A stretch of DNA of 64,000 nucleotides from [Candidatus Thermochlorobacteriaceae] bacterium GBChlB. GTDB lineage: Bacteria > Bacteroidota > Chlorobiia > Chlorobiales > Thermochlorobacteraceae. A program made the position numbers and the translations under genes. Each line of letters starts with the position of its first letter. Position 1 is the stretch's first letter. Location of the stretch: NCBI GenBank assembly GCA_000724175.1, contig JPGV01000023.1, positions 1 to 64,000 of the forward strand, read 5' to 3'. Below the pieces are notes generated by a model. That model had not been told where the DNA came from. It did no database searches and saw only the letters and a program-made list of their open reading frames with translations. Below, piece after piece: positions 1 to 64,000 of the stretch.

Positions 1-192
1 GTGGCGATGAGTCTTTCATTATTTTCTATGCCGCGTGTGTTTTGCAAATACTCGTTGGCCTGCTCTTATTTCAAACCATATTCTGGGGTCGACTCTAGAG
101 AGACGCTCAACTGCATTCTCTTGCCATTGTAGCGCGGCTTTGCAAGCCTCTTGTCGCCTTGTTCGCGTTGAAGTCGTTGTCGTTCCCATCAT
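1..192 (-). pseudogene. Decayed Uma2-family gene fragment
   Basis: This is the start of a second Uma2-family (DUF820) gene that runs off the left edge. Its first 90 bases almost match the 5' end of the intact Uma2 gene at 216-809, including the shared start MMGTTTTSTRTRRQ. One extra base near 150, relative to the intact copy, shifts the frame. When that base is ignored the protein continues LAKPRYNGKRMQLS, and it then meets an in-frame TAA at 66-68. Past that stop the frame still resembles the family (GLK-stop-EQANEYLQNTRG against GFKYEWNNGFLEAREK in the intact copy). A frameshift plus a stop make it a broken paralogue rather than a sequencing slip. Its function is lost unless a downstream start is used. 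Confidence 0.7.
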
Positions 193-211
193 CGTTTCAG
201 ATTTATTCAAC
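121..211. repeat. Direct repeat, copy 1 (copy 2 at 739-828)
   Basis: About 90 bases are repeated with only a few differences at 739-828. Both copies cover the first codons of a Uma2 gene and the short leader before it. Copy 1 carries one extra T in the CTCTTG stretch near 150. The simplest reading is a tandem gene duplication whose coding parts have diverged while the 5' end stayed alike, perhaps through gene conversion. Confidence 0.85.
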
Positions 212-215
212 TCGC

Positions 216-809
216 TTATCCAAATAGTTCATTCGGCGTGATGGTGAAATCGGCGATTGCTGGCGCTGCCGAACATACATCGTCGCCCGTGCATATCTTC
301 ACCTCTTTCGGCGAAGTAAACACACGCACCTTCTTCTGCACAGGCGAGACCAACCACACCACTTGAACCCCCGCCGAAAAATACTCCTCTAACTTCGCAT
401 CGTAGTAGTCAAACTTGTCCGACTTTGAAACCAACTCAATGATGAACATCGGCACTGGTGGCTCGCCCTCTCTGGCACGCTCAATTTGCTCTTTGCTAAA
501 CACCGCAAGGTCTGGCACCCGATACTTCCCCTCCGAAATCGGACACGCTGTTTCTGTGAGCAGTTCGCCCTTTGCTTGATAGAACGCTGTTTTTACAAAC
601 GCTCGTTGGAGATTTTGTAACAAGTAGAGTTCCGACGGTTTTATCATTTTTTCTCTTGCTTCCAGAAAGCCGTTGTTCCATTCATACTTAAAGCCGTCTT
701 CTGCTTTGAAGTCCATGAACTTCTCGAGCGAGAGTTTCTTGCCGTCGTAGCGCGGCTTTGCAAGCCTCTGTCGCCTTGTTCGCGTTGAAGTCGTTGTCGT
801 TCCCATCAT
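216..809 (-). CDS. Uma2 family (DUF820) PD-(D/E)XK-like protein
   Basis: The protein has about 198 residues. The family has a restriction-endonuclease-like fold and its cellular role is not established. Visible family features are the PDLAVF segment, the core ELVSKSDK strand, a downstream KLEEYFSAGVQVVWLVSP segment, and a final short strand ending TPNELFG. I chose the ATG at 809; an upstream TTG at 830 would overlap the end of the transketolase gene. It lies 14 bases downstream of that gene, so it may be cotranscribed with it. A broken paralogue follows directly. Such genes are common and often multicopy in Cyanobacteria, Chloroflexi and Chlorobi. The family assignment is firm; nuclease activity is inferred from the fold. 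Confidence 0.85.
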   Translation of the reverse strand: MMGTTTTSTRTRRQRLAKPRYDGKKLSLEKFMDFKAEDGFKYEWNNGFLEAREKMIKPSELYLLQNLQRAFVKTAFYQAKGELLTETACPISEGKYRVPDLAVFSKEQIERAREGEPPVPMFIIELVSKSDKFDYYDAKLEEYFSAGVQVVWLVSPVQKKVRVFTSPKEVKICTGDDVCSAAPAIADFTITPNELFG

Positions 810-823
810 CGTTTCAGATTTAT

Positions 824-1807
824 TTAACAAGGGTGTCCGAAAATGCGCTTGATAGTTGAAACTGCATTGTTGTCGTAGACGAGTGTTTGTTTGAGAAGCG
901 CCCGTATGTTGGTTATAGTCGTGTTAAAATTTTTTCCGCAAGTTGTTTCCCTGTAAAGCCTTCGTATTCCAAGCACTCTATCCAGCAAGGCAGGCTTAAA
1001 CCACTTGTGTTCAAGCGCAATCGGAAGCACGTTGCCCACGGACCGGTGTTTGAGCAACAGTTCGGCAACGATCGAGTAAAGTCCGCCTGTCAAGAAATGG
1101 TCTTCGAGCGTAACCACCAAACGACAGTCTTTGACCGCATTCAAAATAACTCTTTCATCAATCGGCTTCGGCATACGGATATTGACGAGGCGCACCGATT
1201 TGCCTTTGGCTTCTAAAATGTCCTTTGCCTTCACGGCTTCACGCAAGAGAAAGCCATAGACGAGAATCGCCACATCGTTGCCATCCGAAAGCACTTCGGC
1301 TTTCCCAATTTCAAACGGCGTGTGTGCAACCGACGCAGGGTGCGGATTATGCCTGATGTAGCACGGCGCAGGATACTCCGCCAAGACTTTAATTCCCTGT
1401 GCAAGTTCTTCGGCATCGCTGGGACAAAAGACCATCACATTTGGCAAGGTGCGCATGAGGGCAACATCTTCAATCGCCTGATGAGTCGGACCGTTTGCAT
1501 CCGAAAGAAAACCGGGTACGCCACCGACCATTTTCACAGGCAGGTTTGGCAGGGCAATATCATCGCGAATGAACTCGTAGGCGCGAAAGACGAGAAAAGT
1601 CGCAAGCGCGTGTGTAATCGGAAAGCGTCCGCGCAAGGCTAAGCCTGCCGCCATGCCAATCATGGTTTGCTCGCAGATGCCAACATCAATGAATCGCTTG
1701 CCCAAGTGTGGCGGAAGGTTGCGAATGGCGGCGCGGTTTTCCGCTGTCATCACGATCAGTTTGTCGCTTGTCTGGGAAATCTCCTTTAAAACATCTTCGT
1801 AGGTCAT
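824..1807 (-). CDS. Transketolase, C-terminal subunit
   Basis: This is the pyrimidine-binding and C-terminal half of a transketolase made as two polypeptides, 327 residues long. Transketolase moves two-carbon units between sugar phosphates in the pentose phosphate and Calvin pathways with thiamine diphosphate. The region DVGICEQTMIGMAAGLALRG (residues 41-60) contains the conserved glutamate (E46) that activates the cofactor, and RFPITHALATF follows as in the family. The C-terminal half has the transketolase C domain (VRLVNIRMPKPID, then VVTLEDHFLTGGL). The gene for the N-terminal half lies 54 bases upstream in the same direction, so the two should be cotranscribed. The last roughly 60 residues are poorly conserved to my eye. 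1-deoxyxylulose-5-phosphate synthase is excluded because that enzyme is a single chain with different spacing. Confidence 0.88.
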   Translation of the reverse strand: MTYEDVLKEISQTSDKLIVMTAENRAAIRNLPPHLGKRFIDVGICEQTMIGMAAGLALRGRFPITHALATFLVFRAYEFIRDDIALPNLPVKMVGGVPGFLSDANGPTHQAIEDVALMRTLPNVMVFCPSDAEELAQGIKVLAEYPAPCYIRHNPHPASVAHTPFEIGKAEVLSDGNDVAILVYGFLLREAVKAKDILEAKGKSVRLVNIRMPKPIDERVILNAVKDCRLVVTLEDHFLTGGLYSIVAELLLKHRSVGNVLPIALEHKWFKPALLDRVLGIRRLYRETTCGKNFNTTITNIRALLKQTLVYDNNAVSTIKRIFGHPC

Positions 1808-1861
1808 TTTTGAGAATGTTAGCGTTGCGCGTTTCTTAAACCTTTTCGCGATAGTCTTTTC

Positions 1862-2716
1862 TCACCTCACCATCAACGTTTCAGACGTCAGTTCGGCTTG
1901 GGCTTCGCCGTGAAGTTCTTTCAGCAGTTGCTCGATTTCTTCGGGCTTGAAATTGACGAACCATCGGTCGGCGCGCCGCTCAATGCTGGGCAATCCTTTG
2001 CCACGCACGGTATCGGCGATGATGATGCTTGGCGATTCATTTTTCGGAACCCATTGAAAGGCAGATTCAAGCGCGTGAAAATCGTGTCCGTTGACGCGTT
2101 TGACATTCCAGCCGAAGGCTTCAAACTTTGGCTCGAGTGGTTCAATGGGAATCAACTCTTCGGTGCGCAGATTGGCTTGGAACTCGTTGCGGTCGACAAT
2201 CGCAATAAGGTTATCGAGTTTAAGAGCCTTTGCAACGAGAAAGCCTTCCCACATTGAGCCTTCGTTGAGTTCGCCATCGCCCAAAATCACATAAACCTTG
2301 TTCTTCCCGCCGCGCAGTTTGATGTCATAAGCAATGCCCATCGAGACCGAAAGCAAATGCCCCAGCGAGCCTGAATGAAACTCAATGCCCGGAATGGCGC
2401 GATTTGGGTGCCAATAAATTGAGTCGTTGGTGTGAAGATGATTTTTGAGACGCTCACGCTCAATGAAGCCCAGTTCAGCAAGCGTGCCGTAGAGCGCAGG
2501 CACATCGTGTCCTTTGGAGAGCAGAAGGTAGTTGCGGGTTTCATCGTGCAGTGTATCGGGCGTAAGTCCCAAGACTTCTTTGTAGAGATAGACGATGAGG
2601 TCAGCGCACGAGAGCGACGCACCAATAAAACAACCGCCGTCAGTCGCGAGCCTGATGATGTGTTCGCGCACGCGCAGGGCGAGTTGTTTTAATTCTCGTT
2701 CTTTATGGTCGGTCAT
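1862..2716 (-). CDS. Transketolase, N-terminal subunit
   Basis: This is the thiamine-diphosphate-binding half of the split transketolase, about 285 residues from the ATG at 2716. The sequence shows SKGH (67-70), GSLGH (116-120) and the cofactor motif GDGELNEGSMWEG beginning at 146, followed by NLIAIVDRNEFQ, all in the order seen in this family. The frame is open upstream to 2776, but those extra residues match nothing in the family, so the internal ATG before TDHKEREL is preferred. It is the first gene of a minus-strand unit with the C-terminal half and a Uma2 gene. It sits back to back with guaB, so the 220-base gap should hold divergent promoters. Confidence 0.88.
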   Translation of the reverse strand: MTDHKERELKQLALRVREHIIRLATDGGCFIGASLSCADLIVYLYKEVLGLTPDTLHDETRNYLLLSKGHDVPALYGTLAELGFIERERLKNHLHTNDSIYWHPNRAIPGIEFHSGSLGHLLSVSMGIAYDIKLRGGKNKVYVILGDGELNEGSMWEGFLVAKALKLDNLIAIVDRNEFQANLRTEELIPIEPLEPKFEAFGWNVKRVNGHDFHALESAFQWVPKNESPSIIIADTVRGKGLPSIERRADRWFVNFKPEEIEQLLKELHGEAQAELTSETLMVR

Positions 2717-2892
2717 ATCGATGGATGCTCGAATTGTTCCAGAGTTTAACGATAATTTTACAAGATAGCACGGCAAAGTTGCATTCGTGAAATCGGATTT
2801 TCGTATTTTTGCAAAAGCGTGTATTATGACAGTCGCTCATCTCAATCATTTCCCGACCACCGCCGCGTCTTTTTTCAATGCGCGCTGTTTGA

Positions 2893-4434
<1,542 letters not shown>

Positions 4435-4451
4435 AATACTTTGTAAGTTTT

Positions 4452-5399
4452 TCATTTAAGTTCTACAAGGTCGGTCATTTTTATATCGGCATTGATAAGC
4501 GCGACTGCCACGGAGTTGGGCCCGATGAAACTCCCCACATAGGGATTGAGCGTTGAGACGAGTGTGCCAAGTCCCATACCAGCAAGTTCAGCGCGAAAAT
4601 CTGATACTGCTTGCATTTCATCTAACTTTGCAGTGCGCCCGCTATACACAAAGCCGAGTTTATCGTAAGAATCTTTGTTGTGCAATTGCTGCGACGCCAA
4701 TTTCATTGCCTCTGCTGCCGCTAAGTCGTAACCGCGTTTTTTGTCTATCATTTTAAACTCGCCTCGATTGACCACAAAAATGGGCTTCAAATCGAGCGCG
4801 AGCGAAAAGCCTGCGTCAAGCACCGAGACTTTAAAGATGTTCTTCGCCGAGCGCAAGTAGACCAGTTCGTTTGGCACGACATAGACGAAAATTTGGTCGG
4901 CGAGCATTTCAATTGCATTAGCCAAGCGCAGAAAGGAGATATTACCCGTAACGAGTTCCGCCGCCCGTAACACCAGCAGTCCCAAACCGAGCGAAATACT
5001 TTTAGAATCAATCACACGCACAAGAAACGGCGTTCCCAAATTTTTTTGTAACCGCATTTTCTTGAAACTCTCTGCGCCTTCAACGACAGCAGCGCGCGCA
5101 TTTTTCACCGTATCGCTCAAGCGCGACGACTCGTGAATGGACAACACCATGTCGAAATCTAAACACATTTTGCGGTAGAGCTTCAGGAACTCCTCGACCG
5201 TTGGGGACTCGATTCGCACGCGGTCATCTTTTCCCTCGACTTGATCCCGATAAAATTCAAGTCGGTCGAACTCTAAACGGTTGTCATAAATGACTTTGTT
5301 CTGAACGACGACCTTGGCAGGGATTTCTTTGATGTTGTATTGATACAACGTCTCTTCAGGCAAGTCGCAAGTTGAGTCGGTAACCACGGCGATTCTCAT
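4452..5399 (-). CDS. DegV family protein (fatty-acid-binding fold)
   Basis: The protein has 315 residues. The start MRIAVVTDSTCDLPEE is the family signature, followed by an EIPAKVVVQNKVIYDN strand and the SPTVEEFLKLYRKM segment. Family members such as FakB bind fatty acids and present them to a kinase for phospholipid synthesis. No fakA-like kinase lies in this window, so that role is only inferred. The central part (VIDSKSISLGLGLLVLRAAELV) and the SLNPYVGSFIGPNSVAVALI end are typical. Its stop lies 17 bases from the stop of guaB, which it faces. An aldehyde dehydrogenase gene lies 85 bases upstream. Confidence 0.85.
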   Translation of the reverse strand: MRIAVVTDSTCDLPEETLYQYNIKEIPAKVVVQNKVIYDNRLEFDRLEFYRDQVEGKDDRVRIESPTVEEFLKLYRKMCLDFDMVLSIHESSRLSDTVKNARAAVVEGAESFKKMRLQKNLGTPFLVRVIDSKSISLGLGLLVLRAAELVTGNISFLRLANAIEMLADQIFVYVVPNELVYLRSAKNIFKVSVLDAGFSLALDLKPIFVVNRGEFKMIDKKRGYDLAAAEAMKLASQQLHNKDSYDKLGFVYSGRTAKLDEMQAVSDFRAELAGMGLGTLVSTLNPYVGSFIGPNSVAVALINADIKMTDLVELK

Positions 5400-5455
5400 A
5401 TCGTCGTAAAAACAAGTTGGAATTAAGGCGTTTAAGAAGCATTAAGTTTAAAATA

Positions 5456-5485
5456 GCGAAAAGCCGTCCTATGCGAAAGGGCTTT
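5456..5485 (-). terminator. Possible terminator after aldehyde dehydrogenase
   Basis: On the minus strand the stop codon of the aldehyde dehydrogenase leads directly into AAAGCC, a spacer of about 14 bases, then GGCTTTT. The 6-bp stem and short T run make a weak intrinsic terminator. The loop is large for this class, so the call is tentative. Confidence 0.35.
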
Positions 5486-6858
5486 CAGCGAATCAAAACA
5501 GATTTAACATTGACGAATTCTTTGATGCCGTAGTGCGAGAGTTCGCGTCCATAGCCTGATTCCTTCACGCCGCCAAACGGCAGACGCGCATCGCTTCGGA
5601 CGAGCGTATTGATGAAACAATTTCCCACCTCAAGCTGTCGCGCCACGGCTTCACCGCGTTGCAGGTCATTTGTAAAAATCGCTGCGCCGAGTCCGTAGGC
5701 AGTGTCGTTGGCAAGCTCAATCGCGTGCGCGTCATTTTTCGCCGAAAGAATCGCAGCGACGGGACCGAAGAGTTCTTCGTGATACGCCGCCATGCCGCGC
5801 TCGACGTTGGCAAGAACCGTTGCTGGATAAAATGCGCCGTTGCCATCAGGCACCGTGCCGCCTAAGAGCAGCGTTGCGCCTTTTTCAATGCTCTGTTTGA
5901 CCTGCGCGTGAAGCGTTTCGCGCAAGTCCATTCGCGCCAGTGCGCTCAGGTCAACGCCGTCGTCCATTGGATTTCCAACAACTTTCGCCGCCATTTTCGC
6001 CACAACGAGTTCTTCAAATTCTTTGCGGCGCGACTCGACAACAATAAACCGTTTGGCGGAAATGCAGCTTTGTCCTGTGTTGATGCAGCGCGAATTGACG
6101 CATGTCTCGGAGGCTAAGTCGAGGTCGGCGTCGTCAAGCACGAGATAAGCGTCGCTGCCGCCCAGTTCAAGCACCGACTTTTTTATCGCCGCGCCTGCTT
6201 TTTCTGCAACGAACTTTCCCGCCCTCAGGCTACCTGTAAGCGTAACGGCTCTAACGACGCGGTGGTCAATGAGCATTGATATTTTTTCAGGTACGCGGTC
6301 GGCATCGATGAAAAGCATCTGAACTAAACCGTTTGGAAATCCGGCGTCGGTAAAGATTTTCTCAATGGCAATCGCGCAGCCTGTTGTGTTCGGCGCGTGT
6401 TTAACGAGCAAGGCGTTTCCCGCCATAAGCGTCGGCGCGGCGACTCGGAAGACTTGCCAAAATGGGAAGTTCCACGGCATCACGGCGAGAACCGTTCCAA
6501 GCGGCTCGAGGGCAACGTAACTCTTCGATGCGTCGGCATCAATAAATTCAGGCTGTAAAAATTTTTCGGCGTTCTCGGCGAAGAAATCGCATGTGGCGGC
6601 GCACTTATCGAGTTCAGCGAAACTTTGCAAAAGCGGCTTTCCCATTTCAAGCGTGATGAGGTCGGCGAACTTAGCGACCTCGCGCCGCAAAATTTCCGCC
6701 GCCGCTCTCATACACAGCGCACGTTCAGGGAAAGTCATATCGCGCCAACGGCGCTGCGCATCGCGCGAGTTACAAACGTTTTTTTCAAGGTCAGCGTCGG
6801 AGTGTGCAGCGTAGGAGCCAATCGTTTCGCCCGTTACAGGGTTGATTGAGACAAGCAT
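5485..6858 (-). CDS. NAD(P)+-dependent aldehyde dehydrogenase, succinate-semialdehyde type
   Basis: The protein has 457 residues and the complete aldehyde dehydrogenase plan. An N-terminal NAD-binding region has the VMPWNFPFWQ and KHAPNT segments. The catalytic glutamate lies in LELGGSD (E231) and the catalytic cysteine in NTGQSCISAKR (C265). The end LPFGGVKESGYGRELSHYG is also typical. The short length and these motifs match the GabD/YneI-like branch that oxidises succinate semialdehyde, although related enzymes act on other small aldehydes. No gene for a succinate-semialdehyde-producing transaminase is beside it, so the substrate remains inferred. It stands alone between a DegV gene and an esterase gene. 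Confidence 0.9.
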   Translation of the reverse strand: MLVSINPVTGETIGSYAAHSDADLEKNVCNSRDAQRRWRDMTFPERALCMRAAAEILRREVAKFADLITLEMGKPLLQSFAELDKCAATCDFFAENAEKFLQPEFIDADASKSYVALEPLGTVLAVMPWNFPFWQVFRVAAPTLMAGNALLVKHAPNTTGCAIAIEKIFTDAGFPNGLVQMLFIDADRVPEKISMLIDHRVVRAVTLTGSLRAGKFVAEKAGAAIKKSVLELGGSDAYLVLDDADLDLASETCVNSRCINTGQSCISAKRFIVVESRRKEFEELVVAKMAAKVVGNPMDDGVDLSALARMDLRETLHAQVKQSIEKGATLLLGGTVPDGNGAFYPATVLANVERGMAAYHEELFGPVAAILSAKNDAHAIELANDTAYGLGAAIFTNDLQRGEAVARQLEVGNCFINTLVRSDARLPFGGVKESGYGRELSHYGIKEFVNVKSVLIR

Positions 6859-6941
6859 TTTTTGTATCAGGATTTGATTTCAATTTTTGACGAGCCGAAT
6901 GTCGATATCGCAGTCGAACTTCGCTCAACCGTGCGCATCAC

Positions 6942-7997
6942 TTAATCTCGCTTAAACGGATTGAGTCGATTCAAGAAATTTTGTCGCTGCCGACGTGCTT
7001 CGAAGCTCTCCCAATGTTTAACCAGCGTTTTTTCAGCGTAGCGGTTTGCAAAGTGCCAATTGTGTTCTGCATCGGGCGAGAGTTTGACGTCGGAAAATGA
7101 ATTGCGGATTCCTGCGCGCTTTAACTGCTGAATGAAGTGTTCGTTGCGCTCGATGTTGCCGCGATTACCGTCAAATGCCGCCGATAAAATATGGAACGCG
7201 ATTGCTCGATATTTTTCAAGTTGCATCGAATCGGCGGCAGCAAGCAGGTTTGCGGCGTTGTAGCCAAGCATATACACCACGTTGCGCGGCATTCCGAAAG
7301 CCGCTTTGAACATATCGGTCTTCACCCATGTATAATCATCGGGCGGCGGGTCGTTTCGGCGCGGGTCGTCAAGGTCAATCCACATAAATGTTCCATCGTA
7401 ACTTCCGACAGAGCAAAACACATCAGGATGGCGCAGCGCAAGCGTTACAGCCGTAAATCCGCCCAGCGAAAATCCATCTGCGGCACGCAATGTTGGCAAG
7501 GTTCGATAGGTAGAATCAATATGCCGGATGAGGTCGCGCATAATGTAGTCTTCGAATTTGCCTGTGCCAATACCGCTCGTCGCTGCGTCGGGATTGAGCA
7601 TATTGACGCCGAGTGCAGGAACGCTATTATCACTACTCGCGGTGCTGACGCCGACAAGAATCATTTTCCCTGCACGGTGTTCTTTGATTACCTCGTCCGC
7701 CACGTGTTTGAGCGTTTTCCCGTTTCGGCTGCCGTCTTCGTCGGGGTTGAACCACTCGCGCTCGTGTCCTCTGAAATAATACACGACCGGATAGCGCTCG
7801 CGGCTTTCGTTGTAACCTTCGGGCAAGTAAATGTTGTATTGTTTTTCAATGCCGAGCGATGGCGAAAAAAATGTCTGTAGCTCAACGCGGCTTTCGGAGG
7901 CGAGATTTTTTTTGAAGTGCAGAAATCCTATCATTTGCAGCAATAGTAAAATGATGCAACGCACGGCTTGTTTCGCTGTGTTGAAATTTTTATTCAA
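6942..7997 (-). CDS. Esterase D-type alpha/beta hydrolase, membrane-anchored or exported
   Basis: The protein has 351 residues. A hydrophobic stretch near the N-terminus (CIILLLLQMIGFLHF) looks like a signal anchor. The body has the putative-esterase plan: YNIYLPEGY and YPVVYYFRG near the start, the nucleophile elbow DGFSLGG (serine 177) and a late histidine in PDAEHNWHFANRY. This family includes S-formylglutathione hydrolases, mycolyltransferases and many exported esterases of unknown substrate. The start is uncertain: the frame opens with TTG at 7997, and an ATG at 7934 would remove most of the hydrophobic stretch. It is divergent from miaA, the two starts lying only 19 bases apart. A basic C-terminal tail (RRQRQNFLNRLNPFKRD) is unusual. 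Confidence 0.78.
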   Translation of the reverse strand: MNKNFNTAKQAVRCIILLLLQMIGFLHFKKNLASESRVELQTFFSPSLGIEKQYNIYLPEGYNESRERYPVVYYFRGHEREWFNPDEDGSRNGKTLKHVADEVIKEHRAGKMILVGVSTASSDNSVPALGVNMLNPDAATSGIGTGKFEDYIMRDLIRHIDSTYRTLPTLRAADGFSLGGFTAVTLALRHPDVFCSVGSYDGTFMWIDLDDPRRNDPPPDDYTWVKTDMFKAAFGMPRNVVYMLGYNAANLLAAADSMQLEKYRAIAFHILSAAFDGNRGNIERNEHFIQQLKRAGIRNSFSDVKLSPDAEHNWHFANRYAEKTLVKHWESFEARRQRQNFLNRLNPFKRD

Positions 7998-8015
7998 GAA
8001 AGATACATCAAGCGA

Positions 8016-8987
8016 GTGAAAGAATCGTCGGCTAATTCAGAGCGGATTGCTCCGCCAAAGATTCCTGTGTTGCTTGGCGCCACGGCGTCGGGCAAAACGG
8101 CGCTCTCGTTATCGCTTGCCGCCGCATTGAACGCTGAAATCATCTCTGCCGACTCACGACAAATTTATCGAGAGCTGACCATCGGCTCGGCAAAACCTAC
8201 CGACGAACAACTTGCACGTGTCCCACATCACTTTATCAATGAACTCGATTTGCTCGACCCGTTTGATTCCGGCGCGTTTGCTGCGCAAGCCACGGAGCGC
8301 ATCGCCGATATTTTGAATCACGGCAAGCGTGTTGTCGTCGTCGGCGGTTCTACCTTGTATTTACGCGGCTTGACAGGCGGCTTCTCGGACTTGCCCAAAG
8401 GCGATGCATCGATTCGCGCTCGACTTCTCGATGAACTTCACCAGCTTGGCGCAGCCGCACTTTACGAGCGACTCAAACAACTTGACCCGGAACACGCTGC
8501 CACGCTCGATGACACCAAAACGCAACGCCTCATTCGCAGCCTCGAGGTGATTGAACTTTCAGGCAAAAAACTTTCGGACTTGCACTCGACCGTTAAGCCG
8601 CCACGGTTTGAGTTCATCTTGTTTGGGCTTGATGTGCCGCGAGAGGCGCTTTACAGCCGCATCAATCGGCGCGTTGATGAGATGATGCAAAACGGTTTTT
8701 TGGAGGAAGCCACGCGGCTTTATGAACAATACGGCGAGCGACACCGTGCCAAAAAAATCAACGCGCTCGAGACGGTCGGCTACAAAGAACTCTTCGAGTA
8801 TCTCGATAAAAAAATAACGCTTGCCGATGCTATCTCGCTCACGAAGCAACACACGCGCAACTACGCCAAGCGGCAACTCACGTATTTTCGGAATCAATTC
8901 GACGTTCAATGGATTCCCGCGCCCACATCGGACTATGAAGCCCTCGCCGCCGTCGAGCAGATTCTCGCACACCTGTGCCACTCGTAA
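8016..8987 (+). CDS. miaA: tRNA dimethylallyltransferase
   Basis: MiaA adds a dimethylallyl group to N6 of A37 in tRNAs that read codons starting with U. From the GTG at 8016 the protein has 323 residues. It shows the P-loop GATASGKT (21-28), the SADSRQIY motif, a TIGSAKP segment and VVVGGSTLYLRGL, all diagnostic. The C-terminal half contains QHTRNYAKRQLTYFRNQF, typical of the tRNA-binding end. An earlier TTG at 7968 keeps the frame open but would lengthen the protein with non-family sequence and overlap the divergent esterase start. The downstream STAS gene lies about 200 bases away. Confidence 0.95.
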   Translation: MKESSANSERIAPPKIPVLLGATASGKTALSLSLAAALNAEIISADSRQIYRELTIGSAKPTDEQLARVPHHFINELDLLDPFDSGAFAAQATERIADILNHGKRVVVVGGSTLYLRGLTGGFSDLPKGDASIRARLLDELHQLGAAALYERLKQLDPEHAATLDDTKTQRLIRSLEVIELSGKKLSDLHSTVKPPRFEFILFGLDVPREALYSRINRRVDEMMQNGFLEEATRLYEQYGERHRAKKINALETVGYKELFEYLDKKITLADAISLTKQHTRNYAKRQLTYFRNQFDVQWIPAPTSDYEALAAVEQILAHLCHS

Positions 8988-9184
8988 GTTCAGACACAGC
9001 AAGACAGGCTCATTTCGCACCGCTCTTCATCGCCAAAGAAGACAGACAAGGCTTGGGTTGAGGCTTATTCCAGACAGTCTCATGAATCACTTTTTGGCAT
9101 ACAGGCGCTTCGCGTTTGCGCTCAAACAAAAAACTTCTATATTCTCAAATCAAAAAACTGTATCTGAACACATTTTTCTTGTCA

Positions 9185-9820
9185 ATGAAATTTTCGCTTG
9201 ACACTAAAAAGGAGCTGACCATCTTCAAGCTCCATGAGAAGCGTCTCGACGCCGTCATTGCTCCCGAGCTCAAATCGCAACTCGTCATTTTAATTGAAGC
9301 CGAACACTTAAAGTATCTCATCATTGATCTCTCTCAGGTCGATGCGATTGATTCAAGCGGCATTGGTGCGCTGCTCGTTGCGCATCGACAGACCAATGCG
9401 CACGACGGATTTGCGGCGTTCATCGGTGTGCGCGACAATGTGCGCGATTTGCTGCGCATGACGAACCTCGATAAACAGCTCTATATCTTCAACAGCGTCC
9501 AAGAAGTCCTCAATAACCTCGAAGCCGTTGAGACCGACGATGACGACGATATAGCTGACATTGACGACGATGTGGAGGAAGCCGATGACCTCTTGAGCGA
9601 GATTCCTGAAATCGCTGATGAAGCCATAGTCAATCTCGACATTCAAATGGACGAAATGGAAGGCGCAGAGTTTTCAGACGATGGCAATAAGCCGTCGAAG
9701 CGTAAAGCCAAATTAGGTAAGCGCGCCGCAAAGTCGAAAGCCAAAGGTGCTTCCAGCAAACCGAAGAAACCTGCGCCGAAAAAGCCCGCTTCGAAAGCCA
9801 AGAGCAAGAAAAAATCTTAA
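9185..9820 (+). CDS. STAS-domain protein with acidic and lysine-rich tail
   Basis: The first 105 residues form a STAS domain, the fold of anti-sigma-factor antagonists. The site of regulatory phosphorylation in that family is the serine pair in the segment VDAIDSSGIGALLVAHR. After the domain comes a strongly acidic linker (TDDDDDIADIDDDVEEADD, then more Asp and Glu). It is followed by a basic tail of about 45 residues rich in Lys, Ala and Pro (KPKKPAPKKPASKAKSKKKS). The acidic/basic tail is not part of normal SpoIIAA-type proteins, which end after about 110 residues. The tail recalls histone-H1-like bacterial tails, so nucleic-acid binding is possible but unproven. I chose the ATG at 9185 because it begins the domain. 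No kinase or sigma factor gene is nearby. A symporter gene follows after 18 bases. Confidence 0.82.
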   Translation: MKFSLDTKKELTIFKLHEKRLDAVIAPELKSQLVILIEAEHLKYLIIDLSQVDAIDSSGIGALLVAHRQTNAHDGFAAFIGVRDNVRDLLRMTNLDKQLYIFNSVQEVLNNLEAVETDDDDDIADIDDDVEEADDLLSEIPEIADEAIVNLDIQMDEMEGAEFSDDGNKPSKRKAKLGKRAAKSKAKGASSKPKKPAPKKPASKAKSKKKS

Positions 9821-9838
9821 CGCGCGCCGCGCCTCTTT

Positions 9839-11308
9839 ATGTCGCATTTCTCGTTGCTCGATTGGGCAATCGTGTTTCTTTATCTCGGCGGCGTTACCGC
9901 ATTTGGTCTTTTCAAGGGTGGCAAGCAGCAATCGGCGAAAGACTATTTTCTTTCCGAAGAAAAAATCAATTGGATCACCGTCGCGCTCTCTATCGTTGCG
10001 GCGGAAACATCGACGATAACCTTCATCTCTGTGCCGGGCATCGCTTACACGAGCAACTTTAATTTTCTTCAACTCGCCTTCGGCTATCTCATCGGGCGCG
10101 TCTTCGTGGCGCTCTACTTTCTGCCGCGCTACTACGAGGGCGAACTTACCACTGCTTACGTTTTCATCGAGAAACGATTTGGTCTCGGGATTCGGCGGTT
10201 GATGTCGAGCGTGTTTATCATTACGCGCATTTTCGCCGAAGGCGTGCGGCTCTACACGCCCGCCATTCCGCTCGTCGTCATTCTCAAAGGGTATAATCTT
10301 TTCACTGGGGTTTCCGACTCGATGCTCTACGTCGTTGCGATTCTCTTCACGTCGGCATTGACGATTCTCTACGTGCAGTTCGGCGGCGTGCGCGCTGTCA
10401 TTTGGACGGACTTCATTCAACTCTTTGTGTATCTGTTCGGCGGACTTGCGGCGCTGCTCATTTTGCTTGGCAAAGTTCCTGACGCCAATGCGTCGCTCTC
10501 GATGCTTGCCGCACAAGGGAAGTTGGACGTTTTTAACTTCAGCTTCGATAATTTTTTCTCGACGCCGTATCAATTTTTTCTCGCGCTCTTCGGCGGCGCG
10601 TTTCTCTCAATGGCGTCGCACGGCACAGACTATCTCATCGTGCAACGGCTTTTTACAACCGATAATTTGAAGGACAGCCAAAAAGCCATCGTCCTGAGCG
10701 GCGCAATCGTCATTGTTCAATTCACAATTTTTCTGTGCGTCGGCTCGCTCTTGTATGTGTTTTACAACGGCGTTCAAATGCGCGGCGACGAGGTGTTCTC
10801 AAAGTTCATCATTGAAGGATTACCCAATGGCGTTTCAGGCTTAATCGTGGCAGGCATTTTCGCCACAGCAATGTCGACGCTCTCGACAGCAATTACGTCG
10901 ATTTCAAGTTCAACCGTGTTCGATTTGTATGCAAACACGGAGCATGGCAAAACAGCAAGCGAGCCAGAGAAATTTAGATTCGCCAAACGCGCGTCGTTTC
11001 TTTGGTCGATTGTGCTGACGCTGGCTGCGCTGGGTTTTATTGGGCTTGAAAAGCGCGTCGTTGATGTTGCGCTCTCGATTGCGTCATTCACTTATGGCGG
11101 ACTGCTCGGCGTTTTCTTTTTGGCGGTTTTCTTCAAGGGCGCCACTGCGCGCAGCACCGCAGCAGGTTTTCTCGTCAGCGTCGTCGTTATGGCTTACATC
11201 ATCACACAAACCACGCTCGCTTGGACGCTCTATGTCATTCTTGGCAGTTCCCTCACGCTTCTCACGTCGCTCTTGGTCTCTCGTTTTGAACCTGCGGAAG
11301 CGGGTTAA
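9839..11308 (+). CDS. Sodium:solute symporter (SSS family)
   Basis: The protein has 489 residues and about 13 hydrophobic segments, as in the SSS family of inner-membrane sodium-coupled transporters. Family features include SAKDYFLSEEKINWITVALSIVAAETSTITFISVPG near the start (the sodium-site helix), the GGVRAVIWTDFIQ motif and the GLIVAGIFATAMSTLSTAITSISSS segment. The substrate cannot be read from sequence. Its convergent neighbour is a NamZ-like N-acetylmuramidase. SSS transporters carry N-acetylmuramic acid in Tannerella, so an amino-sugar substrate is a reasonable guess. Its stop overlaps the stop of the convergent gene by 4 bases. Confidence 0.92.
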   Translation: MSHFSLLDWAIVFLYLGGVTAFGLFKGGKQQSAKDYFLSEEKINWITVALSIVAAETSTITFISVPGIAYTSNFNFLQLAFGYLIGRVFVALYFLPRYYEGELTTAYVFIEKRFGLGIRRLMSSVFIITRIFAEGVRLYTPAIPLVVILKGYNLFTGVSDSMLYVVAILFTSALTILYVQFGGVRAVIWTDFIQLFVYLFGGLAALLILLGKVPDANASLSMLAAQGKLDVFNFSFDNFFSTPYQFFLALFGGAFLSMASHGTDYLIVQRLFTTDNLKDSQKAIVLSGAIVIVQFTIFLCVGSLLYVFYNGVQMRGDEVFSKFIIEGLPNGVSGLIVAGIFATAMSTLSTAITSISSSTVFDLYANTEHGKTASEPEKFRFAKRASFLWSIVLTLAALGFIGLEKRVVDVALSIASFTYGGLLGVFFLAVFFKGATARSTAAGFLVSVVVMAYIITQTTLAWTLYVILGSSLTLLTSLLVSRFEPAEAG

Positions 11309-12528
11309 TACAACCGCGCTCTTTTGTATTGTTCATCGATTCCGTCGATACTTTTTTGAGCGGCGCGCGTGATTTCTTCAAACGATTTCCCTGCGTCGAG
11401 CATCAAACGCAGGGTGTTCGTGCCGACGAGCTTATCAAAAAAATTTCCTTTGTTCATCCACCGCACGTTCTCCGAGTGATTTTTTTTCAACGCCGCCAAC
11501 AATGCAACCGCGACGCTGAACGGTTGGAATGCGTTTCGGTCGACCACAATTACCCTAACGCCGAAACATAGGTTATCTCGATACTTCGGATTCTCCGATT
11601 TCCCTTTTATCGCTTTTGGCGTGAAAGAAATGGTGTCGAAGCGCACTCCGCTCAAGTTGTATTGTTTGAGTTCATTGATGAGTTTTACGGCATCGATGAA
11701 CGGCGCGCCGATAACTTCAAACGGCGTTGATGTTCCGCGTCCTTCGCTCACGTTCAGCCCTTCCAAAAACACTGTTGCAGGATAGAGAATCTCCGCGTCA
11801 ACGCTTGCAAGATTCGGCGAAGGGGCGATAAACTTTAAGGTCTTGACGCTGTCAAAAAATTGAGTTCGGTCATAGTTCTCCATTTTGACCACTGTCAGTT
11901 TTAGCGTCGGCAGTTCTTCGGCTTGAATGAGCGTTGCAAGTTCGCCGATTGTCAAGCCGTGAATAAACGGCACTTTCACCAGCCCGACGAACGACGAAAA
12001 CGCCGTATCGAGCATAAAGCCTTGCGGCGCAATCGGCGCAATTGGATTTGGTCGGTCAAGCGCCATGAATTCCTTTCCTGCGTCGGCGCACACTTGCATG
12101 GCAAGTTTCATCGTTGAAATGTAGGTGTAGCAGCGCGTTCCCACGTCTTGAATATCGAAGAGCAGCGCGTCGAGGTCGGCAAGCATGTCTGGCGTCGGCT
12201 TGTTGGTTTTTCCGTAGAGCGAATAAATTTTCAAATCGCCGAGCGTTGAGGACGCGATTTTTTTTCCAGCTTCTTCGTCGCCCGCAAAGCCGTGTTCGGG
12301 CGCAAAGAGCGCGACGAGCTTCGCGCCGCGTTTCGCCAGTGCGTGGTAGGTCGGCGCTCCCTCAAGAGTTGTTCCCGTGCGGTTCGTGATAAGCCCGATT
12401 TTTTTGCCCTCAATCAACGCAAACTTCTTTTCCAGAAGAACGTCGATTCCGTTTTTGAGTTGCGCGGCAGCCGTAGACGCCTGTAAAATCAATGCAACGC
12501 AGGCAGAAGTGTAAAAAAACTGCTTCAT
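11305..12528 (-). CDS. DUF1343 protein, NamZ-like exo-N-acetylmuramidase
   Basis: The protein has 407 residues with an N-terminal signal peptide (FFYTSACVALILQASTAAAQ), so it acts outside the inner membrane. The body is DUF1343: IGLITNRTGTT near the start, LVALFAPEHGFAGDEEAG, LLFDIQDVGTRCYTYISTM, FMALDRPNPIAP, then GLNVSEGRGTSTPFEVIGAPF. The characterised member NamZ of Bacillus subtilis releases N-acetylmuramic acid from the non-reducing end of peptidoglycan fragments. The same activity is inferred here. Its start overlaps the stop of the DUF4149 gene by 4 bases, so it is the last gene of a coupled chain. The adjacent convergent gene encodes an SSS transporter, which could import the product. 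Confidence 0.85.
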   Translation of the reverse strand: MKQFFYTSACVALILQASTAAAQLKNGIDVLLEKKFALIEGKKIGLITNRTGTTLEGAPTYHALAKRGAKLVALFAPEHGFAGDEEAGKKIASSTLGDLKIYSLYGKTNKPTPDMLADLDALLFDIQDVGTRCYTYISTMKLAMQVCADAGKEFMALDRPNPIAPIAPQGFMLDTAFSSFVGLVKVPFIHGLTIGELATLIQAEELPTLKLTVVKMENYDRTQFFDSVKTLKFIAPSPNLASVDAEILYPATVFLEGLNVSEGRGTSTPFEVIGAPFIDAVKLINELKQYNLSGVRFDTISFTPKAIKGKSENPKYRDNLCFGVRVIVVDRNAFQPFSVAVALLAALKKNHSENVRWMNKGNFFDKLVGTNTLRLMLDAGKSFEEITRAAQKSIDGIDEQYKRARLY

Positions 12529-13025
12529 CGTTTTTGAAAGGCGGAGAGCGCAAGAAATCCTAACGCCATAAACAGGTTCGCGCTCGTCAGTTGCGTGTAA
12601 AGTTTGTGAAGCTGATTGAACTCGTCGCGGAAGGCTTGTTTGGCTGTATTGAAATTATCGAAATCGACAATTTCCACGACGCGCAACTGCTCTAATCGGT
12701 CGGTTAAAAATTTTCCATACACGATGAGCAGCACAATCATCACCACGAGCAATGCCGTTTTAATCACCCTGAGCGTGTCGCGCTCTTCCGACTGCAAGAG
12801 AAAATATATGGCGGCAATGCTCATCAAGACAGACGAAACGGTTTCAATGATGTTGAGCCGCGCTAAAATTTTCCCGTTTAAACTTCCCGCCAAATTGATG
12901 CTGCCTGCTTCGCGGAAAATGACGCCAGCGACCGCGATGCCGAACATCGCAATCGAGCCAATCCAAACGCCCGCGCCCAGATTCTCGAGAAAATAAAAAA
13001 TGGAGTTTGTCAGTTGTTTGTTCAT
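12525..13025 (-). CDS. DUF4149 membrane protein (TMEM205-like)
   Basis: The protein has 166 residues and four predicted membrane segments: residues about 10-35, 57-77, 85-105 and near the C-terminus (LFMALGFLALSAF). The first segment has the pattern GAGVWIGSIAMFGIAVAGVIF, which resembles DUF4149/TMEM205 proteins. A soluble loop follows the third helix. The molecular role of the family is unknown. It overlaps both neighbours by 4 bases, the TSUP permease gene before it and the NamZ-like gene after it, so the three are likely translationally coupled. Confidence 0.7.
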   Translation of the reverse strand: MNKQLTNSIFYFLENLGAGVWIGSIAMFGIAVAGVIFREAGSINLAGSLNGKILARLNIIETVSSVLMSIAAIYFLLQSEERDTLRVIKTALLVVMIVLLIVYGKFLTDRLEQLRVVEIVDFDNFNTAKQAFRDEFNQLHKLYTQLTSANLFMALGFLALSAFQKR

Positions 13026-13798
13026 TGCAAGTAAAGTTTAATAGTGTCGTGTCCAAATTTAGCAATGATGAGCGCGATGACGCCAAGAAAAAACACCCTG
13101 ACGAAACTGCTCCCGCGCAGAATAGCAAGCTGCGTTCCTAACACTGCACCGAGAATGTTACATGCGCCCATCGGAATTCCGACATGGAACAGCAAATTGT
13201 TCGTCGCGCCGAAGTATATCACGGCTGCAAGGTTCGTCGAAAAGTTCACGACCTTCGCCGTTGCGGACGCCTGCAAAAAATCAAATCCAAAAATGAGAAT
13301 GAAACTGAATATCAAAAAACTGCCCGCGCCAGGCCCGAAAAATCCGTCGTAAAAACCAAGTCCTGCGCCGATGGCGACGGCGTAAAAAAATTCGTTAGGT
13401 AAATTTTTCAAATGTTGGCTGTCGCCTAAATCTTTTTTGACGGCGGTGTAAATCGCCACGCCGACAAGCAGTATCAAGATGAGCGGGCGCAAGGCTTCTT
13501 TTGGAAAAAATCGCACCGCGCTTGCACCCATGAACGAAAACGCAAACGCCGTCCCTGCGGCAACGAGCGCAATGCGCCAATTAATGTCGACGCTTCTGGC
13601 ATATCGCCACGTTGCCACCGACGTTCCCATAATTGAGGAGAGTTTATTCGTGCCGAGCAGCGCGGCGTCGGGCTGTGTGGTCATAAAAATAAACAGCGCA
13701 GGCAACTGCACCAGTCCGCCGCCGCCGACGATGGCGTCGATGAATCCGGCAAGAAACGCCGCCGCGCATACACCGAAAAGTTCAGGCGAGAGTTCCAC
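13022..13798 (-). CDS. TauE/SafE (TSUP) family permease
   Basis: The protein has 258 residues and about eight membrane segments. The family signature appears near the start as FLAGFIDAIVGGGGLVQLPALF. It returns in the second half as GAGLGFYDGFFGPGAGSFLIFSFILIFGFDFLQASATAKVVNFSTN, reflecting the internal duplication of this family. TSUP members export or import sulfite, sulfoacetate, thiosulfate or other small anions; the substrate here is unknown. It overlaps the EVE gene at its start and the DUF4149 gene at its end, indicating a coupled operon. Confidence 0.9.
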   Translation of the reverse strand: MELSPELFGVCAAAFLAGFIDAIVGGGGLVQLPALFIFMTTQPDAALLGTNKLSSIMGTSVATWRYARSVDINWRIALVAAGTAFAFSFMGASAVRFFPKEALRPLILILLVGVAIYTAVKKDLGDSQHLKNLPNEFFYAVAIGAGLGFYDGFFGPGAGSFLIFSFILIFGFDFLQASATAKVVNFSTNLAAVIYFGATNNLLFHVGIPMGACNILGAVLGTQLAILRGSSFVRVFFLGVIALIIAKFGHDTIKLYLQ

Positions 13799-14184
13799 TA
13801 TCTGACGCGCTTTAAAATTTCCTGAACAATGGCGGCTGGCACGGGCATCACCGAAAGGCGCGGCAGACGGAGCAACTCAAACGCTTGAAACACATCGATG
13901 TTTTTCATCTCGGCAAGCGACAACGGTGTTGCAAACTTTTCAAGAAATTTCAATTGACACGTTGCGTCCTTTTCATTGCTTGCATCGGCGACTGCTTCGG
14001 CGAGACCCACGATGCGCTTTTCTTTGCCTGTGTGATAGATGAAACACTTGTCGCCTTTCTTCACGGCGCGCAGATGTTTGAGCGCGAGCGCGTTCTCAAC
14101 GCCGTCCCAGAGCGTTTCGCCGTCGCGCGCCAAGGCGTCGATGTTATAGTCGTCGGGTTCGGTCTTCAAGAGAAAGAAATTCAT
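13798..14184 (-). CDS. EVE domain protein
   Basis: The 128-residue protein begins FFLLKTEPDDYNIDAL, then TLWDGVENALALKHLRAVKKGDKCFIYHTGKEKRIVGLAEA. This is the classic EVE (PUA-like) plan with its conserved Trp, Tyr and His positions. EVE domains bind modified bases in DNA or RNA in several studied cases. The C-terminal part is somewhat shorter than the usual 150-residue family member, but the ending LRLPRLSVMPVPAAIVQEIL matches. It lies 18 bases after a TPR protein gene and its stop touches the start of the TSUP gene. Its partner and ligand are unknown. Confidence 0.88.
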   Translation of the reverse strand: MNFFLLKTEPDDYNIDALARDGETLWDGVENALALKHLRAVKKGDKCFIYHTGKEKRIVGLAEAVADASNEKDATCQLKFLEKFATPLSLAEMKNIDVFQAFELLRLPRLSVMPVPAAIVQEILKRVR

Positions 14185-14202
14185 TGCGGCGCTGCGGCTT
14201 GA

Positions 14203-15384
14203 TTAGCCTGCGTAAGGGTGGTCAATATAAGTTTTTGCGAGTTGATGTGAGTTTTGATAGTCTTTCATTTGCAACACTTTTTTGTAATGCGCAACCGCCG
14301 TCGCGTGATTGCCTTGCAAGTCGTAAATCATGCCAATGCGCAGCATGGTGAGCGCGTGATACGCCGAGGGTTCCTTATCGACTTTTTTACAAATCTCTTC
14401 GGCGTGTTTGAAATGCTCGTGCGCCTCAGCGATTTTCTTGTCGTTCATCAGCGACACACCAATGTGAAAATGCGCTTCGCGGGCGAACCGCTCATTGTAA
14501 GTTTTATCGCCCGATTGATATTTTTTCAAGATGTCTCGATAAATCGTTTCAGCGTCTTTCCAGAACCCACTTGCAGCGTAAGCACGCCCAAGGTAGGCGT
14601 AGAAGACGGAGTTTTTGGGATACTTTTCGCGCAACTGTTTTGCGTATTGCAACGCTTTCAGAAAATCGCGCTCATAACTGTAATAAATTTGCAGAAGAAA
14701 ATAGAGCGATTCAGTGCGGGCATAACGCGATTTTTCTGCGCTCATCTCCAACTGCGCGATGCCTTTTTTCTTATCGCCTTTTGGAAACAAGAGCGCAAGC
14801 GGCTTGACAGCGGGAATTTTTTCGGGAATTACTTCTGCGTAGTAATTGTAAAGTCCTAATCCAAAAAGCACGTCGTAATTTTCTTTATCGATTTTTCGAA
14901 GTGTGTTCACGAGCGGCAGCGCGTCTTTGCCGTCGCTGGCGGCTTTCAGCCAACTTTCACGATTCGCCCGCAGGCGTCCGCGAAATCCCAACGCACCGCA
15001 TTTGAAAAACAGCGCCTCGACGTCCTGCGAGTTCCGTTCCAGACGCTCGTCGCAGACCTCAATGACTTTTTCCATTAAGTCGCTGAATCGGTCGTCGTAG
15101 TCGGTGTTGTCCATATCGAGCATCATTCGCCACCAAAGTGTCATGCCGATGAAGAAGTGTCCGACAGGACTTTTCGCGTCTTTATTGACGATTTCAGTAA
15201 AAATTTTATCGGCTTTGTCAAAGTCAAGATTGTAAATAAGTTCAATGCCTTCATCAATTTGCTTGCTATACACCGTTACCAATTCAGGCGCGACAGTTCT
15301 GCGCTCGATTTGAGCCGACACTGGTGAGAGCCAGAAAAGCAGGAGCAGACAGGGCAGTATTTTTCCCAGAAAGTTTTTTTTCAT
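14203..15384 (-). CDS. Exported tetratricopeptide repeat protein
   Basis: The protein has 393 residues. A signal peptide (ILPCLLLLFWLSPVSAQ) is followed by several TPR-like helical repeats. The clearest are FDKADKIFTEIVNKDAKSP near residue 60, FLKALQYAKQLREKYPKNSVFYAYLGRAYAASG, and HATAVAHYKKVLQMKDYQ near the end. It is probably periplasmic or outer-membrane attached and a scaffold for protein contacts. It begins a minus-strand chain (EVE, TSUP, DUF4149, NamZ-like). It is separated from the ExbB/ExbD/giant-TPR cluster by a strong terminator, so it is likely a separate transcription unit even though it shares the TPR theme. Confidence 0.82.
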   Translation of the reverse strand: MKKNFLGKILPCLLLLFWLSPVSAQIERRTVAPELVTVYSKQIDEGIELIYNLDFDKADKIFTEIVNKDAKSPVGHFFIGMTLWWRMMLDMDNTDYDDRFSDLMEKVIEVCDERLERNSQDVEALFFKCGALGFRGRLRANRESWLKAASDGKDALPLVNTLRKIDKENYDVLFGLGLYNYYAEVIPEKIPAVKPLALLFPKGDKKKGIAQLEMSAEKSRYARTESLYFLLQIYYSYERDFLKALQYAKQLREKYPKNSVFYAYLGRAYAASGFWKDAETIYRDILKKYQSGDKTYNERFAREAHFHIGVSLMNDKKIAEAHEHFKHAEEICKKVDKEPSAYHALTMLRIGMIYDLQGNHATAVAHYKKVLQMKDYQNSHQLAKTYIDHPYAG

Positions 15385-15452
15385 AGTCGCGATTCATCCA
15401 TTTGCAACAAGAGAACATCAGTTCGGCGCGTCAAAATTCCGTTGGGTTCAAC

Positions 15453-15481
15453 AAAAAAAGCCAAGTGTTGGGCTTGGCTTT
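15453..15481 (-). terminator. Intrinsic terminator after the motor-type cluster
   Basis: A perfect 9-bp stem (AAAGCCAAG with CTTGGCTTT) encloses a 7-base loop. On the minus strand it is followed by a run of seven T. It lies 22 bases past the stop of the small exported protein gene and therefore ends the 15.5-28.3 kb cluster. On the plus strand the hairpin is followed by GAATTTTT and might also work. Confidence 0.85.
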
Positions 15482-15503
15482 GAATTTTTATGGTGAGTTT
15501 TGT

Positions 15504-15902
15504 TCAGTTTCGCTCACGATTAACCACCTCGCGCGGTGAGGCTTGAAGCGGCTTTTCGGTGATTTTGTTGCTGAAGAGCGTCTGGCGGGCGCGGCTCTCG
15601 ACTTCTTTGCTGATGTCTCCGAAACGGCTTTGGTCAGTAACAACGTCAATTGGCATACGTTCGATGTTGAACTTCACGCGCGGCGTTTGCACGCGGTATT
15701 CGATTTTGATGGCGTCAAGCACGATGTCTTGATCACGCTTCTGATTTTGTAACGCAGATTGACTTCCGCCTGTCACTCCCTTTTTGCCTTTTGCGATTTT
15801 TGGAACGGTTTTTCCCTTCGGCGCTTTCTGCGCGAACACTGATTCCGCTGATAGGCTTACGCACAGCAGAGCAAGCAGCAAGAGTCCGAACGCTTTTTTC
15901 AT
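15504..15902 (-). CDS. Small exported basic protein, unknown function
   Basis: The protein has 132 residues from the ATG at 15902. It starts with a clear signal peptide (AFGLLLLALLCVSLSAESVFA). A Lys/Gly/Pro-rich stretch (KAPKGKTVPKIAKGKKGVTGG) and a mixed-charge C-terminal part with LDAIKIEYRVQTPRVKFNIERMPID follow. I recognise no family. It begins 19 bases after the stop of the giant TPR gene and is the last gene before a strong terminator, so it belongs to the same operon and may be an accessory subunit. The frame is open to 15935, but those residues precede the signal peptide and overlap the giant gene. Confidence 0.65.
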   Translation of the reverse strand: MKKAFGLLLLALLCVSLSAESVFAQKAPKGKTVPKIAKGKKGVTGGSQSALQNQKRDQDIVLDAIKIEYRVQTPRVKFNIERMPIDVVTDQSRFGDISKEVESRARQTLFSNKITEKPLQASPREVVNRERN

Positions 15903-15921
15903 CGTTGTTTCTAAACGGTTA

Positions 15922-18900
15922 TTATTTGACATCAACTTCTTTCTTGATTTCCTTTTGCGCCTTTTTGCGCTTCTCGACCAGCACTTGAATCAGTTTTTTC
16001 AAATCATCATCTTTGATGTCGCCGAAATACGACAAGTTGAACACGACTTTCAATCCTGCGCCTTTTTGGAGCGTGCCGGGTGCGCGAATCGCCAAGAGGT
16101 TTTTCCCTTCCACCACAAAATCCGACACGTCCAAGAGCATTTGCGTGTTGTCAAGCGTCGAGTCTTCGGGAACAAGATTTTTGAACAACCGCACTTTGTC
16201 GGAGCCGACTTGCGTATCATTCACATAGACCTCGAGAGAGTCAAACGGGAAGTCGCTTGCCAAAGCAATCTGGGCGATTTCCTTTGCGCCTTTGAAATCA
16301 AATTCTTTTCTGAAATACACATAATCAGGGCGTTTTGGACCTTGCGCGACTGGCGCAGGCGGCTTGACCGTCAAGTTATTTACGACACTTTTGACGTTCT
16401 TCACGGCTTTGGCGGCAGCTTCTGCGCCCGATTTCGCGGCGTCGTCGGCGACTTCTCCGCTCAGCGTTACCGCGCCATTTTTCACGTCAGAAACGGTTGC
16501 GCCTACAAATGTGCTTATCGCTGCTTCGACTGCTTTTTTCAGGTCAGCATCTTTCTTGCTCAATTTTTTTCCCGACTGCGCGAAATGCTGCTCCAACACC
16601 ACCGCGTTGAATATGCGCTTACTTTGGTGAGTGAGATTTTTTTGGCCGTTCAATTCCAATACACCTGTCTTTTTGCCCGATTTGGTTACTTTGAGCGTTG
16701 TAACCGTATCGGTGGTTGATTTTCCAGCCTTCAATTGAGCCGCTTTCACGCCCTTGCCTTTGAGCAGATTGATGATTTCGGTAACACGCTTCGGCACCGT
16801 TTTCTTCGCGTCTTTATCGGAGAGGCCAACACGGCTGGCGTTCACTTCCATCACCAATTTTGAATCTTCCTTGAACTTGGCAACAAGGCTGTCGAGCGAT
16901 TCTGCGCCACTTACAATTTTTGAACCCGTGCTGTCAAAGGCAATGTTGGTTGAAATCACCTCGCCGACGCTGAGATAGTTAATCACAGGTTTAGGCGGCT
17001 CAACGGCGCCGACAGTGTCTTTCTTGACCTCGCCGCCTTGTGGCTCACCGTCTTTCTTGACCTCGCCGTCTTGTGGCGCAACGCCCGCCGAATCTTTCTT
17101 CACAGGCTCGTTCTTCGGAGCTGGTGGCGGTGGGGCTTGCTCAACGATTGGCGTCGCTTTCTCATACCAGATGGCTCTGGCAGAGACTTCTTTGCGTGCA
17201 AAAGTCGTGTCGGTGATTTTCGTCAGGTAGCTGATTTGACGAGTTTCATCGTTTTCAACCACGCCTTTGAAGTTTGGCGACGAGTAATCGCGTTTGAACC
17301 AGTCATACTCTTTGCCCGGCTCAATGGATTCAGCGACGGTCCAATCGCTGCCCGATTGAATGGTGATTTCGGTTTTCAGTTCAGGCAGGAGTTTCAAGAC
17401 GGACGGGTCGATTTTCGTGTAAGCGAAAAGCGCCTTCGTGGTATTTTCATCTTTAATGTCGTAGTCGCTAATGAGCGTTACGGCTTCGGTCAAAATCGCT
17501 TGCGCCGATTGCTTGTATAGTTTAGCAATTGGGTCGTATTTGAGCGCGCCAAACTCCGTGTACCAGAACTTCTCGGAATTGCCAAGTTTATCCCAATCCT
17601 TGACGAGTTGCTCAAGCGCGGCGCCGCGTTGGCGATTGCCTTCGCCCATGTCGTAGAGGAATTTTGAGGCGCGCGTGGCGACTTCGTTGATTTTATTTTC
17701 GGGCGCGCCTGCTTTTTTCAAAATCTCGTAGGCGTTCAAATACTCTACAATCGCACTAAGCGTCAGCTCGTAGCCCGACTTGATGATGAAGTTCATCTTT
17801 GAAGTGCGCACGGTGAAGTCAATCACATCAGAGGCGGCAGGCTGTTTTGTTAGGCTGTCGAGCTTTCGTCGATAACCAGCGTCGTATTGGTCGAAGAGCG
17901 TATTGGCGGCGCGGGCGAGCGAGTCACTTCGGTCGACCGCTTTGGTTGCCAAATCAATAATAGCCAAGCGTGATTTCTCGACATACTCGTTCTTCAAGCC
18001 GAGTTCGTTGGAGCGGTCAATGCCGCGCCGATAAGTGCTGATGGCTTGTTCGGCAGCTGGACGAACAAAGCGGCTGGCAATTTGCCCAAGCGCGATGAGT
18101 TCTGCTACATCGCCGAGAAAGACGGTAACAGACTTTTTGCCTTTGCCGAACTTACTGCTTAATGTTTTTTGTTTCTCGTCGGCGCCCGTGTTGAGATAAG
18201 TGTAAACGCTTTTTTCGTTCACTTGTCCCGCTTTGAAATACATTTCCGAGATTTTGGATTTTGCTTTCTCGGTAACAGCATCGAGCGTGGTTACAAAGAC
18301 TTCATCGGGCACGTCGCGTCCGTCGCGGATACCGTTTTTAGAGATCCACTTTTCGGTTGGCGGCACGAGTTGAGCAAGGACTTCCTCTCCTCTTTGAGCG
18401 TTCTCAATTTTTCCAGCGCTGCTCACAATGGTTCCCAGAACAGCGGTGATGGAGTCGTTATATGAGGACAGTTTTGTTGCTTTTGCCGAATCTTCGGGCG
18501 CGATGGGCTTCAAGAAGTCTTCGCGTGCTTTCGTGAGTTGCTTGAAGGTAAAGGCGTAGTCGCCGCCGGCGCGCTCATAGTAGAACGCCGCATCGGTGTA
18601 TGCCTGAACTTTATTGACCGACAGTTTTGCATCAATGATTTTGCGCCCTTGTCGGTCAGTTACTTTGTCGAGTGTATCCGGCACGCGGCTGAACTTATCG
18701 GCAAGGTCTTCTGAGATGAAACCTGCGTTGTAGAAGGCTTCAATCGTGCGATAGCCACCGAGTTTCGCAAGTTCAAGAATGTTCTTCTCCATTTTGCGCT
18801 TGAGCGGATACTTCGCCAGCGTGTCATACTCAACATCTTTCGGCTTCGGCTTTGCAGGCAACTTTTGAGCCTGTTGTTTTGCCGGCTGGGCTTGTGTCGT

Positions 18901-21900
18901 TTTCTTTTTTGACTTCGACGTAGAGACCTGCGCTTGCTTTGGTGCCTTGACTTCTTTCGGCTTTTCAAACGCGCTGGGTTTCAAGATAACGCCGACGCCG
19001 ACCCTTTTGTAATCCTCGAGCAGGTACTTCGTCAAGCGGTGCAAACTCTCGCTCGCGGAAATGCCAGCGAACTTTTGATTATCCTTTGTGAGCTTTTCAT
19101 AACGCTCGATCGCTTTATTGAACTCGGTTTTCGCGTCGTCGATTCTTCCGCGCTCCTCGAGAAATTCGCCGCGTTTGAAGTAGGCGGTAACGCTGCGCGG
19201 TTTAGTTACGAATTTATCGGCGTAAGCACCGTAGGCTTCAAAGATGCCTTCGGTCTGACCAGACTTTTCGTTCAAACTGATTTTGTTGAACGCCACTGCG
19301 TCGCCGCGCCTCGTCGTGTCGAATCTGGCCAAATACTTGTCCGATGTCCGAATGGCTTCTTTCCAGTTCTGCGCTTCTTCGCGGGCGCGAATAGCACGGT
19401 AAAGCGCGTCTTCGCCTACATCGACCGAGTCTTGCCCATACACGTCGTAGATGCGCTCCAACGAGCCGGCCAGTCTATCGTAGTCTTTTGCAGTTTCGTA
19501 AGCGTATGTGATGCCCTTGAGCGCCTTGATTTTGTAGTTTGGGTCATTGGCATTCTCGAAGAGGTAGTTATTGACGCGCACGGCGTCGTCCGTTTTGCCT
19601 GCTTTTACATAATAGAACGCGGAGTTCTCGGCGGCTTTATCGGCATATTCCCACTTTGGAACTTCTTTCGTGATACGCTCATACTCTTTAGCCGCAGCCA
19701 GCCAGTTTTGCTTCTTGACATAGAACTGTCCTTTTTGGTCAATCGATGCGCCGACCATGCCGTAAGCGTATTTCCGACGGTCAGGGTCTTTCGGGTCGGT
19801 GGTTCTTGGACCGAAGTAAATTGCTTTTGCTATCTGCTCACTGCGGTTATAGTCTTTTTCATTGTATGCGTTGGCGGCGAGATTGATGAGCGTTCCGGGA
19901 AAAATTTCCTGAATTGGATAAAACTGCACCAAGCGCGAGTTAACCTCCTTGTATTCGTCGACATAGCCTTTGCCGATGTAGAAATCCGCCAGCGACTTAA
20001 TACCATTGACCGAAATCGAGTCGTGCGGGAACAATCGGATGTAGGCATCAACGACATCAATGAATTGCTTCTCGTCGCTGTCGAGCGAATCTGGTTTTCC
20101 TGAAAAACGCGCCAGCGTATCGAGACCGGGCTGATAAAACCCGATTTTTCTGCTGCGCGCCACGGAGTCGACGATGGCGTAGGCGTTACTAATGGCTTCT
20201 TTGCGATGGAAATCCCATGCAAAATTCTTGGCAACGTCTAAATAGCCTGCCAGCGATTCTTTTGGTCGGTTTAGTTTTAAATCCAATACCAGCGAGCGCT
20301 GAAATAGCGCGAAGTAGGCTGCCGAATCGTAGCGCGAGAAGATTTTTGTAAAGTTATCGACGTCTTGAACGAACTGTTCATAGAACACATTCGCGCGTTT
20401 TCTGTTCGGCACTTCGGCTTTCAGATAGTCGCGGTCGAAGGGCAGCGGTTGCGAGCCGTCTAAGAGCTGCGCGTAGGACAGCCCATATTCGATATTCTTA
20501 AACAGCGCGATTTTTGAGATGCTGTCCGCATAGACAAGTGTATTTGGGTCGAAGCCTGCGGGATAGACGCTTTGCTCCTCAAACGGAAGCGGAATGCCTA
20601 AGTTTTGGCTCTCAATGCGCCGCCGCATATCATTGAACCACTTGCTATTGCGCCCGTAGGTGTAAAAGAGATTCTTGCGCTCTTCATAGAGTTTCTGCTC
20701 GGTGGCTTCTTTGTCTCTGCCTTGCTTTTCGCCGTTGAGCGTGATGAGTTCAAGTTGCTTGATGACTTTATCGGCGACAAACGGCGCGCGTTCATAGTTC
20801 GGGAAACGATGCAGCAATGCTGTCCACACCAAGTTGATTTGCTCAGGATTCTCAAGCAGTTCTTCATACTTTCTGCCGACTTGTTCATAGACAAGCGGCG
20901 CATAGCGGCGCGGGCGCGGCAGTTTTGAAAAAAAGTTCTCCACAAGCTCAACAGCAACCTTACTGCGGTCGACGCTGTTTTGAATTTCAATGAACGACGC
21001 GGCGATATACTCAATCGCCTCGTTCTTCATATCGGGACGGATGTAGTCAGGCATGATTCTGCCTGCAAAGAGTTCCTCTGCCTGCTCGATATCGTCGACG
21101 AGTTGAGTAAAGTAGGTGATAGCTTCCTGATAGTTCGCCAGTCGGAAATAGCACCACCCTAACTTGTAAATCGCTTGATTGAAATACTCAGAACGCTTGC
21201 CGTTCTTTGTAATGAGGTCAAGCACCTTTCGGTAATAAGGTATTGATTCGCGCGTTTTTACGGGCTGCTCTCTTGCAAAGAAGAGATATTCTCCGATGAG
21301 CATGTAGCTATCAATGGTGTAGCGGCTGTCGGGGTATTTTCTCGTCAACTGTTGCAATAGCGAGATAGCCTCTTCGCGTTTTTGACGAATGTCCGCCTGC
21401 GAGAGTTTTTTCAGAGCGCGATAATCACCGTAGCGCTCGCCCAGAATAAACGCCTTGTTGTAAAGTGCGTCAGCCACGTAAGGGCTTTCGGGCATTTCAT
21501 TGATGATGCGGTCGTAGAGCGCAATCACCAAATCGAGTTTCGGGTCGGGCGGAATTGGTCGTCCCGGCGGCTCTTGCGGTCTGCCTACGCCTGATGTGTC
21601 GTTTCTGGCAAATGCAATAGAATCGTAAGTGGCCAACGCAATCGAGTAGTTCTCATACTCTTTGCTCGTGAGGTATTTCCGCAGTTCTTCCGTGTAGATG
21701 GAATACTTGCCGTAAAATTCGTCGGTGTGTTTTTCGTAGAGCAGGTCGGCATGGCGAATGGCGATTTCGTCCAGCACTTTGCTGTCGGAGAAGACTTTCA
21801 AAAACTGTTCGCCGACATCTAAGCCGATTTCAGTAATGTTTCGTTTTTGCGCTTTGCTTTTCTCTAATTTTTTTTCATACTCGTTCAGAATCACCTGAAT

Positions 21901-22176
21901 CTGCGGGACGGTGAAATTCGAGAAGATGTTGTCGGTTGTCGGGTCGCCAGTTCTCGCAGTCATTACGTTTCGCGGAATGAGCCGTGCAATACCGACCAAG
22001 CGGTCTTGCGCGTTTCGCACTTCGGCGGTATCAATGCGCTCGTGCATCTTATGCGTTGTAGCTTTCGCTCTGGCTTTGGCGAACAAGGGTTGAGGAGTTT
22101 GCGCAGCAACGAACAGCAGCACCGCGCAAGCAAGGAGTTGCAACAGCAAGGAACAGCTCTGTGTGTTTCTACTCAT
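15922..22176 (-). CDS. Giant exported TPR protein with OmpA-like, BON and beta-sandwich C-terminal regions
   Basis: The protein has about 2084 residues. A signal peptide (LLLQLLACAVLLFVAAQ) leads into roughly 1050 residues of TPR-like helices, for example PESPYVADALYNKAFILGE and FNQAIYKLGWCYFRLANYQEAI. A Lys/Ala/Gln/Pro-rich linker near 1075-1115 separates these from a second helical region to about 1600. A Pro/Glu/Lys linker with a repeated GEVKKD motif lies near 1690-1730. An OmpA/MotB-like region follows (about 1735-1860, with IAFDSTGSKIVSGAESLDSL), then a BON-like domain (about 1885-1945, with GAVTLSGEVADDAAK). A galactose-binding-like beta-sandwich (about 1950-2055, YVYFRKEFDFKGAKEIAQIAL) and a basic helix end the protein. 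It lies downstream of the AgmX-like gene and upstream of the small exported protein. Envelope scaffold function is inferred. ATG at 22176 is preferred to TTG at 22182. Confidence 0.85.
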   Translation of the reverse strand: MSRNTQSCSLLLQLLACAVLLFVAAQTPQPLFAKARAKATTHKMHERIDTAEVRNAQDRLVGIARLIPRNVMTARTGDPTTDNIFSNFTVPQIQVILNEYEKKLEKSKAQKRNITEIGLDVGEQFLKVFSDSKVLDEIAIRHADLLYEKHTDEFYGKYSIYTEELRKYLTSKEYENYSIALATYDSIAFARNDTSGVGRPQEPPGRPIPPDPKLDLVIALYDRIINEMPESPYVADALYNKAFILGERYGDYRALKKLSQADIRQKREEAISLLQQLTRKYPDSRYTIDSYMLIGEYLFFAREQPVKTRESIPYYRKVLDLITKNGKRSEYFNQAIYKLGWCYFRLANYQEAITYFTQLVDDIEQAEELFAGRIMPDYIRPDMKNEAIEYIAASFIEIQNSVDRSKVAVELVENFFSKLPRPRRYAPLVYEQVGRKYEELLENPEQINLVWTALLHRFPNYERAPFVADKVIKQLELITLNGEKQGRDKEATEQKLYEERKNLFYTYGRNSKWFNDMRRRIESQNLGIPLPFEEQSVYPAGFDPNTLVYADSISKIALFKNIEYGLSYAQLLDGSQPLPFDRDYLKAEVPNRKRANVFYEQFVQDVDNFTKIFSRYDSAAYFALFQRSLVLDLKLNRPKESLAGYLDVAKNFAWDFHRKEAISNAYAIVDSVARSRKIGFYQPGLDTLARFSGKPDSLDSDEKQFIDVVDAYIRLFPHDSISVNGIKSLADFYIGKGYVDEYKEVNSRLVQFYPIQEIFPGTLINLAANAYNEKDYNRSEQIAKAIYFGPRTTDPKDPDRRKYAYGMVGASIDQKGQFYVKKQNWLAAAKEYERITKEVPKWEYADKAAENSAFYYVKAGKTDDAVRVNNYLFENANDPNYKIKALKGITYAYETAKDYDRLAGSLERIYDVYGQDSVDVGEDALYRAIRAREEAQNWKEAIRTSDKYLARFDTTRRGDAVAFNKISLNEKSGQTEGIFEAYGAYADKFVTKPRSVTAYFKRGEFLEERGRIDDAKTEFNKAIERYEKLTKDNQKFAGISASESLHRLTKYLLEDYKRVGVGVILKPSAFEKPKEVKAPKQAQVSTSKSKKKTTQAQPAKQQAQKLPAKPKPKDVEYDTLAKYPLKRKMEKNILELAKLGGYRTIEAFYNAGFISEDLADKFSRVPDTLDKVTDRQGRKIIDAKLSVNKVQAYTDAAFYYERAGGDYAFTFKQLTKAREDFLKPIAPEDSAKATKLSSYNDSITAVLGTIVSSAGKIENAQRGEEVLAQLVPPTEKWISKNGIRDGRDVPDEVFVTTLDAVTEKAKSKISEMYFKAGQVNEKSVYTYLNTGADEKQKTLSSKFGKGKKSVTVFLGDVAELIALGQIASRFVRPAAEQAISTYRRGIDRSNELGLKNEYVEKSRLAIIDLATKAVDRSDSLARAANTLFDQYDAGYRRKLDSLTKQPAASDVIDFTVRTSKMNFIIKSGYELTLSAIVEYLNAYEILKKAGAPENKINEVATRASKFLYDMGEGNRQRGAALEQLVKDWDKLGNSEKFWYTEFGALKYDPIAKLYKQSAQAILTEAVTLISDYDIKDENTTKALFAYTKIDPSVLKLLPELKTEITIQSGSDWTVAESIEPGKEYDWFKRDYSSPNFKGVVENDETRQISYLTKITDTTFARKEVSARAIWYEKATPIVEQAPPPPAPKNEPVKKDSAGVAPQDGEVKKDGEPQGGEVKKDTVGAVEPPKPVINYLSVGEVISTNIAFDSTGSKIVSGAESLDSLVAKFKEDSKLVMEVNASRVGLSDKDAKKTVPKRVTEIINLLKGKGVKAAQLKAGKSTTDTVTTLKVTKSGKKTGVLELNGQKNLTHQSKRIFNAVVLEQHFAQSGKKLSKKDADLKKAVEAAISTFVGATVSDVKNGAVTLSGEVADDAAKSGAEAAAKAVKNVKSVVNNLTVKPPAPVAQGPKRPDYVYFRKEFDFKGAKEIAQIALASDFPFDSLEVYVNDTQVGSDKVRLFKNLVPEDSTLDNTQMLLDVSDFVVEGKNLLAIRAPGTLQKGAGLKVVFNLSYFGDIKDDDLKKLIQVLVEKRKKAQKEIKKEVDVK

Positions 22177-22261
22177 TTTCAAGCGTTTCTTATCCGTGTT
22201 GATTTTTTAGATTCGCGCGTTAAAAACCTTTCAAAATAGTATCACAGACGACGAGCATTCA

Positions 22262-22293
22262 CGGAAAGGGAAGACGATTGGTCTTCCCCTTTT
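22262..22293 (-). terminator. Hairpin between AgmX-like and giant TPR genes
   Basis: GGGAAGAC and GTCTTCCC form an 8-bp stem with a 5-base loop inside the 198-base gap between the two genes. The T run is short on both strands (three on the minus strand, four on the plus). It may reduce rather than stop transcription into the giant gene, or act in mRNA processing. Confidence 0.5.
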
Positions 22294-22374
22294 GCCACTC
22301 AGCCAGTTTTGACGATTGCGGTTTGCTCACGGTCGTATTTCGATGGCAATACGCTCTTGCCAGCGCGCCAGTGT

Positions 22375-23382
22375 CTATCCGTTGTCGTCGGAGAAGTTAT
22401 ACGGAATGTCAACTTGTTGAATTGCTCCAGTGTTTACCGCTGAGAACTTCATGCGGCGCATTTTCGCTTGGACGCAGCGTTTCATATTGTCGTTGGCAAT
22501 GGAGGCTTTTGCCACTTGAACATCTCTGACTGCGCCGTCAGGGCCGATTAGGACGCGCATGACAATTTCGCCTTTGAGATTTGGGTCTCCGCCTTTGGCT
22601 TCCACATAGCAGCCGTAGATGGCCGCGTTGTTGGATTTGACGACCGCCATGATTTCTTCGCGGGTGCGTCCGCCCGCGCCGACATTCATTTTTTGGAAGT
22701 TGGTGTTGATGGCGAGTTTGCCCGTTCTACCAATTCCCAGACCGCCGCCGCCGCCGCCGCCGAGCCCGCCTCTGCCGCCGGGGCCACCGAGACCACCGCC
22801 CGCGCCGCTTCCTGCGCCGAAGCCAATTCCTTCACCTGTGCCACCGAGACCTGCAGCACCGAGTCCGCCGACGCCTGAGAGTCCTCTAAGTCCGCCGCCC
22901 GCACCAGAACTGCTTAATAAACCAGACGCATCGCCTGTTGCGCCTTCGGTCGGTGTCGGAAGTCCGCTTGATTCGCCGAACACACCACCAGAGAGTGCTT
23001 CCGCCAAAGCGCTTTCAACGGCTGACGCTGCGCCAGAGGCAACAGCTTCACGAGCTGCTGCCGTGCTCACATCTGCGCCTGCAATATCGCTGCTTGCGCC
23101 AGATTGGCTCGCAATTTCTTGCTGTTGAACTTCGGTTGGTGGCGGCGGCGGAACAGCCGTAACATCAATGACAACTTTCGGTTTTTCCTTCACTACGACG
23201 CCCGATGCCAGTTGCGCGTTGATGTAATACGACCCCAACATTGAGGCAAATAAAGCCACGGCAACGATAAGCCCAATGGTCATGCGCTTTTGATATTCCT
23301 CGCGGATTTTGTAGGCAAACGGTTTCTCCGCATACCACCGCAAGGCAACCTGTGCGCCGAGTTCTGACGACCTCGTTTTCAT
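22375..23382 (-). CDS. AgmX/PglI C-terminal domain (TonB-like) energy-transducer protein
   Basis: The protein has 335 residues. A cytoplasmic N-terminal part of about 35 residues is followed by one membrane helix (MTIGLIVAVALFASMLGSYYI). Next comes a proline-rich start of the periplasmic region (VPPPPPTEV), then about 110 residues very rich in Gly, Ala and Ser. The C-terminal 110 residues match the AgmX/PglI C domain: REEIMAVVKSNNAAIYGCYVEAK, IVMRVLIGPDGAVRDVQVAK, MKRCVQAKMRRMKF. The plan is that of TonB or GltJ, which carry force from an ExbB/ExbD-type complex across the periplasm. The two cysteines of this domain are present and may pair. An AGGAGA ribosome site lies upstream of the ATG. 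It follows the two ExbD genes. Confidence 0.88.
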   Translation of the reverse strand: MKTRSSELGAQVALRWYAEKPFAYKIREEYQKRMTIGLIVAVALFASMLGSYYINAQLASGVVVKEKPKVVIDVTAVPPPPPTEVQQQEIASQSGASSDIAGADVSTAAAREAVASGAASAVESALAEALSGGVFGESSGLPTPTEGATGDASGLLSSSGAGGGLRGLSGVGGLGAAGLGGTGEGIGFGAGSGAGGGLGGPGGRGGLGGGGGGGLGIGRTGKLAINTNFQKMNVGAGGRTREEIMAVVKSNNAAIYGCYVEAKGGDPNLKGEIVMRVLIGPDGAVRDVQVAKASIANDNMKRCVQAKMRRMKFSAVNTGAIQQVDIPYNFSDDNG

Positions 23383-23441
23383 GATGTGTTTCTCCTGTTT
23401 GTATCGGAATTTCTATGTCTTTTCTCTGTCTTTGAACTACT

Positions 23442-24026
23442 TCACTTCTTTTCCAACGCAGCCAACTTTTCGCTTTCGTCAGCCTTCAGTTCAACTGTCG
23501 CCCACTTTGTAACGCCGCCGTCAAAAATTTCATTCAGCGTCTCAATCATGGTATCGTATTTCGTTTCTCGGTCAATTTTGACGACCGTGACAATGTCGGA
23601 CTTCTTTGCATTTTCGGGGTCGTCTATCACCGCCTTGCGATAATTTGCTACTTGCTTCCTCACGTCTTCAAACTTGACTCTTTGAGGTTCATTGTTCGGC
23701 CCCTCCAAGCCTCGGTGCATAAAAACTGCGCCTGTTTTGCTGATTTGAATCGTCAACACGAACTTAGGATTCACGGGCGTCGACTTACCGCTTCCGTCAT
23801 TCTTTTCAGGCAACCCCATTTGAAAGACGTTCGGCTTTGCAAACGACGTTGTCAGCATAAAAAAGGTAAGCAGCAAAAACGCGATGTCCACCATCGGTGC
23901 AAGGTCGACGTGTGATGTTTCATCGCTCTTCTCGTTGTATTTTTTAACTTTTCTGGCTTGCGCGTTGCTTTTGCCCTCGCGCATTTTATGTTTCACCTCG
24001 CGTCCTTTTTGTTCTGCGCCGCTCAT
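23442..24026 (-). CDS. ExbD/TolR family protein (second copy)
   Basis: The protein has 194 residues. A basic cytoplasmic N-terminus leads into the helix VDLAPMVDIAFLLLTFFMLTT, whose aspartate (in the MVDI segment) is the proton-carrying residue of this family. The periplasmic domain (FVLTIQISKTGAVFMHRG, then IVTVVKIDRETKYDTMIETLNEIFDGGV) is ExbD-like. The N-terminal tail of about 40 residues is longer and more charged than in Escherichia coli ExbD. It lies 28 bases after the first ExbD gene and 59 bases before the AgmX-like gene, so the stator complex may contain two different ExbD chains. Confidence 0.92.
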   Translation of the reverse strand: MSGAEQKGREVKHKMREGKSNAQARKVKKYNEKSDETSHVDLAPMVDIAFLLLTFFMLTTSFAKPNVFQMGLPEKNDGSGKSTPVNPKFVLTIQISKTGAVFMHRGLEGPNNEPQRVKFEDVRKQVANYRKAVIDDPENAKKSDIVTVVKIDRETKYDTMIETLNEIFDGGVTKWATVELKADESEKLAALEKK

Positions 24027-24054
24027 ATTTTTTTCGCGTTTGAGAGTTATCGAG

Positions 24055-24555
24055 TTACTTTTCCATTTGGGTAATCATCTGCACGTTGTCGAATTTGACT
24101 TTCTTCATCGTGAGCATGATTTCGTTAACCACATAAAACTTCGCGTTTTTGTCCGCCTTGAGCACAATCACTTGGCTGGGGTCGGCTTGTCGCGCCCGCA
24201 AGAGAATTTCAGGCATCTCTTTACGCCAATCTTTGAGTTCAATGCCTTTCGTGCCTGCCGCGTCTTTGCTGTACGGTGTGCCTTCGAAGGCTATCACGCG
24301 GGTTTTGTATTCGTCCATATTGACAACGACGCGCGTGTTGCCTTTGTCCGAACTGTCGCTGACAACAACGGTTACAAATTTTTTCTGCGGCTCTTTTTGA
24401 GCCGAGTTGGACGACGGCACTTCGACCTTTACTTCTTCATTGGTTCTGAATACGGTCGTCATCATAAAAAAGGTCAGGAGCAAAAATGCAATATCGACGA
24501 GCGGTGCAAGGTCTACTTCGTCGCCGCCGTGCATGAAGAATCCAAAAAAATTCAT
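24055..24555 (-). CDS. ExbD/TolR family protein (first copy)
   Basis: The protein has 166 residues from the ATG at 24555; a GTG at 24597 would add 14. The single membrane helix EVDLAPLVDIAFLLLTFFMMTT contains the conserved proton-path aspartate. The periplasmic part ends with IVLKADKNAKFYVVNEIMLTMKKVKFDNVQMIT, typical of ExbD. An inserted stretch around YSKDAAGTKGIELKDWRKEMP is absent from the second copy, so the two are not recent duplicates. Together with the ExbB-like protein upstream it should form a proton-driven stator in the inner membrane. Confidence 0.92.
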   Translation of the reverse strand: MNFFGFFMHGGDEVDLAPLVDIAFLLLTFFMMTTVFRTNEEVKVEVPSSNSAQKEPQKKFVTVVVSDSSDKGNTRVVVNMDEYKTRVIAFEGTPYSKDAAGTKGIELKDWRKEMPEILLRARQADPSQVIVLKADKNAKFYVVNEIMLTMKKVKFDNVQMITQMEK

Positions 24556-24650
24556 AGGTCGTGTCGTCTTGTTGTTTTTAGGTTGAAGGCTCTCCACAAC
24601 GCCATCGGCGGAAAGCCTTCTCGTGGTTTCAGAAAACTGCGACTTTTAAG

Positions 24651-25433
24651 TTAGCTGGCGCGCTCGCGTTCAGAGATAAGGTTTCTGCGCGAAATCGTCA
24701 GCGTTTGAATCACCTCGAAGGCGGCTTCGTCAATGAAGTATGTAAAGTTGTCAATTTCCGCTTTGAAGTAGTTGTATGCGGTTGTTCCAAGGATAGCCGC
24801 GAAGAGACCGCCCGCCGTATTGTAGAGTGCTTCCGAGATAGCACCTGACAGTTTCGCCGGGTCAGGCGTGCCGCCGGTTTCCGCGATGGCGTTGAAGGCG
24901 TTAATCATACCGACCGTCGTTCCCATCAGGCCGATGAGCGTCGAGATGGTGGCAATGGTTTTAATCGGCGTCAAGTTTGTTTCGTATTGCGCCGACTCAA
25001 AGTTTGCCGCTTCGTCAATGGCTTTTTGAACTTCTTGGATTTTCGCGTTAAAGCGCGGTTCGACTTCATCAAGCGAGCGATAGCGTTCCAAGCCGCTCAT
25101 AATCGAGGTCGAGACGGCGCTGTTATGACGCTCACATTTTTGCAGGGCTTCGTTGATAGCACCGCGTTCCAAATCTTGCTTAACGGCTTTGAGCAATTGG
25201 TCTAATTGTCCATTGCCACGCGATTTCTGATACGCCAACACGCGCTCGACGACGACGACAATCAACACGATGATAGCAGACATCAACGAACCGACAATCG
25301 GACCGCCTTCATAGATATTGTGCAACACCGTTCCTTTCGGAGCCGATTTAAAGACTGTGTAATAGACCGTGTATGAGATGATGACTGCGGCGATGATAAT
25401 CGACCACAAAAACAGTTTGTTCTTCTTTGCCAT
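24651..25433 (-). CDS. MotA/TolQ/ExbB proton channel family protein
   Basis: The protein has 260 residues with three membrane regions: residues about 8-28, 45-65 and a long pair near 160-215. The family core is plain: TIATISTLIGLMGTTVGMINAFNAIA, then ISEALYNTAGGLFAAILGTTAYNYF. An extra N-terminal helix stands before the usual first one. Such proteins form a pentamer around two ExbD chains and turn proton flow into motion. A strong GGAGG site lies 7 bases before the ATG, unusual in this window and suggesting good translation. It lies 75 bases after a large TPR gene and begins the ExbB, ExbD, ExbD, AgmX-like series. Confidence 0.93.
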   Translation of the reverse strand: MAKKNKLFLWSIIIAAVIISYTVYYTVFKSAPKGTVLHNIYEGGPIVGSLMSAIIVLIVVVVERVLAYQKSRGNGQLDQLLKAVKQDLERGAINEALQKCERHNSAVSTSIMSGLERYRSLDEVEPRFNAKIQEVQKAIDEAANFESAQYETNLTPIKTIATISTLIGLMGTTVGMINAFNAIAETGGTPDPAKLSGAISEALYNTAGGLFAAILGTTAYNYFKAEIDNFTYFIDEAAFEVIQTLTISRRNLISERERAS

Positions 25434-25508
25434 TTTAAGCCTCCGAGTTAGATTTTATTTGTACGTGGAACTGCGAAATTTAAGAATTAAAACGAGAACT
25501 TCAACTTG

Positions 25509-28277
25509 TTACGGCATCTGCACTTTTCTCTGCTCGCTCACGTTTGAGAGTTTCAAGTAGTCATAGCCGATGAAAAACGCACGGCGGAAATCTTTATAGA
25601 CCTCGTCAAATTCTTTTTGAAGCAAATCTGCCTTTGTGATAACCGGCCCGCCATCGTAGATAGACTCCTTATTGATTTGCTCCAAGTAATTTTCCAGCTG
25701 TGTAATTTTTTTCTTGACAGCCGTCTTGAATATGCTCACCACGCGCTCGTAATTTTTGACTTGGTCGCGTCGTTTTTTTACCTCGTCATACATCAAACCG
25801 CTAAACGCATACTGAGCAACCGTTCCAGAGCGTTCTATCGTTTCCGTTCCGTAGAATTCTTTTTGTTGCAAGAGCGTTTGCAGCGCACTGTTTTGGTCGC
25901 GCACCATTCGTGCCGCATTCAAGTAATAGGCTTTGAGCAGGTCTTGTTTTGGCTCGGTTGGCACAGCTGATTCAAGCCGCGACACTTGCTCTTCTGAGCG
26001 CGCGATTTCTTCGGCGACGATTTTTTTGTACTGCTGCAAATTTCGATTGTAGTCCGAGAGTTCTCCTGAAATCAAGACTGGTGCGTGCGTCATAAACAGC
26101 CTTGCATCGTCGTTGATGGACTGCGACGCGATAGAGACCAACTGTTCGACGGCTTTCTGCGACAACTCGGCGGAGTTGGCAAGTGCTGTCAGTCCTTTGG
26201 CGGAGAGTGATTGCTTTAGCGTGCCTAATTTTTCAGCAATTACTTGCAGCGACGCTTTGCGCTCCGGCGATAGCAGCCCCTTATCCGAATCAACAATCGC
26301 CTTACGGTCAACGACAAGCAATTCCATAGCGCTGCCGATGAGTTCCTTGAGCGCTGTTGCTGATGACACTTCGTCAGCCGTCGCCGATGAAGAGACCATT
26401 ACGCCCTGCACATTGATTCGCTGCTGCCGCAACACATCTTTCTGTACCAAGTATTTTTCCGCGTATTGAAATGCCGTGTAGCCGTTGTAGACGAAGTTAT
26501 AGTCATTGAGCGCGCGCGTCGGGTCTTGCATATATCGCGAGTGCGTAATGTACCCCGATAGAAACATCGCTTGATACAAGTTGTCCGACTGTCTGTATTT
26601 TCTGAAGTAGGTCTCGATTTCGGTTTTTGCTTCTCTATACCGACCCGACCGATACAGCACCCACAGCCGACCCAGCTCTGCAAGATCTTTATCTTTATGC
26701 CCGCGTGCCACTCGGTCGAAGTAAAGTTCTGCGTTTGCAAATTCGCTTAACGCGAGCTTTCTATAAACATCAAAACGGGCAAAGAGCACTTCGCGCTGCG
26801 CACGGGCAAGTCGCTCGCGCATGCGTTCAATTCGCTCGCTGGCAAGTTTGCCTTCTTCTTGGGCAGCAATTAAGTCCTCACGAATCTTTTCTAAGCCTGC
26901 TTCAGCGGAATTTATTTCCTTTTCGCGTTGCTGTAGCATTTCATTGAAGCGCATCAACTCTTGCTCCGACATGCTAATTGCCGCGATTTCCGACTCTAAG
27001 CTTTGCGCCATATTTTGAATGGACGTGTCCTGCATTTCAATTTTTCGGAGCACTTCCATCAGTTGCCGTTCATAGGCATTCACCTGCTTTCCAGTCGCTT
27101 GGCGCGCCAGTTCGGAGTATAGACTTGAATCGGCCGTGTGCCTTTCGCTCTCTGTGCCGTAGTAGAGTTTTCTGGCTTGCTCCAAGAACTTATTTCCTCT
27201 GATGTAAGCCAGATGGGCTAATTGAATGTAGGAAGAGTTGCGAATGTCGGCGAAACGCTCATCCCACGGAATAAACGGTCGCGAGGCTACTCTTTTGAAC
27301 TTATCTTCGGCTTCATTGTTTTGCTGCAGTCCCAAAAAGGCAAGCCCCGCTGCATAGTCCGCTAAAATTTTCAGTTCGGCGCGGTCAGGCACTTGCGAGA
27401 GCGCGTCTACAGCGCGTCCGTATTGTTGGTTGCGGTAATCAATGATGCCAGCGAGAATATATGTTTTGAAGTCAAATTCATCTTCCATTTTCAAGAACGG
27501 CGTGAGGCGACGGAAATCTTTCTGGAACTGCCGTGCGTCCTCATACACATAATCCATGAACAAAATTCGGAAAACTGCTTTCGAGGCGTAGGGCGATGTC
27601 GGAAATCCGACGAGCATTTTCTCGTAGAGTTTACGCGCCTCAATGAAGTATTTCATTCCGAAGTTAGACTCCGCTTGGAAGTACAGCACGTCGTCCATCG
27701 TGCGAATCATCGGGCTGTAGGTTTCATAAATGTCTTCGAGGTAAAGCCGCGCGGTTGGGTAGTCGCCCCTTTCGTAGCGTTCCATCGCGCTTTTGAGTTC
27801 CAAGCGGATTGCCTTTTGGACAATCGCTGGCGGCGCTGCCGACAACAGGCTTTTACGATAAGAGCGCAGCTCGTTGCGCACGCTTTGGTAGCGAGCAAAC
27901 TGATAGAATCGGTCGAATTCGTCTTTGGTCTTGAAGTTGTGATACGCGCCTTGTTCGCCGTTCTCCAAGTGTCCAAACCCGTCGATATAAATCGACCGTA
28001 GGCGCTCGATGGTTGGCGGGTTCGAGTTAAAGTCGAGTGCAATTGTCTTGATGTTCTCGTAAGCCAGCGCAAGATAGCGGTCTTTGGCGAGCAAGTCGTT
28101 GAGAAAATCTCGGTTGTTAATTTCCCGTAATGCTTGTTCAGGCAACGCGTTTGAAAAGTAAGTCTCTTGTCCCAGCGCGCTTACGGGGAATAGTGACACA
28201 GCCAGCAGCAAGATGTAGATGAACTTTTGAACTCTCAAGATTTTATCGTGTATGAGTTGTTTTGTCAAAAAAATCAT
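25509..28277 (-). CDS. Large exported TPR/coiled-coil protein
   Basis: The protein has about 922 residues from the ATG at 28277. A signal peptide (FIYILLLAVSLFPVSALGQ) is followed by TPR-like helical repeats, such as RGDYPTARLYLEDIYETY and YFIEARKLYEKMLVGFPTSPYASKAVF. A long coiled coil occupies the middle (about residues 435-505, LQQREKEINSAEAGLEKI, then RIERMRERLARAQREV). More helical repeats continue to the C-terminus (FFIGYDYLKLSNVSEQRK). It is probably periplasmic and a scaffold or regulator. It is the first gene of the ExbB/ExbD/AgmX-like/giant-TPR cluster. It resembles the TPR partners of gliding and cell-envelope motors in layout only; I cannot claim homology. The frame is open to 28325. 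Confidence 0.85.
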   Translation of the reverse strand: MIFLTKQLIHDKILRVQKFIYILLLAVSLFPVSALGQETYFSNALPEQALREINNRDFLNDLLAKDRYLALAYENIKTIALDFNSNPPTIERLRSIYIDGFGHLENGEQGAYHNFKTKDEFDRFYQFARYQSVRNELRSYRKSLLSAAPPAIVQKAIRLELKSAMERYERGDYPTARLYLEDIYETYSPMIRTMDDVLYFQAESNFGMKYFIEARKLYEKMLVGFPTSPYASKAVFRILFMDYVYEDARQFQKDFRRLTPFLKMEDEFDFKTYILAGIIDYRNQQYGRAVDALSQVPDRAELKILADYAAGLAFLGLQQNNEAEDKFKRVASRPFIPWDERFADIRNSSYIQLAHLAYIRGNKFLEQARKLYYGTESERHTADSSLYSELARQATGKQVNAYERQLMEVLRKIEMQDTSIQNMAQSLESEIAAISMSEQELMRFNEMLQQREKEINSAEAGLEKIREDLIAAQEEGKLASERIERMRERLARAQREVLFARFDVYRKLALSEFANAELYFDRVARGHKDKDLAELGRLWVLYRSGRYREAKTEIETYFRKYRQSDNLYQAMFLSGYITHSRYMQDPTRALNDYNFVYNGYTAFQYAEKYLVQKDVLRQQRINVQGVMVSSSATADEVSSATALKELIGSAMELLVVDRKAIVDSDKGLLSPERKASLQVIAEKLGTLKQSLSAKGLTALANSAELSQKAVEQLVSIASQSINDDARLFMTHAPVLISGELSDYNRNLQQYKKIVAEEIARSEEQVSRLESAVPTEPKQDLLKAYYLNAARMVRDQNSALQTLLQQKEFYGTETIERSGTVAQYAFSGLMYDEVKKRRDQVKNYERVVSIFKTAVKKKITQLENYLEQINKESIYDGGPVITKADLLQKEFDEVYKDFRRAFFIGYDYLKLSNVSEQRKVQMP

Positions 28278-28428
28278 CGTTTGACGGGGTATCTGAACTT
28301 TTGCGTTTCCAAAAATCGGACGCAATATAAAGGAGAGACATTGAGAAAAACAAATAACGGAGGGCGTCGGTGTGTCAAAAAATTGTCAAATTCTTTGTCG
28401 GCATTCTGTTAGGACATCGGGGGGTTCC

Positions 28429-29397
28429 TCATTCTTGCCGGACGAGGTCGTTCTGCTCTGCTTTGACGCGCTCCAGGAACCGTTCGGCATCGATTGCCGC
28501 CATACAGCCCGTTCCCGCCGCCGTAATCGCCTGACGATACACGCTGTCCTGCACGTCGCCGCAGGCAAAGACGCCCGCAACGCTTGTCTCCGTCGTTGAT
28601 TTTTTTGTTACAATATACCCTGCCGCGTCGAGTTGGAGTTGGCCTTGAAAGAGCTTTGTGTTCGGCAAGTGTCCAATTGCCATGAAGATGCCGTCACCAG
28701 CGTGGTCGCTGACTTTGCCCGTTTTCAAATTTTTCAACCTCACGCCGGTCATGACTTTTCCGTCGCCTAAAATCTCTTCGACACCGACGCTGGTCATAAA
28801 TTGGATTTTCGGATTTTTGCGGGCGCGGTCGAGCATAATTTTAGACGCTCGAAACTCGTCGCGCCGATGCAAAATGGTTACTTTGGTCGCATATTTGGTG
28901 AGGAAATTCGCTTCTTCCATTGCGCTATCGCCGCCACCGACAACAAAGACCTCGCGCTCTTTGTAGAAAAATCCGTCGCAGGTTGCGCACGCGGAGACGC
29001 CATAGCCCATATATTTTTTTTCTGAGGGCAAGCCCAGAAGCTTCGCTGTTGCCCCCGACGCGATAATGAGCGTTTCGGTGTAGAGTTCTTTTTTGCCGTC
29101 AAGCATGAGTTTAAATGGACGCTCCGACAGGTCAACCGATGTGATTTCGCCGTAGGCATAGTCTGTGCCGAACCGCCTTGCTTGTTCGCGCATCTCATCC
29201 ATCAATTTCGGTCCCATAATGCCGTGCGCGAACCCGGGAAAGTTCTCGACTTCGGTTGTAATCGTGAGTTGTCCGCCGGGCTGAGAGCCATCGATAACGA
29301 GCGGACGCAGGTTCGCGCGGCTCGCGTAAATTGCAGCGGTTAGTCCTGCTGGACCTGACCCCATAATTACCACTTCATAATGCGTTGCTTCGGACAT
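28429..29397 (-). CDS. trxB: Thioredoxin reductase
   Basis: The protein has 322 residues. It reduces thioredoxin with NADPH through FAD and a redox disulfide. The FAD-binding GSGPAG lies at 13-18 and the redox-active CATC at 137-140 (within SACATCDGFF). The NADPH motif GGGDSAMEEA is also present. The C-terminal GVFACGDVQDSVYRQAITAAGTGCMAAIDAERFL is standard. Length and motif order match the low-molecular-weight bacterial enzyme. It is the last of three redox genes read in the same direction (trxA, glutaredoxin-like, trxB). The large TPR gene lies downstream after a gap of about 150 bases. Confidence 0.97.
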   Translation of the reverse strand: MSEATHYEVVIMGSGPAGLTAAIYASRANLRPLVIDGSQPGGQLTITTEVENFPGFAHGIMGPKLMDEMREQARRFGTDYAYGEITSVDLSERPFKLMLDGKKELYTETLIIASGATAKLLGLPSEKKYMGYGVSACATCDGFFYKEREVFVVGGGDSAMEEANFLTKYATKVTILHRRDEFRASKIMLDRARKNPKIQFMTSVGVEEILGDGKVMTGVRLKNLKTGKVSDHAGDGIFMAIGHLPNTKLFQGQLQLDAAGYIVTKKSTTETSVAGVFACGDVQDSVYRQAITAAGTGCMAAIDAERFLERVKAEQNDLVRQE

Positions 29398-29489
29398 AGA
29401 ACAGTTTTCTTTTAATTCGGTCGATTCTCATTGCGTTCTCTCATAAAAAACAAACGCGGCGGAGAGCGCTCTTCACCGCGCTGTTATCT

Positions 29490-29744
29490 TCACGCGACAC
29501 CCAAGGCTTCCAAAAGCTGCGCTGGGCGTGGGTTGAGCAAGACTTTCTCGCTTCCTTGTTCGTTCCAGACGAGCGTCGGCACAACGCGCTTGCCGTTAGC
29601 GTGTTTCATCACAATTTCGGCAGCGGCAGGCTCGGCTTCGATGTCCACTTTTTCAAACGCGATTTTCTGCTCGTTCAAAATGCGCTCTGTGCGATGACAG
29701 TCGGGACACCATGTCGTCGAGTACATCACAATTTTTCTGTCCAT
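29490..29744 (-). CDS. Glutaredoxin-like protein (CPDC active site)
   Basis: The 84-residue protein has the thioredoxin fold in minimal form: IVMYSTTWCPDCHRTERIL with cysteines at 13 and 16, then a helix, the cis-proline VVPTLVWN and a final helix. The CPDC active site and short length resemble mycoredoxin/NrdH-like glutaredoxins more than classic CPYC glutaredoxin. It sits between trxA and trxB, only 8 bases after trxA, so it is probably reduced by the thioredoxin system or shares its regulation. The substrate is unknown. Confidence 0.88.
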   Translation of the reverse strand: MDRKIVMYSTTWCPDCHRTERILNEQKIAFEKVDIEAEPAAAEIVMKHANGKRVVPTLVWNEQGSEKVLLNPRPAQLLEALGVA

Positions 29745-29752
29745 GATTTTCC

Positions 29753-30094
29753 TTACGCAGTTTGCAGTTTGAGTTTGCCGTCAATGACGCCTTTCGGCAC
29801 GGCGCCGACGATTTGGTCGACCACCTGTCCGTTTTTGAAAATCAGCAGCGTTGGAATGCTGCGAATGCCATATTTCATTGAGACTTGCGGATTGGCATCG
29901 ACGTCGAGTTTAGCAACCTTCGCCTTGCCTTCATATTCGCTGGCGATTTCCTCGATGACGGGCGCAATCATTCGACACGGTCCGCACCATGTCGCCCAAA
30001 AATCCACCAAAACGGGCTTATCAGAATTGATGACTTCGGCGTCAAAGTTCGAGTCCGTCGCCGTGATATACTTATGGTCTTTATGGTCTGCCAT
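29753..30094 (-). CDS. trxA: Thioredoxin
   Basis: The protein has 113 residues. It is a general cytosolic protein disulfide reductase. The active site [10 protein letters not shown] has cysteines at 37 and 40, preceded by the buried aspartate in LVDFWA and followed by [28 protein letters not shown] with the cis-proline. The short N-terminal extension MADHKDHKY is charged. It heads the trxA, glutaredoxin-like, trxB unit. The 250-base region upstream of it, between trxA and the end of dnaE, is AT-rich and probably contains the promoter. Confidence 0.97.
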
Positions 30095-30345
30095 AATTAG
30101 CTGTTGATTTATCGTTGAAGAAGATGAAAAAAATCTTTTTATTTGCCCATATTTGTCGATTTGTCGCAGCGTCGCCCAAACAACGCTGCGCTATTGAACT
30201 GTAAAGAATTACAAAGATAAAAAATTCACTTCTGAGTTTTCGTAGTTTTTCTAAACCCTCTTGCTTATACGCTTTTTTGCTGCACAGTTTCATTTGGAAA
30301 CTAAAATGCGTTTTCGAAATCACAACATTCTCACCGTGCAGCATG

Positions 30346-32109
30346 TCAGCCAGCGAGTTTAACAGCGTCTTCGCCGACGACGCTGGCGAGTTTATCCAAG
30401 ACGTCGTTGCCGGAGTCAATCGTGATGTTTCGCGCAAAGAGTTTCAAGCGTTGCGGTTTGCCGTCGGCTTCAATCCAGACTTCGAAATCGAGCGGCGTTT
30501 CGCCTTTGCACTCCTCGCAGATTTGTTTGAGCGTTTTGGCTTTTTGAAGGCTCTCACCGTCGGTGGCGTCGAGTCGCAGCACGACTTTTGACGCATATTT
30601 GTCGCGCACTTTTCGAATCGGAATCACCTCTTGCACAAGCAGTTTGGGTTGCCCTTCTTTGAGTTCGGCTTCGGCGATGAGCATCACGACGGCGTCCTTT
30701 TGCAGGTCTTTCTCGAAGCGCTCATAGACGCTTGCAAACACAGTAAAATCCGCCTTGCCCTCAAAATCTTCAATTACGCCGAAGAGCATTGGGTTACCTT
30801 TTTTATCGAGGTGTTTTTTCGTTTCGGTAATGACGCCGACGATACGCTGCAAGCGTTTGCCTTCGTGATTTCGGTCGCCGAGTTTAAGCGTTGCGAAAGC
30901 CTCCCAGTCGCGGCGGAACGGGTCGAGCGGGTGGTTAGATAGATAAAATCCGACGAGCGTTTTTTCGCGTTGCAGTTTTTCGGCGTCCGTCCAAGCGTCG
31001 GCTTTGATCAAGTCGGGATAGACTGCGTTTTCATCGCCGATGAATTTTTCGTCGTTGAAAAATCCCTCTTGTCCAAGCGTGGCGCTTTTATTTTGCTTTT
31101 GCCCGAACTCAATGGCTTTCTCGATGTTGGCGATAAGCATCGCGCGATGCACGCCGAACTCGTCCATTGCGCCCGCCTCGATGAGGCACTCCAACGCTTT
31201 TTTATTAACGACGCGCAAATCAACCGACGAGCATAAATCGAACAAGTTTTTAAAGTTTTTCTTTCGGCGTTTTCTGGCCAAGACGATTTCCTTCGCTGCC
31301 CCGCTTACGTGTTTGATGCCTGTAAAGCCGACGCGAATGGCTTTTTGCTCAAGCTGAGTTTTACCGTTAGATAAGTCTTCGACGGTATAGAGCGCGTCGC
31401 TTTTGTTAATGCTCGGCGGCAGAATTTTGATGCCCATGCTTTTGGCTTCGTCGGTCAGGTGTTTGGCGCGCGCGGTGTCGCCCGCTTCGCTGTTTAAGAT
31501 TGCCGCCATAAATTCTGCCGTATAGTGCGCTTTGAGATACGCCGTCCAATATGCCAACACGCCGTAAGCCGCCGCGTGCGATTTATTGAAGCCATAGCCC
31601 GCGAATTTTTCCATCATGTCGTAGACCGCGTCGGCAGTTTTTTCGTCGACGTTTTTTTTCGCTGCGCCCTCGCGGAAAATTGCCCGATGCTTTGCCATTT
31701 CTTCGGGTTTCTTTTTGCCCATTGCCCGCCGCAGCAAGTCTGCGCCGCCGAGCGTGTAGCCGCCCATGACCTGCGCGATTTGCATCACTTGCTCTTGATA
31801 GACTGGAATGCCGTAGGTTTCTTTCAAGACGGGCTCAAGCATCGGGTGAGGATACTCGACGGTTTCTTTGCCATGCTTGCGATTGATGTAAGTAGGAATG
31901 AACTGCATCGGACCGGGACGATAGAGCGCGCTCATCGCAATGATGTCTTCAACAGTTGTCGGCTTGAATTGAATCATGTAACTCTGCATGCCGCTCGATT
32001 CAAACTGAAAGATGCCCGCCATTTTTCCGTCTTGAAAAATCTTGAACGTCTTTCGGTCGTCCATCGGAATCTCTTGCAAGGTTAAGTTTCTTGTTGTAGC
32101 GTTTCTCAA
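30346..32109 (-). CDS. dnaE: DNA polymerase III alpha subunit, C-terminal part (after frameshift)
   Basis: This frame carries the rest of the replicative polymerase: IPMDDRKTFKIFQDGKMAG, IFQFESSGMQSYM, the fingers region with DIIAMSALYRPGPM and KETYGIPVYQEQVMQIAQ, and GYGFNKSHAAAYGVLAYWTAYLK. The helix-hairpin-helix region, the OB-fold (RIVGVITETKKHLDKKGNPM) and a C-terminal domain follow. It continues the protein from the overlapping upstream frame. Dropping one base of the GG at 32080-32081 joins the two as KKLNLQEIPMDD, which agrees with the family's spacing. On its own it could start at the TTG at 32109 or the ATG at the IPMDD motif, but it lacks the catalytic aspartates. Confidence 0.9.
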   Translation of the reverse strand: MRNATTRNLTLQEIPMDDRKTFKIFQDGKMAGIFQFESSGMQSYMIQFKPTTVEDIIAMSALYRPGPMQFIPTYINRKHGKETVEYPHPMLEPVLKETYGIPVYQEQVMQIAQVMGGYTLGGADLLRRAMGKKKPEEMAKHRAIFREGAAKKNVDEKTADAVYDMMEKFAGYGFNKSHAAAYGVLAYWTAYLKAHYTAEFMAAILNSEAGDTARAKHLTDEAKSMGIKILPPSINKSDALYTVEDLSNGKTQLEQKAIRVGFTGIKHVSGAAKEIVLARKRRKKNFKNLFDLCSSVDLRVVNKKALECLIEAGAMDEFGVHRAMLIANIEKAIEFGQKQNKSATLGQEGFFNDEKFIGDENAVYPDLIKADAWTDAEKLQREKTLVGFYLSNHPLDPFRRDWEAFATLKLGDRNHEGKRLQRIVGVITETKKHLDKKGNPMLFGVIEDFEGKADFTVFASVYERFEKDLQKDAVVMLIAEAELKEGQPKLLVQEVIPIRKVRDKYASKVVLRLDATDGESLQKAKTLKQICEECKGETPLDFEVWIEADGKPQRLKLFARNITIDSGNDVLDKLASVVGEDAVKLAG

Positions 32110-33901
32110 TCAGTTTGAGCGTCTCGTCAATCACGGCAAGCGTTTCCAAACCGAGATAATCGATTTTGAGCAAGCCTGCTTTTTCAATGTAGTCTTTATC
32201 GAATTGCGTAACGACTTGCTTTTCGCCTTTGGATTTGGCTTTTGTGGACGTCTCGCCGTCATCTTCCTCATCGGCGAATCGGCGTTCTTCGGTCTCGACT
32301 TTGTCGGAGACATAGAGCGGCACATACTCATCGACTGCGCCGTTGGTAATCACCACGCCCGCCGCATGAACCGAGACATTTCTGGCTCTGCCCTCGAGCG
32401 TGAGCGCAAACTCAATCATCTTCCGAATCTTCGCATCGGGGCTTTTTCGAAGGTCTTTGAGTTCCTTGACGTTTTCAATTGCCTCTGCAAGCGTAATGCC
32501 AACGGGCTTCGACGGGACGAGCTTCGTAATTTGTGCAACGGTCTCGAGCGGCACGTCCAAGACGCGCCCCACATCTTTCAAGACCGCCTTTGCACCGAGC
32601 GTCGAGATTGCGATGACCTTCGAGACGCTCTCGTTTTGATATTTTTCAATCGTGTAATCCAACACCTTTTGTTTGCCAACGGGCGTGAAGTCAATGTCGA
32701 TATCAGGCATCGAGACGCGCTCTGGATTGAGAAAGCGCTCGAAGAGCAAATTGAATTGAAGTGGCTCGACTTGCGTAATGTCGGTCAGGTAAGCGACGAT
32801 GCTGCCCGCGACCGAGCCGCGTCCGGGTCCAACTGAATACCCTTGTTTGCGCGACGCGGCGATGAGGTCGCTGACAATCAAAAAGTAAGCGCTAAATCCC
32901 ATCTTGTCGACCGTGGCCAGTTCATAGTCAATGCGCTCTTTAATTTTTTGTCCGCGCTCACCGAGCGACTCGAGGTCGCCGTATTTCTTTGCGACGCCGC
33001 TGTAAGTCAGATGTCGCAGGTAGTCGGAGTCGCTCTTGAAGCCGTCGGGAAGCGGAAAGTGTGGCAGGCGCGGCGTTTGGTCGCTGAACTTGAAGGTGCA
33101 CTTCTCGCTAATTTCAAGCGTATTGGAAAGTTCGTGGTGCTCGTTATCGAAGAGCAGCGCCATTTCGTCGGCGGATTTAAAGTAGAACTCGTCAGTCGGA
33201 AATTTCATGCGCTTTGGGTTCGAGAGCGTCGTTTTGCTTTTCATCGCCAGCATGACTTCCTGCGCGTCGGCATCTTTGCGCTCGAGGTAATGCACGTCGT
33301 TGGTAGCGACGAGTTTGACGCCGAAGTCTTTTGCCAAACGGATTAACTCTTTGTTAAGCCGTGCATCTTCGGGCGCATTATGGCGTTCAAGTTCAATGTA
33401 AAAATCGTCGGCGAAGAGTTCTTTGTGAAACGCGATAAACCGTCGCGCGCCTTGTTCATCGTTTTTGAGAACGAGTTTGGCGAGTTCTCCTCGGTCGCAC
33501 GAGGTCATGCAAATGAGTCCCTCGTGATGCGCTGTGATGAGTTCCTTATCAGCTCTTGGTCGGTAGTAGAACCCCTCGCGCGCCGAGGCAGAGAGAATCT
33601 TGCAGAGATTTTTATAGCCGACATCGTCTTTGATAAGCACATTAAGGTGATGCGCTTCGGTCGATGATTTATCGTGCCGTGAGGTTGGCGCGATGAAGAG
33701 TTCCGCGCCGATGAGGAGTTTGATGCCGAACTTTTTCGCCTCGCCGAAGAGTTGTGGCATGTTGAACATTGTAGCGTGGTCGGTAACGCCGACGGCGCTC
33801 ATGCCAAGTTTTTGACACGCCTCGAAGAGGTCTTCAGGCAAAATTGTGCTGCTGAGCATCGAGTAGTGCGTGTGGGTGTGCAAATGGATAAACTCAGACA
33901 T
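32000..33901 (-). CDS. dnaE: DNA polymerase III alpha subunit, N-terminal part (frameshifted)
   Basis: This frame holds the first 605 or so residues of the polymerase, which copies the chromosome. The PHP domain opens it (FIHLHTHTHYSML, then VGVTDHATMFNM). The palm follows with GPGRGSVAGSIVAYLTDIT and, near residue 400, the catalytic SMPDIDIDFTP. The thumb region ends with LLKIDYLGLETLAVIDETLKLIEK. Family similarity then stops and the frame runs on for about 27 unrelated residues to 32000. The rest of the gene continues in another frame. As dnaE is essential, a sequence error is the likely cause. The two parts together would be about 1185 residues, the normal length. Confidence 0.9.
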   Translation of the reverse strand: MSEFIHLHTHTHYSMLSSTILPEDLFEACQKLGMSAVGVTDHATMFNMPQLFGEAKKFGIKLLIGAELFIAPTSRHDKSSTEAHHLNVLIKDDVGYKNLCKILSASAREGFYYRPRADKELITAHHEGLICMTSCDRGELAKLVLKNDEQGARRFIAFHKELFADDFYIELERHNAPEDARLNKELIRLAKDFGVKLVATNDVHYLERKDADAQEVMLAMKSKTTLSNPKRMKFPTDEFYFKSADEMALLFDNEHHELSNTLEISEKCTFKFSDQTPRLPHFPLPDGFKSDSDYLRHLTYSGVAKKYGDLESLGERGQKIKERIDYELATVDKMGFSAYFLIVSDLIAASRKQGYSVGPGRGSVAGSIVAYLTDITQVEPLQFNLLFERFLNPERVSMPDIDIDFTPVGKQKVLDYTIEKYQNESVSKVIAISTLGAKAVLKDVGRVLDVPLETVAQITKLVPSKPVGITLAEAIENVKELKDLRKSPDAKIRKMIEFALTLEGRARNVSVHAAGVVITNGAVDEYVPLYVSDKVETEERRFADEEDDGETSTKAKSKGEKQVVTQFDKDYIEKAGLLKIDYLGLETLAVIDETLKLIEKRYNKKLNLARDSDGRPKDVQDFSRRKNGGHLSV

Positions 33902-34063
33902 AGCGCAACTTTACTTTTTTTAGGCTTTTCTTTGAATTTGACTAATTTTTTAAGGTTAAGCAAAAATAATCTGGAAAAATTTGGTAGTTATAGAAATTTT
34001 CCTTACTAATTGCATAGTGTTCTTTCTGTTCTTTTACTTCTCATTGTCATAGTTAATTGGAAG

Positions 34064-34099
34064 AGAGTCGGTCGCGCCCTGCGACCGACTCTTTTTTTT
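34064..34099 (+). terminator. Strong intrinsic terminator without an obvious plus-strand gene
   Basis: AGAGTCGGTCGC and GCGACCGACTCT form a perfect 12-bp stem with a 5-base loop, followed on the plus strand by eight T. It lies in the 212-base gap between the start of dnaE and the end of trpD, both on the minus strand. The minus-strand side has no T run. So the terminator points away from the flanking genes. A short untranslated RNA upstream of it on the plus strand would explain it, or it may simply insulate trpD. Confidence 0.85.
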
Positions 34100-34113
34100 G
34101 TAGTTCTCATTGT

Positions 34114-35163
34114 TCAAATTGGCTTTTGGCTCATGACTGCTTGATGGCATTGAACAATATGGTCGAGTTTGTGTTTTGCCGCGCCGCTCTCGAGCGACAC
34201 CTTCGCCATGCGCATTCCGGTTTCAATCGACTCTGCCGCGCCGCTCACATAAATTGCAATGCCGGCTGCAAAGAGCGACGCCTCGCGCTTGGCGGCGTCC
34301 GCCGTGCCATCTAAGACTCGCCAAATGATAGCCGCATTTTCGCTCACGTCGCCGCCGATGAGTTCCTCCAAACTGCGTCGTTTGAATCCGAAGTCTTCGG
34401 GATAAATCGTGTAGTTGGTAATCATGCCGTTTTTGAGTTCAGAGACGAATGTTGCGCCGCACACGCTGGGTTCATCGAGCGCCAAGCCTTCTTTGGTTTC
34501 GCCGTGAACAATTACACAATGCTCTGCGCCTTGTTGCCTCAGAACCTGAGCGAACATTGCCGTGAGTTCTTTGTCATAGACGCCGACGACCTGCCGCACA
34601 ATGCCTGCTGGATTGACAAGCGGTCCCAACATATTAAAAATCGTTCTCACGCCAAGTTCTTTTCGAATCGATGCCACGCGCTTCATTGATTTGTGATACA
34701 GCGGCGCAAAGAGAAAAGCGAAATTGGTTTCTCGAAACAGCTGCTCGGTCTGCTCTTTGGACAACTCGATTTTAAGACCAAGTTTTTCCAAGACATCTGC
34801 GCTGCCGCACTTGCTCGAGACAGAACGGTTGCCGTGCTTAGCGATTTTCGCGCCCGCGCCGCAAGCAATGATAGCGGCGAGCGTCGAGATATTGAACGTG
34901 CCTGTGGCGTCGCCGCCAGTGCCGCATGTGTCTATGGCATTGACATCGAGCGCTATTTTATCGGCGTGGTCTTGTATGGCCTGCACCGCGCCGTAGACTT
35001 CTTCAATCGTTTCCCCTTTCTGGCGCAATAGCACAAGCAACGCGACGATAATGGCATCGTTGACATCGCCTTTCATCACTTGATTGACGACATAGCGCAT
35101 CTGGGCAGCAGAGAGATTTTCGCCCGATAGCAAGGTTACAACGGCTTCCCGAGGCGTCATCAT
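34114..35163 (-). CDS. trpD: Anthranilate phosphoribosyltransferase
   Basis: The enzyme joins anthranilate to phosphoribosyl pyrophosphate, the second step of tryptophan synthesis. The 349-residue protein has the glycine-rich PRPP site TCGTGGDATGTFNIST (79-94) and KHGNRSVSSKCGSADVLEKLG. HKSMKRVASIRKELGVRTIFNMLGPLVNPA completes the set, all in canonical order. Its start overlaps the stop of the class V aminotransferase gene by 4 bases, so the pair is coupled. No other trp gene lies in the window, so the tryptophan genes are scattered in this genome. Confidence 0.96.
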   Translation of the reverse strand: MMTPREAVVTLLSGENLSAAQMRYVVNQVMKGDVNDAIIVALLVLLRQKGETIEEVYGAVQAIQDHADKIALDVNAIDTCGTGGDATGTFNISTLAAIIACGAGAKIAKHGNRSVSSKCGSADVLEKLGLKIELSKEQTEQLFRETNFAFLFAPLYHKSMKRVASIRKELGVRTIFNMLGPLVNPAGIVRQVVGVYDKELTAMFAQVLRQQGAEHCVIVHGETKEGLALDEPSVCGATFVSELKNGMITNYTIYPEDFGFKRRSLEELIGGDVSENAAIIWRVLDGTADAAKREASLFAAGIAIYVSGAAESIETGMRMAKVSLESGAAKHKLDHIVQCHQAVMSQKPI

Positions 35164-36326
35164 TTGGTCAAACGGTTGAGTTCATCGACGAAGCGGTCAA
35201 GTTCGTCAGTCGTGTTGTAGAAGTGTGGCGAGATGCGTAACAGTCCTTCGCGGGTCGAGACTTCAATATGGCGTTCCAACAGTTGTTTCATCACGGCGGT
35301 CGGCTCTTGCAAGCCCTGAATCGAGACGATTCCAGAGTAGTTTTTCCGCTCTCCCTCAAAAGCTACTTTAAATCCGTTTTCGCTTAAGCGCTCGCGAAGG
35401 TGTGTTGTTAATCCCAGCAGTTTTTCCGCAATGACATCGCTGCCGAGTTCGTGAAAAATTCCAAACGCTTCGTTCATGCCGACAAGCCCAATCCAGTTGT
35501 AAGTTCCGGCTTCGTAGCGCTGCGCCGAGTCGTGCAAGTCTTGCTCATAGTTCAAGAGTTCCCACGCCTCTTTGACACTCAGCCAGCCGACGCACGAGGG
35601 GGTCAATCGTTCCAAGAGGTCGTCGGAAATGAACATTACAGCGTTGCCCATTGGCGACATTGCCCACTTGTGCGCGCCGGCGGCGAGAAAATCGAACTTC
35701 ATGGCTTTACAATCAATCGGCATTGCGCCTAAGGCTTGAATGGCATCCACGGAGAGCAACACGCCTTTGGAATGACAGAGGTCGGCGAGCGTGGCAAGAT
35801 CGATTCGAAAGCCGGTCAGAAATTGCACGTAGCTCACCGAGACGAGCCGTGTGCGCGGCGTGATGAGCCGCTCAATATCTTCTAACAAAATTTTTCCGTT
35901 GCGGCACGGCACGAAATCCACCTCGACGCCATGGGCTTTGAGGTTCAAGAACGGATAGACGTTGGACGGGAACTCTTTTTCGTAGAGCAAAATGCGGTCG
36001 CCCGATTTCCAGTTCAATCCCTGCGCCAGCACGCTCAAGCCGGCGCTCGTGTTCTGCACAAACGCCAGATTTCGGGTCGGGCTATTGATGAACGAGGCAA
36101 CGCGACTTCGAGCCGAATCAAGCACCGGCATCAGCGTTGAAAAATAATTTTCAATATCCGTCTCGTTTCGTTCCTTCAAGTAGCTATTGATGGCTGCAAC
36201 AACGCGGCTCGAGAGCGGGCTGACGGCGGCGTGGTTGAGATACAATTGATGATTGAGGTGCGGAAAAATACCGCGATAGGATTCGGTTTTTGACAAGCGG
36301 CGGGTCGTTTCGACTGTAAGCGTCAT
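35160..36326 (-). CDS. Class V aminotransferase (PLP-dependent, cysteine-desulfurase-like)
   Basis: The protein has 388 residues from the ATG at 36326; the frame is open to 36383 but the extra residues match nothing. It starts LYLNHAAVSPLSSRVVAAI, a form of the desulfurase/isopenicillin-N-epimerase opening. LAFVQNTSAGLSVLAQGLNW and SVDAIQALGAMPIDCKAMKFDFLAAGAHKWAMSPMG follow. The lysine that binds pyridoxal phosphate is K220. The C-terminal RISPHFYNTTDELDRFVDEL is typical. There is no SufS-type catalytic cysteine loop that I can see, so a desulfurase role is not supported; family members also act as epimerases, selenocysteine lyases or kynureninases. Coupling to trpD by a 4-base overlap hints at a link with tryptophan or kynurenine metabolism, which is only inference. 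Confidence 0.8.
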   Translation of the reverse strand: MTLTVETTRRLSKTESYRGIFPHLNHQLYLNHAAVSPLSSRVVAAINSYLKERNETDIENYFSTLMPVLDSARSRVASFINSPTRNLAFVQNTSAGLSVLAQGLNWKSGDRILLYEKEFPSNVYPFLNLKAHGVEVDFVPCRNGKILLEDIERLITPRTRLVSVSYVQFLTGFRIDLATLADLCHSKGVLLSVDAIQALGAMPIDCKAMKFDFLAAGAHKWAMSPMGNAVMFISDDLLERLTPSCVGWLSVKEAWELLNYEQDLHDSAQRYEAGTYNWIGLVGMNEAFGIFHELGSDVIAEKLLGLTTHLRERLSENGFKVAFEGERKNYSGIVSIQGLQEPTAVMKQLLERHIEVSTREGLLRISPHFYNTTDELDRFVDELNRLTK

Positions 36327-36437
36327 TGGCGCAACGTTGAAGTTAAACTGAAGTTTGGAAATACTGTCTCTCTGTTTTTTCAAAGCAGGAAATTAACTTT
36401 CCTTTTTGTGTTGCCAATAAAAAAAATTCGTTCGACT

Positions 36438-37133
36438 ATGCTTGATATGGTTGTTCAACCCCTGTCGCCTACCGATGCGGAACTCGCCGCGCGGCATCAA
36501 CTTTTTCCATCGGATATAAAAGAGACGCAAAACCAAAAACACCAACAAATTTTTTCCTTCTTTACCGTGATGCTTGCCACGCTGTTTAAAGACACTCCCG
36601 ATATCAACGTCGGCGGCGACCAAGCGTTTTACTGGAACAGCGACGACGACCGATTTTGCATTGCGCCTGACGCACATCTTATTCGTGGCATCGATAACAC
36701 GCCGCGCTCAAGTTTCACACTCTGGGAAGAAAAAGCCGCAGCGCCTGATTTCTCAATTCGCTTCGTGCTTGAACTTTGGAGCAAAGGCAATCCGTTCACG
36801 GAACGCTATGAAAAATACGAGACTTACACCATGCTTGGCGCGGCGGAGTATTTTGAATTTGATACGACATACGACGACCTGATTGGGCATCGCCTGAACA
36901 AGAACGGTCGATACGATGTGATTAAGCCGAATCCAAACGGTCGGATTTACAGTCAAGAATTGGACGCTGAAATTATTTACGAAGACGGGCTGCTTCGGCT
37001 GTATCGAAATGGCAAGAAAGTTCTTACCGCCAGCGAAGCGCAGTTCGAACTTCAAAAAGCGCAATCAGAATTGCAAGCCAAAGAGGAAGAGATTGCTCGG
37101 TTGAAAAAACTTTTGGAAGAAAAAGAGAAATGA
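36438..37133 (+). CDS. Uma2 family (DUF820) protein with coiled-coil tail
   Basis: The protein has 231 residues from the ATG at 36438. It is a third Uma2-like gene in the window and is clearly different from those at 1-809. The domain includes FYWNSDDDRFCIAPDAHLIRGI, then APDFSIRFVLELWSKGNPFTERYEKYETYTMLGAAEYFEFD, matching the family core order. The last 45 residues form a charged coiled coil (FELQKAQSELQAKEEEIARL), common in Uma2 proteins. Its stop overlaps the start of the next small coiled-coil gene by 4 bases, so the two are likely made together. Nuclease activity is inferred from the fold alone. Confidence 0.85.
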   Translation: MLDMVVQPLSPTDAELAARHQLFPSDIKETQNQKHQQIFSFFTVMLATLFKDTPDINVGGDQAFYWNSDDDRFCIAPDAHLIRGIDNTPRSSFTLWEEKAAAPDFSIRFVLELWSKGNPFTERYEKYETYTMLGAAEYFEFDTTYDDLIGHRLNKNGRYDVIKPNPNGRIYSQELDAEIIYEDGLLRLYRNGKKVLTASEAQFELQKAQSELQAKEEEIARLKKLLEEKEK

Positions 37134-37459
37134 CTGCTGAACAACAATTGCTGCTTCTGCGTTATTTGGACGTGAAGTCCAAGATGTCAGAACTCGAAGA
37201 GGAATTAGAACGATTGAAGCCTGCCGTGTTTGATTTGGTCGACGACCTCTTGCACGAGAACAGCGGGAAGCCAGTCGACTACAACGGCTTTACATTTCAG
37301 GTGCAGTATCGCACGGTGTATCGTTACTCGTCCGCCGTCTCCGAGCTCGAACAGCGATTGAAAGAGTTGAAAAAACAAGAGGAGTCGAAAGGCACAGCAC
37401 AGTTGAAGTCACAATCGGGCTTCGTGCGTGTCGTGCCGACAAAACATCATCAACCGTAA
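37130..37459 (+). CDS. Small coiled-coil protein coupled to Uma2 gene
   Basis: The protein has 109 residues and no family I recognise. Residues 1-30 form a helix rich in leucine and glutamate (LLLLRYLDVKSKMSELEEEL). A short beta-like segment follows (DYNGFTFQVQYRTVYRYSSAV), then a second coiled coil (VSELEQRLKELKKQEESKG) and a basic end. Its ATG lies inside the stop of the Uma2 gene, and both neighbours are on the same strand. The matching coiled coils in this protein and the Uma2 tail suggest they bind each other. That is inference. Confidence 0.7.
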   Translation: MTAEQQLLLLRYLDVKSKMSELEEELERLKPAVFDLVDDLLHENSGKPVDYNGFTFQVQYRTVYRYSSAVSELEQRLKELKKQEESKGTAQLKSQSGFVRVVPTKHHQP

Positions 37460-37488
37460 TTTTAACCGCCAACCTTTAACTGCTATTT

Positions 37489-38583
37489 ATGTCCGCGCTT
37501 CTCGATAACAGTTCGCCCGTCAAGACCAATGTCGACCAGCTTCGAGAGAAACTCGTCGCATCTGAATTAGACTCAATGCTCATCACTAACCTGCGCGACG
37601 TGCGTTGGCTGACGAAATTTTCCGGCTCAAACGCAACGCTGCTGCTGACACGCGACGCACTCTGGCTCTTCACCGACAGTCGATACGCCGAACAAGTCAA
37701 ACATGAGGTTACCGTTGCCGAATGCATTATCACATCGGACGGATACTTGGCGGAACTCAAAACGCAACGGTATCCGACGGGTGCGCGCGTTGGCTTTCAA
37801 GCGGATAATTTGACCGTCGTTAGTTTGGAAAAATTGAAAGCAGAATTGCCGACGCTGTCGCTTGTTCCACAAACGAACTTTTGCGATGAATTCGTCGCTA
37901 TTAAAGCGTTGGAGGAGCTGGAGAATATCAAGCGCGCCGTCTCGATTACCGATAAAGTCTTTCAGAAACTTTTAGAGATGATGTCACCCAATGTTACCGA
38001 GTGCGATGTGGCAGCAGAGATTTCCTACTGGAACAAAAAGTTCGGCGCGGAAAAAGATTCCTTCGACCCGATTGTTGCCAGTGGCTCTCGGGCTGCATTG
38101 CCACACGCCAGAGCAACCGATGCGCGTCTTGAACACAACTCGCTCGTCGTGATTGATATGGGCTGTGTCGTCAATGGCTATTGTTCCGACCAAACGCGCA
38201 CAGTTGCTCTTGGCAACATTTCGAGCGACGCTCGACGCGCCTACAACGCCGTGCTTGACGCGCATCTGCTTGGAATTGCCTCGGCGAAAGCGGGAATGAC
38301 GGGCAAAGCACTCGACGGCATTGTGCGCGATTTTCTTACGGCGCAAGGCTACGGCGAGGCATTTTCGCATTCGCTGGGACATAGCGTCGGCTTGCAGGTT
38401 CACGAACAACCGATTATCGGCAAAAAGACGGAGATGGTAATTCCCGTCGGCGCGGTGATTACCATCGAGCCGGGCGTGTATTTGCCAAATCGCTTCGGCG
38501 TGCGCATTGAAGATATGGTTTTGATAACCGACTCAGGCGCTGCGCCGCTTCCTGCTGCGCCCAAAGCCTTAATTGAACTCTAA
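37489..38583 (+). CDS. M24B aminopeptidase (Xaa-Pro dipeptidase/aminopeptidase type)
   Basis: The protein has 364 residues. Creatinase-type N-terminal domain: ITNLRDVRWLTKFSGSNATLLLTRDALWLFTDSRY. The catalytic pita-bread domain begins near residue 130 with metal ligands in VIDMGCVVNGYCSDQTRTV (two aspartates), SHSLGHSVGLQVHEQP (histidine), ITIEPGVYLP (glutamate) and GVRIEDMVLIT (glutamate). All five ligands are present, so it should be an active enzyme that removes a residue before proline. It is read alone, just after the Uma2 pair and convergent with the BadF-type kinase gene. Confidence 0.94.
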   Translation: MSALLDNSSPVKTNVDQLREKLVASELDSMLITNLRDVRWLTKFSGSNATLLLTRDALWLFTDSRYAEQVKHEVTVAECIITSDGYLAELKTQRYPTGARVGFQADNLTVVSLEKLKAELPTLSLVPQTNFCDEFVAIKALEELENIKRAVSITDKVFQKLLEMMSPNVTECDVAAEISYWNKKFGAEKDSFDPIVASGSRAALPHARATDARLEHNSLVVIDMGCVVNGYCSDQTRTVALGNISSDARRAYNAVLDAHLLGIASAKAGMTGKALDGIVRDFLTAQGYGEAFSHSLGHSVGLQVHEQPIIGKKTEMVIPVGAVITIEPGVYLPNRFGVRIEDMVLITDSGAAPLPAAPKALIEL

Positions 38584-38601
38584 TCAATGCCTGTCTTTCT
38601 C

Positions 38602-39405
38602 CTACATCATGTCAATGCCAAGTCGTTCTATTTTTTCAATCAGTAATTTTCTGTAAACGTTGTTTTTTTCAACCAAGCCGCCGGAGAGTTTGAGCGGCAG
38701 CGGCGTTTGTATTTTTTTTACGAGCACGTCGATGTATCGGCAAACGTCGTCCGATTCTTGCTCGAGCAGTTTTTTGGCGGTCGGATTTTGTTTCGTTGCT
38801 AACCTTAGCACGACGGGCGCAAGCGATTGCAGCGAGAAGTTTTCTCGATAAATTTTTTCAATAAGCAGTCGCCGTGTCGGAAAAATTTTTTTCATTGCTT
38901 GTGCAAACTCGCTGTCTCGAAAAAATCCATCGAGCACGTTCAAGTAGGCACGCACGGCTTGGCGTCCGATTGAGGCAGCGCTGCCGTCGTCCCCAATGAG
39001 TTTGCCATAGCCGCCGACTTTGGTGATGACCCCGTTGATTCTTGCGGCAAAGACCGAGCCGGTGCCAAGAATGACGACCATGCCGTCACGGTTCGGAAAG
39101 TAAATTTCAAAACAGAGTTCCAAATCACTCATCACTGCCACGCGCGCATTTTTCACATGGAGTTTCTCGACGAGTTTTTGTTTTTCCTCGTTGAGCAGCA
39201 GTCCCGCAAGCCCAATGCTGACAAGGCTCGACGGATGTCGCTCGACCGCGCTTTTCAATGTGTCAAGAATTTTGTCTCGATTTCCCGATTGAAAGTTGAA
39301 GTTCCCTTTTACCCGCTTTTGCAGTTTTGCAGGCGCGCCTTCCGTTTGAAGCCAAATTTTGAGCGACGAGCCGCCGCCGTCTAAAATCAGATGCGAGTTT
39401 TTCAT
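38602..39405 (-). CDS. BadF/BadG-type ATPase, probable amino-sugar kinase
   Basis: The protein has 267 residues with the ASKHA (sugar-kinase/actin) fold. The N-terminal phosphate loop ILDGGGSSLKIWL is followed by VSIGLAGLLL and the second phosphate loop VVILGTGSVFAARINGVITKVGGYGKLIGDDGSAASIGRQAV, the pattern of N-acetylglucosamine kinase and MurNAc kinase. A C-terminal LKLSGGLVEKN motif is the adenosine loop. It is short for the family but complete. It could phosphorylate N-acetylmuramic acid or N-acetylglucosamine recovered from peptidoglycan, a function suggested by the NamZ-like gene and symporter at 9.8-12.5 kb. The same fold is used by 2-hydroxyacyl-CoA dehydratase activators, but the CxxC cluster of those proteins is absent. 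Confidence 0.82.
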   Translation of the reverse strand: MKNSHLILDGGGSSLKIWLQTEGAPAKLQKRVKGNFNFQSGNRDKILDTLKSAVERHPSSLVSIGLAGLLLNEEKQKLVEKLHVKNARVAVMSDLELCFEIYFPNRDGMVVILGTGSVFAARINGVITKVGGYGKLIGDDGSAASIGRQAVRAYLNVLDGFFRDSEFAQAMKKIFPTRRLLIEKIYRENFSLQSLAPVVLRLATKQNPTAKKLLEQESDDVCRYIDVLVKKIQTPLPLKLSGGLVEKNNVYRKLLIEKIERLGIDMM

Positions 39406-39478
39406 GCCTTGGGAATTTTCTATGTCGATTGCCAGTTCCAGCGTGGTATTTGTTCTTTTACTTCAAAACATAGCTTTC

Positions 39479-40183
39479 ATGACACTGAAAAACTTTTCCC
39501 TATTTCTGTTCACTTTCTCGTCGTTTATTTTCTCTGCGCAAGCTCAACAAACCATCATCAACTTGCCATCTGCCGACCAAACGCCCGCTGGACGTTTTTT
39601 TTATTTGCATGAATCGCAGGCGCGTTTCTGGCAAGGCAGCAACTACTGGGCAACGACAAACTTTTTGACCTACGGCATCACCGACGACATCGAAGCGTGC
39701 CTCACGCAATATCAACTCGGCTTTCCAGCGCAGGCGTATTCCGCCATCGGGTTCGGTTACAAAGCCACAAAGCAACTCTTCGCCGAGTCGCTGCCCGACC
39801 TTGAACTCAAACTCTCGTTTGGACAAATGTTTCCGATTTCAACGACGGGACTTGGCATTGGCGTTTGGACTTACGGTTTTGCGAGTTTCCGCTTGCCCGT
39901 TCTACAAACACGGTTGGCGGTCGGCATCAGCCAATCACCACGGCAAAATTTCGGCATCAACACCGTCGTGATGACCGCGTCGTTTGAGCAACCAATTACC
40001 GACCATATCAACATCTTGGGCGAATGGTTTGCAGGACAACTCCACGAAAACGCTTACTTCATTCCCGGGTTCAACTACCACACGAAAACGCTGGTCATCA
40101 TTGCTGGCTATAAAATCGCCAATCTTCCCGGCGACCCGAAATCTCAAAACGGCATCGTCCTCGAAATCGGATTTTTCTTTTAA
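39479..40183 (+). CDS. Exported beta-barrel-like protein, unknown function
   Basis: The protein has 234 residues from the ATG at 39479. A signal peptide (LFLFTFSSFIFSAQAQ) is followed by about eight alternating hydrophobic/polar strands, for example FFYLHESQARFWQGSNYWATTNFLTYGI and IGFGYKATKQLF. The final segment LVIIAGYKIANLPGDPK ends with FF at the C-terminus, as in outer-membrane barrels. I recognise no named family. The frame is open upstream to 39359, overlapping the divergent BadF-type gene; the signal peptide decides the start. It is probably an outer-membrane protein of 8-10 strands. Confidence 0.68.
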   Translation: MTLKNFSLFLFTFSSFIFSAQAQQTIINLPSADQTPAGRFFYLHESQARFWQGSNYWATTNFLTYGITDDIEACLTQYQLGFPAQAYSAIGFGYKATKQLFAESLPDLELKLSFGQMFPISTTGLGIGVWTYGFASFRLPVLQTRLAVGISQSPRQNFGINTVVMTASFEQPITDHINILGEWFAGQLHENAYFIPGFNYHTKTLVIIAGYKIANLPGDPKSQNGIVLEIGFFF

Positions 40184-40187
40184 GCCT

Positions 40188-40511
40188 TCACCCTCTCATC
40201 GAACGCAGTTGCGCCAAGCGATTTCCGCTCGAGAGTTTTCGGCTGAACGTGTTGCCTTTGCACGGATTGGCGGAATCCTCTTTTTGCGGAATCGGCTCGC
40301 CATATAGGTCGCAGTGATGCGCGGCGAGATTGTAATTCACGCAATATGGACATGCTGATGCAAGGTTAGTTTGCGCAATCAACTTGACTGTATCGCCGAT
40401 GGATGATTCTGCCCACAGAGGCGCGACGGACACGGCTTTAGGTGTTGGGAGGACTTGCTCGACCTGTGAGTTTTCTAATGCGGCGAAATTACGGCGGGAA
40501 TACTGAAACAT
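40188..40511 (-). CDS. Small cysteine-rich protein, unknown function
   Basis: The protein has 107 residues. A CPYC pair near the middle is followed by HHC and, 18 residues later, NPC. The segment runs CPYCVNYNLAAHHCDLYG, then ANPCKGNTF. Four cysteines and two histidines could bind zinc or an iron-sulfur cluster. The N-terminal third is rich in Ala and Val and has no clear feature. It lies 26 bases after the ABC ATPase gene on the same strand and overlaps nothing else. The spacing of the cysteines argues that it is real, but I cannot assign a family. Confidence 0.55.
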   Translation of the reverse strand: MFQYSRRNFAALENSQVEQVLPTPKAVSVAPLWAESSIGDTVKLIAQTNLASACPYCVNYNLAAHHCDLYGEPIPQKEDSANPCKGNTFSRKLSSGNRLAQLRSMRG

Positions 40512-40537
40512 ACTACCTCAGTGTTTGAATTGATGAA

Positions 40538-41563
40538 TTACTCGTGCGGGAAGATAAAAAACTTTTTGACCTGAACGAATCCCTCCGCGCCGAAGGAGAG
40601 CGGCGTTTGCATCACGAGTTCCGCGCCTTCTACATCGAGCAGAAATTCGCAGAACGCGCCTTTGAAATACCGCTCTTTGACGCTTGCCTTAAAGACATTC
40701 TCACCGCCCGCTCTCTCAACGGGGACAAGGTGTTCGGGACGAATCACCACATCGAAAAATTTTCCCACGAGTTCCTCACCGTTTTTCAGGACGAATCCTG
40801 TATCGGTTTTGAGCAGCGTTTTGTCCAAGCGTTGCATCAAGAGTTTATTTGCCGCGCCAATGAAGCCCGCACCGAAAAACGTTTTTGGCGCGTGGTAGAT
40901 GTCTTCGGGTGTTCCTTGTTCAAAGAGTTTCCCGTCGCGCAAGACCGCCAATCGGTCGGAGAGCATCAAGGCTTCTTCTTGGTCGTGCGTGATGTAAATA
41001 AAATTGCGTCTCGTCGTGCGTTGAATGGACTTCAATTCTTTTTGCATTTCGCGCCGCAGCGTTACATCGAGGTTGGAGAGCGGCTCATCGAAAAGCACAA
41101 TATCGGCATTGACCGCGATGGCTCTGGCAATGGCGACACGCTGTTGCTGTCCGCCCGAAAGTTCCGAGACACGTCGATAGAGTTTGTCGTCGATGCCGAG
41201 CGTGGTGAGCGTCTGCACAACGGTTTTCCGAATGTCCTCTTCGGGCAGTCGCCGTTCTCGAAGTCCAAACGCGACGTTTTCGAACACGTTGAGGTGCGGA
41301 AAGAGTGCATAGTTTTGAAAGACCATGACGGCGTTGCGCCTGTGCGGCGGGAGTCGCAGCACGTCTTTTCCGTCGAATAAAATTCTGCCGCCGTCGGGTC
41401 GCTCTAACCCAGCGATGATGCGGATGAGCGTGGTTTTGCCGCTTCCCGATTTTCCCAAGACGGAAAAAAACTCCGCGTGGTCGCACTCAAACGAGACGCC
41501 GTCGAGCGCCAGGAAGTTGCCGTATTTTTTGGTGAGATTTTCTACGGTGAGTTTCATTGTCAA
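40538..41563 (-). CDS. ABC transporter ATP-binding protein (PotA/CysA/MalK type)
   Basis: The protein has 341 residues. Walker A is GKSGSGKT (37-44), the Q-loop [10 protein letters not shown], the signature LSGGQQ (135-140), Walker B VLFDEP (156-161) and the switch histidine in THDQEEAL. The C-terminal third is a TOBE-like regulatory domain ([12 protein letters not shown]). This class drives import of polyamines, sulfate, iron or sugars. No permease or binding-protein gene is beside it, so it is an orphan ATPase and the substrate is unknown. Its start overlaps the stop of deoC by 4 bases. A second Met two codons in could be the true start. Confidence 0.92.
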
Positions 41564-42411
41564 TACTTTCCGTCCGATGGAGTTGCAGGCGCGGTTTTAC
41601 AGGTGGCTTCGCTGAGAATTTTCACACTTGCCGACGCGCCGATGCGGGTTGCGCCGAACTCGACCATTTTTTTCGCCGAGGCATAATCGCGCACGCCGCC
41701 CGAGGCTTTCACGCCCATTGCCTCGCCAACGGCTTTGCGCATCAAGGCGACATCTTCCACTGTCGCGCCTGCTTTTGAAAAGCCCGTCGAGGTTTTGACG
41801 AAGTCCGCGCCCGCATTTTTGGCAAGCACAGAGGCAATTACTTTTTCTTCGTCGGTGAGCAAGCAGGTCTCGAGAATTACCTTGACAAGCGCACAAGAGA
41901 GTTTCGCTGCCTCGACGACACCCGAAATATCCGCTTCGACGAGGTCATAGTTTTTTGATTTCAATTCGCCGATGTTGATGACCATATCAATTTCCGTTGC
42001 GCCGTCGTCGCACGCGGCGTGCGTCTCAAAGGCTTTGACTTTTCCGAGCGTTGCGCCGAGCGGAAAGCCGATGACTGTGCAAACTTTTACGTTAGTCGTT
42101 TTCAGAAGCGATGCACCTAGTTTCACATAGGTAGGATTGACACAAACCGACGCGAACTGATACTCTTTTGCCTCGTTGCACAGCTGAATGATTTCTCCGC
42201 GTGTGGCGTCTGGCTTGAGCAAGGTATGGTCGATGTATTTGGCAAAGGCGAAGTTCGGCACGCAGGACATTTCGCGTTGCGCTTCTTTGACCGCAAGCCG
42301 CTCTGCGCCAGACTCCACATAGCGTTTGAGTTCGGTCTCAACTTTTTGCGCGTCCACACTGGCGACTTTTCGCAGGACGTTTTGCCTAGCTCGATAATTC
42401 GGAGAATTCAT
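41560..42411 (-). CDS. deoC: Deoxyribose-phosphate aldolase
   Basis: The enzyme splits deoxyribose 5-phosphate into glyceraldehyde 3-phosphate and acetaldehyde in nucleoside salvage. The 283-residue protein has the class I aldolase core: [23 protein letters not shown], the Schiff-base lysine in DFVKTSTGF (K206), and [12 protein letters not shown] (K235). An N-terminal extension of about 55 residues ([19 protein letters not shown]) precedes the usual start, making it longer than the 220-260 residues common in the family. The acetaldehyde could be oxidised by an aldehyde dehydrogenase such as that at 5485. It is coupled to the ABC ATPase gene. Confidence 0.94.
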
Positions 42412-42518
42412 AAAATTTATTTTTCAGTCATGAACTTAAAGCCGATTTGGACGGTTTAGCAAGATGGTAGTTCAGCAGTTCCCAGCATTTTTCACAAAAT
42501 AAACATACAGACTCGATT

Positions 42519-42794
42519 ATGTTCAAACCTGCTTGGACGCTTACAGGCTTCTTTGTCTCCGCCATTTCCGTTACGGTTATTTTAGGATTTATGCTCATTT
42601 TTGCCATGCCGTTCTTTTTGCTGGCGCTTCTGCCGCTTGTGGCGGCGTTGTTTTTCCTCTTCGGCATTTTCGAGGACGACCGCAGCATCGACACGCCGAG
42701 AAGACGCCCTGCGCCAATGCCGCGTGCTGACCGTGACGCCCTTTTTCACTCCGAAAAGCATCAGTTCACGATTCGCCAATACGACCTAAACTAA
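42519..42794 (+). CDS. Small membrane protein, unknown function
   Basis: The protein has 91 residues. Two hydrophobic segments (about 6-30 and 32-50, with [18 protein letters not shown]) form a hairpin, followed by a charged tail with an Arg/Pro patch ([16 protein letters not shown]). No family is recognised. It is read alone on the plus strand, and its stop overlaps the stop of the convergent uvrA gene by 4 bases, a compact arrangement. The membrane topology is the only supported statement. Confidence 0.65.
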
Positions 42795-45634
42795 TCGAGT
42801 TCGCGGCGCAGAAACTGCGCGGTCGCCGAGCGCTCCGAGGTTGCAACGTCTTCCGGCGTTCCTTCGGCAATAATTTCGCCGCCTGCGCCGCCGCCCTCAG
42901 GACCTAAATCAATCACCCAGTCAGACTGCTTGATGACGTCCAAATTATGCTCAATCACCACGACCGTGTTGCCTTTATCGACTAATCGGTGCAAGACATC
43001 GAGCAAATGCTGTATGTCTTGAAAGTGCAATCCCGTTGTTGGCTCGTCTAAAATGTAGAGCGTTTTGCCCGTCTGAATTTTGGCGAGTTCGGTGGCGAGT
43101 TTGACGCGCTGGGCTTCGCCGCCCGAGAGCGTCGTCGAAGATTGCCCTAAGCGCACGTAACCCAGCCCGACGCTCTCGAGCGTTTGGAGCATGCGCTTGA
43201 TGCGCGGAAAATCCTCGAAAAATTTCAAGGCTTCCTCGACAGGCATGTCCAGCACATCGGCGATGGATTTACCTCGGTAATGCACCTCGAGCGTTTCGCG
43301 GTTGTAGCGTTTGCCTTTGCACGTATCGCAGGTTACATACACATCGGGCAGAAAGTTCATCTCGATTTTTTTTAAGCCGTCGCCTTCGCATGCTTCACAG
43401 CGTCCGCCTTTGACATTGAAGCTGAAGCGCCCGGCTTTGTAGCCGCGGATTTGCGATTCAGGCAAAGTAGCGAAGAAATCTCTGATGAGCGTAAAGACGC
43501 CTGTGTACGTTGCCGGATTTGAGCGCGGCGTTCTGCCAATGGGCGATTGGTCAATGTCAATAACTTTATCGATATGCTCAATGCCCGATATTTTTTTGTG
43601 AGGCAGCGCCGACATTTTCGAGCGGTAAAAGTGATTAGCGAGAATCGGATACAGCGTTTCGTTGATGAGGCTGGATTTGCCTGACCCGCTTACGCCCGTA
43701 ACCGTAACGAATTTGCCAAGTGGCAAACGCAGTGTTACATTTTTGAGATTATGCCCCGTGCAGCCTTCTAAAACCAGTTCTTTGCCATTGCCCTTACGCC
43801 GTATTTTTGGCACATCAATCTTCACTGCGCCTTGCAAATACTTCGCCGTAATCGAATTTCCGTTGAGCGTTTTCGCTGTGCCTTCGGCGACGATTTCGCC
43901 ACCGTGTTCGCCTGCGCCCGGCCCTAAGTCAATCACATAGTCCGCATACTCCATGGTCTCTTTGTCGTGTTCGACGACGATGACTGTGTTACCAACATCG
44001 CGCAGTTGCAAGAGTGATTGCACGAGTTTGACATTATCGCGCTGATGCAGTCCAATCGACGGCTCATCGAGAATGTATAGCACGCCCGTGAGCTGTGAGC
44101 CAAGTTGCGACGCCAATCGAATGCGTTGGGCTTCGCCGCCCGACAGCGTGGCGGAGGAACGCGAGACGGTCAGGTAATCCAGCCCGACATTCAAGAGGAA
44201 ACCCAACCGTTTGGTAATCTCGACGAGAATTGGCTGGGCAACGGCGGCGTCTCTGCCAGTGAGTTGCGATGGCAGTTGCTCGAAAAAAGCTTTGCATGCT
44301 GTTATCGAGAGGTCAGCAATTTCAGCGATGTTTTTCTCGGCAATTTTGACGAACAGACTTTCCTGACGCAATCGCGCGCCGTTGCAATCAGGACATGGCT
44401 GCTTGACCATAAAACTTTCTGCCCACTCGCGCACGCTCGGCGACTGTGTCGAGAGATAGGTTTGCTGCACATACCCCATGACACCGCCGAAGGTGATTGC
44501 ATAGACGTAATCGCGCCCGCCGTAGCCGTAGTTGACTTCAATTTGTTCATCCGAGCCATAAATGAACGTATCGAGAACTTCTTTCGGCAGGTCTGACATC
44601 GGCGCATCGAGCGAGACCTTATATTTTTTCGCCAGCGCTTTGATGAGTTGCCAGTTTTGGTCGCGCCCTTCACGTCCGAGCGGCACAAGTCCGCCCTCGT
44701 TGACCGACAGCGACAAGTCGGGCGCAATCAGGTCGGGCGAGAGTTTGCTAATGCTGCCGAGTCCATCGCAGGTTGGACAGGCGCCATAAGGCGAGTTGAA
44801 ACTGAAATTGTTCGGCGCAAGGTCGGCAAGAATGCTTGACCCGTCGGAATACGCATAGTTCTTGCTAAAAAAAATATCTTTCGGAGACCCGTCTTTGTCT
44901 TTTTCATCGACGAGTTCGCAAATCATTGAGCTTTTATTTTCAGAGAGTTTGAGCGCAAGGTCAATCGCGCTTTTGAGTCTGGGTGCTACGTCGGGCGAGA
45001 GGACGACGCGGTCGACGACGAGTTCAATGTCGTGCGTTTTGTAACGATCGAGCTTCAGCCCTTTTTTAAGTTCAACGGTTTCGCCGTCGACGCGCGCGCG
45101 CGTGAAACCGCTTTTGAGCAAGCCATCGAAGAGTTCACGGTAATGTCCTTTGCGCCCAACGACGAGCGGCGCAAGCAGTTGGACTTTGGTTTTTGGCGGC
45201 AGTTTCATCAGGGCGTCGAAGATGTCGTCTTCGGATTGCTTTTCTAATTTTCGTCCCGTTTTCGGGTCGTAGCGTATGCCAATTTTCGCCCACAAGAGCC
45301 GCATGAAATCGTAAATCTCGGTAATCGTGCCGACGGTCGAGCGCGGGCTGCGCGACGTAGTTTTTTGTTCAATTGAAATCACCGGGGAGAGTCCGTCAAT
45401 AAAATCGACATTAGGTCGCTCGATGTTGCCGACGAATTGGCGGGCGTAAGCAGAGAGCGTCTCCATAAACCGTCGCTGTCCTTCGGCGTAAATCGTGTCG
45501 AAGGCAAGGCTTGATTTGCCCGACCCCGATAAGCCCGTGATGACCACGAACTTGTAGCGCGGAATATCGACATTGATGTTCTTGAGGTTGTGTACTTTCG
45601 CGCCGCGCACAATAATGGATTCAAGCTCCGACAT
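42791..45634 (-). CDS. uvrA: Excinuclease ABC subunit A
   Basis: UvrA finds bulky DNA damage and loads UvrB in nucleotide excision repair. The 947-residue protein has two ABC ATPase modules. The first Walker A is GLSGSGKS near 34-41, with the UvrA pattern [16 protein letters not shown] close behind. The second is GVSGSGKS near 645. Zinc-finger CxxC pairs are seen in [10 protein letters not shown] and [11 protein letters not shown]. Signature segments [17 protein letters not shown] and [17 protein letters not shown] are both intact. The length is standard. It has no same-strand neighbour close by, except an upstream Rpn-type gene behind a hairpin. Confidence 0.98.
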
Positions 45635-45738
45635 GCTGAAACGAGGATTTCAAAACTGCACGATTAAAAATTCGAGACCTCGAATATACGTCAATTCGTT
45701 TTAGCTTGAACGGGTCGTCGCTGCATAATCATAAACGC

Positions 45739-45760
45739 AAAAGGGCGACCGTGCGCCCTT
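45739..45760 (-). terminator. Intrinsic terminator after Rpn-type gene
   Basis: On the minus strand AAGGGCG, six bases, CGCCCTT form a 7-bp GC-rich stem with four T at its end. It lies 25 bases past the stop of the Rpn-type gene and about 100 bases before uvrA, separating the two. Confidence 0.55.
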
Positions 45761-45784
45761 CGCTGTTGTGAATATGCCGATGGT

Positions 45785-46669
45785 TTATTTTTTCACGGCT
45801 TTCACGGCGTCAAGCGAGAGATTTAAGTTTTCCGCAATCGCCTCGTCCGTCAACCCCAGTTTTCTTAGAAGCGGCACTGTTTCAAGTTTTCCCTCCAATT
45901 TTCCTTCTAACTTGCCTTCCAGCCTACCTTCCAATTTTCCTTCTAACTTGCCTTCTTTTATGCCCTCCCTTAGCCCTTCTCCCATACCTTCCTTGAAGCC
46001 TTCCTTGAACCCTTGCTTGATGCCCTCTTCTCGCCCTTCTTGGAGAATTTCTTGGTAGGCTCGCGTCTTTTTTAATTCTTCCTCGAATTCTTCCTCAATG
46101 TCCAACATTTTCAATATCTCCTTTCGCGTTAAGTTTGAAAATTTGTAGAACAGAATCTGTTGAATGAACTCTAATTTTTCTGGCGCGCGTTCCATCAACA
46201 ATTTTGCGCTTGTTACGGCTGACTTTTTCGGTTCGACGATAAGTTTGAACAACGCAACGGCACTGTCTAATTCGTCAATGTTTGGCAGTTCATCTAAATA
46301 TACGCGCAGAACCCGTCCCGATTCAAGCAGTTCGCGGTAGGCGTCTAAGTTCAGCTGTTCCGTGCTGCGACTCGGATAAATCACAACCGACTTCCAATTC
46401 GCATCGCCGTATTGTTTGAGCCAGACAAAAATTTCGGCGAACAAACGTGCGTAGAACTGCTCGTCGCGCTGAAACTGCGCCTCAACGAAGTAGGTGATGT
46501 CGTTGAGCTGGGTTGGCACAAACAGCCCATCAATGCGAAATGAAAATTCTTTGAGTTCAACGGATTTGAACAAGTAGTTTTCTGCGTCGGCGGCGGCTCT
46601 GCCGACCAGCATAAAGAAAGCCTGAGGCACGAGCTTAAACAACACATACACAAGTTTGTCTGTCTTCAT
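45785..46669 (-). CDS. Rpn-family (DUF2887-like) putative nuclease
   Basis: The protein has 294 residues from the ATG at 46669. The opening KTDKLVYVLFKLVPQAFFML, then ELKEFSFRIDGLFVP and ITYFVEAQFQRDEQFYARLFAEIFVWL, is the PD-(D/E)XK core of the Rpn/transposase_31 group, with candidate active-site residues D and ExQ. Rpn proteins are DNA nucleases that promote recA-independent recombination. The C-terminal third is a run of EG-containing repeats (see the repeat entry), then a short helical end (LTDEAIAENLNLSLDAVKAV) that looks like a DNA-binding helix-turn-helix. Such genes are often multicopy, with repeats that vary by slippage. A terminator follows it. Confidence 0.82.
   Translation of the reverse strand: MKTDKLVYVLFKLVPQAFFMLVGRAAADAENYLFKSVELKEFSFRIDGLFVPTQLNDITYFVEAQFQRDEQFYARLFAEIFVWLKQYGDANWKSVVIYPSRSTEQLNLDAYRELLESGRVLRVYLDELPNIDELDSAVALFKLIVEPKKSAVTSAKLLMERAPEKLEFIQQILFYKFSNLTRKEILKMLDIEEEFEEELKKTRAYQEILQEGREEGIKQGFKEGFKEGMGEGLREGIKEGKLEGKLEGRLEGKLEGKLEGKLETVPLLRKLGLTDEAIAENLNLSLDAVKAVKK
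45888..46050 (-). repeat. In-frame short tandem repeat in Rpn-type gene
   Basis: On the minus strand a 12-base unit coding Glu-Gly-Lys-Leu (one Arg variant) occurs about six times. It is preceded by looser 12-base units coding EG-x-x (EGIKQGFKEGFKEGMGEGLR). The unit keeps the reading frame, so copy-number changes would alter length without breaking the protein. Repeats of this type are a known feature of Rpn and related nucleases. Confidence 0.8.
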
Positions 46670-46827
46670 TATCCGCGCGTTTGGTAGGTTCAAAAAGACC
46701 ATTCGAAGATACGCTGCCTTGCACTTCAATGGCAGCAGCACGCACTGTTTTTAATTTTGCCTCTCTGCGATTAGCTTTCGTTTCATCAAGTTAAACTTTG
46801 CCAATTTTCTATCAACAAAAGGCTTCA

Positions 46828-48528
46828 ATGATTTACCATTCTTTTTATCGGGTCGCGCTTTTGACGCTCGCGGTTTTGTTTTCTTTCATCAGTGCGCACG
46901 CACAACTGCGCCCAACAGTTTCTAAAAACGGCATGGTCGTTTCAGCGCATCATTTGGCAAGCGAAGCAGGCATGGCAATGCTCAAAAGAGGCGGCAACGC
47001 CATTGACGCGGCCGTGGCAACAGAGTTTGCGCTTGCGGTGGTTTTTCCAGAAGCCGGCAACATCGGCGGCGGCGGTTTTATGGTTATTCGCCTCAAAGAC
47101 GGCTCGTCATACGCGCTCGACTACCGCGAGAAAGCTCCACTTGCAGCAACGCGAACCATGTATTTAGACAGCGCGGGAAATTTTGTGCAAGAGCGTAGCA
47201 AAGTTGGGCATTTGGCAGTTGGCGTGCCCGGCACCGTTGCAGGTATGGTCGAGGCGCACAAACGCTTCGGCAAATTACCGTTTAAGGACGTCGTTCAGCC
47301 TGCCATTACACTTGCCGAAAAAGGCTTCGCGTTGAGTTATCAAAAAGTCGAGTGGTTCAATCGGTTCTACGCGCAGTTCGCCCGATTCGAGAGCACCAAA
47401 AAGTATTTCACCAAAGGCGACTCGACCCAAAAATGGGAAGTTGGAGAGCGCTTTGTTCAAAAAGAGTTAGCGGAAACATTCAAGCGGATTCAGAAAAACG
47501 GGCGCGACGGGTTTTACAAAGGTAAAACGGCAGACCTTCTGATTGCCGAAATGAAACGCGGCGGCGGCTTAATCACACAAGTGGATTTGGACAAGTATCA
47601 ACCCGTTTGGCGCGAGCCGATTACAGGCTCATACCGTGGCTACGGTTTAATTTCTATGCCGCCGCCGAGCGCAGGCGGCATCGGACTTGTGCAACTGCTC
47701 CAAATGATGGAGCCGTATAACCTTGCCGCTATGGGCTTCCAAAGTTCGGAAACACTGCACCTGATGGGCGAGGCCATGCGCCGCGTCTATGCCGACCGCC
47801 AAATTTTGGGTGACCCCGATTTCGTCAAAATTCCCGTCAAGAAAATGCTCGAGAAATCCTACGCGATTGAGCGCATCAAAACCATGAAGCCCGATACGGT
47901 TACGCCAAGCCAATCGATTGCGTCGGGCAATCTTGCCTATGAATCCACTGAAACGACGCACTACTCCGTCGTTGATGCCGATGGCAACGCTGTCGCAGCG
48001 ACGACCACGCTCAACGGCATTTATGGGTCGTTTGTCGCCGTCGATGGTGCTGGCTTTTTGCTCAACAACGAAATGGACGATTTCAGCGCGAAGCCGGGCG
48101 CAGCAAATATGTTTGGTCTCGTCGGCAGCGAAGCCAATTCTATTCAGCCCGAAAAGCGCATGCTTAGCTCCATGTCGCCGACCATCTTGACGAAAGACGG
48201 AAAGCTCTTTATGGTCATTGGCACGCCGGGCGGTTCGACGATTATCACGCAGGTGTTTCAAGGCATTACTAATGTCATTGACTTTGGCATGAACGTGCAA
48301 GAAGCGGTCGGCGCAAAACGCATTCATCATCAATGGATGCCTGATGTGATGATGACAGAAAAAAATTTACTGACCAAAGACGTGCGACTTGGCTTGGAAA
48401 AGCGCGGGTGGAAGATTTTAGACCGAGGTACTTACTCTGGCGCCATGAACGCCATTATGATTGGCGCAGACGGATTGCTCTACGGCGGCGCTGACCCGCG
48501 CGGCGAAAACGCGGCGGTCGGCTACTGA
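46828..48528 (+). CDS. ggt: Gamma-glutamyltransferase (exported)
   Basis: The enzyme cleaves or transfers the gamma-glutamyl bond of glutathione and related compounds in the periplasm. The protein has about 566 residues from the ATG at 46828, with a signal peptide (RVALLTLAVLFSFISAHAQ). Family motifs are GNAIDAAVATEFALAVVFPEAGNIGGGGFMV near residue 50 and the self-cleavage site ETTHYSVVDADGNAVAATTTLN. The nucleophile threonine is T376, where the chain splits into large and small subunits. LSSMSPTIL and GTPGGSTIITQVFQ follow as usual. The frame is open from a TTG at 46798, but the ATG precedes the signal peptide. Gene order is convergent with the Rpn-type gene. Confidence 0.95.
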   Translation: MIYHSFYRVALLTLAVLFSFISAHAQLRPTVSKNGMVVSAHHLASEAGMAMLKRGGNAIDAAVATEFALAVVFPEAGNIGGGGFMVIRLKDGSSYALDYREKAPLAATRTMYLDSAGNFVQERSKVGHLAVGVPGTVAGMVEAHKRFGKLPFKDVVQPAITLAEKGFALSYQKVEWFNRFYAQFARFESTKKYFTKGDSTQKWEVGERFVQKELAETFKRIQKNGRDGFYKGKTADLLIAEMKRGGGLITQVDLDKYQPVWREPITGSYRGYGLISMPPPSAGGIGLVQLLQMMEPYNLAAMGFQSSETLHLMGEAMRRVYADRQILGDPDFVKIPVKKMLEKSYAIERIKTMKPDTVTPSQSIASGNLAYESTETTHYSVVDADGNAVAATTTLNGIYGSFVAVDGAGFLLNNEMDDFSAKPGAANMFGLVGSEANSIQPEKRMLSSMSPTILTKDGKLFMVIGTPGGSTIITQVFQGITNVIDFGMNVQEAVGAKRIHHQWMPDVMMTEKNLLTKDVRLGLEKRGWKILDRGTYSGAMNAIMIGADGLLYGGADPRGENAAVGY

Positions 48529-48644
48529 CCACTTTTCGTCGACCATTGGTTGCGTTGCACATTTGGAATCTCTGGCGGCGTAGAGTAATTTTTGGAAAAT
48601 GAATGCTACTCTGACGACGCTACTTGACGAAAAAGGAAAACATT

Positions 48645-50183
48645 ATGAACGCAGAGAACGCCAACCTGCTTGGCAGCTATTCCGTCGCGCATTCCAGCGC
48701 GGCACACAATGAGCCGCCACTTTCCGTTATTTCACAATCGCCTGTCGAGCACTTATTGCCGCCCGAGTCGATTCGCCCTCTAAAAATTCTCTTCGTTACG
48801 CCCAAAGGCAAGAAAGAAGAGGACACCAGCCAGAAAGCCTTGTTCTCAATGGCAATCGGCGTCCTTGTCAGCCTTACGCCCAAGCAGCACATCATCGAGC
48901 TTGTCGATGAACTGTTCGGAGACCCTATCAACTTCGACGGCGATTACGACTTAATCGGCATCACGGCTCGCACGATGAATGTTACGCGGGCTTACGACAT
49001 TGCCGACGAGTTTCGTCGGCGCGGCAGAAAAGTGGTCATGGGCGGCGTCCATGTCTCCTTTAACTACGACGAAGCTAAGGCGCATTGCGATTCGGTCGTC
49101 TGCGGCGAAGCGGAAAACTTGTGGGCAAAAGTGCTGCAAGATGTTGCGCTTGGCGACTTGCAACCGCGTTACGATGCTAAACACTTTCCGCCCGTTAAGG
49201 ACGTGCCAATGCTCGACTATGAACGCATTTTCAAGGCGAGCAAGCGCGGCAAGGTCGATGCGCGAAAGTCCATTCCGATTTACATGACGCGCGGCTGTCC
49301 ATACACCTGCACGTTTTGCGTTACGCCGAATTTCACCGGACGCTTATACCGCGTGCAATCGCGCGACACCATCAAAGAGCAAATCGAGACCGCCAAGCGC
49401 GTCTGGTTTCAAGAAACCAAATACGGCAGCGAGCCGTGGTTTATGTTTACCGACGAAAACTTGGGCGTCAATAAATCCAAGATGTATGACATCATGGACG
49501 TGCTTGCCGAATGCCACATCAAGTTCAGTTCGTTCATCAGCATCAACTTTCTGGAAGAAGAAGAAACGGTTCGGAAACTCGTCAAGGCTGGCTGCGTCAT
49601 GGCGCTCGTTGGCTTTGAATCTGTCAACCAAGCAACGGTCGACCAATATGACAAATGGAAGATGAACGCGGTCAGCAATTACGCCAAGACGATTAAAAAA
49701 TGCCGCGAGATGGGGCTGAACATTCAAGGCAATTTCCTGACTAACCCCGCCATCGACACATACGCCGATATGGCCGCCGTCGAGAAATTCGTCGATGACA
49801 ATTACCTCATGATGCCGATTTACTCGATTCTGACGCCGTATCCGGGAACGACGATGTATAAGGAATACAAAGCCAAAGGCCTTATCGTCGATGAAGATTG
49901 GGACAAATACACCGCGCACAATTTGGTCATCAAATGCGAGAATGTCGACCCAATGGAATATCAAGTGCGCTACATGCGCCATTTTATTGGCTTCTACAAG
50001 CTCTCGACGATTTTCAAGCGCGTGGTGTTCAACCCAAACAAGCTCATCAATTTGGTTACCAGTTTGATTTTTCGGCGCAACCTGCGCGACCAATTGAACA
50101 GCGTTTTAAGCGGCAAAAAAGCACCCGTGCAACAAAGCAAGACCTTACAGCCTGCCGCTGCACTCGCCGAAGAAAACGTGTAA
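48645..50183 (+). CDS. B12-binding-domain radical SAM protein (BchQ/BchR-class)
   Basis: The protein has 512 residues. An N-terminal Rossmann-like cobalamin-binding-type domain (about 50-175) has ILFVTPKGKKEE, HIIELVDELFG, DYDLIGITARTMNVTRAYDIADEFRRRG and VVMGGVHVSFNYDEA. The radical SAM domain has the cluster motif CPYTCTFC (cysteines 218, 222, 225) and FMFTDENLGVNKSKM, then GFESVNQ. This is the class B methyltransferase plan used by BchQ and BchR, which methylate the C-8 and C-12 side chains of bacteriochlorophyll c in Chlorobi, and by BchE and many others. The chlorosome-type gene nearby makes a pigment role attractive but unproven. A 152-residue unknown gene starts 5 bases after the stop. 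AGGA before the ATG at 48645 favours this start over the TTG at 48624. Confidence 0.85.
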   Translation: MNAENANLLGSYSVAHSSAAHNEPPLSVISQSPVEHLLPPESIRPLKILFVTPKGKKEEDTSQKALFSMAIGVLVSLTPKQHIIELVDELFGDPINFDGDYDLIGITARTMNVTRAYDIADEFRRRGRKVVMGGVHVSFNYDEAKAHCDSVVCGEAENLWAKVLQDVALGDLQPRYDAKHFPPVKDVPMLDYERIFKASKRGKVDARKSIPIYMTRGCPYTCTFCVTPNFTGRLYRVQSRDTIKEQIETAKRVWFQETKYGSEPWFMFTDENLGVNKSKMYDIMDVLAECHIKFSSFISINFLEEEETVRKLVKAGCVMALVGFESVNQATVDQYDKWKMNAVSNYAKTIKKCREMGLNIQGNFLTNPAIDTYADMAAVEKFVDDNYLMMPIYSILTPYPGTTMYKEYKAKGLIVDEDWDKYTAHNLVIKCENVDPMEYQVRYMRHFIGFYKLSTIFKRVVFNPNKLINLVTSLIFRRNLRDQLNSVLSGKKAPVQQSKTLQPAAALAEENV

Positions 50184-50188
50184 CGCAC

Positions 50189-50647
50189 ATGGCTTTGTCC
50201 GACGACGACCTCGCCGCGTTTCAAGCCGACGTGCGGCGACACCGCACCTGCGGGCAGGTGCATGTCATCATCAAGCCGTTTTCGCAATTTTCGCCTAACG
50301 GCGATATTCACGCCGCGCTCGATACCATCGCTGTGTCAAATGGATTTCTTGCGTTGGGCACCCGTTGGCGCGAAATTTCCCGCGCCGTTGCCGCCAAACT
50401 GCTGCGGCGCATCTTACATCGGGATTTGGCTTATAGCACAGAAATTATGACCGCTTACCGCGCCGAAACTTGGGCAGCACGTTTTCTTGCCCTGACTGAT
50501 TCGCCGAATCGGCATTTCACCAACGGAACATTCGAGCAGCCCAGAGACGCTAGTTGGACACCGCTCACCAATGCCACTTTCGACACCGGCGTTCTCTCTG
50601 TTTCTTCCCAACGCTTCGCGCTGCTCTGGGTAGAAGATGAGGACTGA
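50189..50647 (+). CDS. Unknown protein coupled to radical SAM gene
   Basis: The protein has 152 residues and no family I recognise. It is mostly alpha-helical with ALSDDDLAAFQADVRRHRTCGQVHVII at the start, LRRILHRDLAYSTEIM in the middle, and a strand-rich end (WTPLTNATFDTGVLSVSSQRFALLWVEDED). No signal peptide or membrane segment is seen, so it is probably cytosolic. It begins 5 bases after the radical SAM gene and shares its direction, so it may be a partner, for example a substrate carrier or a stabiliser. It is convergent with the RlmI-like gene. Function unknown. Confidence 0.65.
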   Translation: MALSDDDLAAFQADVRRHRTCGQVHVIIKPFSQFSPNGDIHAALDTIAVSNGFLALGTRWREISRAVAAKLLRRILHRDLAYSTEIMTAYRAETWAARFLALTDSPNRHFTNGTFEQPRDASWTPLTNATFDTGVLSVSSQRFALLWVEDED

Positions 50648-50656
50648 TAGATTTGT

Positions 50657-51832
50657 TCATCGCACGGCAAAGAGTCCAAATTTCAAGTAGCGGGTTTCGG
50701 GCATAGCCAGCAGCACGGGGTGGTCAGGCGCTTGACCGGCTTTCTCAAGAAGTTGAATCCTTCGCTTTTGTTCGCGACTGGCTCTATCGACGACGGCAAA
50801 AAATTCGTCTTCCGAGACATGATGCGAACATGACGATGTCGCAAAAAATCCGCCCGATTTTACCAGTGAAAGCCCCAGCCGATTTAGCTTGCGATATGCT
50901 TGAAGTGCAGTTGCGACGGTCTTTTTGGACTTCGTTAAACTCGGCGGGTCTAACACAACAAGGTCATAGGCTTTGCCCTCGCGTTGCAGTTTTTCGAGCA
51001 GTTCAAAGGCGTCGCCGTGGAGTGTCTGCAACCCCTTGTAAGCGTTGCGTGCTGCGTTGGCGGTTGCACGCGCCAGCGCGTCCTTGGAAGCGTCAAGTGC
51101 AAGGACGCTTGCTGCTCCTGCATGAAGCGCGTTCAGGGCAAAGCCACCGTCGCTTGTGAAGACGTCCAAGACGTCGGCGTTTTTGGCAAGCGCTCGAATG
51201 CGTTTGCGATTTTCGCGTTGGTCGAGAAAAAATCCTGTTTTGTGTCCGTGCCGCACATCGACAAGGTATCGCACGCCAGCGTCGTAAATTTCAACGGTGC
51301 CTTTTAACTCACCGTAGGCAATGCGTTGATACGGTTCCAAGCCGTCGAGTGTGCGCAGTTCCGATTCATTGCGAAGCACAATCGCTGATGGCGAAAATAG
51401 TTTTTTCAAAGTGTCGCAAATGATGTCCAGCCGTTTTTCCATGCCTGCCGAAAATGTTTGAACCGAGAACACGTCGTCGAACTTGTCAATCACCAAGCCC
51501 GATAAGCCGTCTGATTCGGCGTGCGCCAAACGAAACGTGTTCGCGTCGGAGGCAGGGTATAGTTTCTCGCGCAAGCGCAGTGCAGTTAAAAAACGTTGTT
51601 CAAAAAACGCTGCATCGATAGGCTCATCTGTCACGGAGAGCAATCGAAAGGCGATGAGCGAGTGCGGATTAAAAAATCCTGTGCCGATGAACACTTGGTC
51701 GTGCGAGTATAGCGCGACAATGTCGCCCGCGTCGATGTTTTTTGGGACATCCAAGAGCTCGTTGCTGAATGCCCATTGATGTCCTGCCAAGAGGCGTTTT
51801 TCTTCATGCTTTCGCAAGTAAATTTTTTTCAT
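50657..51832 (-). CDS. Class I SAM-dependent rRNA methyltransferase, RlmI-like
   Basis: The protein has 391 residues. The N-terminal PUA domain (1-75, with LLAGHQWAFSNELLDV) is followed by the SAM-binding fold: VDVRHGHKTGFFLDQRENRKRI, VLDVFTSDGGFALNALHAGA, LVVLDPPSLTKSK and SCSHHVSEDEFF. The cysteine in SCSHH is the likely catalytic base. RlmI methylates C5 of cytosine 1962 in 23S rRNA; RlmI-like enzymes with this architecture act on 23S rRNA cytosines in general. It is read opposite to the flanking radical SAM and ferredoxin genes. Confidence 0.9.
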   Translation of the reverse strand: MKKIYLRKHEEKRLLAGHQWAFSNELLDVPKNIDAGDIVALYSHDQVFIGTGFFNPHSLIAFRLLSVTDEPIDAAFFEQRFLTALRLREKLYPASDANTFRLAHAESDGLSGLVIDKFDDVFSVQTFSAGMEKRLDIICDTLKKLFSPSAIVLRNESELRTLDGLEPYQRIAYGELKGTVEIYDAGVRYLVDVRHGHKTGFFLDQRENRKRIRALAKNADVLDVFTSDGGFALNALHAGAASVLALDASKDALARATANAARNAYKGLQTLHGDAFELLEKLQREGKAYDLVVLDPPSLTKSKKTVATALQAYRKLNRLGLSLVKSGGFFATSSCSHHVSEDEFFAVVDRASREQKRRIQLLEKAGQAPDHPVLLAMPETRYLKFGLFAVR

Positions 51833-51995
51833 AGCGCGTGATAAGCGACCGTTCGATGGGAAATCTTTGGCAAAGTAACGGAACTTTTTTAAGTTGCGTT
51901 ACGATTTTTTCAGACATACCGCGGCAGTTTCGCGTAGTCGCGCCAACAGACGATTTCGCGGGCGCATTTTCAACACATTTAAACGCAATCCAACA

Positions 51996-52700
51996 ATGCC
52001 AAAGATTGAAATTAACGGTCAAACAGTCGAAGGATTCACGGATGAGTCGCTTTTGGGAATGGCGCGCCGACACAAGGCACACATCGGCTATGCGTGCGGC
52101 GGGCATGGACTCTGCCAAACTTGTGAAGTAGAAGTTACCAGCGGAGGCGACGCCCTGTCGCCGATGACCGATGTCGAGAAAGCATGGCTGAACAGCGACA
52201 AAATTCAGCGCGGACACCGCCTTGCTTGTCAAGCGCACATTGCCAAAGACGCACCGATTACCCTGACCACACGCGCCGAAATGGCACGCCGCTATTTCAA
52301 CAACGCGTTTGTCTCCGATAAAAAAACACTTCCGCCGACGACCCATCCGCAAGGACACGTTGGAGAGTTTTTCACATTCTTGGGCATGGAAACCATCTCG
52401 CACGTACTTGCCGCGCCGCTTGCGCTGGGCAACGCGCTCGGTCGGCTCTCGGACGGCAGATTGAAATTAGATGCGTCGGTCAACGACCTCTTTGCCGCGT
52501 GGAACGAGCGGATGCCAGAAATCTCGGACTTTGTTGGCAAAGCCGTGAGCGGCGTGCCAGAAGCTGTCGCGCCAGTTACAAGTGCGCTCGGCGAGCTGAC
52601 CAAAGGCATCGCCGATGCGGTCAGTAACTTGACAAAATCCACGTCGCCCGCCGCCTCGAGCGAGGTGAAAGCAACGCCGATTAAAATCGAGAAAGTGTAA
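51996..52700 (+). CDS. Chlorosome envelope-type [2Fe-2S] protein (CsmI/CsmJ/CsmX-like)
   Basis: The protein has 234 residues from the ATG at 51996. The first 95 residues form an adrenodoxin-type [2Fe-2S] ferredoxin, with cluster cysteines 34, 40, 43 and 78 in CGGHGLCQTC and RLACQ. The C-terminal half is mildly hydrophobic and alanine-rich (ETISHVLAAPLALGNALGRL and ALGELTKGIADAVSNLTKS). CsmI, CsmJ and CsmX of Chlorobaculum tepidum have the same plan: a ferredoxin domain joined to a chlorosome-envelope domain of about 120 residues. They are thought to reduce quinones or quenchers in the chlorosome so light capture stops under oxidising conditions. It lies 45 bases before sdhB. A different two-domain ferredoxin is the main alternative. 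Confidence 0.68.
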   Translation: MPKIEINGQTVEGFTDESLLGMARRHKAHIGYACGGHGLCQTCEVEVTSGGDALSPMTDVEKAWLNSDKIQRGHRLACQAHIAKDAPITLTTRAEMARRYFNNAFVSDKKTLPPTTHPQGHVGEFFTFLGMETISHVLAAPLALGNALGRLSDGRLKLDASVNDLFAAWNERMPEISDFVGKAVSGVPEAVAPVTSALGELTKGIADAVSNLTKSTSPAASSEVKATPIKIEKV

Positions 52701-52745
52701 ATTCAGTCAGTTCAATTTTAGCAGTAACGAAAGAGAGTTCGCAGT

Positions 52746-53447
52746 ATGCAGTTGGAAGTAACAATCAAGCGGTTCAATCCCGAAAAGGATACCGCGCCGC
52801 ACGCTCAAACCTTCAAGGTGGAAGCCGAACCCATGGAGCGCGTGCTCGATGTGCTTAATAAAATTAAGTGGGAACAAGACGGCACGCTTACCTACCGAAA
52901 ATCATGCGCCCACGGCGTTTGCGGTAGTGATGCCATGATGATCAACGGCGAGAACCGCCTTGCCTGTGTTACACTTGTCAAAGACCTTCGCACGACGAAA
53001 ATCACCGTTGAACCTGTGCCGGGCGCATCGGTGATTAAAGATTTGGTGATTGATATGAACGGCTTTTGGCGCAAGTATGAAGCCATTATGCCGTATCTGG
53101 TCAACGACGACCCAGCGCCAGAAATCGAGCGGTATCAAAGTGCGAAAGACCAAGAAATCATTGAAGAATCCACTCGGTGCATTTTGTGCGGCGCCTGTTC
53201 GTTCTCTTGCCCATCGACATGGAGCGACGAAGAGTATCTCGGTCCTGCCGCCTTGCTCAAAGCGTATCGCTTTATTTTTGACACGCGCGACCAAGCCGCC
53301 GACGCCCGCTTGAAAATTATCGATAACAATAAAGGTCTCTGGAAGTGCTATACGATTTTCAACTGCGTGCAAGCCTGCCCGAAGGAAATCGATATCACCA
53401 AACACATTAGCGCGCTCAAACGCAAGGTCGTCAGCGAACAATACTAA
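52746..53447 (+). CDS. sdhB: Succinate dehydrogenase/fumarate reductase iron-sulfur subunit
   Basis: The protein has 233 residues and carries electrons between FAD and quinone in the succinate dehydrogenase complex. The [2Fe-2S] site has cysteines 54, 59 and 74 with the usual aspartate (D62) in CGSD. The second cluster has cysteines 145, 148 and 151 in CILCGACSFSC. The third uses C155, C201 and C207, with C211 completing the [4Fe-4S] site. All are present, so it should hold three clusters. It lies directly after the chlorosome-type ferredoxin gene and before a strong terminator. Genes for subunits A and C/D are not in the window, so the operon is broken up. Confidence 0.95.
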   Translation: MQLEVTIKRFNPEKDTAPHAQTFKVEAEPMERVLDVLNKIKWEQDGTLTYRKSCAHGVCGSDAMMINGENRLACVTLVKDLRTTKITVEPVPGASVIKDLVIDMNGFWRKYEAIMPYLVNDDPAPEIERYQSAKDQEIIEESTRCILCGACSFSCPSTWSDEEYLGPAALLKAYRFIFDTRDQAADARLKIIDNNKGLWKCYTIFNCVQACPKEIDITKHISALKRKVVSEQY

Positions 53448-53492
53448 TTTGGACACGGCGCACTTGAACGGCACAGTCATAGAATTTCCAGA

Positions 53493-53529
53493 GGCTACTC
53501 GATGCCACAACGCATTGAGTAGCCTTTTT
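53493..53529 (+). terminator. Strong intrinsic terminator after sdhB
   Basis: GGCTACTCGATGC pairs with GCATTGAGTAGCC (13 bp, one G-T wobble) around a 6-base loop, followed by five T. It lies 46 bases past the sdhB stop and separates the ferredoxin/sdhB pair from alanine dehydrogenase. Confidence 0.9.
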
Positions 53530-53569
53530 CTTTTACATCGTTTATTTTTTTTAACGCTCATGCTTGCCA

Positions 53570-54793
53570 ATGCCATACACCAGCGATTTCGGATACATGG
53601 ACTTTGATTTCGGCGTCGAGACGCTCGAGAAACTCGTCATGAAATCCGAGCGAAAGATGCACATCGATTTGGGCGTTCCGAAAGAGAACACCGCCGACGA
53701 ACGCCGAGTGGCGATTGCGCCATCGGGCGTGCGCATTCTTTCCGAGCAGGGGCATAAAGTCTGCGTCGAGCGCAACGCAGGCGAGCATTGCAATTTCACC
53801 AACGACGAATACGCGGACGCGGGCGCGGAAATCCTTGATTCCGTCGAAGACCTTTACAAACGCTCGAATGTCATCGTTAAAGTCGCTGCGCCGCTTCCAT
53901 TCGAGTATGATCTGCTCCAGCGTGGTCAGGTTATTATTTCGGCGTTGCACTTAGGCAGCGTGAAGGTCGATTATGTTCAAACCGTTCTGCAACGCAGCGT
54001 AACGGGACTTGCGTATGAATTTATCGAGACGCGCGACGGCGAACTTCCGATTGTGCGTTCAATGAGCGAAATCGCTGGTGCGCTTGCGGTTCAAACCGCA
54101 GCAAAGTATCTGGAAACCGGCAATGGCGGACGCGGCATCTTGCTCGGCGGCGTGGCAGGCGTGCCGCCAGCAATCGTGGTCATTATCGGCGCAGGAACAG
54201 TCGGACACTACGCGGCACAAGCGGCGCTGGGGTTAGGCGCGCAGGTTATCGTCATTGACAAAGAACTCAACCGCCTACGCCGCTTCGAGACGATATTTAA
54301 CCGACGCATTACAACCGCGATTGCTAACGAACATTACATCTCCAAAGCCGCGAAAGTCGCCGACGTGATGATTGGCGCGCTCAACCCACGCTCAAAACCG
54401 ATGAAGCCCGTTGTGAGCGAAGAAACCGTTATGACGATGCAAAAAGGCTCGGTGATTATCGATGTCTCGATTGACCAAGGCGGCTGTTTCGAGACCAGTT
54501 CGCGCACAACGCATAGCAACCCGACATTTACGAAATACGGCGTTACGCATTACTGCGTGCCGAACATGCCGTCGGTCGTGGCGCGCACCGCATCTTACGC
54601 ACTTACCAATGCGCTCATTCCTTTCATCGTTAAAATCGGCGAATACGCCAGCATTTCCGATGCGCTCTGGAAAAGCACCAGCCTTCGAAACGGCACCTAC
54701 GCCTACAAAGGCTACCTGACGAAAAAAGTGCTTGCCGATTTATCTGGTCTCACCTTTCGCGAAGTCCAAATGCTGCTCGCAACCGATATGTAA
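53570..54793 (+). CDS. ald: Alanine dehydrogenase
   Basis: The enzyme interconverts alanine and pyruvate plus ammonia with NAD+. The 407-residue protein from the ATG at 53570 has LGVPKENTADERRVAIAPSGVRIL near residue 35 and the Rossmann motif VVIIGAGTVGHYAAQAALGLGAQVIVID. QGGCFETSSRTTHSNPTFTKYGVTHYCVPNMPSVVARTASYALTNAL follows, the region that distinguishes it from transhydrogenase alpha. The N-terminus is about 33 residues longer than in most relatives (MPYTSDFGYMDFDFGVETLE), so an internal Met before HIDLGVPKEN could be the start. It faces the SbcD-like gene. Confidence 0.93.
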   Translation: MPYTSDFGYMDFDFGVETLEKLVMKSERKMHIDLGVPKENTADERRVAIAPSGVRILSEQGHKVCVERNAGEHCNFTNDEYADAGAEILDSVEDLYKRSNVIVKVAAPLPFEYDLLQRGQVIISALHLGSVKVDYVQTVLQRSVTGLAYEFIETRDGELPIVRSMSEIAGALAVQTAAKYLETGNGGRGILLGGVAGVPPAIVVIIGAGTVGHYAAQAALGLGAQVIVIDKELNRLRRFETIFNRRITTAIANEHYISKAAKVADVMIGALNPRSKPMKPVVSEETVMTMQKGSVIIDVSIDQGGCFETSSRTTHSNPTFTKYGVTHYCVPNMPSVVARTASYALTNALIPFIVKIGEYASISDALWKSTSLRNGTYAYKGYLTKKVLADLSGLTFREVQMLLATDM

Positions 54794-54824
54794 CGCCGCC
54801 AGCAACACCGTTCTCCCAAACGTT

Positions 54825-56060
54825 TTAGCTTATTTTTTCTATTTCTCCCTCTATTGCATCGGCTTTGGCGAGCAGTTTATCTTTTATCGGTTGAAGGTCG
54901 GGGCGCTCCAAAATGTATTTCTCCAACGCCTCGCGCGTCGTCATCGCGCGGGTGATTTGCGTGGCGCGGCGTCGCTCAACTTCCTCGTCCGACATGATAT
55001 TGATTTCCGCAATTGACCACGCGCCTGAAAGCAATTCTTTGACGTCTCTCTGCGACAAGTCTTTTCGCTGGTCGCTCGTGCACTCAATGCGCACGCGCAC
55101 AATTGCGTCTTGAATGTTTTTCTTCGCAATCGCTTCTTTGACTTTTTCCAACGGCGCATCGCTTGACTTCACCGATACTTCAATTGAGATGAACTCGCGC
55201 GCAGGCGTTTGGATATGTCGATACGAGGCTTTTTTCTCATGGTCAATTTCAACGATGACAAAGCCTTTGGGCTGCTTCCATTCCGAAAAACTCACTCGTT
55301 CGATGCTGCCCGAATAGACGACCGGCGGCGTTTCGCCCAAGTTCAAATCTTGATGCTTGTGAATATGCCCCAGCGCAACATAGCTAAACTCTTTTTTGGC
55401 GAGCGCGCTGACGGCGAACAGCGGGTCTTTGGTGTCGAAAATCACTTCCGATTTTTCCGACACCTCCGCGCCCTGCACATGCAAGTGCGCCGCCAGAATT
55501 ACCGGATACGCCAGTCTTTCCTCGCGAATCCGCTCGGCTTCGGCATCAATGAAGTTCGAGTAGGCTTCGTAAATGAGCTGCTTCAACTCCTCTGGTTTTT
55601 TATCAGCGTGTTCTCCTTTCGTAAACAAGTTGCTGCGCATTGCCCAAGGCAGCCCGACGATTCTGAGCCGCCCCGACTTGGTTTGAATGTCCTCTGCATC
55701 AGGTTTCGTGAACAGCCGCACCATGCCGTGCAAATCGGGAAAAATTTGAATCGAGTTCGCCTTTCCGAAAGACCCCGGATTATCATGGTTGCCGACGAGC
55801 ATCACGACGGGAATTTGTTTGTCTAAAATCGGTCGAAGCGCGCGGGCGAAAATGCGTTGTTCGGTCGGCGTTGGCGTTGAGTCCCGATAGGCGTCGCCAC
55901 AAAAGAGAAACAAATCCACTTCTTCCTCAATAGCAACGCTTACCATGTGTTTGAAACATTTTTCAAAATCGAGCAACCGCGAGTTGAGTCCCGTTTTTGC
56001 ATCGAGCCGTCCGTGTGTGTCGTAGCCAATGTGAATATCTGCTGTGTGTAAAATTTTCAT
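54825..56060 (-). CDS. DNA repair exonuclease, SbcD/Mre11-like
   Basis: The protein has 411 residues. Metallophosphatase motifs of Mre11 are intact: HTADIHIG at the start, DLFLFCGDAYRD, VVMLVGNHDNPG, ILAAHLHVQGA and YVALGHIHKHQ. The C-terminal part corresponds to the capping domain (VVYSGSIERVSFSEWKQPKGFVIVEID). SbcD works with the ATPase SbcC to open DNA ends and hairpins; no sbcC gene follows in this window, so the partner must lie elsewhere. Its start overlaps the stop of the DCC-type gene by 4 bases. It is convergent with alanine dehydrogenase. Confidence 0.93.
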   Translation of the reverse strand: MKILHTADIHIGYDTHGRLDAKTGLNSRLLDFEKCFKHMVSVAIEEEVDLFLFCGDAYRDSTPTPTEQRIFARALRPILDKQIPVVMLVGNHDNPGSFGKANSIQIFPDLHGMVRLFTKPDAEDIQTKSGRLRIVGLPWAMRSNLFTKGEHADKKPEELKQLIYEAYSNFIDAEAERIREERLAYPVILAAHLHVQGAEVSEKSEVIFDTKDPLFAVSALAKKEFSYVALGHIHKHQDLNLGETPPVVYSGSIERVSFSEWKQPKGFVIVEIDHEKKASYRHIQTPAREFISIEVSVKSSDAPLEKVKEAIAKKNIQDAIVRVRIECTSDQRKDLSQRDVKELLSGAWSIAEINIMSDEEVERRRATQITRAMTTREALEKYILERPDLQPIKDKLLAKADAIEGEIEKIS

Positions 56061-56470
56061 ATTGTTTTTTCAGAGGTTGATTGCGCCTGCTTGCCGCTTT
56101 CTGAAACGTAACATTCGTCTGAACATCCAAACACTCGATAGCGGTTTTCGGCAATGGTTTTGTAAAGCGATTCGCCGAGCGACGTCGCAAAGAATCCCGC
56201 GCCGAGTTTTAAGAGCGGAAACACATCGCTGAGTTTCTCGACCGCCGCGCCTGCCACAAAGACGCTGCCTGATGCATCAATGACATGCAATGCCTGTCGA
56301 AGCTTGTCAGGATTGAGTTTATAGGCAGTAATAAGTTCGCCTGCTTGTTGGAACGGCACAAAGGTCATTCGGTAGCCGTTTTGCTCGCGGTTCATTGGCT
56401 CTAAGAACTTCACGAGCCGAATGCACATCTTGCACTGTCCGTCGTAAATCAGGATTGGCAGGTTTGGCAT
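56057..56470 (-). CDS. DUF393 (DCC family) thiol-disulfide oxidoreductase-like protein
   Basis: The protein has 137 residues. The start PILIYDGQCKMCIRLVKFL shows the DGxCxxC motif that gives the DCC family its name (cysteines 13 and 16), and MTFVPFQQAGELITAY and DVFPLLKLGAGFFATSL follow as in the family. The predicted fold is thioredoxin-like, with redox activity inferred. A C-terminal segment (NRYRVFGCSDECYVSESGKQ) adds a CxxxC pair. It is coupled to the SbcD-like gene by a 4-base overlap, a link whose meaning is unclear. Confidence 0.85.
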   Translation of the reverse strand: MPNLPILIYDGQCKMCIRLVKFLEPMNREQNGYRMTFVPFQQAGELITAYKLNPDKLRQALHVIDASGSVFVAGAAVEKLSDVFPLLKLGAGFFATSLGESLYKTIAENRYRVFGCSDECYVSESGKQAQSTSEKTI

Positions 56471-56524
56471 ATCACACTTCGTTTTATCGCGGCTGTTTGT
56501 CTCTCTGCTTGCTCGATTTTGGCG

Positions 56525-57769
56525 TTACTTCGGCAGCCAATGCAGCACGACGCGCCCGCTTGTAAAATACCGCTCTGCGACGCGCCGAATTTCATCGGTC
56601 GTTACGCGCTCCGCTTTTTGAAGCTCTTGATTGATTTCGCCTGCGTTCCCGAAAAACGTGTGGAAATACGCCAAGTTGTCCGCCACGCTCATCACGGTTG
56701 AAAACCCGCGCAAGAGTGCGACTTCGTTGGCGTTCTTTACTTTTTGAAGTTCCTCCTCGCTAACGCCGCTGGTAATCAATTGGTGCAATTCCTCGTCGAA
56801 GGCTTTTTCAAGGGTGTCGAGCGAGACGCCTTGCGCTGCAATCAGGTTGACGAAAAAGAGTCCTTGATGCTCCGCTGGCGCGGAAAAAATGTTCACCGAC
56901 TGCGCCAGACGCTTTTCATGCACCAGCGTTTTGTAAATGCGCGAACTACGCCCGTCGGACAATACTCGGCTGATGAGACCGAGCGTATCGGCATCGGGAC
57001 TTTTGACATTGCAAATTCGATACGCCATAAACACGCCGCCGAGTTGCACATTGTCGTAAATCGTTTGCCGAATTTCATCAACGAGCGGCAGGTCGTCATC
57101 TATGGGTCGTTCAAACGACGCACCGCGCGGAATCTCACCGAAGTATTTCTCGACTGCCTCTCGCGCCTTGTCAGGATTGACATCTCCGGCAATCACGAGC
57201 GTCGCGTTATTCGGCGCGTAAAAAGTTTTGTAAAAATTTTGCACATCGTCGAGCGTGGCGTTGTCCAAGTGTTCCATCGAGCCAATGGTCGTCCAGCGAT
57301 ACGGGTGTTTGATGTAGGCGTGTTTGTGCAAGTGTTCATAGACCGTTCCGTAGGGCGCATTGTCGTAGCGCAGGCGGCGCTCTTCCTTAACGACCTGCCG
57401 CTGGTTCTCGAAATTTTCCGCGCTGACATCGAGGCTCATCATACGGTCGGACTCGAGCCACAAGCCAAGTTTGAGTTCACTTGCAGGTAAGGTCTCGAAG
57501 TAGTTCGTGCGGTCTTCGTTGGTTGTGCCGTTGAGATTTCCGCCCGCTTTCTGAATGTAGGAGAAGTGTTCTGTTTTGCCAACATGGCGCGACCCTTGAA
57601 ACATCAAATGCTCGAAAAGATGCGCAAAGCCTGTGCGTTCAGGATGTTCGTTTTTCGAGCCAACGTGATACCAAAGGTTCAGCGCGACAATCGGCGTATC
57701 GTGGTTTTCATGCACAATGCAATGTAAGCCGTTGCTTAAATCAAACTCAACAAATTCGATGGGTTTCAT
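56525..57769 (-). CDS. M16 family zinc metallopeptidase
   Basis: The protein has 414 residues. The inverted zinc motif HLFEH (H50, E53, H54) lies in GFAHLFEHLMFQGS, with a distant glutamate in NQRQVVKEERR completing the site. This is the pitrilysin/processing-peptidase family. The domain order (catalytic N half, inactive C half with LGLISRVLSDGRSSRIYKTLV) is normal and the length fits single-unit M16B enzymes. No signal peptide is seen, so it may be cytosolic or exported in another way. Substrate unknown. It is upstream of the DCC-type and SbcD-like genes, separated by 54 bases. Confidence 0.92.
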   Translation of the reverse strand: MKPIEFVEFDLSNGLHCIVHENHDTPIVALNLWYHVGSKNEHPERTGFAHLFEHLMFQGSRHVGKTEHFSYIQKAGGNLNGTTNEDRTNYFETLPASELKLGLWLESDRMMSLDVSAENFENQRQVVKEERRLRYDNAPYGTVYEHLHKHAYIKHPYRWTTIGSMEHLDNATLDDVQNFYKTFYAPNNATLVIAGDVNPDKAREAVEKYFGEIPRGASFERPIDDDLPLVDEIRQTIYDNVQLGGVFMAYRICNVKSPDADTLGLISRVLSDGRSSRIYKTLVHEKRLAQSVNIFSAPAEHQGLFFVNLIAAQGVSLDTLEKAFDEELHQLITSGVSEEELQKVKNANEVALLRGFSTVMSVADNLAYFHTFFGNAGEINQELQKAERVTTDEIRRVAERYFTSGRVVLHWLPK

Positions 57770-57865
57770 TGTGTTTTTCTGTTTTGCTCACTTGACTGTG
57801 GTAACGGATGCCAGTCGAGCATCGTTCTCGTCTTTCTTAGTGTCGGTCTTAGTCGCCCAACATAC

Positions 57866-57892
57866 AAAAGCCCGTTTGGTCAACGGGCTTTT
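57866..57892 (-). terminator. Strong intrinsic terminator after Ala/Pro-rich protein gene
   Basis: AAAAGCCCGTT and AACGGGCTTTT form a perfect 11-bp stem with a 5-base loop, T-rich on both sides. It lies 24 bases past the stop of the 157-residue protein gene and before the M16 gene. Its quality suggests a well-expressed monocistronic message. Confidence 0.88.
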
Positions 57893-57915
57893 CTTGAAAA
57901 TTTTTCGGCGTGATG

Positions 57916-58389
57916 TTACTTCATGCCAGCAACGGTTTTTAGAAACTTGATGCCGCCTTCAATGACTGCTGCGGGAATGCCAGAGACGGTTTTGAGTGCA
58001 AAGTAGGCTTCGTCAATCGCAGGCGGTTGACCGAAGACCGATGCAAGCCCATCGCCGTAGCCGTAGCGCTCGCCGTTGGGATTCGGAATTTTATTTTCAG
58101 CCGAAATCATAGAGCGCGAAGCGTCGCCTGTTGCTGCTATGGCGGGTGCCGCCTTCGGCGCGGGTTTCGCAGCGGCAGCTAGAGCGGGTTTCGCAGCGGC
58201 AGCTGGAGCGGGTTTCGCAGCAGCGGCTGGCGCAGCTTTCGGTGCGGCAGGTGCAGCCGCAGACGCGGGTTTCGGTTCGGCGGGTTCGGCTTTCGCGGCT
58301 GGCGCAGCCGCGGGCGCGGCTCCTGCTTGCTCCGCCGCCAGTTTCTTTTGCATCATTGGCGAAAGTTTCTTTGGAACTTGGTCAGCCAT
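57916..58389 (-). CDS. Ala/Pro/Lys-rich protein, unknown function, probably highly expressed
   Basis: The protein has 157 residues. A short conserved-looking start (DQVPKKLSPMMQKKLAAEQAG) leads into about 65 residues of Ala, Pro and Lys with repeated AAAAKPAP units. The C-terminal 60 residues look like a folded or amphipathic region (NPNGERYGYGDGLASVFGQP, then AYFALKTVSGIPAAVIEGGIKFL). There is no signal peptide. An AGGAGA ribosome site stands 5 bases before the ATG, among the best in this window, and a strong terminator follows, so expression should be high and separate. I do not recognise the family. A structural role, for example in the chlorosome or on membranes, is one guess. Confidence 0.75.
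   Translation of the reverse strand: MADQVPKKLSPMMQKKLAAEQAGAAPAAAPAAKAEPAEPKPASAAAPAAPKAAPAAAAKPAPAAAAKPALAAAAKPAPKAAPAIAATGDASRSMISAENKIPNPNGERYGYGDGLASVFGQPPAIDEAYFALKTVSGIPAAVIEGGIKFLKTVAGMK
58160..58231 (-). repeat. Three 24-base tandem repeats in Ala/Pro-rich gene
   Basis: Units at 58160, 58184 and 58208 share most of their 24 bases and code eight-residue Ala/Lys/Pro steps (KPAPAAAA-like). The frame is kept. This flexible linker could change length by slippage between strains. Confidence 0.8.
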
Positions 58390-58730
58390 AGAGGTCTCCT
58401 TTCAAGAATGAATACTCCAAATTTTGAATACGGCGCGTCGTTTGTTTTGGCGCGAACTGCCTTTGGAGAAAATTACGCCGAAGTCTGCGCCTTTCAAAAA
58501 GACAACCGCCTAAATTAGCGAGATTTTTTTTAGTTCAAAGACGATTTGACCGTTTTCATTGGTCTGTTGGGTCGCCGCCAAACTTTCGCGCCGAAATTCG
58601 CTTGCAATTCAGATGAAATTCTCTAAATTTTCCGCCTAACATTTGATGCAAAAATTGGCGTTCCGCTTAACTTTTTTAGGCAAAACGGCTGTTCATTACA
58701 CCTTTTCTCAACTTTCTTGCTGACAAAATT
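58390..58730. other. 341-base divergent intergenic region
   Basis: The gap lies between the divergent starts of the Ala/Pro-rich gene and the Lrp-type regulator, so it should hold both promoters. I see the strong ribosome site of the first gene at 58395-58401, AT-rich tracts near 58525 and 58670, and no convincing open frame, repeat or RNA structure. An Lrp operator may be here, but no clear palindrome was found. Confidence 0.55.
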
Positions 58731-59222
58731 ATGTCGTGGCATCTCGATAAAATCGACCTCAAGCTTTTGGAACTGCTCTGCGAGCGCGGACGCATTCGCC
58801 GCAATGAACTTGCCGAAGCGGTTGAACTCTCGATCCCCTCCGTCAGCGAGCGCTTGGAAAAATTGCAGACAAAAGGCGTCATCAAGGGCTACACCGCCAT
58901 CGTTGATACCAAAAAATTAGGCTACGACATCATGGCGTTCATTCGCGTCAATATCGACACCTCAAAACATTACCAAACATTTATTGCGCACATTCAAAAA
59001 GAGGACGAAATTTTGGAGTGCTATTCGGTTACAGGTGATGGCTCGCATCTTATCAAAGCCATTACGCAGGATACGACATCGCTTGAGCGGCTTTTGGCGC
59101 GGATTCAATCGTGGCAGGGCGTCAGCGGCACCATGACGAGCATCGTTCTCTCTGAAATTAAAAAGACAACTAAAATCAACTCGCAGAAAGCAATCAAACA
59201 TCTCGACAATCACAAAGATTGA
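58731..59222 (+). CDS. Lrp/AsnC family transcriptional regulator
   Basis: The protein has 163 residues. An N-terminal helix-turn-helix (LDKIDLKLLELLCERGRIRRNELAEAVELSIPSVSERLEKLQTKGVIKGYTAIVD) is followed by the ligand-binding RAM domain (FIRVNIDTSKHYQTFIAHI, ECYSVTGDGSHLIKAITQDTTSLERLL). Lrp-type proteins sense amino acids and control nitrogen and amino-acid genes. The glutamine synthetase III gene begins 80 bases downstream on the same strand, and alanine dehydrogenase is nearby, so local control of nitrogen assimilation is likely but inferred. It is divergent from the Ala/Pro-rich protein gene. Confidence 0.94.
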   Translation: MSWHLDKIDLKLLELLCERGRIRRNELAEAVELSIPSVSERLEKLQTKGVIKGYTAIVDTKKLGYDIMAFIRVNIDTSKHYQTFIAHIQKEDEILECYSVTGDGSHLIKAITQDTTSLERLLARIQSWQGVSGTMTSIVLSEIKKTTKINSQKAIKHLDNHKD

Positions 59223-59302
59223 AGTTATCTTTGCGCCGCCAATTGTTACCAGCCAATTCAAACGCTAAAAAATCATCAACGCTAAAACCGCAACGTTTCA
59301 CT

Positions 59303-61450
59303 ATGTCTCAAACCAACGGTCTCTCTTCGGCAGCTGCCAATTTTGGCAAGCTCACGTTCAATAAAGCTGTGATGGAGGCACGCCTGCCGAAACACGTCTT
59401 CGATTCTCTGATGCAAACCATTCATTCAGGTGAAACGCTCAATGCTGAACACGCAGGCATCATTGCTGAAACGCTTAAGCAGTGGGCGGTCGAGAACGGC
59501 GCAACGCACTACTGCCACTGGTTTCAACCGATGACTGGCTCGACGGCTGAAAAACATGATGCTTTTATTGCTTTCGACAAACAGGGCAATCTAATTGAGA
59601 AATTCTCTGGCAGCCAGCTCATTCAAGCCGAACCTGATGCATCGAGCTTTCCCTCGGGCGGCATTCGCTCGACTTTTGAAGCGCGCGGTTACACGGCTTG
59701 GGATCCCAGTTCGCCCGCCTTCCTGATGCGTTCTGCCAGCAGCGCGACGCTCTGTATTCCGTCGGTGTTTATTTCGTATCACGGCGAAGCGCTGGACGAG
59801 AAAACGCCGCTCCTGCGCTCAATGAACGCGCTCAGCAAATCTGCCGTTGCCCTGCTACACCTGCTTGGCAATAAAGCAGCTACAAAGGTAACCACCTATC
59901 TCGGCGCAGAACAAGAATACTTTTTGATTGATAAAGACCTCTACGAACAGCGTCCTGACCTTGTGATGTGCAATCGCACGTTACTCGGCAAATTGCCGCC
60001 GAAAAATCAGCAGCTCGAGGACCATTACTTCGGCTCGATTCCCGACTGTGTGCTGGACTTTATGCAAGAAGTTGAAGCCGAACTTTATGTGCTCGGCGTG
60101 CCTGCGAAAACGCGCCATAATGAAGTTGCGCCGCATCAGTTTGAAATCGCGCCGATTCACGAAGAAACGCCGCTCGCCGCCGACCACAATTTGCTCGTGA
60201 TGGAAATAATCCGTAAAGTCGCAGAACGCAACGGCTTCGCTTTGATTTTGCACGAAAAACCGTTTGCCGGCATCAACGGAAGTGGAAAGCACAACAACTG
60301 GTCGATGGGCGCAGATGTCGGCGGAAACTTGCTCGACCCCGGGGAAACGCCCGAATCCAATTTGCACTTTTTGGTCTTTCTCGTTGCCACGCTCAAAGCC
60401 GTTCACAAGCGCGCCGCCGTGCTTCGTGCCGCCATTGCCAATCCGGGCAACGACCACCGCTTGGGCGCAAACGAAGCGCCGCCCGCGATTATGTCGGTCT
60501 TTTTGGGCAACCAACTCGACCGCATCTTGAACATGATTGAGAAAGGCGAAGAGGTTAAATCGGGCGGACAGCAATACATCAATCTCGGCTTGCCGCAAAT
60601 TCCTGAACTAAGCAAAGACAACACCGACCGTAACCGCACCTCGCCTTTTGCTTTCACAGGAAATAAATTTGAGTTCCGCGCTGTGCCAGCGTCGATGCCA
60701 ATTGCCGTGCCGAACACCATACTTAACACTGTCGTTGCCGAAGCCATTGACGAACTTGCTGACTCGATTCGAAAAGAACTTGGCTCCGGCACCGACCTCA
60801 ATGCGGCAGTCATGACGGTCTTGCGCAAGGAAATTAAAGCCACCAAGCCCATACGATTCGAGGGCGACGGATACAGCGACGAGTGGGTGAAAGAAGCCAA
60901 AAAACGCGGCTTGCCGAATCATAAAACGCTGCCCGACGCCATGAAAATATGGCAAGATCAATCTACCCGTGCGGTGTTTGTCAAATACGGCGTCTTCACC
61001 GAAGAAGAAATCGACTCGCGCTACCACATCCGATTGGAGCAATATGTCAAAGCAATCGACATTGAAGCCAAGACGCTTCATCAGATGATTAAGACGCTGA
61101 TTCTGCCCGCGTGCATCCGATACCAAAGCGAAGTGGCAGATTCTTATGGCAGTTTGCTTGCCGTGGCCAAAGCCGCGAAGGTCTCGGCGACCGCCAAAGC
61201 CGCGCAAGCAACGGAACTGGCCGAACTCTCCGACGACGTCGCCGCGCTGATTGCCAAAACTAACGCGCTCGAGGCGGCGATTCAAAAGTTGCACAAAGGT
61301 GGCGACTTGGACGCGCACGCGGAGTTCTGCGCGAAAACATTGCTGCCCGCTATGAAAGCCGTGCGCGACATTGCCGATAAGTTGGAAGGCGAAATCGACC
61401 GCGACCTCTATCCCATGCCGACCTACGACGAGTTGCTGTTTCAATACTAG
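59303..61450 (+). CDS. glnN: Glutamine synthetase type III
   Basis: The enzyme makes glutamine from glutamate, ammonia and ATP. The 715-residue protein is the long GSIII form. It has THYCHWFQPMTGSTAEKHDAF, FPSGGIRSTFEARGYTAWDPSSPAF, TYLGAEQEYFLIDKDL, EVAPHQFEIAPIHEETPLAADHN, GINGSGKHNNWSMG and NRTSPFAFTGNKFEFRAVPAS. These hold the metal- and substrate-binding residues of the catalytic barrel. A long helical C-terminal segment ends the chain. The ATG at 59303 precedes the usual family start; the frame is open to 59219, which would overlap the Lrp stop. No glnB or glnE is near. The Lrp gene upstream may control it. Confidence 0.96.
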   Translation: MSQTNGLSSAAANFGKLTFNKAVMEARLPKHVFDSLMQTIHSGETLNAEHAGIIAETLKQWAVENGATHYCHWFQPMTGSTAEKHDAFIAFDKQGNLIEKFSGSQLIQAEPDASSFPSGGIRSTFEARGYTAWDPSSPAFLMRSASSATLCIPSVFISYHGEALDEKTPLLRSMNALSKSAVALLHLLGNKAATKVTTYLGAEQEYFLIDKDLYEQRPDLVMCNRTLLGKLPPKNQQLEDHYFGSIPDCVLDFMQEVEAELYVLGVPAKTRHNEVAPHQFEIAPIHEETPLAADHNLLVMEIIRKVAERNGFALILHEKPFAGINGSGKHNNWSMGADVGGNLLDPGETPESNLHFLVFLVATLKAVHKRAAVLRAAIANPGNDHRLGANEAPPAIMSVFLGNQLDRILNMIEKGEEVKSGGQQYINLGLPQIPELSKDNTDRNRTSPFAFTGNKFEFRAVPASMPIAVPNTILNTVVAEAIDELADSIRKELGSGTDLNAAVMTVLRKEIKATKPIRFEGDGYSDEWVKEAKKRGLPNHKTLPDAMKIWQDQSTRAVFVKYGVFTEEEIDSRYHIRLEQYVKAIDIEAKTLHQMIKTLILPACIRYQSEVADSYGSLLAVAKAAKVSATAKAAQATELAELSDDVAALIAKTNALEAAIQKLHKGGDLDAHAEFCAKTLLPAMKAVRDIADKLEGEIDRDLYPMPTYDELLFQY

Positions 61451-61505
61451 GTCGTGTATCACAGTTGTGCTGACGGCGACACACTGCCAGCGCCGCTGAA
61501 CCATA

Positions 61506-61605
61506 GATTGCTTCGCTATGCTCGCAATGACAATGCGCTTGAAACCTGCAAGTGTATTTGTTTAGACCAACCAAGTCATTGCGAGCAGCAGAGCGACGGC
61601 GCAAT
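61506..61605. repeat. Palindromic intergenic repeat (REP/MITE-like)
   Basis: Two inverted arms face each other: 61506-61531 contains ATTGCTTCGCTATGCTCGCA and 61575-61605 contains GTCATTGCGAGCAGCAGAGC followed by GACGGCGCAAT. They can pair around a spacer of about 43 bases. The sequence is like the dispersed palindromes with GCGAG and GCAAT cores found between genes in many bacterial genomes. It lies in the 288-base gap between glnN and the convergent hydrolase gene, the only intergenic stretch here with such an element. It may act as a terminator. Confidence 0.72.
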
Positions 61606-61738
61606 TCATAAACCCTTGTCAAATCACGCAAAGCAGGCTTACTTCTGCCGATAAGTCGGCATCGCCATGACAAACGCTGTATCGTTTTTACTTCATTTTG
61701 GTTCATTTTGGTATAACCACCTCTGTGTCTTCTTCAAA

Positions 61739-62635
61739 TTACTTTGGCATCAATGAATCTGGGGGTGCATGTTCCGCAACGCTTTGCGCGCTCAAAAACA
61801 AGCGCAATTCTTCGGCGAAGCCTGCTACATCTTCAAGCATCGGCAAGTGTCCAAGCATCGGGAAGCGGACGAAGCGCGTGGGCGAGTCGCAGAGTGCCGA
61901 GCGTTTCTCGAAGAGCGTCGTCATGCCTTCGGGGGGAATGGTTTTATCGCGGTCGCCAACGGCGAGAAACATTGGCGCGGCAATTGTGAGCAGTTGTTTG
62001 GTATAATTAGCGAGAATGTCTTTGTTGAGCGAGAACGCGCCGACGGCGGCGGCGGCATCTGCATCGGTGCGCAGAAAATCCTCGACGATGAGTTTGGCGT
62101 AGCGCGGGTCAATCGGTTGCGCAGTGGCTTTATCGACGAAGGCGCGCTGCATTGGCTCAAACTTGAACAACCATTTCAGCCGCATTGTTGCCCGCACAAA
62201 TGCTTCTAAAAGTTGCATCTGCGTTGGGCTGTAGTCGAAAATGCCGCACGCGATAATCGTTACCGACGAGACGCGTGGTTTCAATCGGTGATAGAGTTCA
62301 GTGGCGACCATCGACCCCATTGAGTGTCCGACGAGGTGAAGCGGCGCGGTTTTTCCAAGTTCCAAGCTGCTGGCAAGCGCCTCGGCTTCATCGGCGAAGC
62401 CAGAAATCGTGAAGGGCGGTTTTGCATCGAGAAACTCGGTGCGCCCGGTGCCGCTTTGGTCGAACGTGATGCAGCGAAAGTTCGGCATTAGGGCGTCGAT
62501 AAGCGGCGTCCAATAGCGTCCCGACAACGCCCACCCGTTGATGAATAAAACGCTTGGTTTGGAAGCAAGGCGGCCATCATCTTCGGCTGTGTCCTCGAAG
62601 TAAAGGCGGCATCGAGCGGTCGATAAAAAACTCAT
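61739..62635 (-). CDS. Alpha/beta hydrolase fold protein
   Basis: The protein has 298 residues from the ATG at 62635. It shows VLFINGWALSGRYWTPLIDAL (oxyanion region), CITFDQSGTGRTEF, the nucleophile elbow LVGHSMGSMVATELY, a late aspartate in AVGDRDKTIPP and the histidine in MLGHLPMLED. These complete the catalytic triad of a soluble hydrolase. Family members include esterases, haloperoxidases and enol-lactonases, so the substrate is unknown. A cap region lies in the middle (about 145-215). It is convergent with glnN across the palindromic repeat. Confidence 0.9.
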   Translation of the reverse strand: MSFLSTARCRLYFEDTAEDDGRLASKPSVLFINGWALSGRYWTPLIDALMPNFRCITFDQSGTGRTEFLDAKPPFTISGFADEAEALASSLELGKTAPLHLVGHSMGSMVATELYHRLKPRVSSVTIIACGIFDYSPTQMQLLEAFVRATMRLKWLFKFEPMQRAFVDKATAQPIDPRYAKLIVEDFLRTDADAAAAVGAFSLNKDILANYTKQLLTIAAPMFLAVGDRDKTIPPEGMTTLFEKRSALCDSPTRFVRFPMLGHLPMLEDVAGFAEELRLFLSAQSVAEHAPPDSLMPK

Positions 62636-62680
62636 AGCCGACAAAGAAAGTAACCATTGGCGACGGCGCGCCAAGGCGTG

Positions 62681-62863
62681 TTATTCCAACGCCTCAATCA
62701 ACTGCGAGAGCCGACGCGACGCGGAAAAGTAGGCAATCATAAAAAAGAAATTCACGTAGTAACTGCGAAGCGCGTTGCGGTCGAGCAGATAAATGCGGGC
62801 GCTTTCAAAGAGCGCTTTCCAACGCCAATACCAAAAATCAGTGATGTAAAAGAGGAATCCCAT
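62681..62863 (-). CDS. Small hydrophobic protein, unknown function
   Basis: The frame codes for 60 residues with aromatic-rich hydrophobic stretches (GFLFYITDFWYWRWKALF and SYYVNFFFMIAYFS). It lies between the hydrolase gene and corA on the same strand with clean spacing to both. The aromatic content is higher than chance would give, which favours a real small membrane-associated protein, but no family is recognised and expression is not shown. Treat as possible. Confidence 0.45.
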   Translation of the reverse strand: MGFLFYITDFWYWRWKALFESARIYLLDRNALRSYYVNFFFMIAYFSASRRLSQLIEALE

Positions 62864-62946
62864 TTGTCTCTATCGTTCATTTAAGGACATTTACTGGCAC
62901 AACAGCACTGCACAAACTTCATGTCGGAATCTAATAAATTCCCGCC

Positions 62947-63885
62947 TTAAATCCACTTACGTTTTTGGAAAATAAAGAGCGTAACGGAAACCAGCGTGAT
63001 AGTAACCGTTACGATAATCCAAAACGCATTGGGGTCTTTCTCGAGTGGCAGCGCGACGTTCATTCCGTAGAACCCTGCAATGATAGAGGGAATGAGCAGG
63101 ACAATCGTCAGCGACGTCAAGAATTTAATCACAATGTTGAGTCGGTTGGCGGAAATCGCTGCAAAGGCGTTGGAAATGTTCGCTAAAATGTTGCTGTAAG
63201 TTTGTGTCATTTCCAGCGCTTGTTCGTTCTCGATAATAACATCGCTGATGAGGTCTTTGTATTCATCGTTCTCGGCGATTTCGCGCGAACTAATGAGCTT
63301 GCGCAGCACGCTTTGATTGCCTTTCAAGCCAATGTTGAAATAGACAAGCGTTTTTTCAAGGCTTAAAATATCAAAGAGTTCTTCGGTAGTCGTTGAGCGG
63401 CGCACCGCGTCTTCGATTTCATTGGTGCGTCGGTCGATATGCTTCAAGAACTTGATGTAATACGATGAGGTTTTGAGCAAGAGTTGCAAAATGAACGTAA
63501 TCGGCTTATCGGTTCGAAAGCGTTTTTGTTTGTAGAGTCGAAACTCTTCAATGATAGAGGTATTCTTGACGCACATTGTCAGAATCACGTCGCGGACGAT
63601 GAGCATCACGAGCGGAGCGGTATAGAAAATCGGACTGTTGCCCTGTAGCTCGACAATCGGCGCGTCGATGATGATAAGCGTGTAGTCGTCTTCATACTCA
63701 AGACGCGCCTTTTCTTCGCCGTCGTTGAGGTCTTGCAGAAATTGGTAGTCGAGACCCAATTTCAGCGCAAGCCCTTGAAGGTCATCAGGCGAGGGTTCGG
63801 TAACAGAAATCCAAGAGCCTTTTTCCACGTCGGCACAGGCTTGCAGATAGCCTGCATCGCTGTCAGATGTATAGATTTGAATCAT
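62947..63885 (-). CDS. corA: CorA family magnesium/divalent cation transporter
   Basis: The protein has 312 residues. A large cytoplasmic N-terminal domain (about 1-245) leads to two membrane helices. The first ends in the selectivity motif YGMN (273-276) at the pore mouth and the second runs WIIVTVTITLVSVTLFIF. The C-terminus is basic (QKRKWI), as in the family. The long stalk helix includes LKHIDRRTNEIEDAVRRSTTTEELFDIL. CorA channels take up magnesium, and some cobalt or nickel. Its length fits the shorter bacterial CorA branch. It stands at the right end of the window, and the last 115 bases after its start show no gene. Confidence 0.95.
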   Translation of the reverse strand: MIQIYTSDSDAGYLQACADVEKGSWISVTEPSPDDLQGLALKLGLDYQFLQDLNDGEEKARLEYEDDYTLIIIDAPIVELQGNSPIFYTAPLVMLIVRDVILTMCVKNTSIIEEFRLYKQKRFRTDKPITFILQLLLKTSSYYIKFLKHIDRRTNEIEDAVRRSTTTEELFDILSLEKTLVYFNIGLKGNQSVLRKLISSREIAENDEYKDLISDVIIENEQALEMTQTYSNILANISNAFAAISANRLNIVIKFLTSLTIVLLIPSIIAGFYGMNVALPLEKDPNAFWIIVTVTITLVSVTLFIFQKRKWI

Positions 63886-64000
63886 ATCTCAAAGAGAGTT
63901 GCGCTTCTTTGAAAATTCCGTCGTTCAATTTAGCACTTTCGAAGCTCATTGTTCTACACTTACAGCGTCGCTCGTTGGGGTTTCTTGAAAATTTTTTGCG

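Follow-up and report, generated by a model that had tools for sequence, protein, structure and literature searches.

The gene cluster at 15504-28277 on the minus strand of the window (the whole 64,000-nucleotide stretch analysed) is real, conserved and under-described, and represents a variant of the TonB/Tol/Agl class in which the motor has been replaced. Our tentative reading, held with somewhat less than even confidence, is that it encodes a Tol-Pal-like, proton-driven trans-envelope force transducer in which ExbB/ExbD and an AgmX-type protein work on giant TPR scaffolds, the motor being a duplicate of a TonB energiser. The parts, their conservation, the orthology of the scaffold in family f5 (of the same phylum, but of another class and outside this order), the origin of the motor genes and the mutual exclusion of cluster and Tol-type motors across the genomes compared all emerged directly from the computational comparison. 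The window lies on contig C23, one of 51 in the 3.05-Mb genome (G000) of a Thermochlorobacter-like member of the Chlorobiota; its ExbB is 85% identical to that of Candidatus Thermochlorobacter aerophilum, and the other near matches come from Thermochlorobacteriaceae and Chloroherpetonaceae. The features are as follows.

28240-28268, minus strand: sigma-70-like promoter match (11/12, TTGACA-17-TAAAAT; a consensus match alone)
25509-28277, minus strand: exported TPR/coiled-coil protein (907-922 aa, start unsure), with a TPR solenoid and long coiled coils, predicted all-helical
24651-25433, minus strand: ExbB/TolQ-type proton-channel subunit, 260 aa (Pfam/NCBIfam, TolQ/ExbB structures, tree)
24055-24597, minus strand: ExbD1 with the channel Asp, LVDIAFLLL (Pfam/NCBIfam, alignment of the channel Asp, tree)
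23442-24026, minus strand: ExbD2 with the channel Asp, MVDIAFLLL (Pfam/NCBIfam, channel Asp, tree)
22375-23382, minus strand: AgmX-type transducer with one TM helix, a Pro/Gly-rich linker and an AgmX/PglI (TonB-like) C-terminal domain
15922-22182, minus strand: giant exported TPR protein, 2084 aa from ATG 22176; a TPR array followed by OmpA-like, BON and C-terminal jelly-roll domains
15504-15935, minus strand: small exported protein, ~132 aa from ATG 15902
15457-15481, minus strand: intrinsic terminator 3' of the small gene (folding -13.5 kcal/mol, z -4.05)
14203-15384, minus strand: another exported TPR protein (393 aa), past the terminator

All seven open reading frames of the cluster were present, with intergenic gaps of <100 bases except for ~195 bases separating the AgmX gene from the giant one, and the terminator folded better than 200/200 shuffles. 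The sequence-only reading, which had taken the seven minus-strand genes for one unit closed by a strong terminator, was borne out on both counts. The first TPR gene starts either at ATG 28277 or at TTG 28238, beside the promoter match at 28268-28240, and for ExbD1 the probable start is ATG 24555, the one used in its relatives. The TPR gene beyond the terminator adjoins the cluster in L003, L006/L044 and L043, not in L004, L008 and L045, and by its gene neighbourhoods appears to be an optional associate. Further downstream, at 11305-12528, lies a gene for a NamZ exo-beta-N-acetylmuramidase, with a homolog likewise downstream of the cluster in L043 and L044.

Domain searches supported the motor and transducer assignments. 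ExbB matched MotA_ExbB at 2.4e-27, the two ExbD proteins were matched at E 7e-20 and 7e-21 (Pfam/NCBIfam), and the AgmX/PglI C-terminal domain scored well above its cut-off (NF033768, 71.2 bits, cut-off 40, E 5.7e-20), with a Cys pair that is kept among the cluster copies. What had been read from the letters as proton-path aspartates in both ExbD helices, an ExbB core, an AgmX C-terminal domain and a 2084-residue exported protein therefore stood. Models of particular systems fell below their cut-offs: for AgmX, the TonB C-terminal models (TIGR01352, 24.5 of 27.1; PF03544, 19.8 of 24.6) and, by far, the full-length GltJ and GltG models (56.9 of 450 and 47.9 of 650 bits); for the motor proteins of the window, TolQ (85.1 of 221 bits) and TolR (51.0 and 40.8 of 127.3); and for the TPR proteins, YbgF (45.5 and 31.4 bits, cut-off 90.1).

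Both large scaffolds resemble the TPRs of CpoB/YbgF and BamD, with the YbgF/BamD-like matches in the first TPR protein below cut-off. The structure model of that protein had a mean pLDDT of 65, reaching ~83-93 across residues 120-310, and a fold search with it returned generic TPR solenoids and nothing more specific. In the giant protein (queries started 11 residues inside the 2084-residue form), TPR and BON were matched by Pfam/NCBIfam, and the modelled C-terminus fits OmpA/Pal-like, BON and jelly-roll folds in a low-confidence model (pLDDT 58). The jelly roll is conserved, its profile being strong only in families f1, f2 and f5. The OmpA-like and BON domains were confined to this genus and its nearest relative; since most relatives are without them, wall binding would not be a general feature of the cluster, and the idea of these domains as its defining wall anchor was dropped.

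Relatives of single cluster proteins also occur elsewhere. The giant protein has a partial paralog of 641 aa, with no motor gene beside it, on contig C30 of G000 (L049, 8242-10167; profile E 4e-94), and similar partial copies are present in G125, G079 and G277. Solo AgmX-type proteins without a motor were found on contigs C25 (L130, 8727-9785) and C15 (L131, 9816-11291) of G000 and on G079:C23 (L051, 13742-14149); one stands beside an MCE/MlaD-like gene, others are short exported C-terminal domains, and in some solo proteins the Cys pair seen in the cluster AgmX has been lost.

The order TPR-ExbB-ExbD-ExbD-AgmX-giant-small was intact in every complete locus read (L004, L006/L044, L008, L043 and L045) and held up to the contig ends in L003, L005 and L007, the cluster mostly lying directly after trxB in the relatives (Thermochlorobacteriaceae and Chloroherpetonaceae). 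An order kept across these loci is not a matter of chance, and the splitting among unrelated loci in close relatives that would have spoken against a unit was not seen. The giant protein was present in the sampled genomes of f1, f2 and f4 and was not found in any sampled Chlorobiaceae (f3). Within the order, 12/81 genomes had an AgmX domain above cut-off, each belonging to f1, f2 or f4; elsewhere in the phylum the cut-off was passed only in f5 and in scattered genomes of f17 and f49. A search of a plasmid collection gave only distant ExbBs, all <60% identity.

Contrary to the earlier proposal, the cluster is not specific to this lineage: orthologous scaffolds are also found in f5, where the locus reads dnaE-trxA-trxB-TPR-giant-small-ExbB-ExbD-ExbD-AgmX-aspS. 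Profiles built from Chlorobia only matched the f5 TPR protein (1.2e-113), giant protein (4.8e-216) and small protein (1e-9 to 1e-10), which indicates that the f5 and Chlorobia scaffolds are orthologous, at the same dnaE-trxA-trxB site. The scaffold profiles also weakly hit ~1000-aa TPR proteins in f14, f18 and f34, which may reflect only the general likeness among TPRs.

The f5 ExbB and ExbDs are of a deeply diverged type, one ExbD having Asn in place of the channel Asp. The ExbB of our cluster fell within the TonB-type ExbB clade (99/97), apart from the f5 cluster ExbB, and a single clade for all cluster ExbBs was rejected (p-AU 7.8e-5). Similarly, ExbD2 grouped with the TonB-operon ExbD2 (100/99), and all cluster ExbDs lay within the TonB-type ExbD group (95/92). 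The closest relatives of the window ExbB, ExbD1 and ExbD2 belong to the TonB energiser on contig C33 of the same genome (ExbB identity 43%). The simplest history would be that a duplicated ExbB-ExbD-ExbD of the TonB operon displaced an older motor on a conserved scaffold. The f5 motor type is shared with f14 (100/98, the f14 branch being long), which favours it as the older one; the reverse order, with the f5-type motor as the later arrival, appears less favoured. The tree of the AgmX C-terminal domain was poorly resolved and did not separate a transducer that was kept from one replaced along with the motor. If the swap is true, an envelope machine can have its ion-driven motor exchanged and keep both periplasmic scaffold and gene site. 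An f14 genome (G018) carries a TPR-ExbB-ExbD-ExbD-323-aa cluster with the f5-type motor (L192, 5880-11595) as well as a TolQ-type motor beside a SPOR protein.

The descent of the motor genes from a TonB energiser, together with the TonB-like C-terminus of AgmX, would also be expected of a second, specialised importer energiser in which the duplicated motor serves particular TonB-dependent receptors through AgmX. We consider this very unlikely: no receptor was found in the cluster in any relative's locus read, the scaffold pairs in f5 with an unrelated motor type, and the giant TPR partners are, to our knowledge, foreign to known TonB systems. The earlier remark that TonB receptor and Tol/Pal genes are missing held for the cluster itself; the genome has a separate ExbB-ExbD-ExbD-TonB operon on contig C33.

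MotA/ExbB genes were catalogued across 12 genomes and read with their neighbourhoods, Pfam and the ExbB tree. A Tol-type motor was missing from 6/6 cluster-positive genomes and present in 6/6 cluster-negative ones. The former (G000, G133, G005, G087, G001 and G006) had the cluster and otherwise only TonB-type motors. Among the latter, two Chlorobiaceae genomes (G010 and G052) had the canonical TolQ-TolR-TolA-TolB-Pal-YbgF order plus a TonB-type motor (Pfam-confirmed in G010), and G018, G100, G147 and G007 had a TolQ-type ExbB. By family, the census genomes of f1, f2 and f5 combined TonB-type motor(s) with the cluster, and those of f9, f14, f18 and f34 combined a TonB-type with a TolQ-type motor, the latter beside SPOR-domain proteins in f14 and f18. 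This exclusivity covers 12 genomes, amounts to ~2 independent contrasts and, for the cluster-positive genomes, concerns TolQ-type motors only. TolB and Pal were not among the cluster proteins; both are in the Chlorobiaceae operon L194.

Because the cluster is exclusive with Tol-type motors, envelope maintenance would have the best comparative support among envelope maintenance, gliding and secretion. Against a Tol-Pal-like role, the f14 cluster of TPR and motor genes coexists with a Tol-type motor. Identifiable tol-pal loci are reported to be lacking in Bacteroidetes, and other outer-membrane-stabilising systems have been suggested as still undiscovered (PMC12204202); the cluster is a candidate for such a system, which, if right, would explain how a whole Chlorobiota branch does without a Tol-type motor. 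The sequence-only reading had preferred a surface-motility, envelope-maintenance or secretion machine over nutrient uptake or cell division; a dedicated proton-driven envelope machine, and not a classic TonB/Tol operon, is supported. One f18 genome (G100:C4, L186, 3601-11509), SprA-positive and GldL-negative, has a different set: proteins of 993 aa and 608 aa, the latter with the middle and C-terminal domains of FliG, together with MotA and a MotB that carries OmpA and SPOR domains. This set may form a non-flagellar MotAB-FliG motor.

For the force path, the contacts and the physiological role, we infer the following. ExbBD, TolQR and AglRQS are likely 5:2 rotary motors (PMC9389320). Proton flow through inner-membrane ExbB and ExbD1/ExbD2 would move AgmX, a TonB/TolA-like rod whose C-terminal domain would reach into the periplasm and act on the two very large exported TPR scaffolds. 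These would grip peptidoglycan and/or the outer membrane, with the OmpA-like and BON domains as accessory grips in this genus. The proton gradient would thus be spent on keeping the two membranes and the wall joined, probably as the cell constricts, which is Tol-Pal's job elsewhere. The present motor, as a duplicate of the lineage's TonB energiser, would have replaced an older one on the same scaffold.

The cluster could instead power type IX secretion (T9SS) and T9SS-dependent gliding as a substitute for GldLM, with the SprA translocon present and the GldLM motor and GldN ring absent. Full-length SprA is present in G000 (TIGR04189, 1389 bits) and in f5; Por_Secre_tail matches number 45 in G000 and 31-148 in the other cluster-positive genomes, with none in four Chlorobiaceae; and SprA and the AgmX domain are distributed alike in the order (12/12 versus 0/69). 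GldL scored above cut-off in 71/297 genomes of the phylum, none of them cluster-positive (f1, f2, f4 and f5), and GldN was not found in the genomes of these four families tested, although divergent GldLM could escape the profiles. Cluster-positive lineages thus seem to secrete via SprA without the known motor. However, SprA occurs in 228/297 phylum genomes, all cluster-positive families included, and its co-occurrence, at first taken as a strong link, was weakened by this nearly phylum-wide spread. Moreover, many other SprA-positive families are without detectable GldL and most of them without the cluster, which is therefore not a general substitute and only weakly linked to secretion, and no T9SS gene lies in or beside it. 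We regard this role as unlikely. The wider proposal, that outside the GldLM-bearing Bacteroidota families other motors drive T9SS and gliding, with the cluster as the energiser (a TonB-derived GldLM replacement) in Chloroherpetonaceae, Thermochlorobacteriaceae and f5, seems slightly more doubtful. Outside the GldL-bearing families, most of those with SprA carry many CTD signals and no detectable GldL, and no GldN where tested. G000 has two SprA loci, L132 (C5) and L133 (C16); the C5 copy fills a 5-kb contig, is cut at its ends and could reflect strain variation within the assembly.

Chloroherpeton is a glider and the Chlorobiaceae lack motility (PMC9318685), and the cluster is found in Chloroherpeton-type families and in none of the Chlorobiaceae searched. 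A gliding motor like Myxococcus AglRQS-GltG/J, with envelope-spanning complexes moved against the surface, would account for this, and the AgmX/PglI domain of the transducer and the match of the f5 transducer to the GltG model along most of its length (4.3e-29) point the same way. Against it, the full-length GltJ/GltG cut-offs are far off, so that filing the cluster under GltJ/AgmX gliding machinery was given up; the window motor is TonB-derived; and the cluster has neither outer-membrane Glt proteins nor MglA, and no outer-membrane barrel, of which the Myxococcus machine needs several (PMC3169522). That machinery is reported absent from Bacteroidetes, and a Group B core, AglRQS-GltCDEG, is of unknown function (PMC3169522). 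Both gliding and secretion would fit the family distribution, a correlation resting on essentially one evolutionary split, and gliding too we hold to be improbable. The likeness to AglQRS with AgmX that had been pointed out earlier holds for the AgmX/PglI domain and seems not to extend to motor descent, ExbB and the ExbDs falling with TonB energisers (in a tree without an AglR sequence). If the envelope reading is right, what replaces Tol-Pal, and what powers type IX secretion without detectable GldL/GldN, becomes testable in the cultured, gliding green sulfur bacterium Chloroherpeton thalassium.

Among known systems, Tol-Pal likewise has a proton motor, a TolA/TonB-like rod and an exported TPR protein, the repeats in the cluster being CpoB/YbgF-like below the YbgF cut-off, and the cluster occurs where Tol-type motors are missing; it differs in having no TolB/Pal, two ExbDs, an AgmX-type C-terminus, giant TPR scaffolds and a TonB-descended motor, and its proteins miss the curated Tol cut-offs. 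The TPR-tolQ-tolR-tolR-vWA transducer clusters (PMC12204202) have a vWA C-terminal domain in place of AgmX, and no 2000-residue TPR protein is described for them. The TonB-ExbB-ExbD-ExbD energiser on C33, the nearest by motor descent, has a classical TonB C-terminus and no TPR scaffold genes, unlike the cluster. The T9SS machinery (GldLM motor, GldKN ring, PorE/PorW TPR proteins) likewise joins a 5:2-type proton motor to TPR proteins for an envelope machine in the same superphylum; here GldL/GldN are undetectable and the motor is of the ExbB/ExbD family. AglRQS-Glt and AglRQS-GltCDEG share one ExbB, two ExbDs, an AgmX/GltG/GltJ-type C-terminal domain and exported TPR proteins, and the f5 form of the cluster has a GltG-like transducer; in contrast, the window cluster has a TonB-derived motor, lacks outer-membrane barrels and falls short of the GltG/GltJ models.
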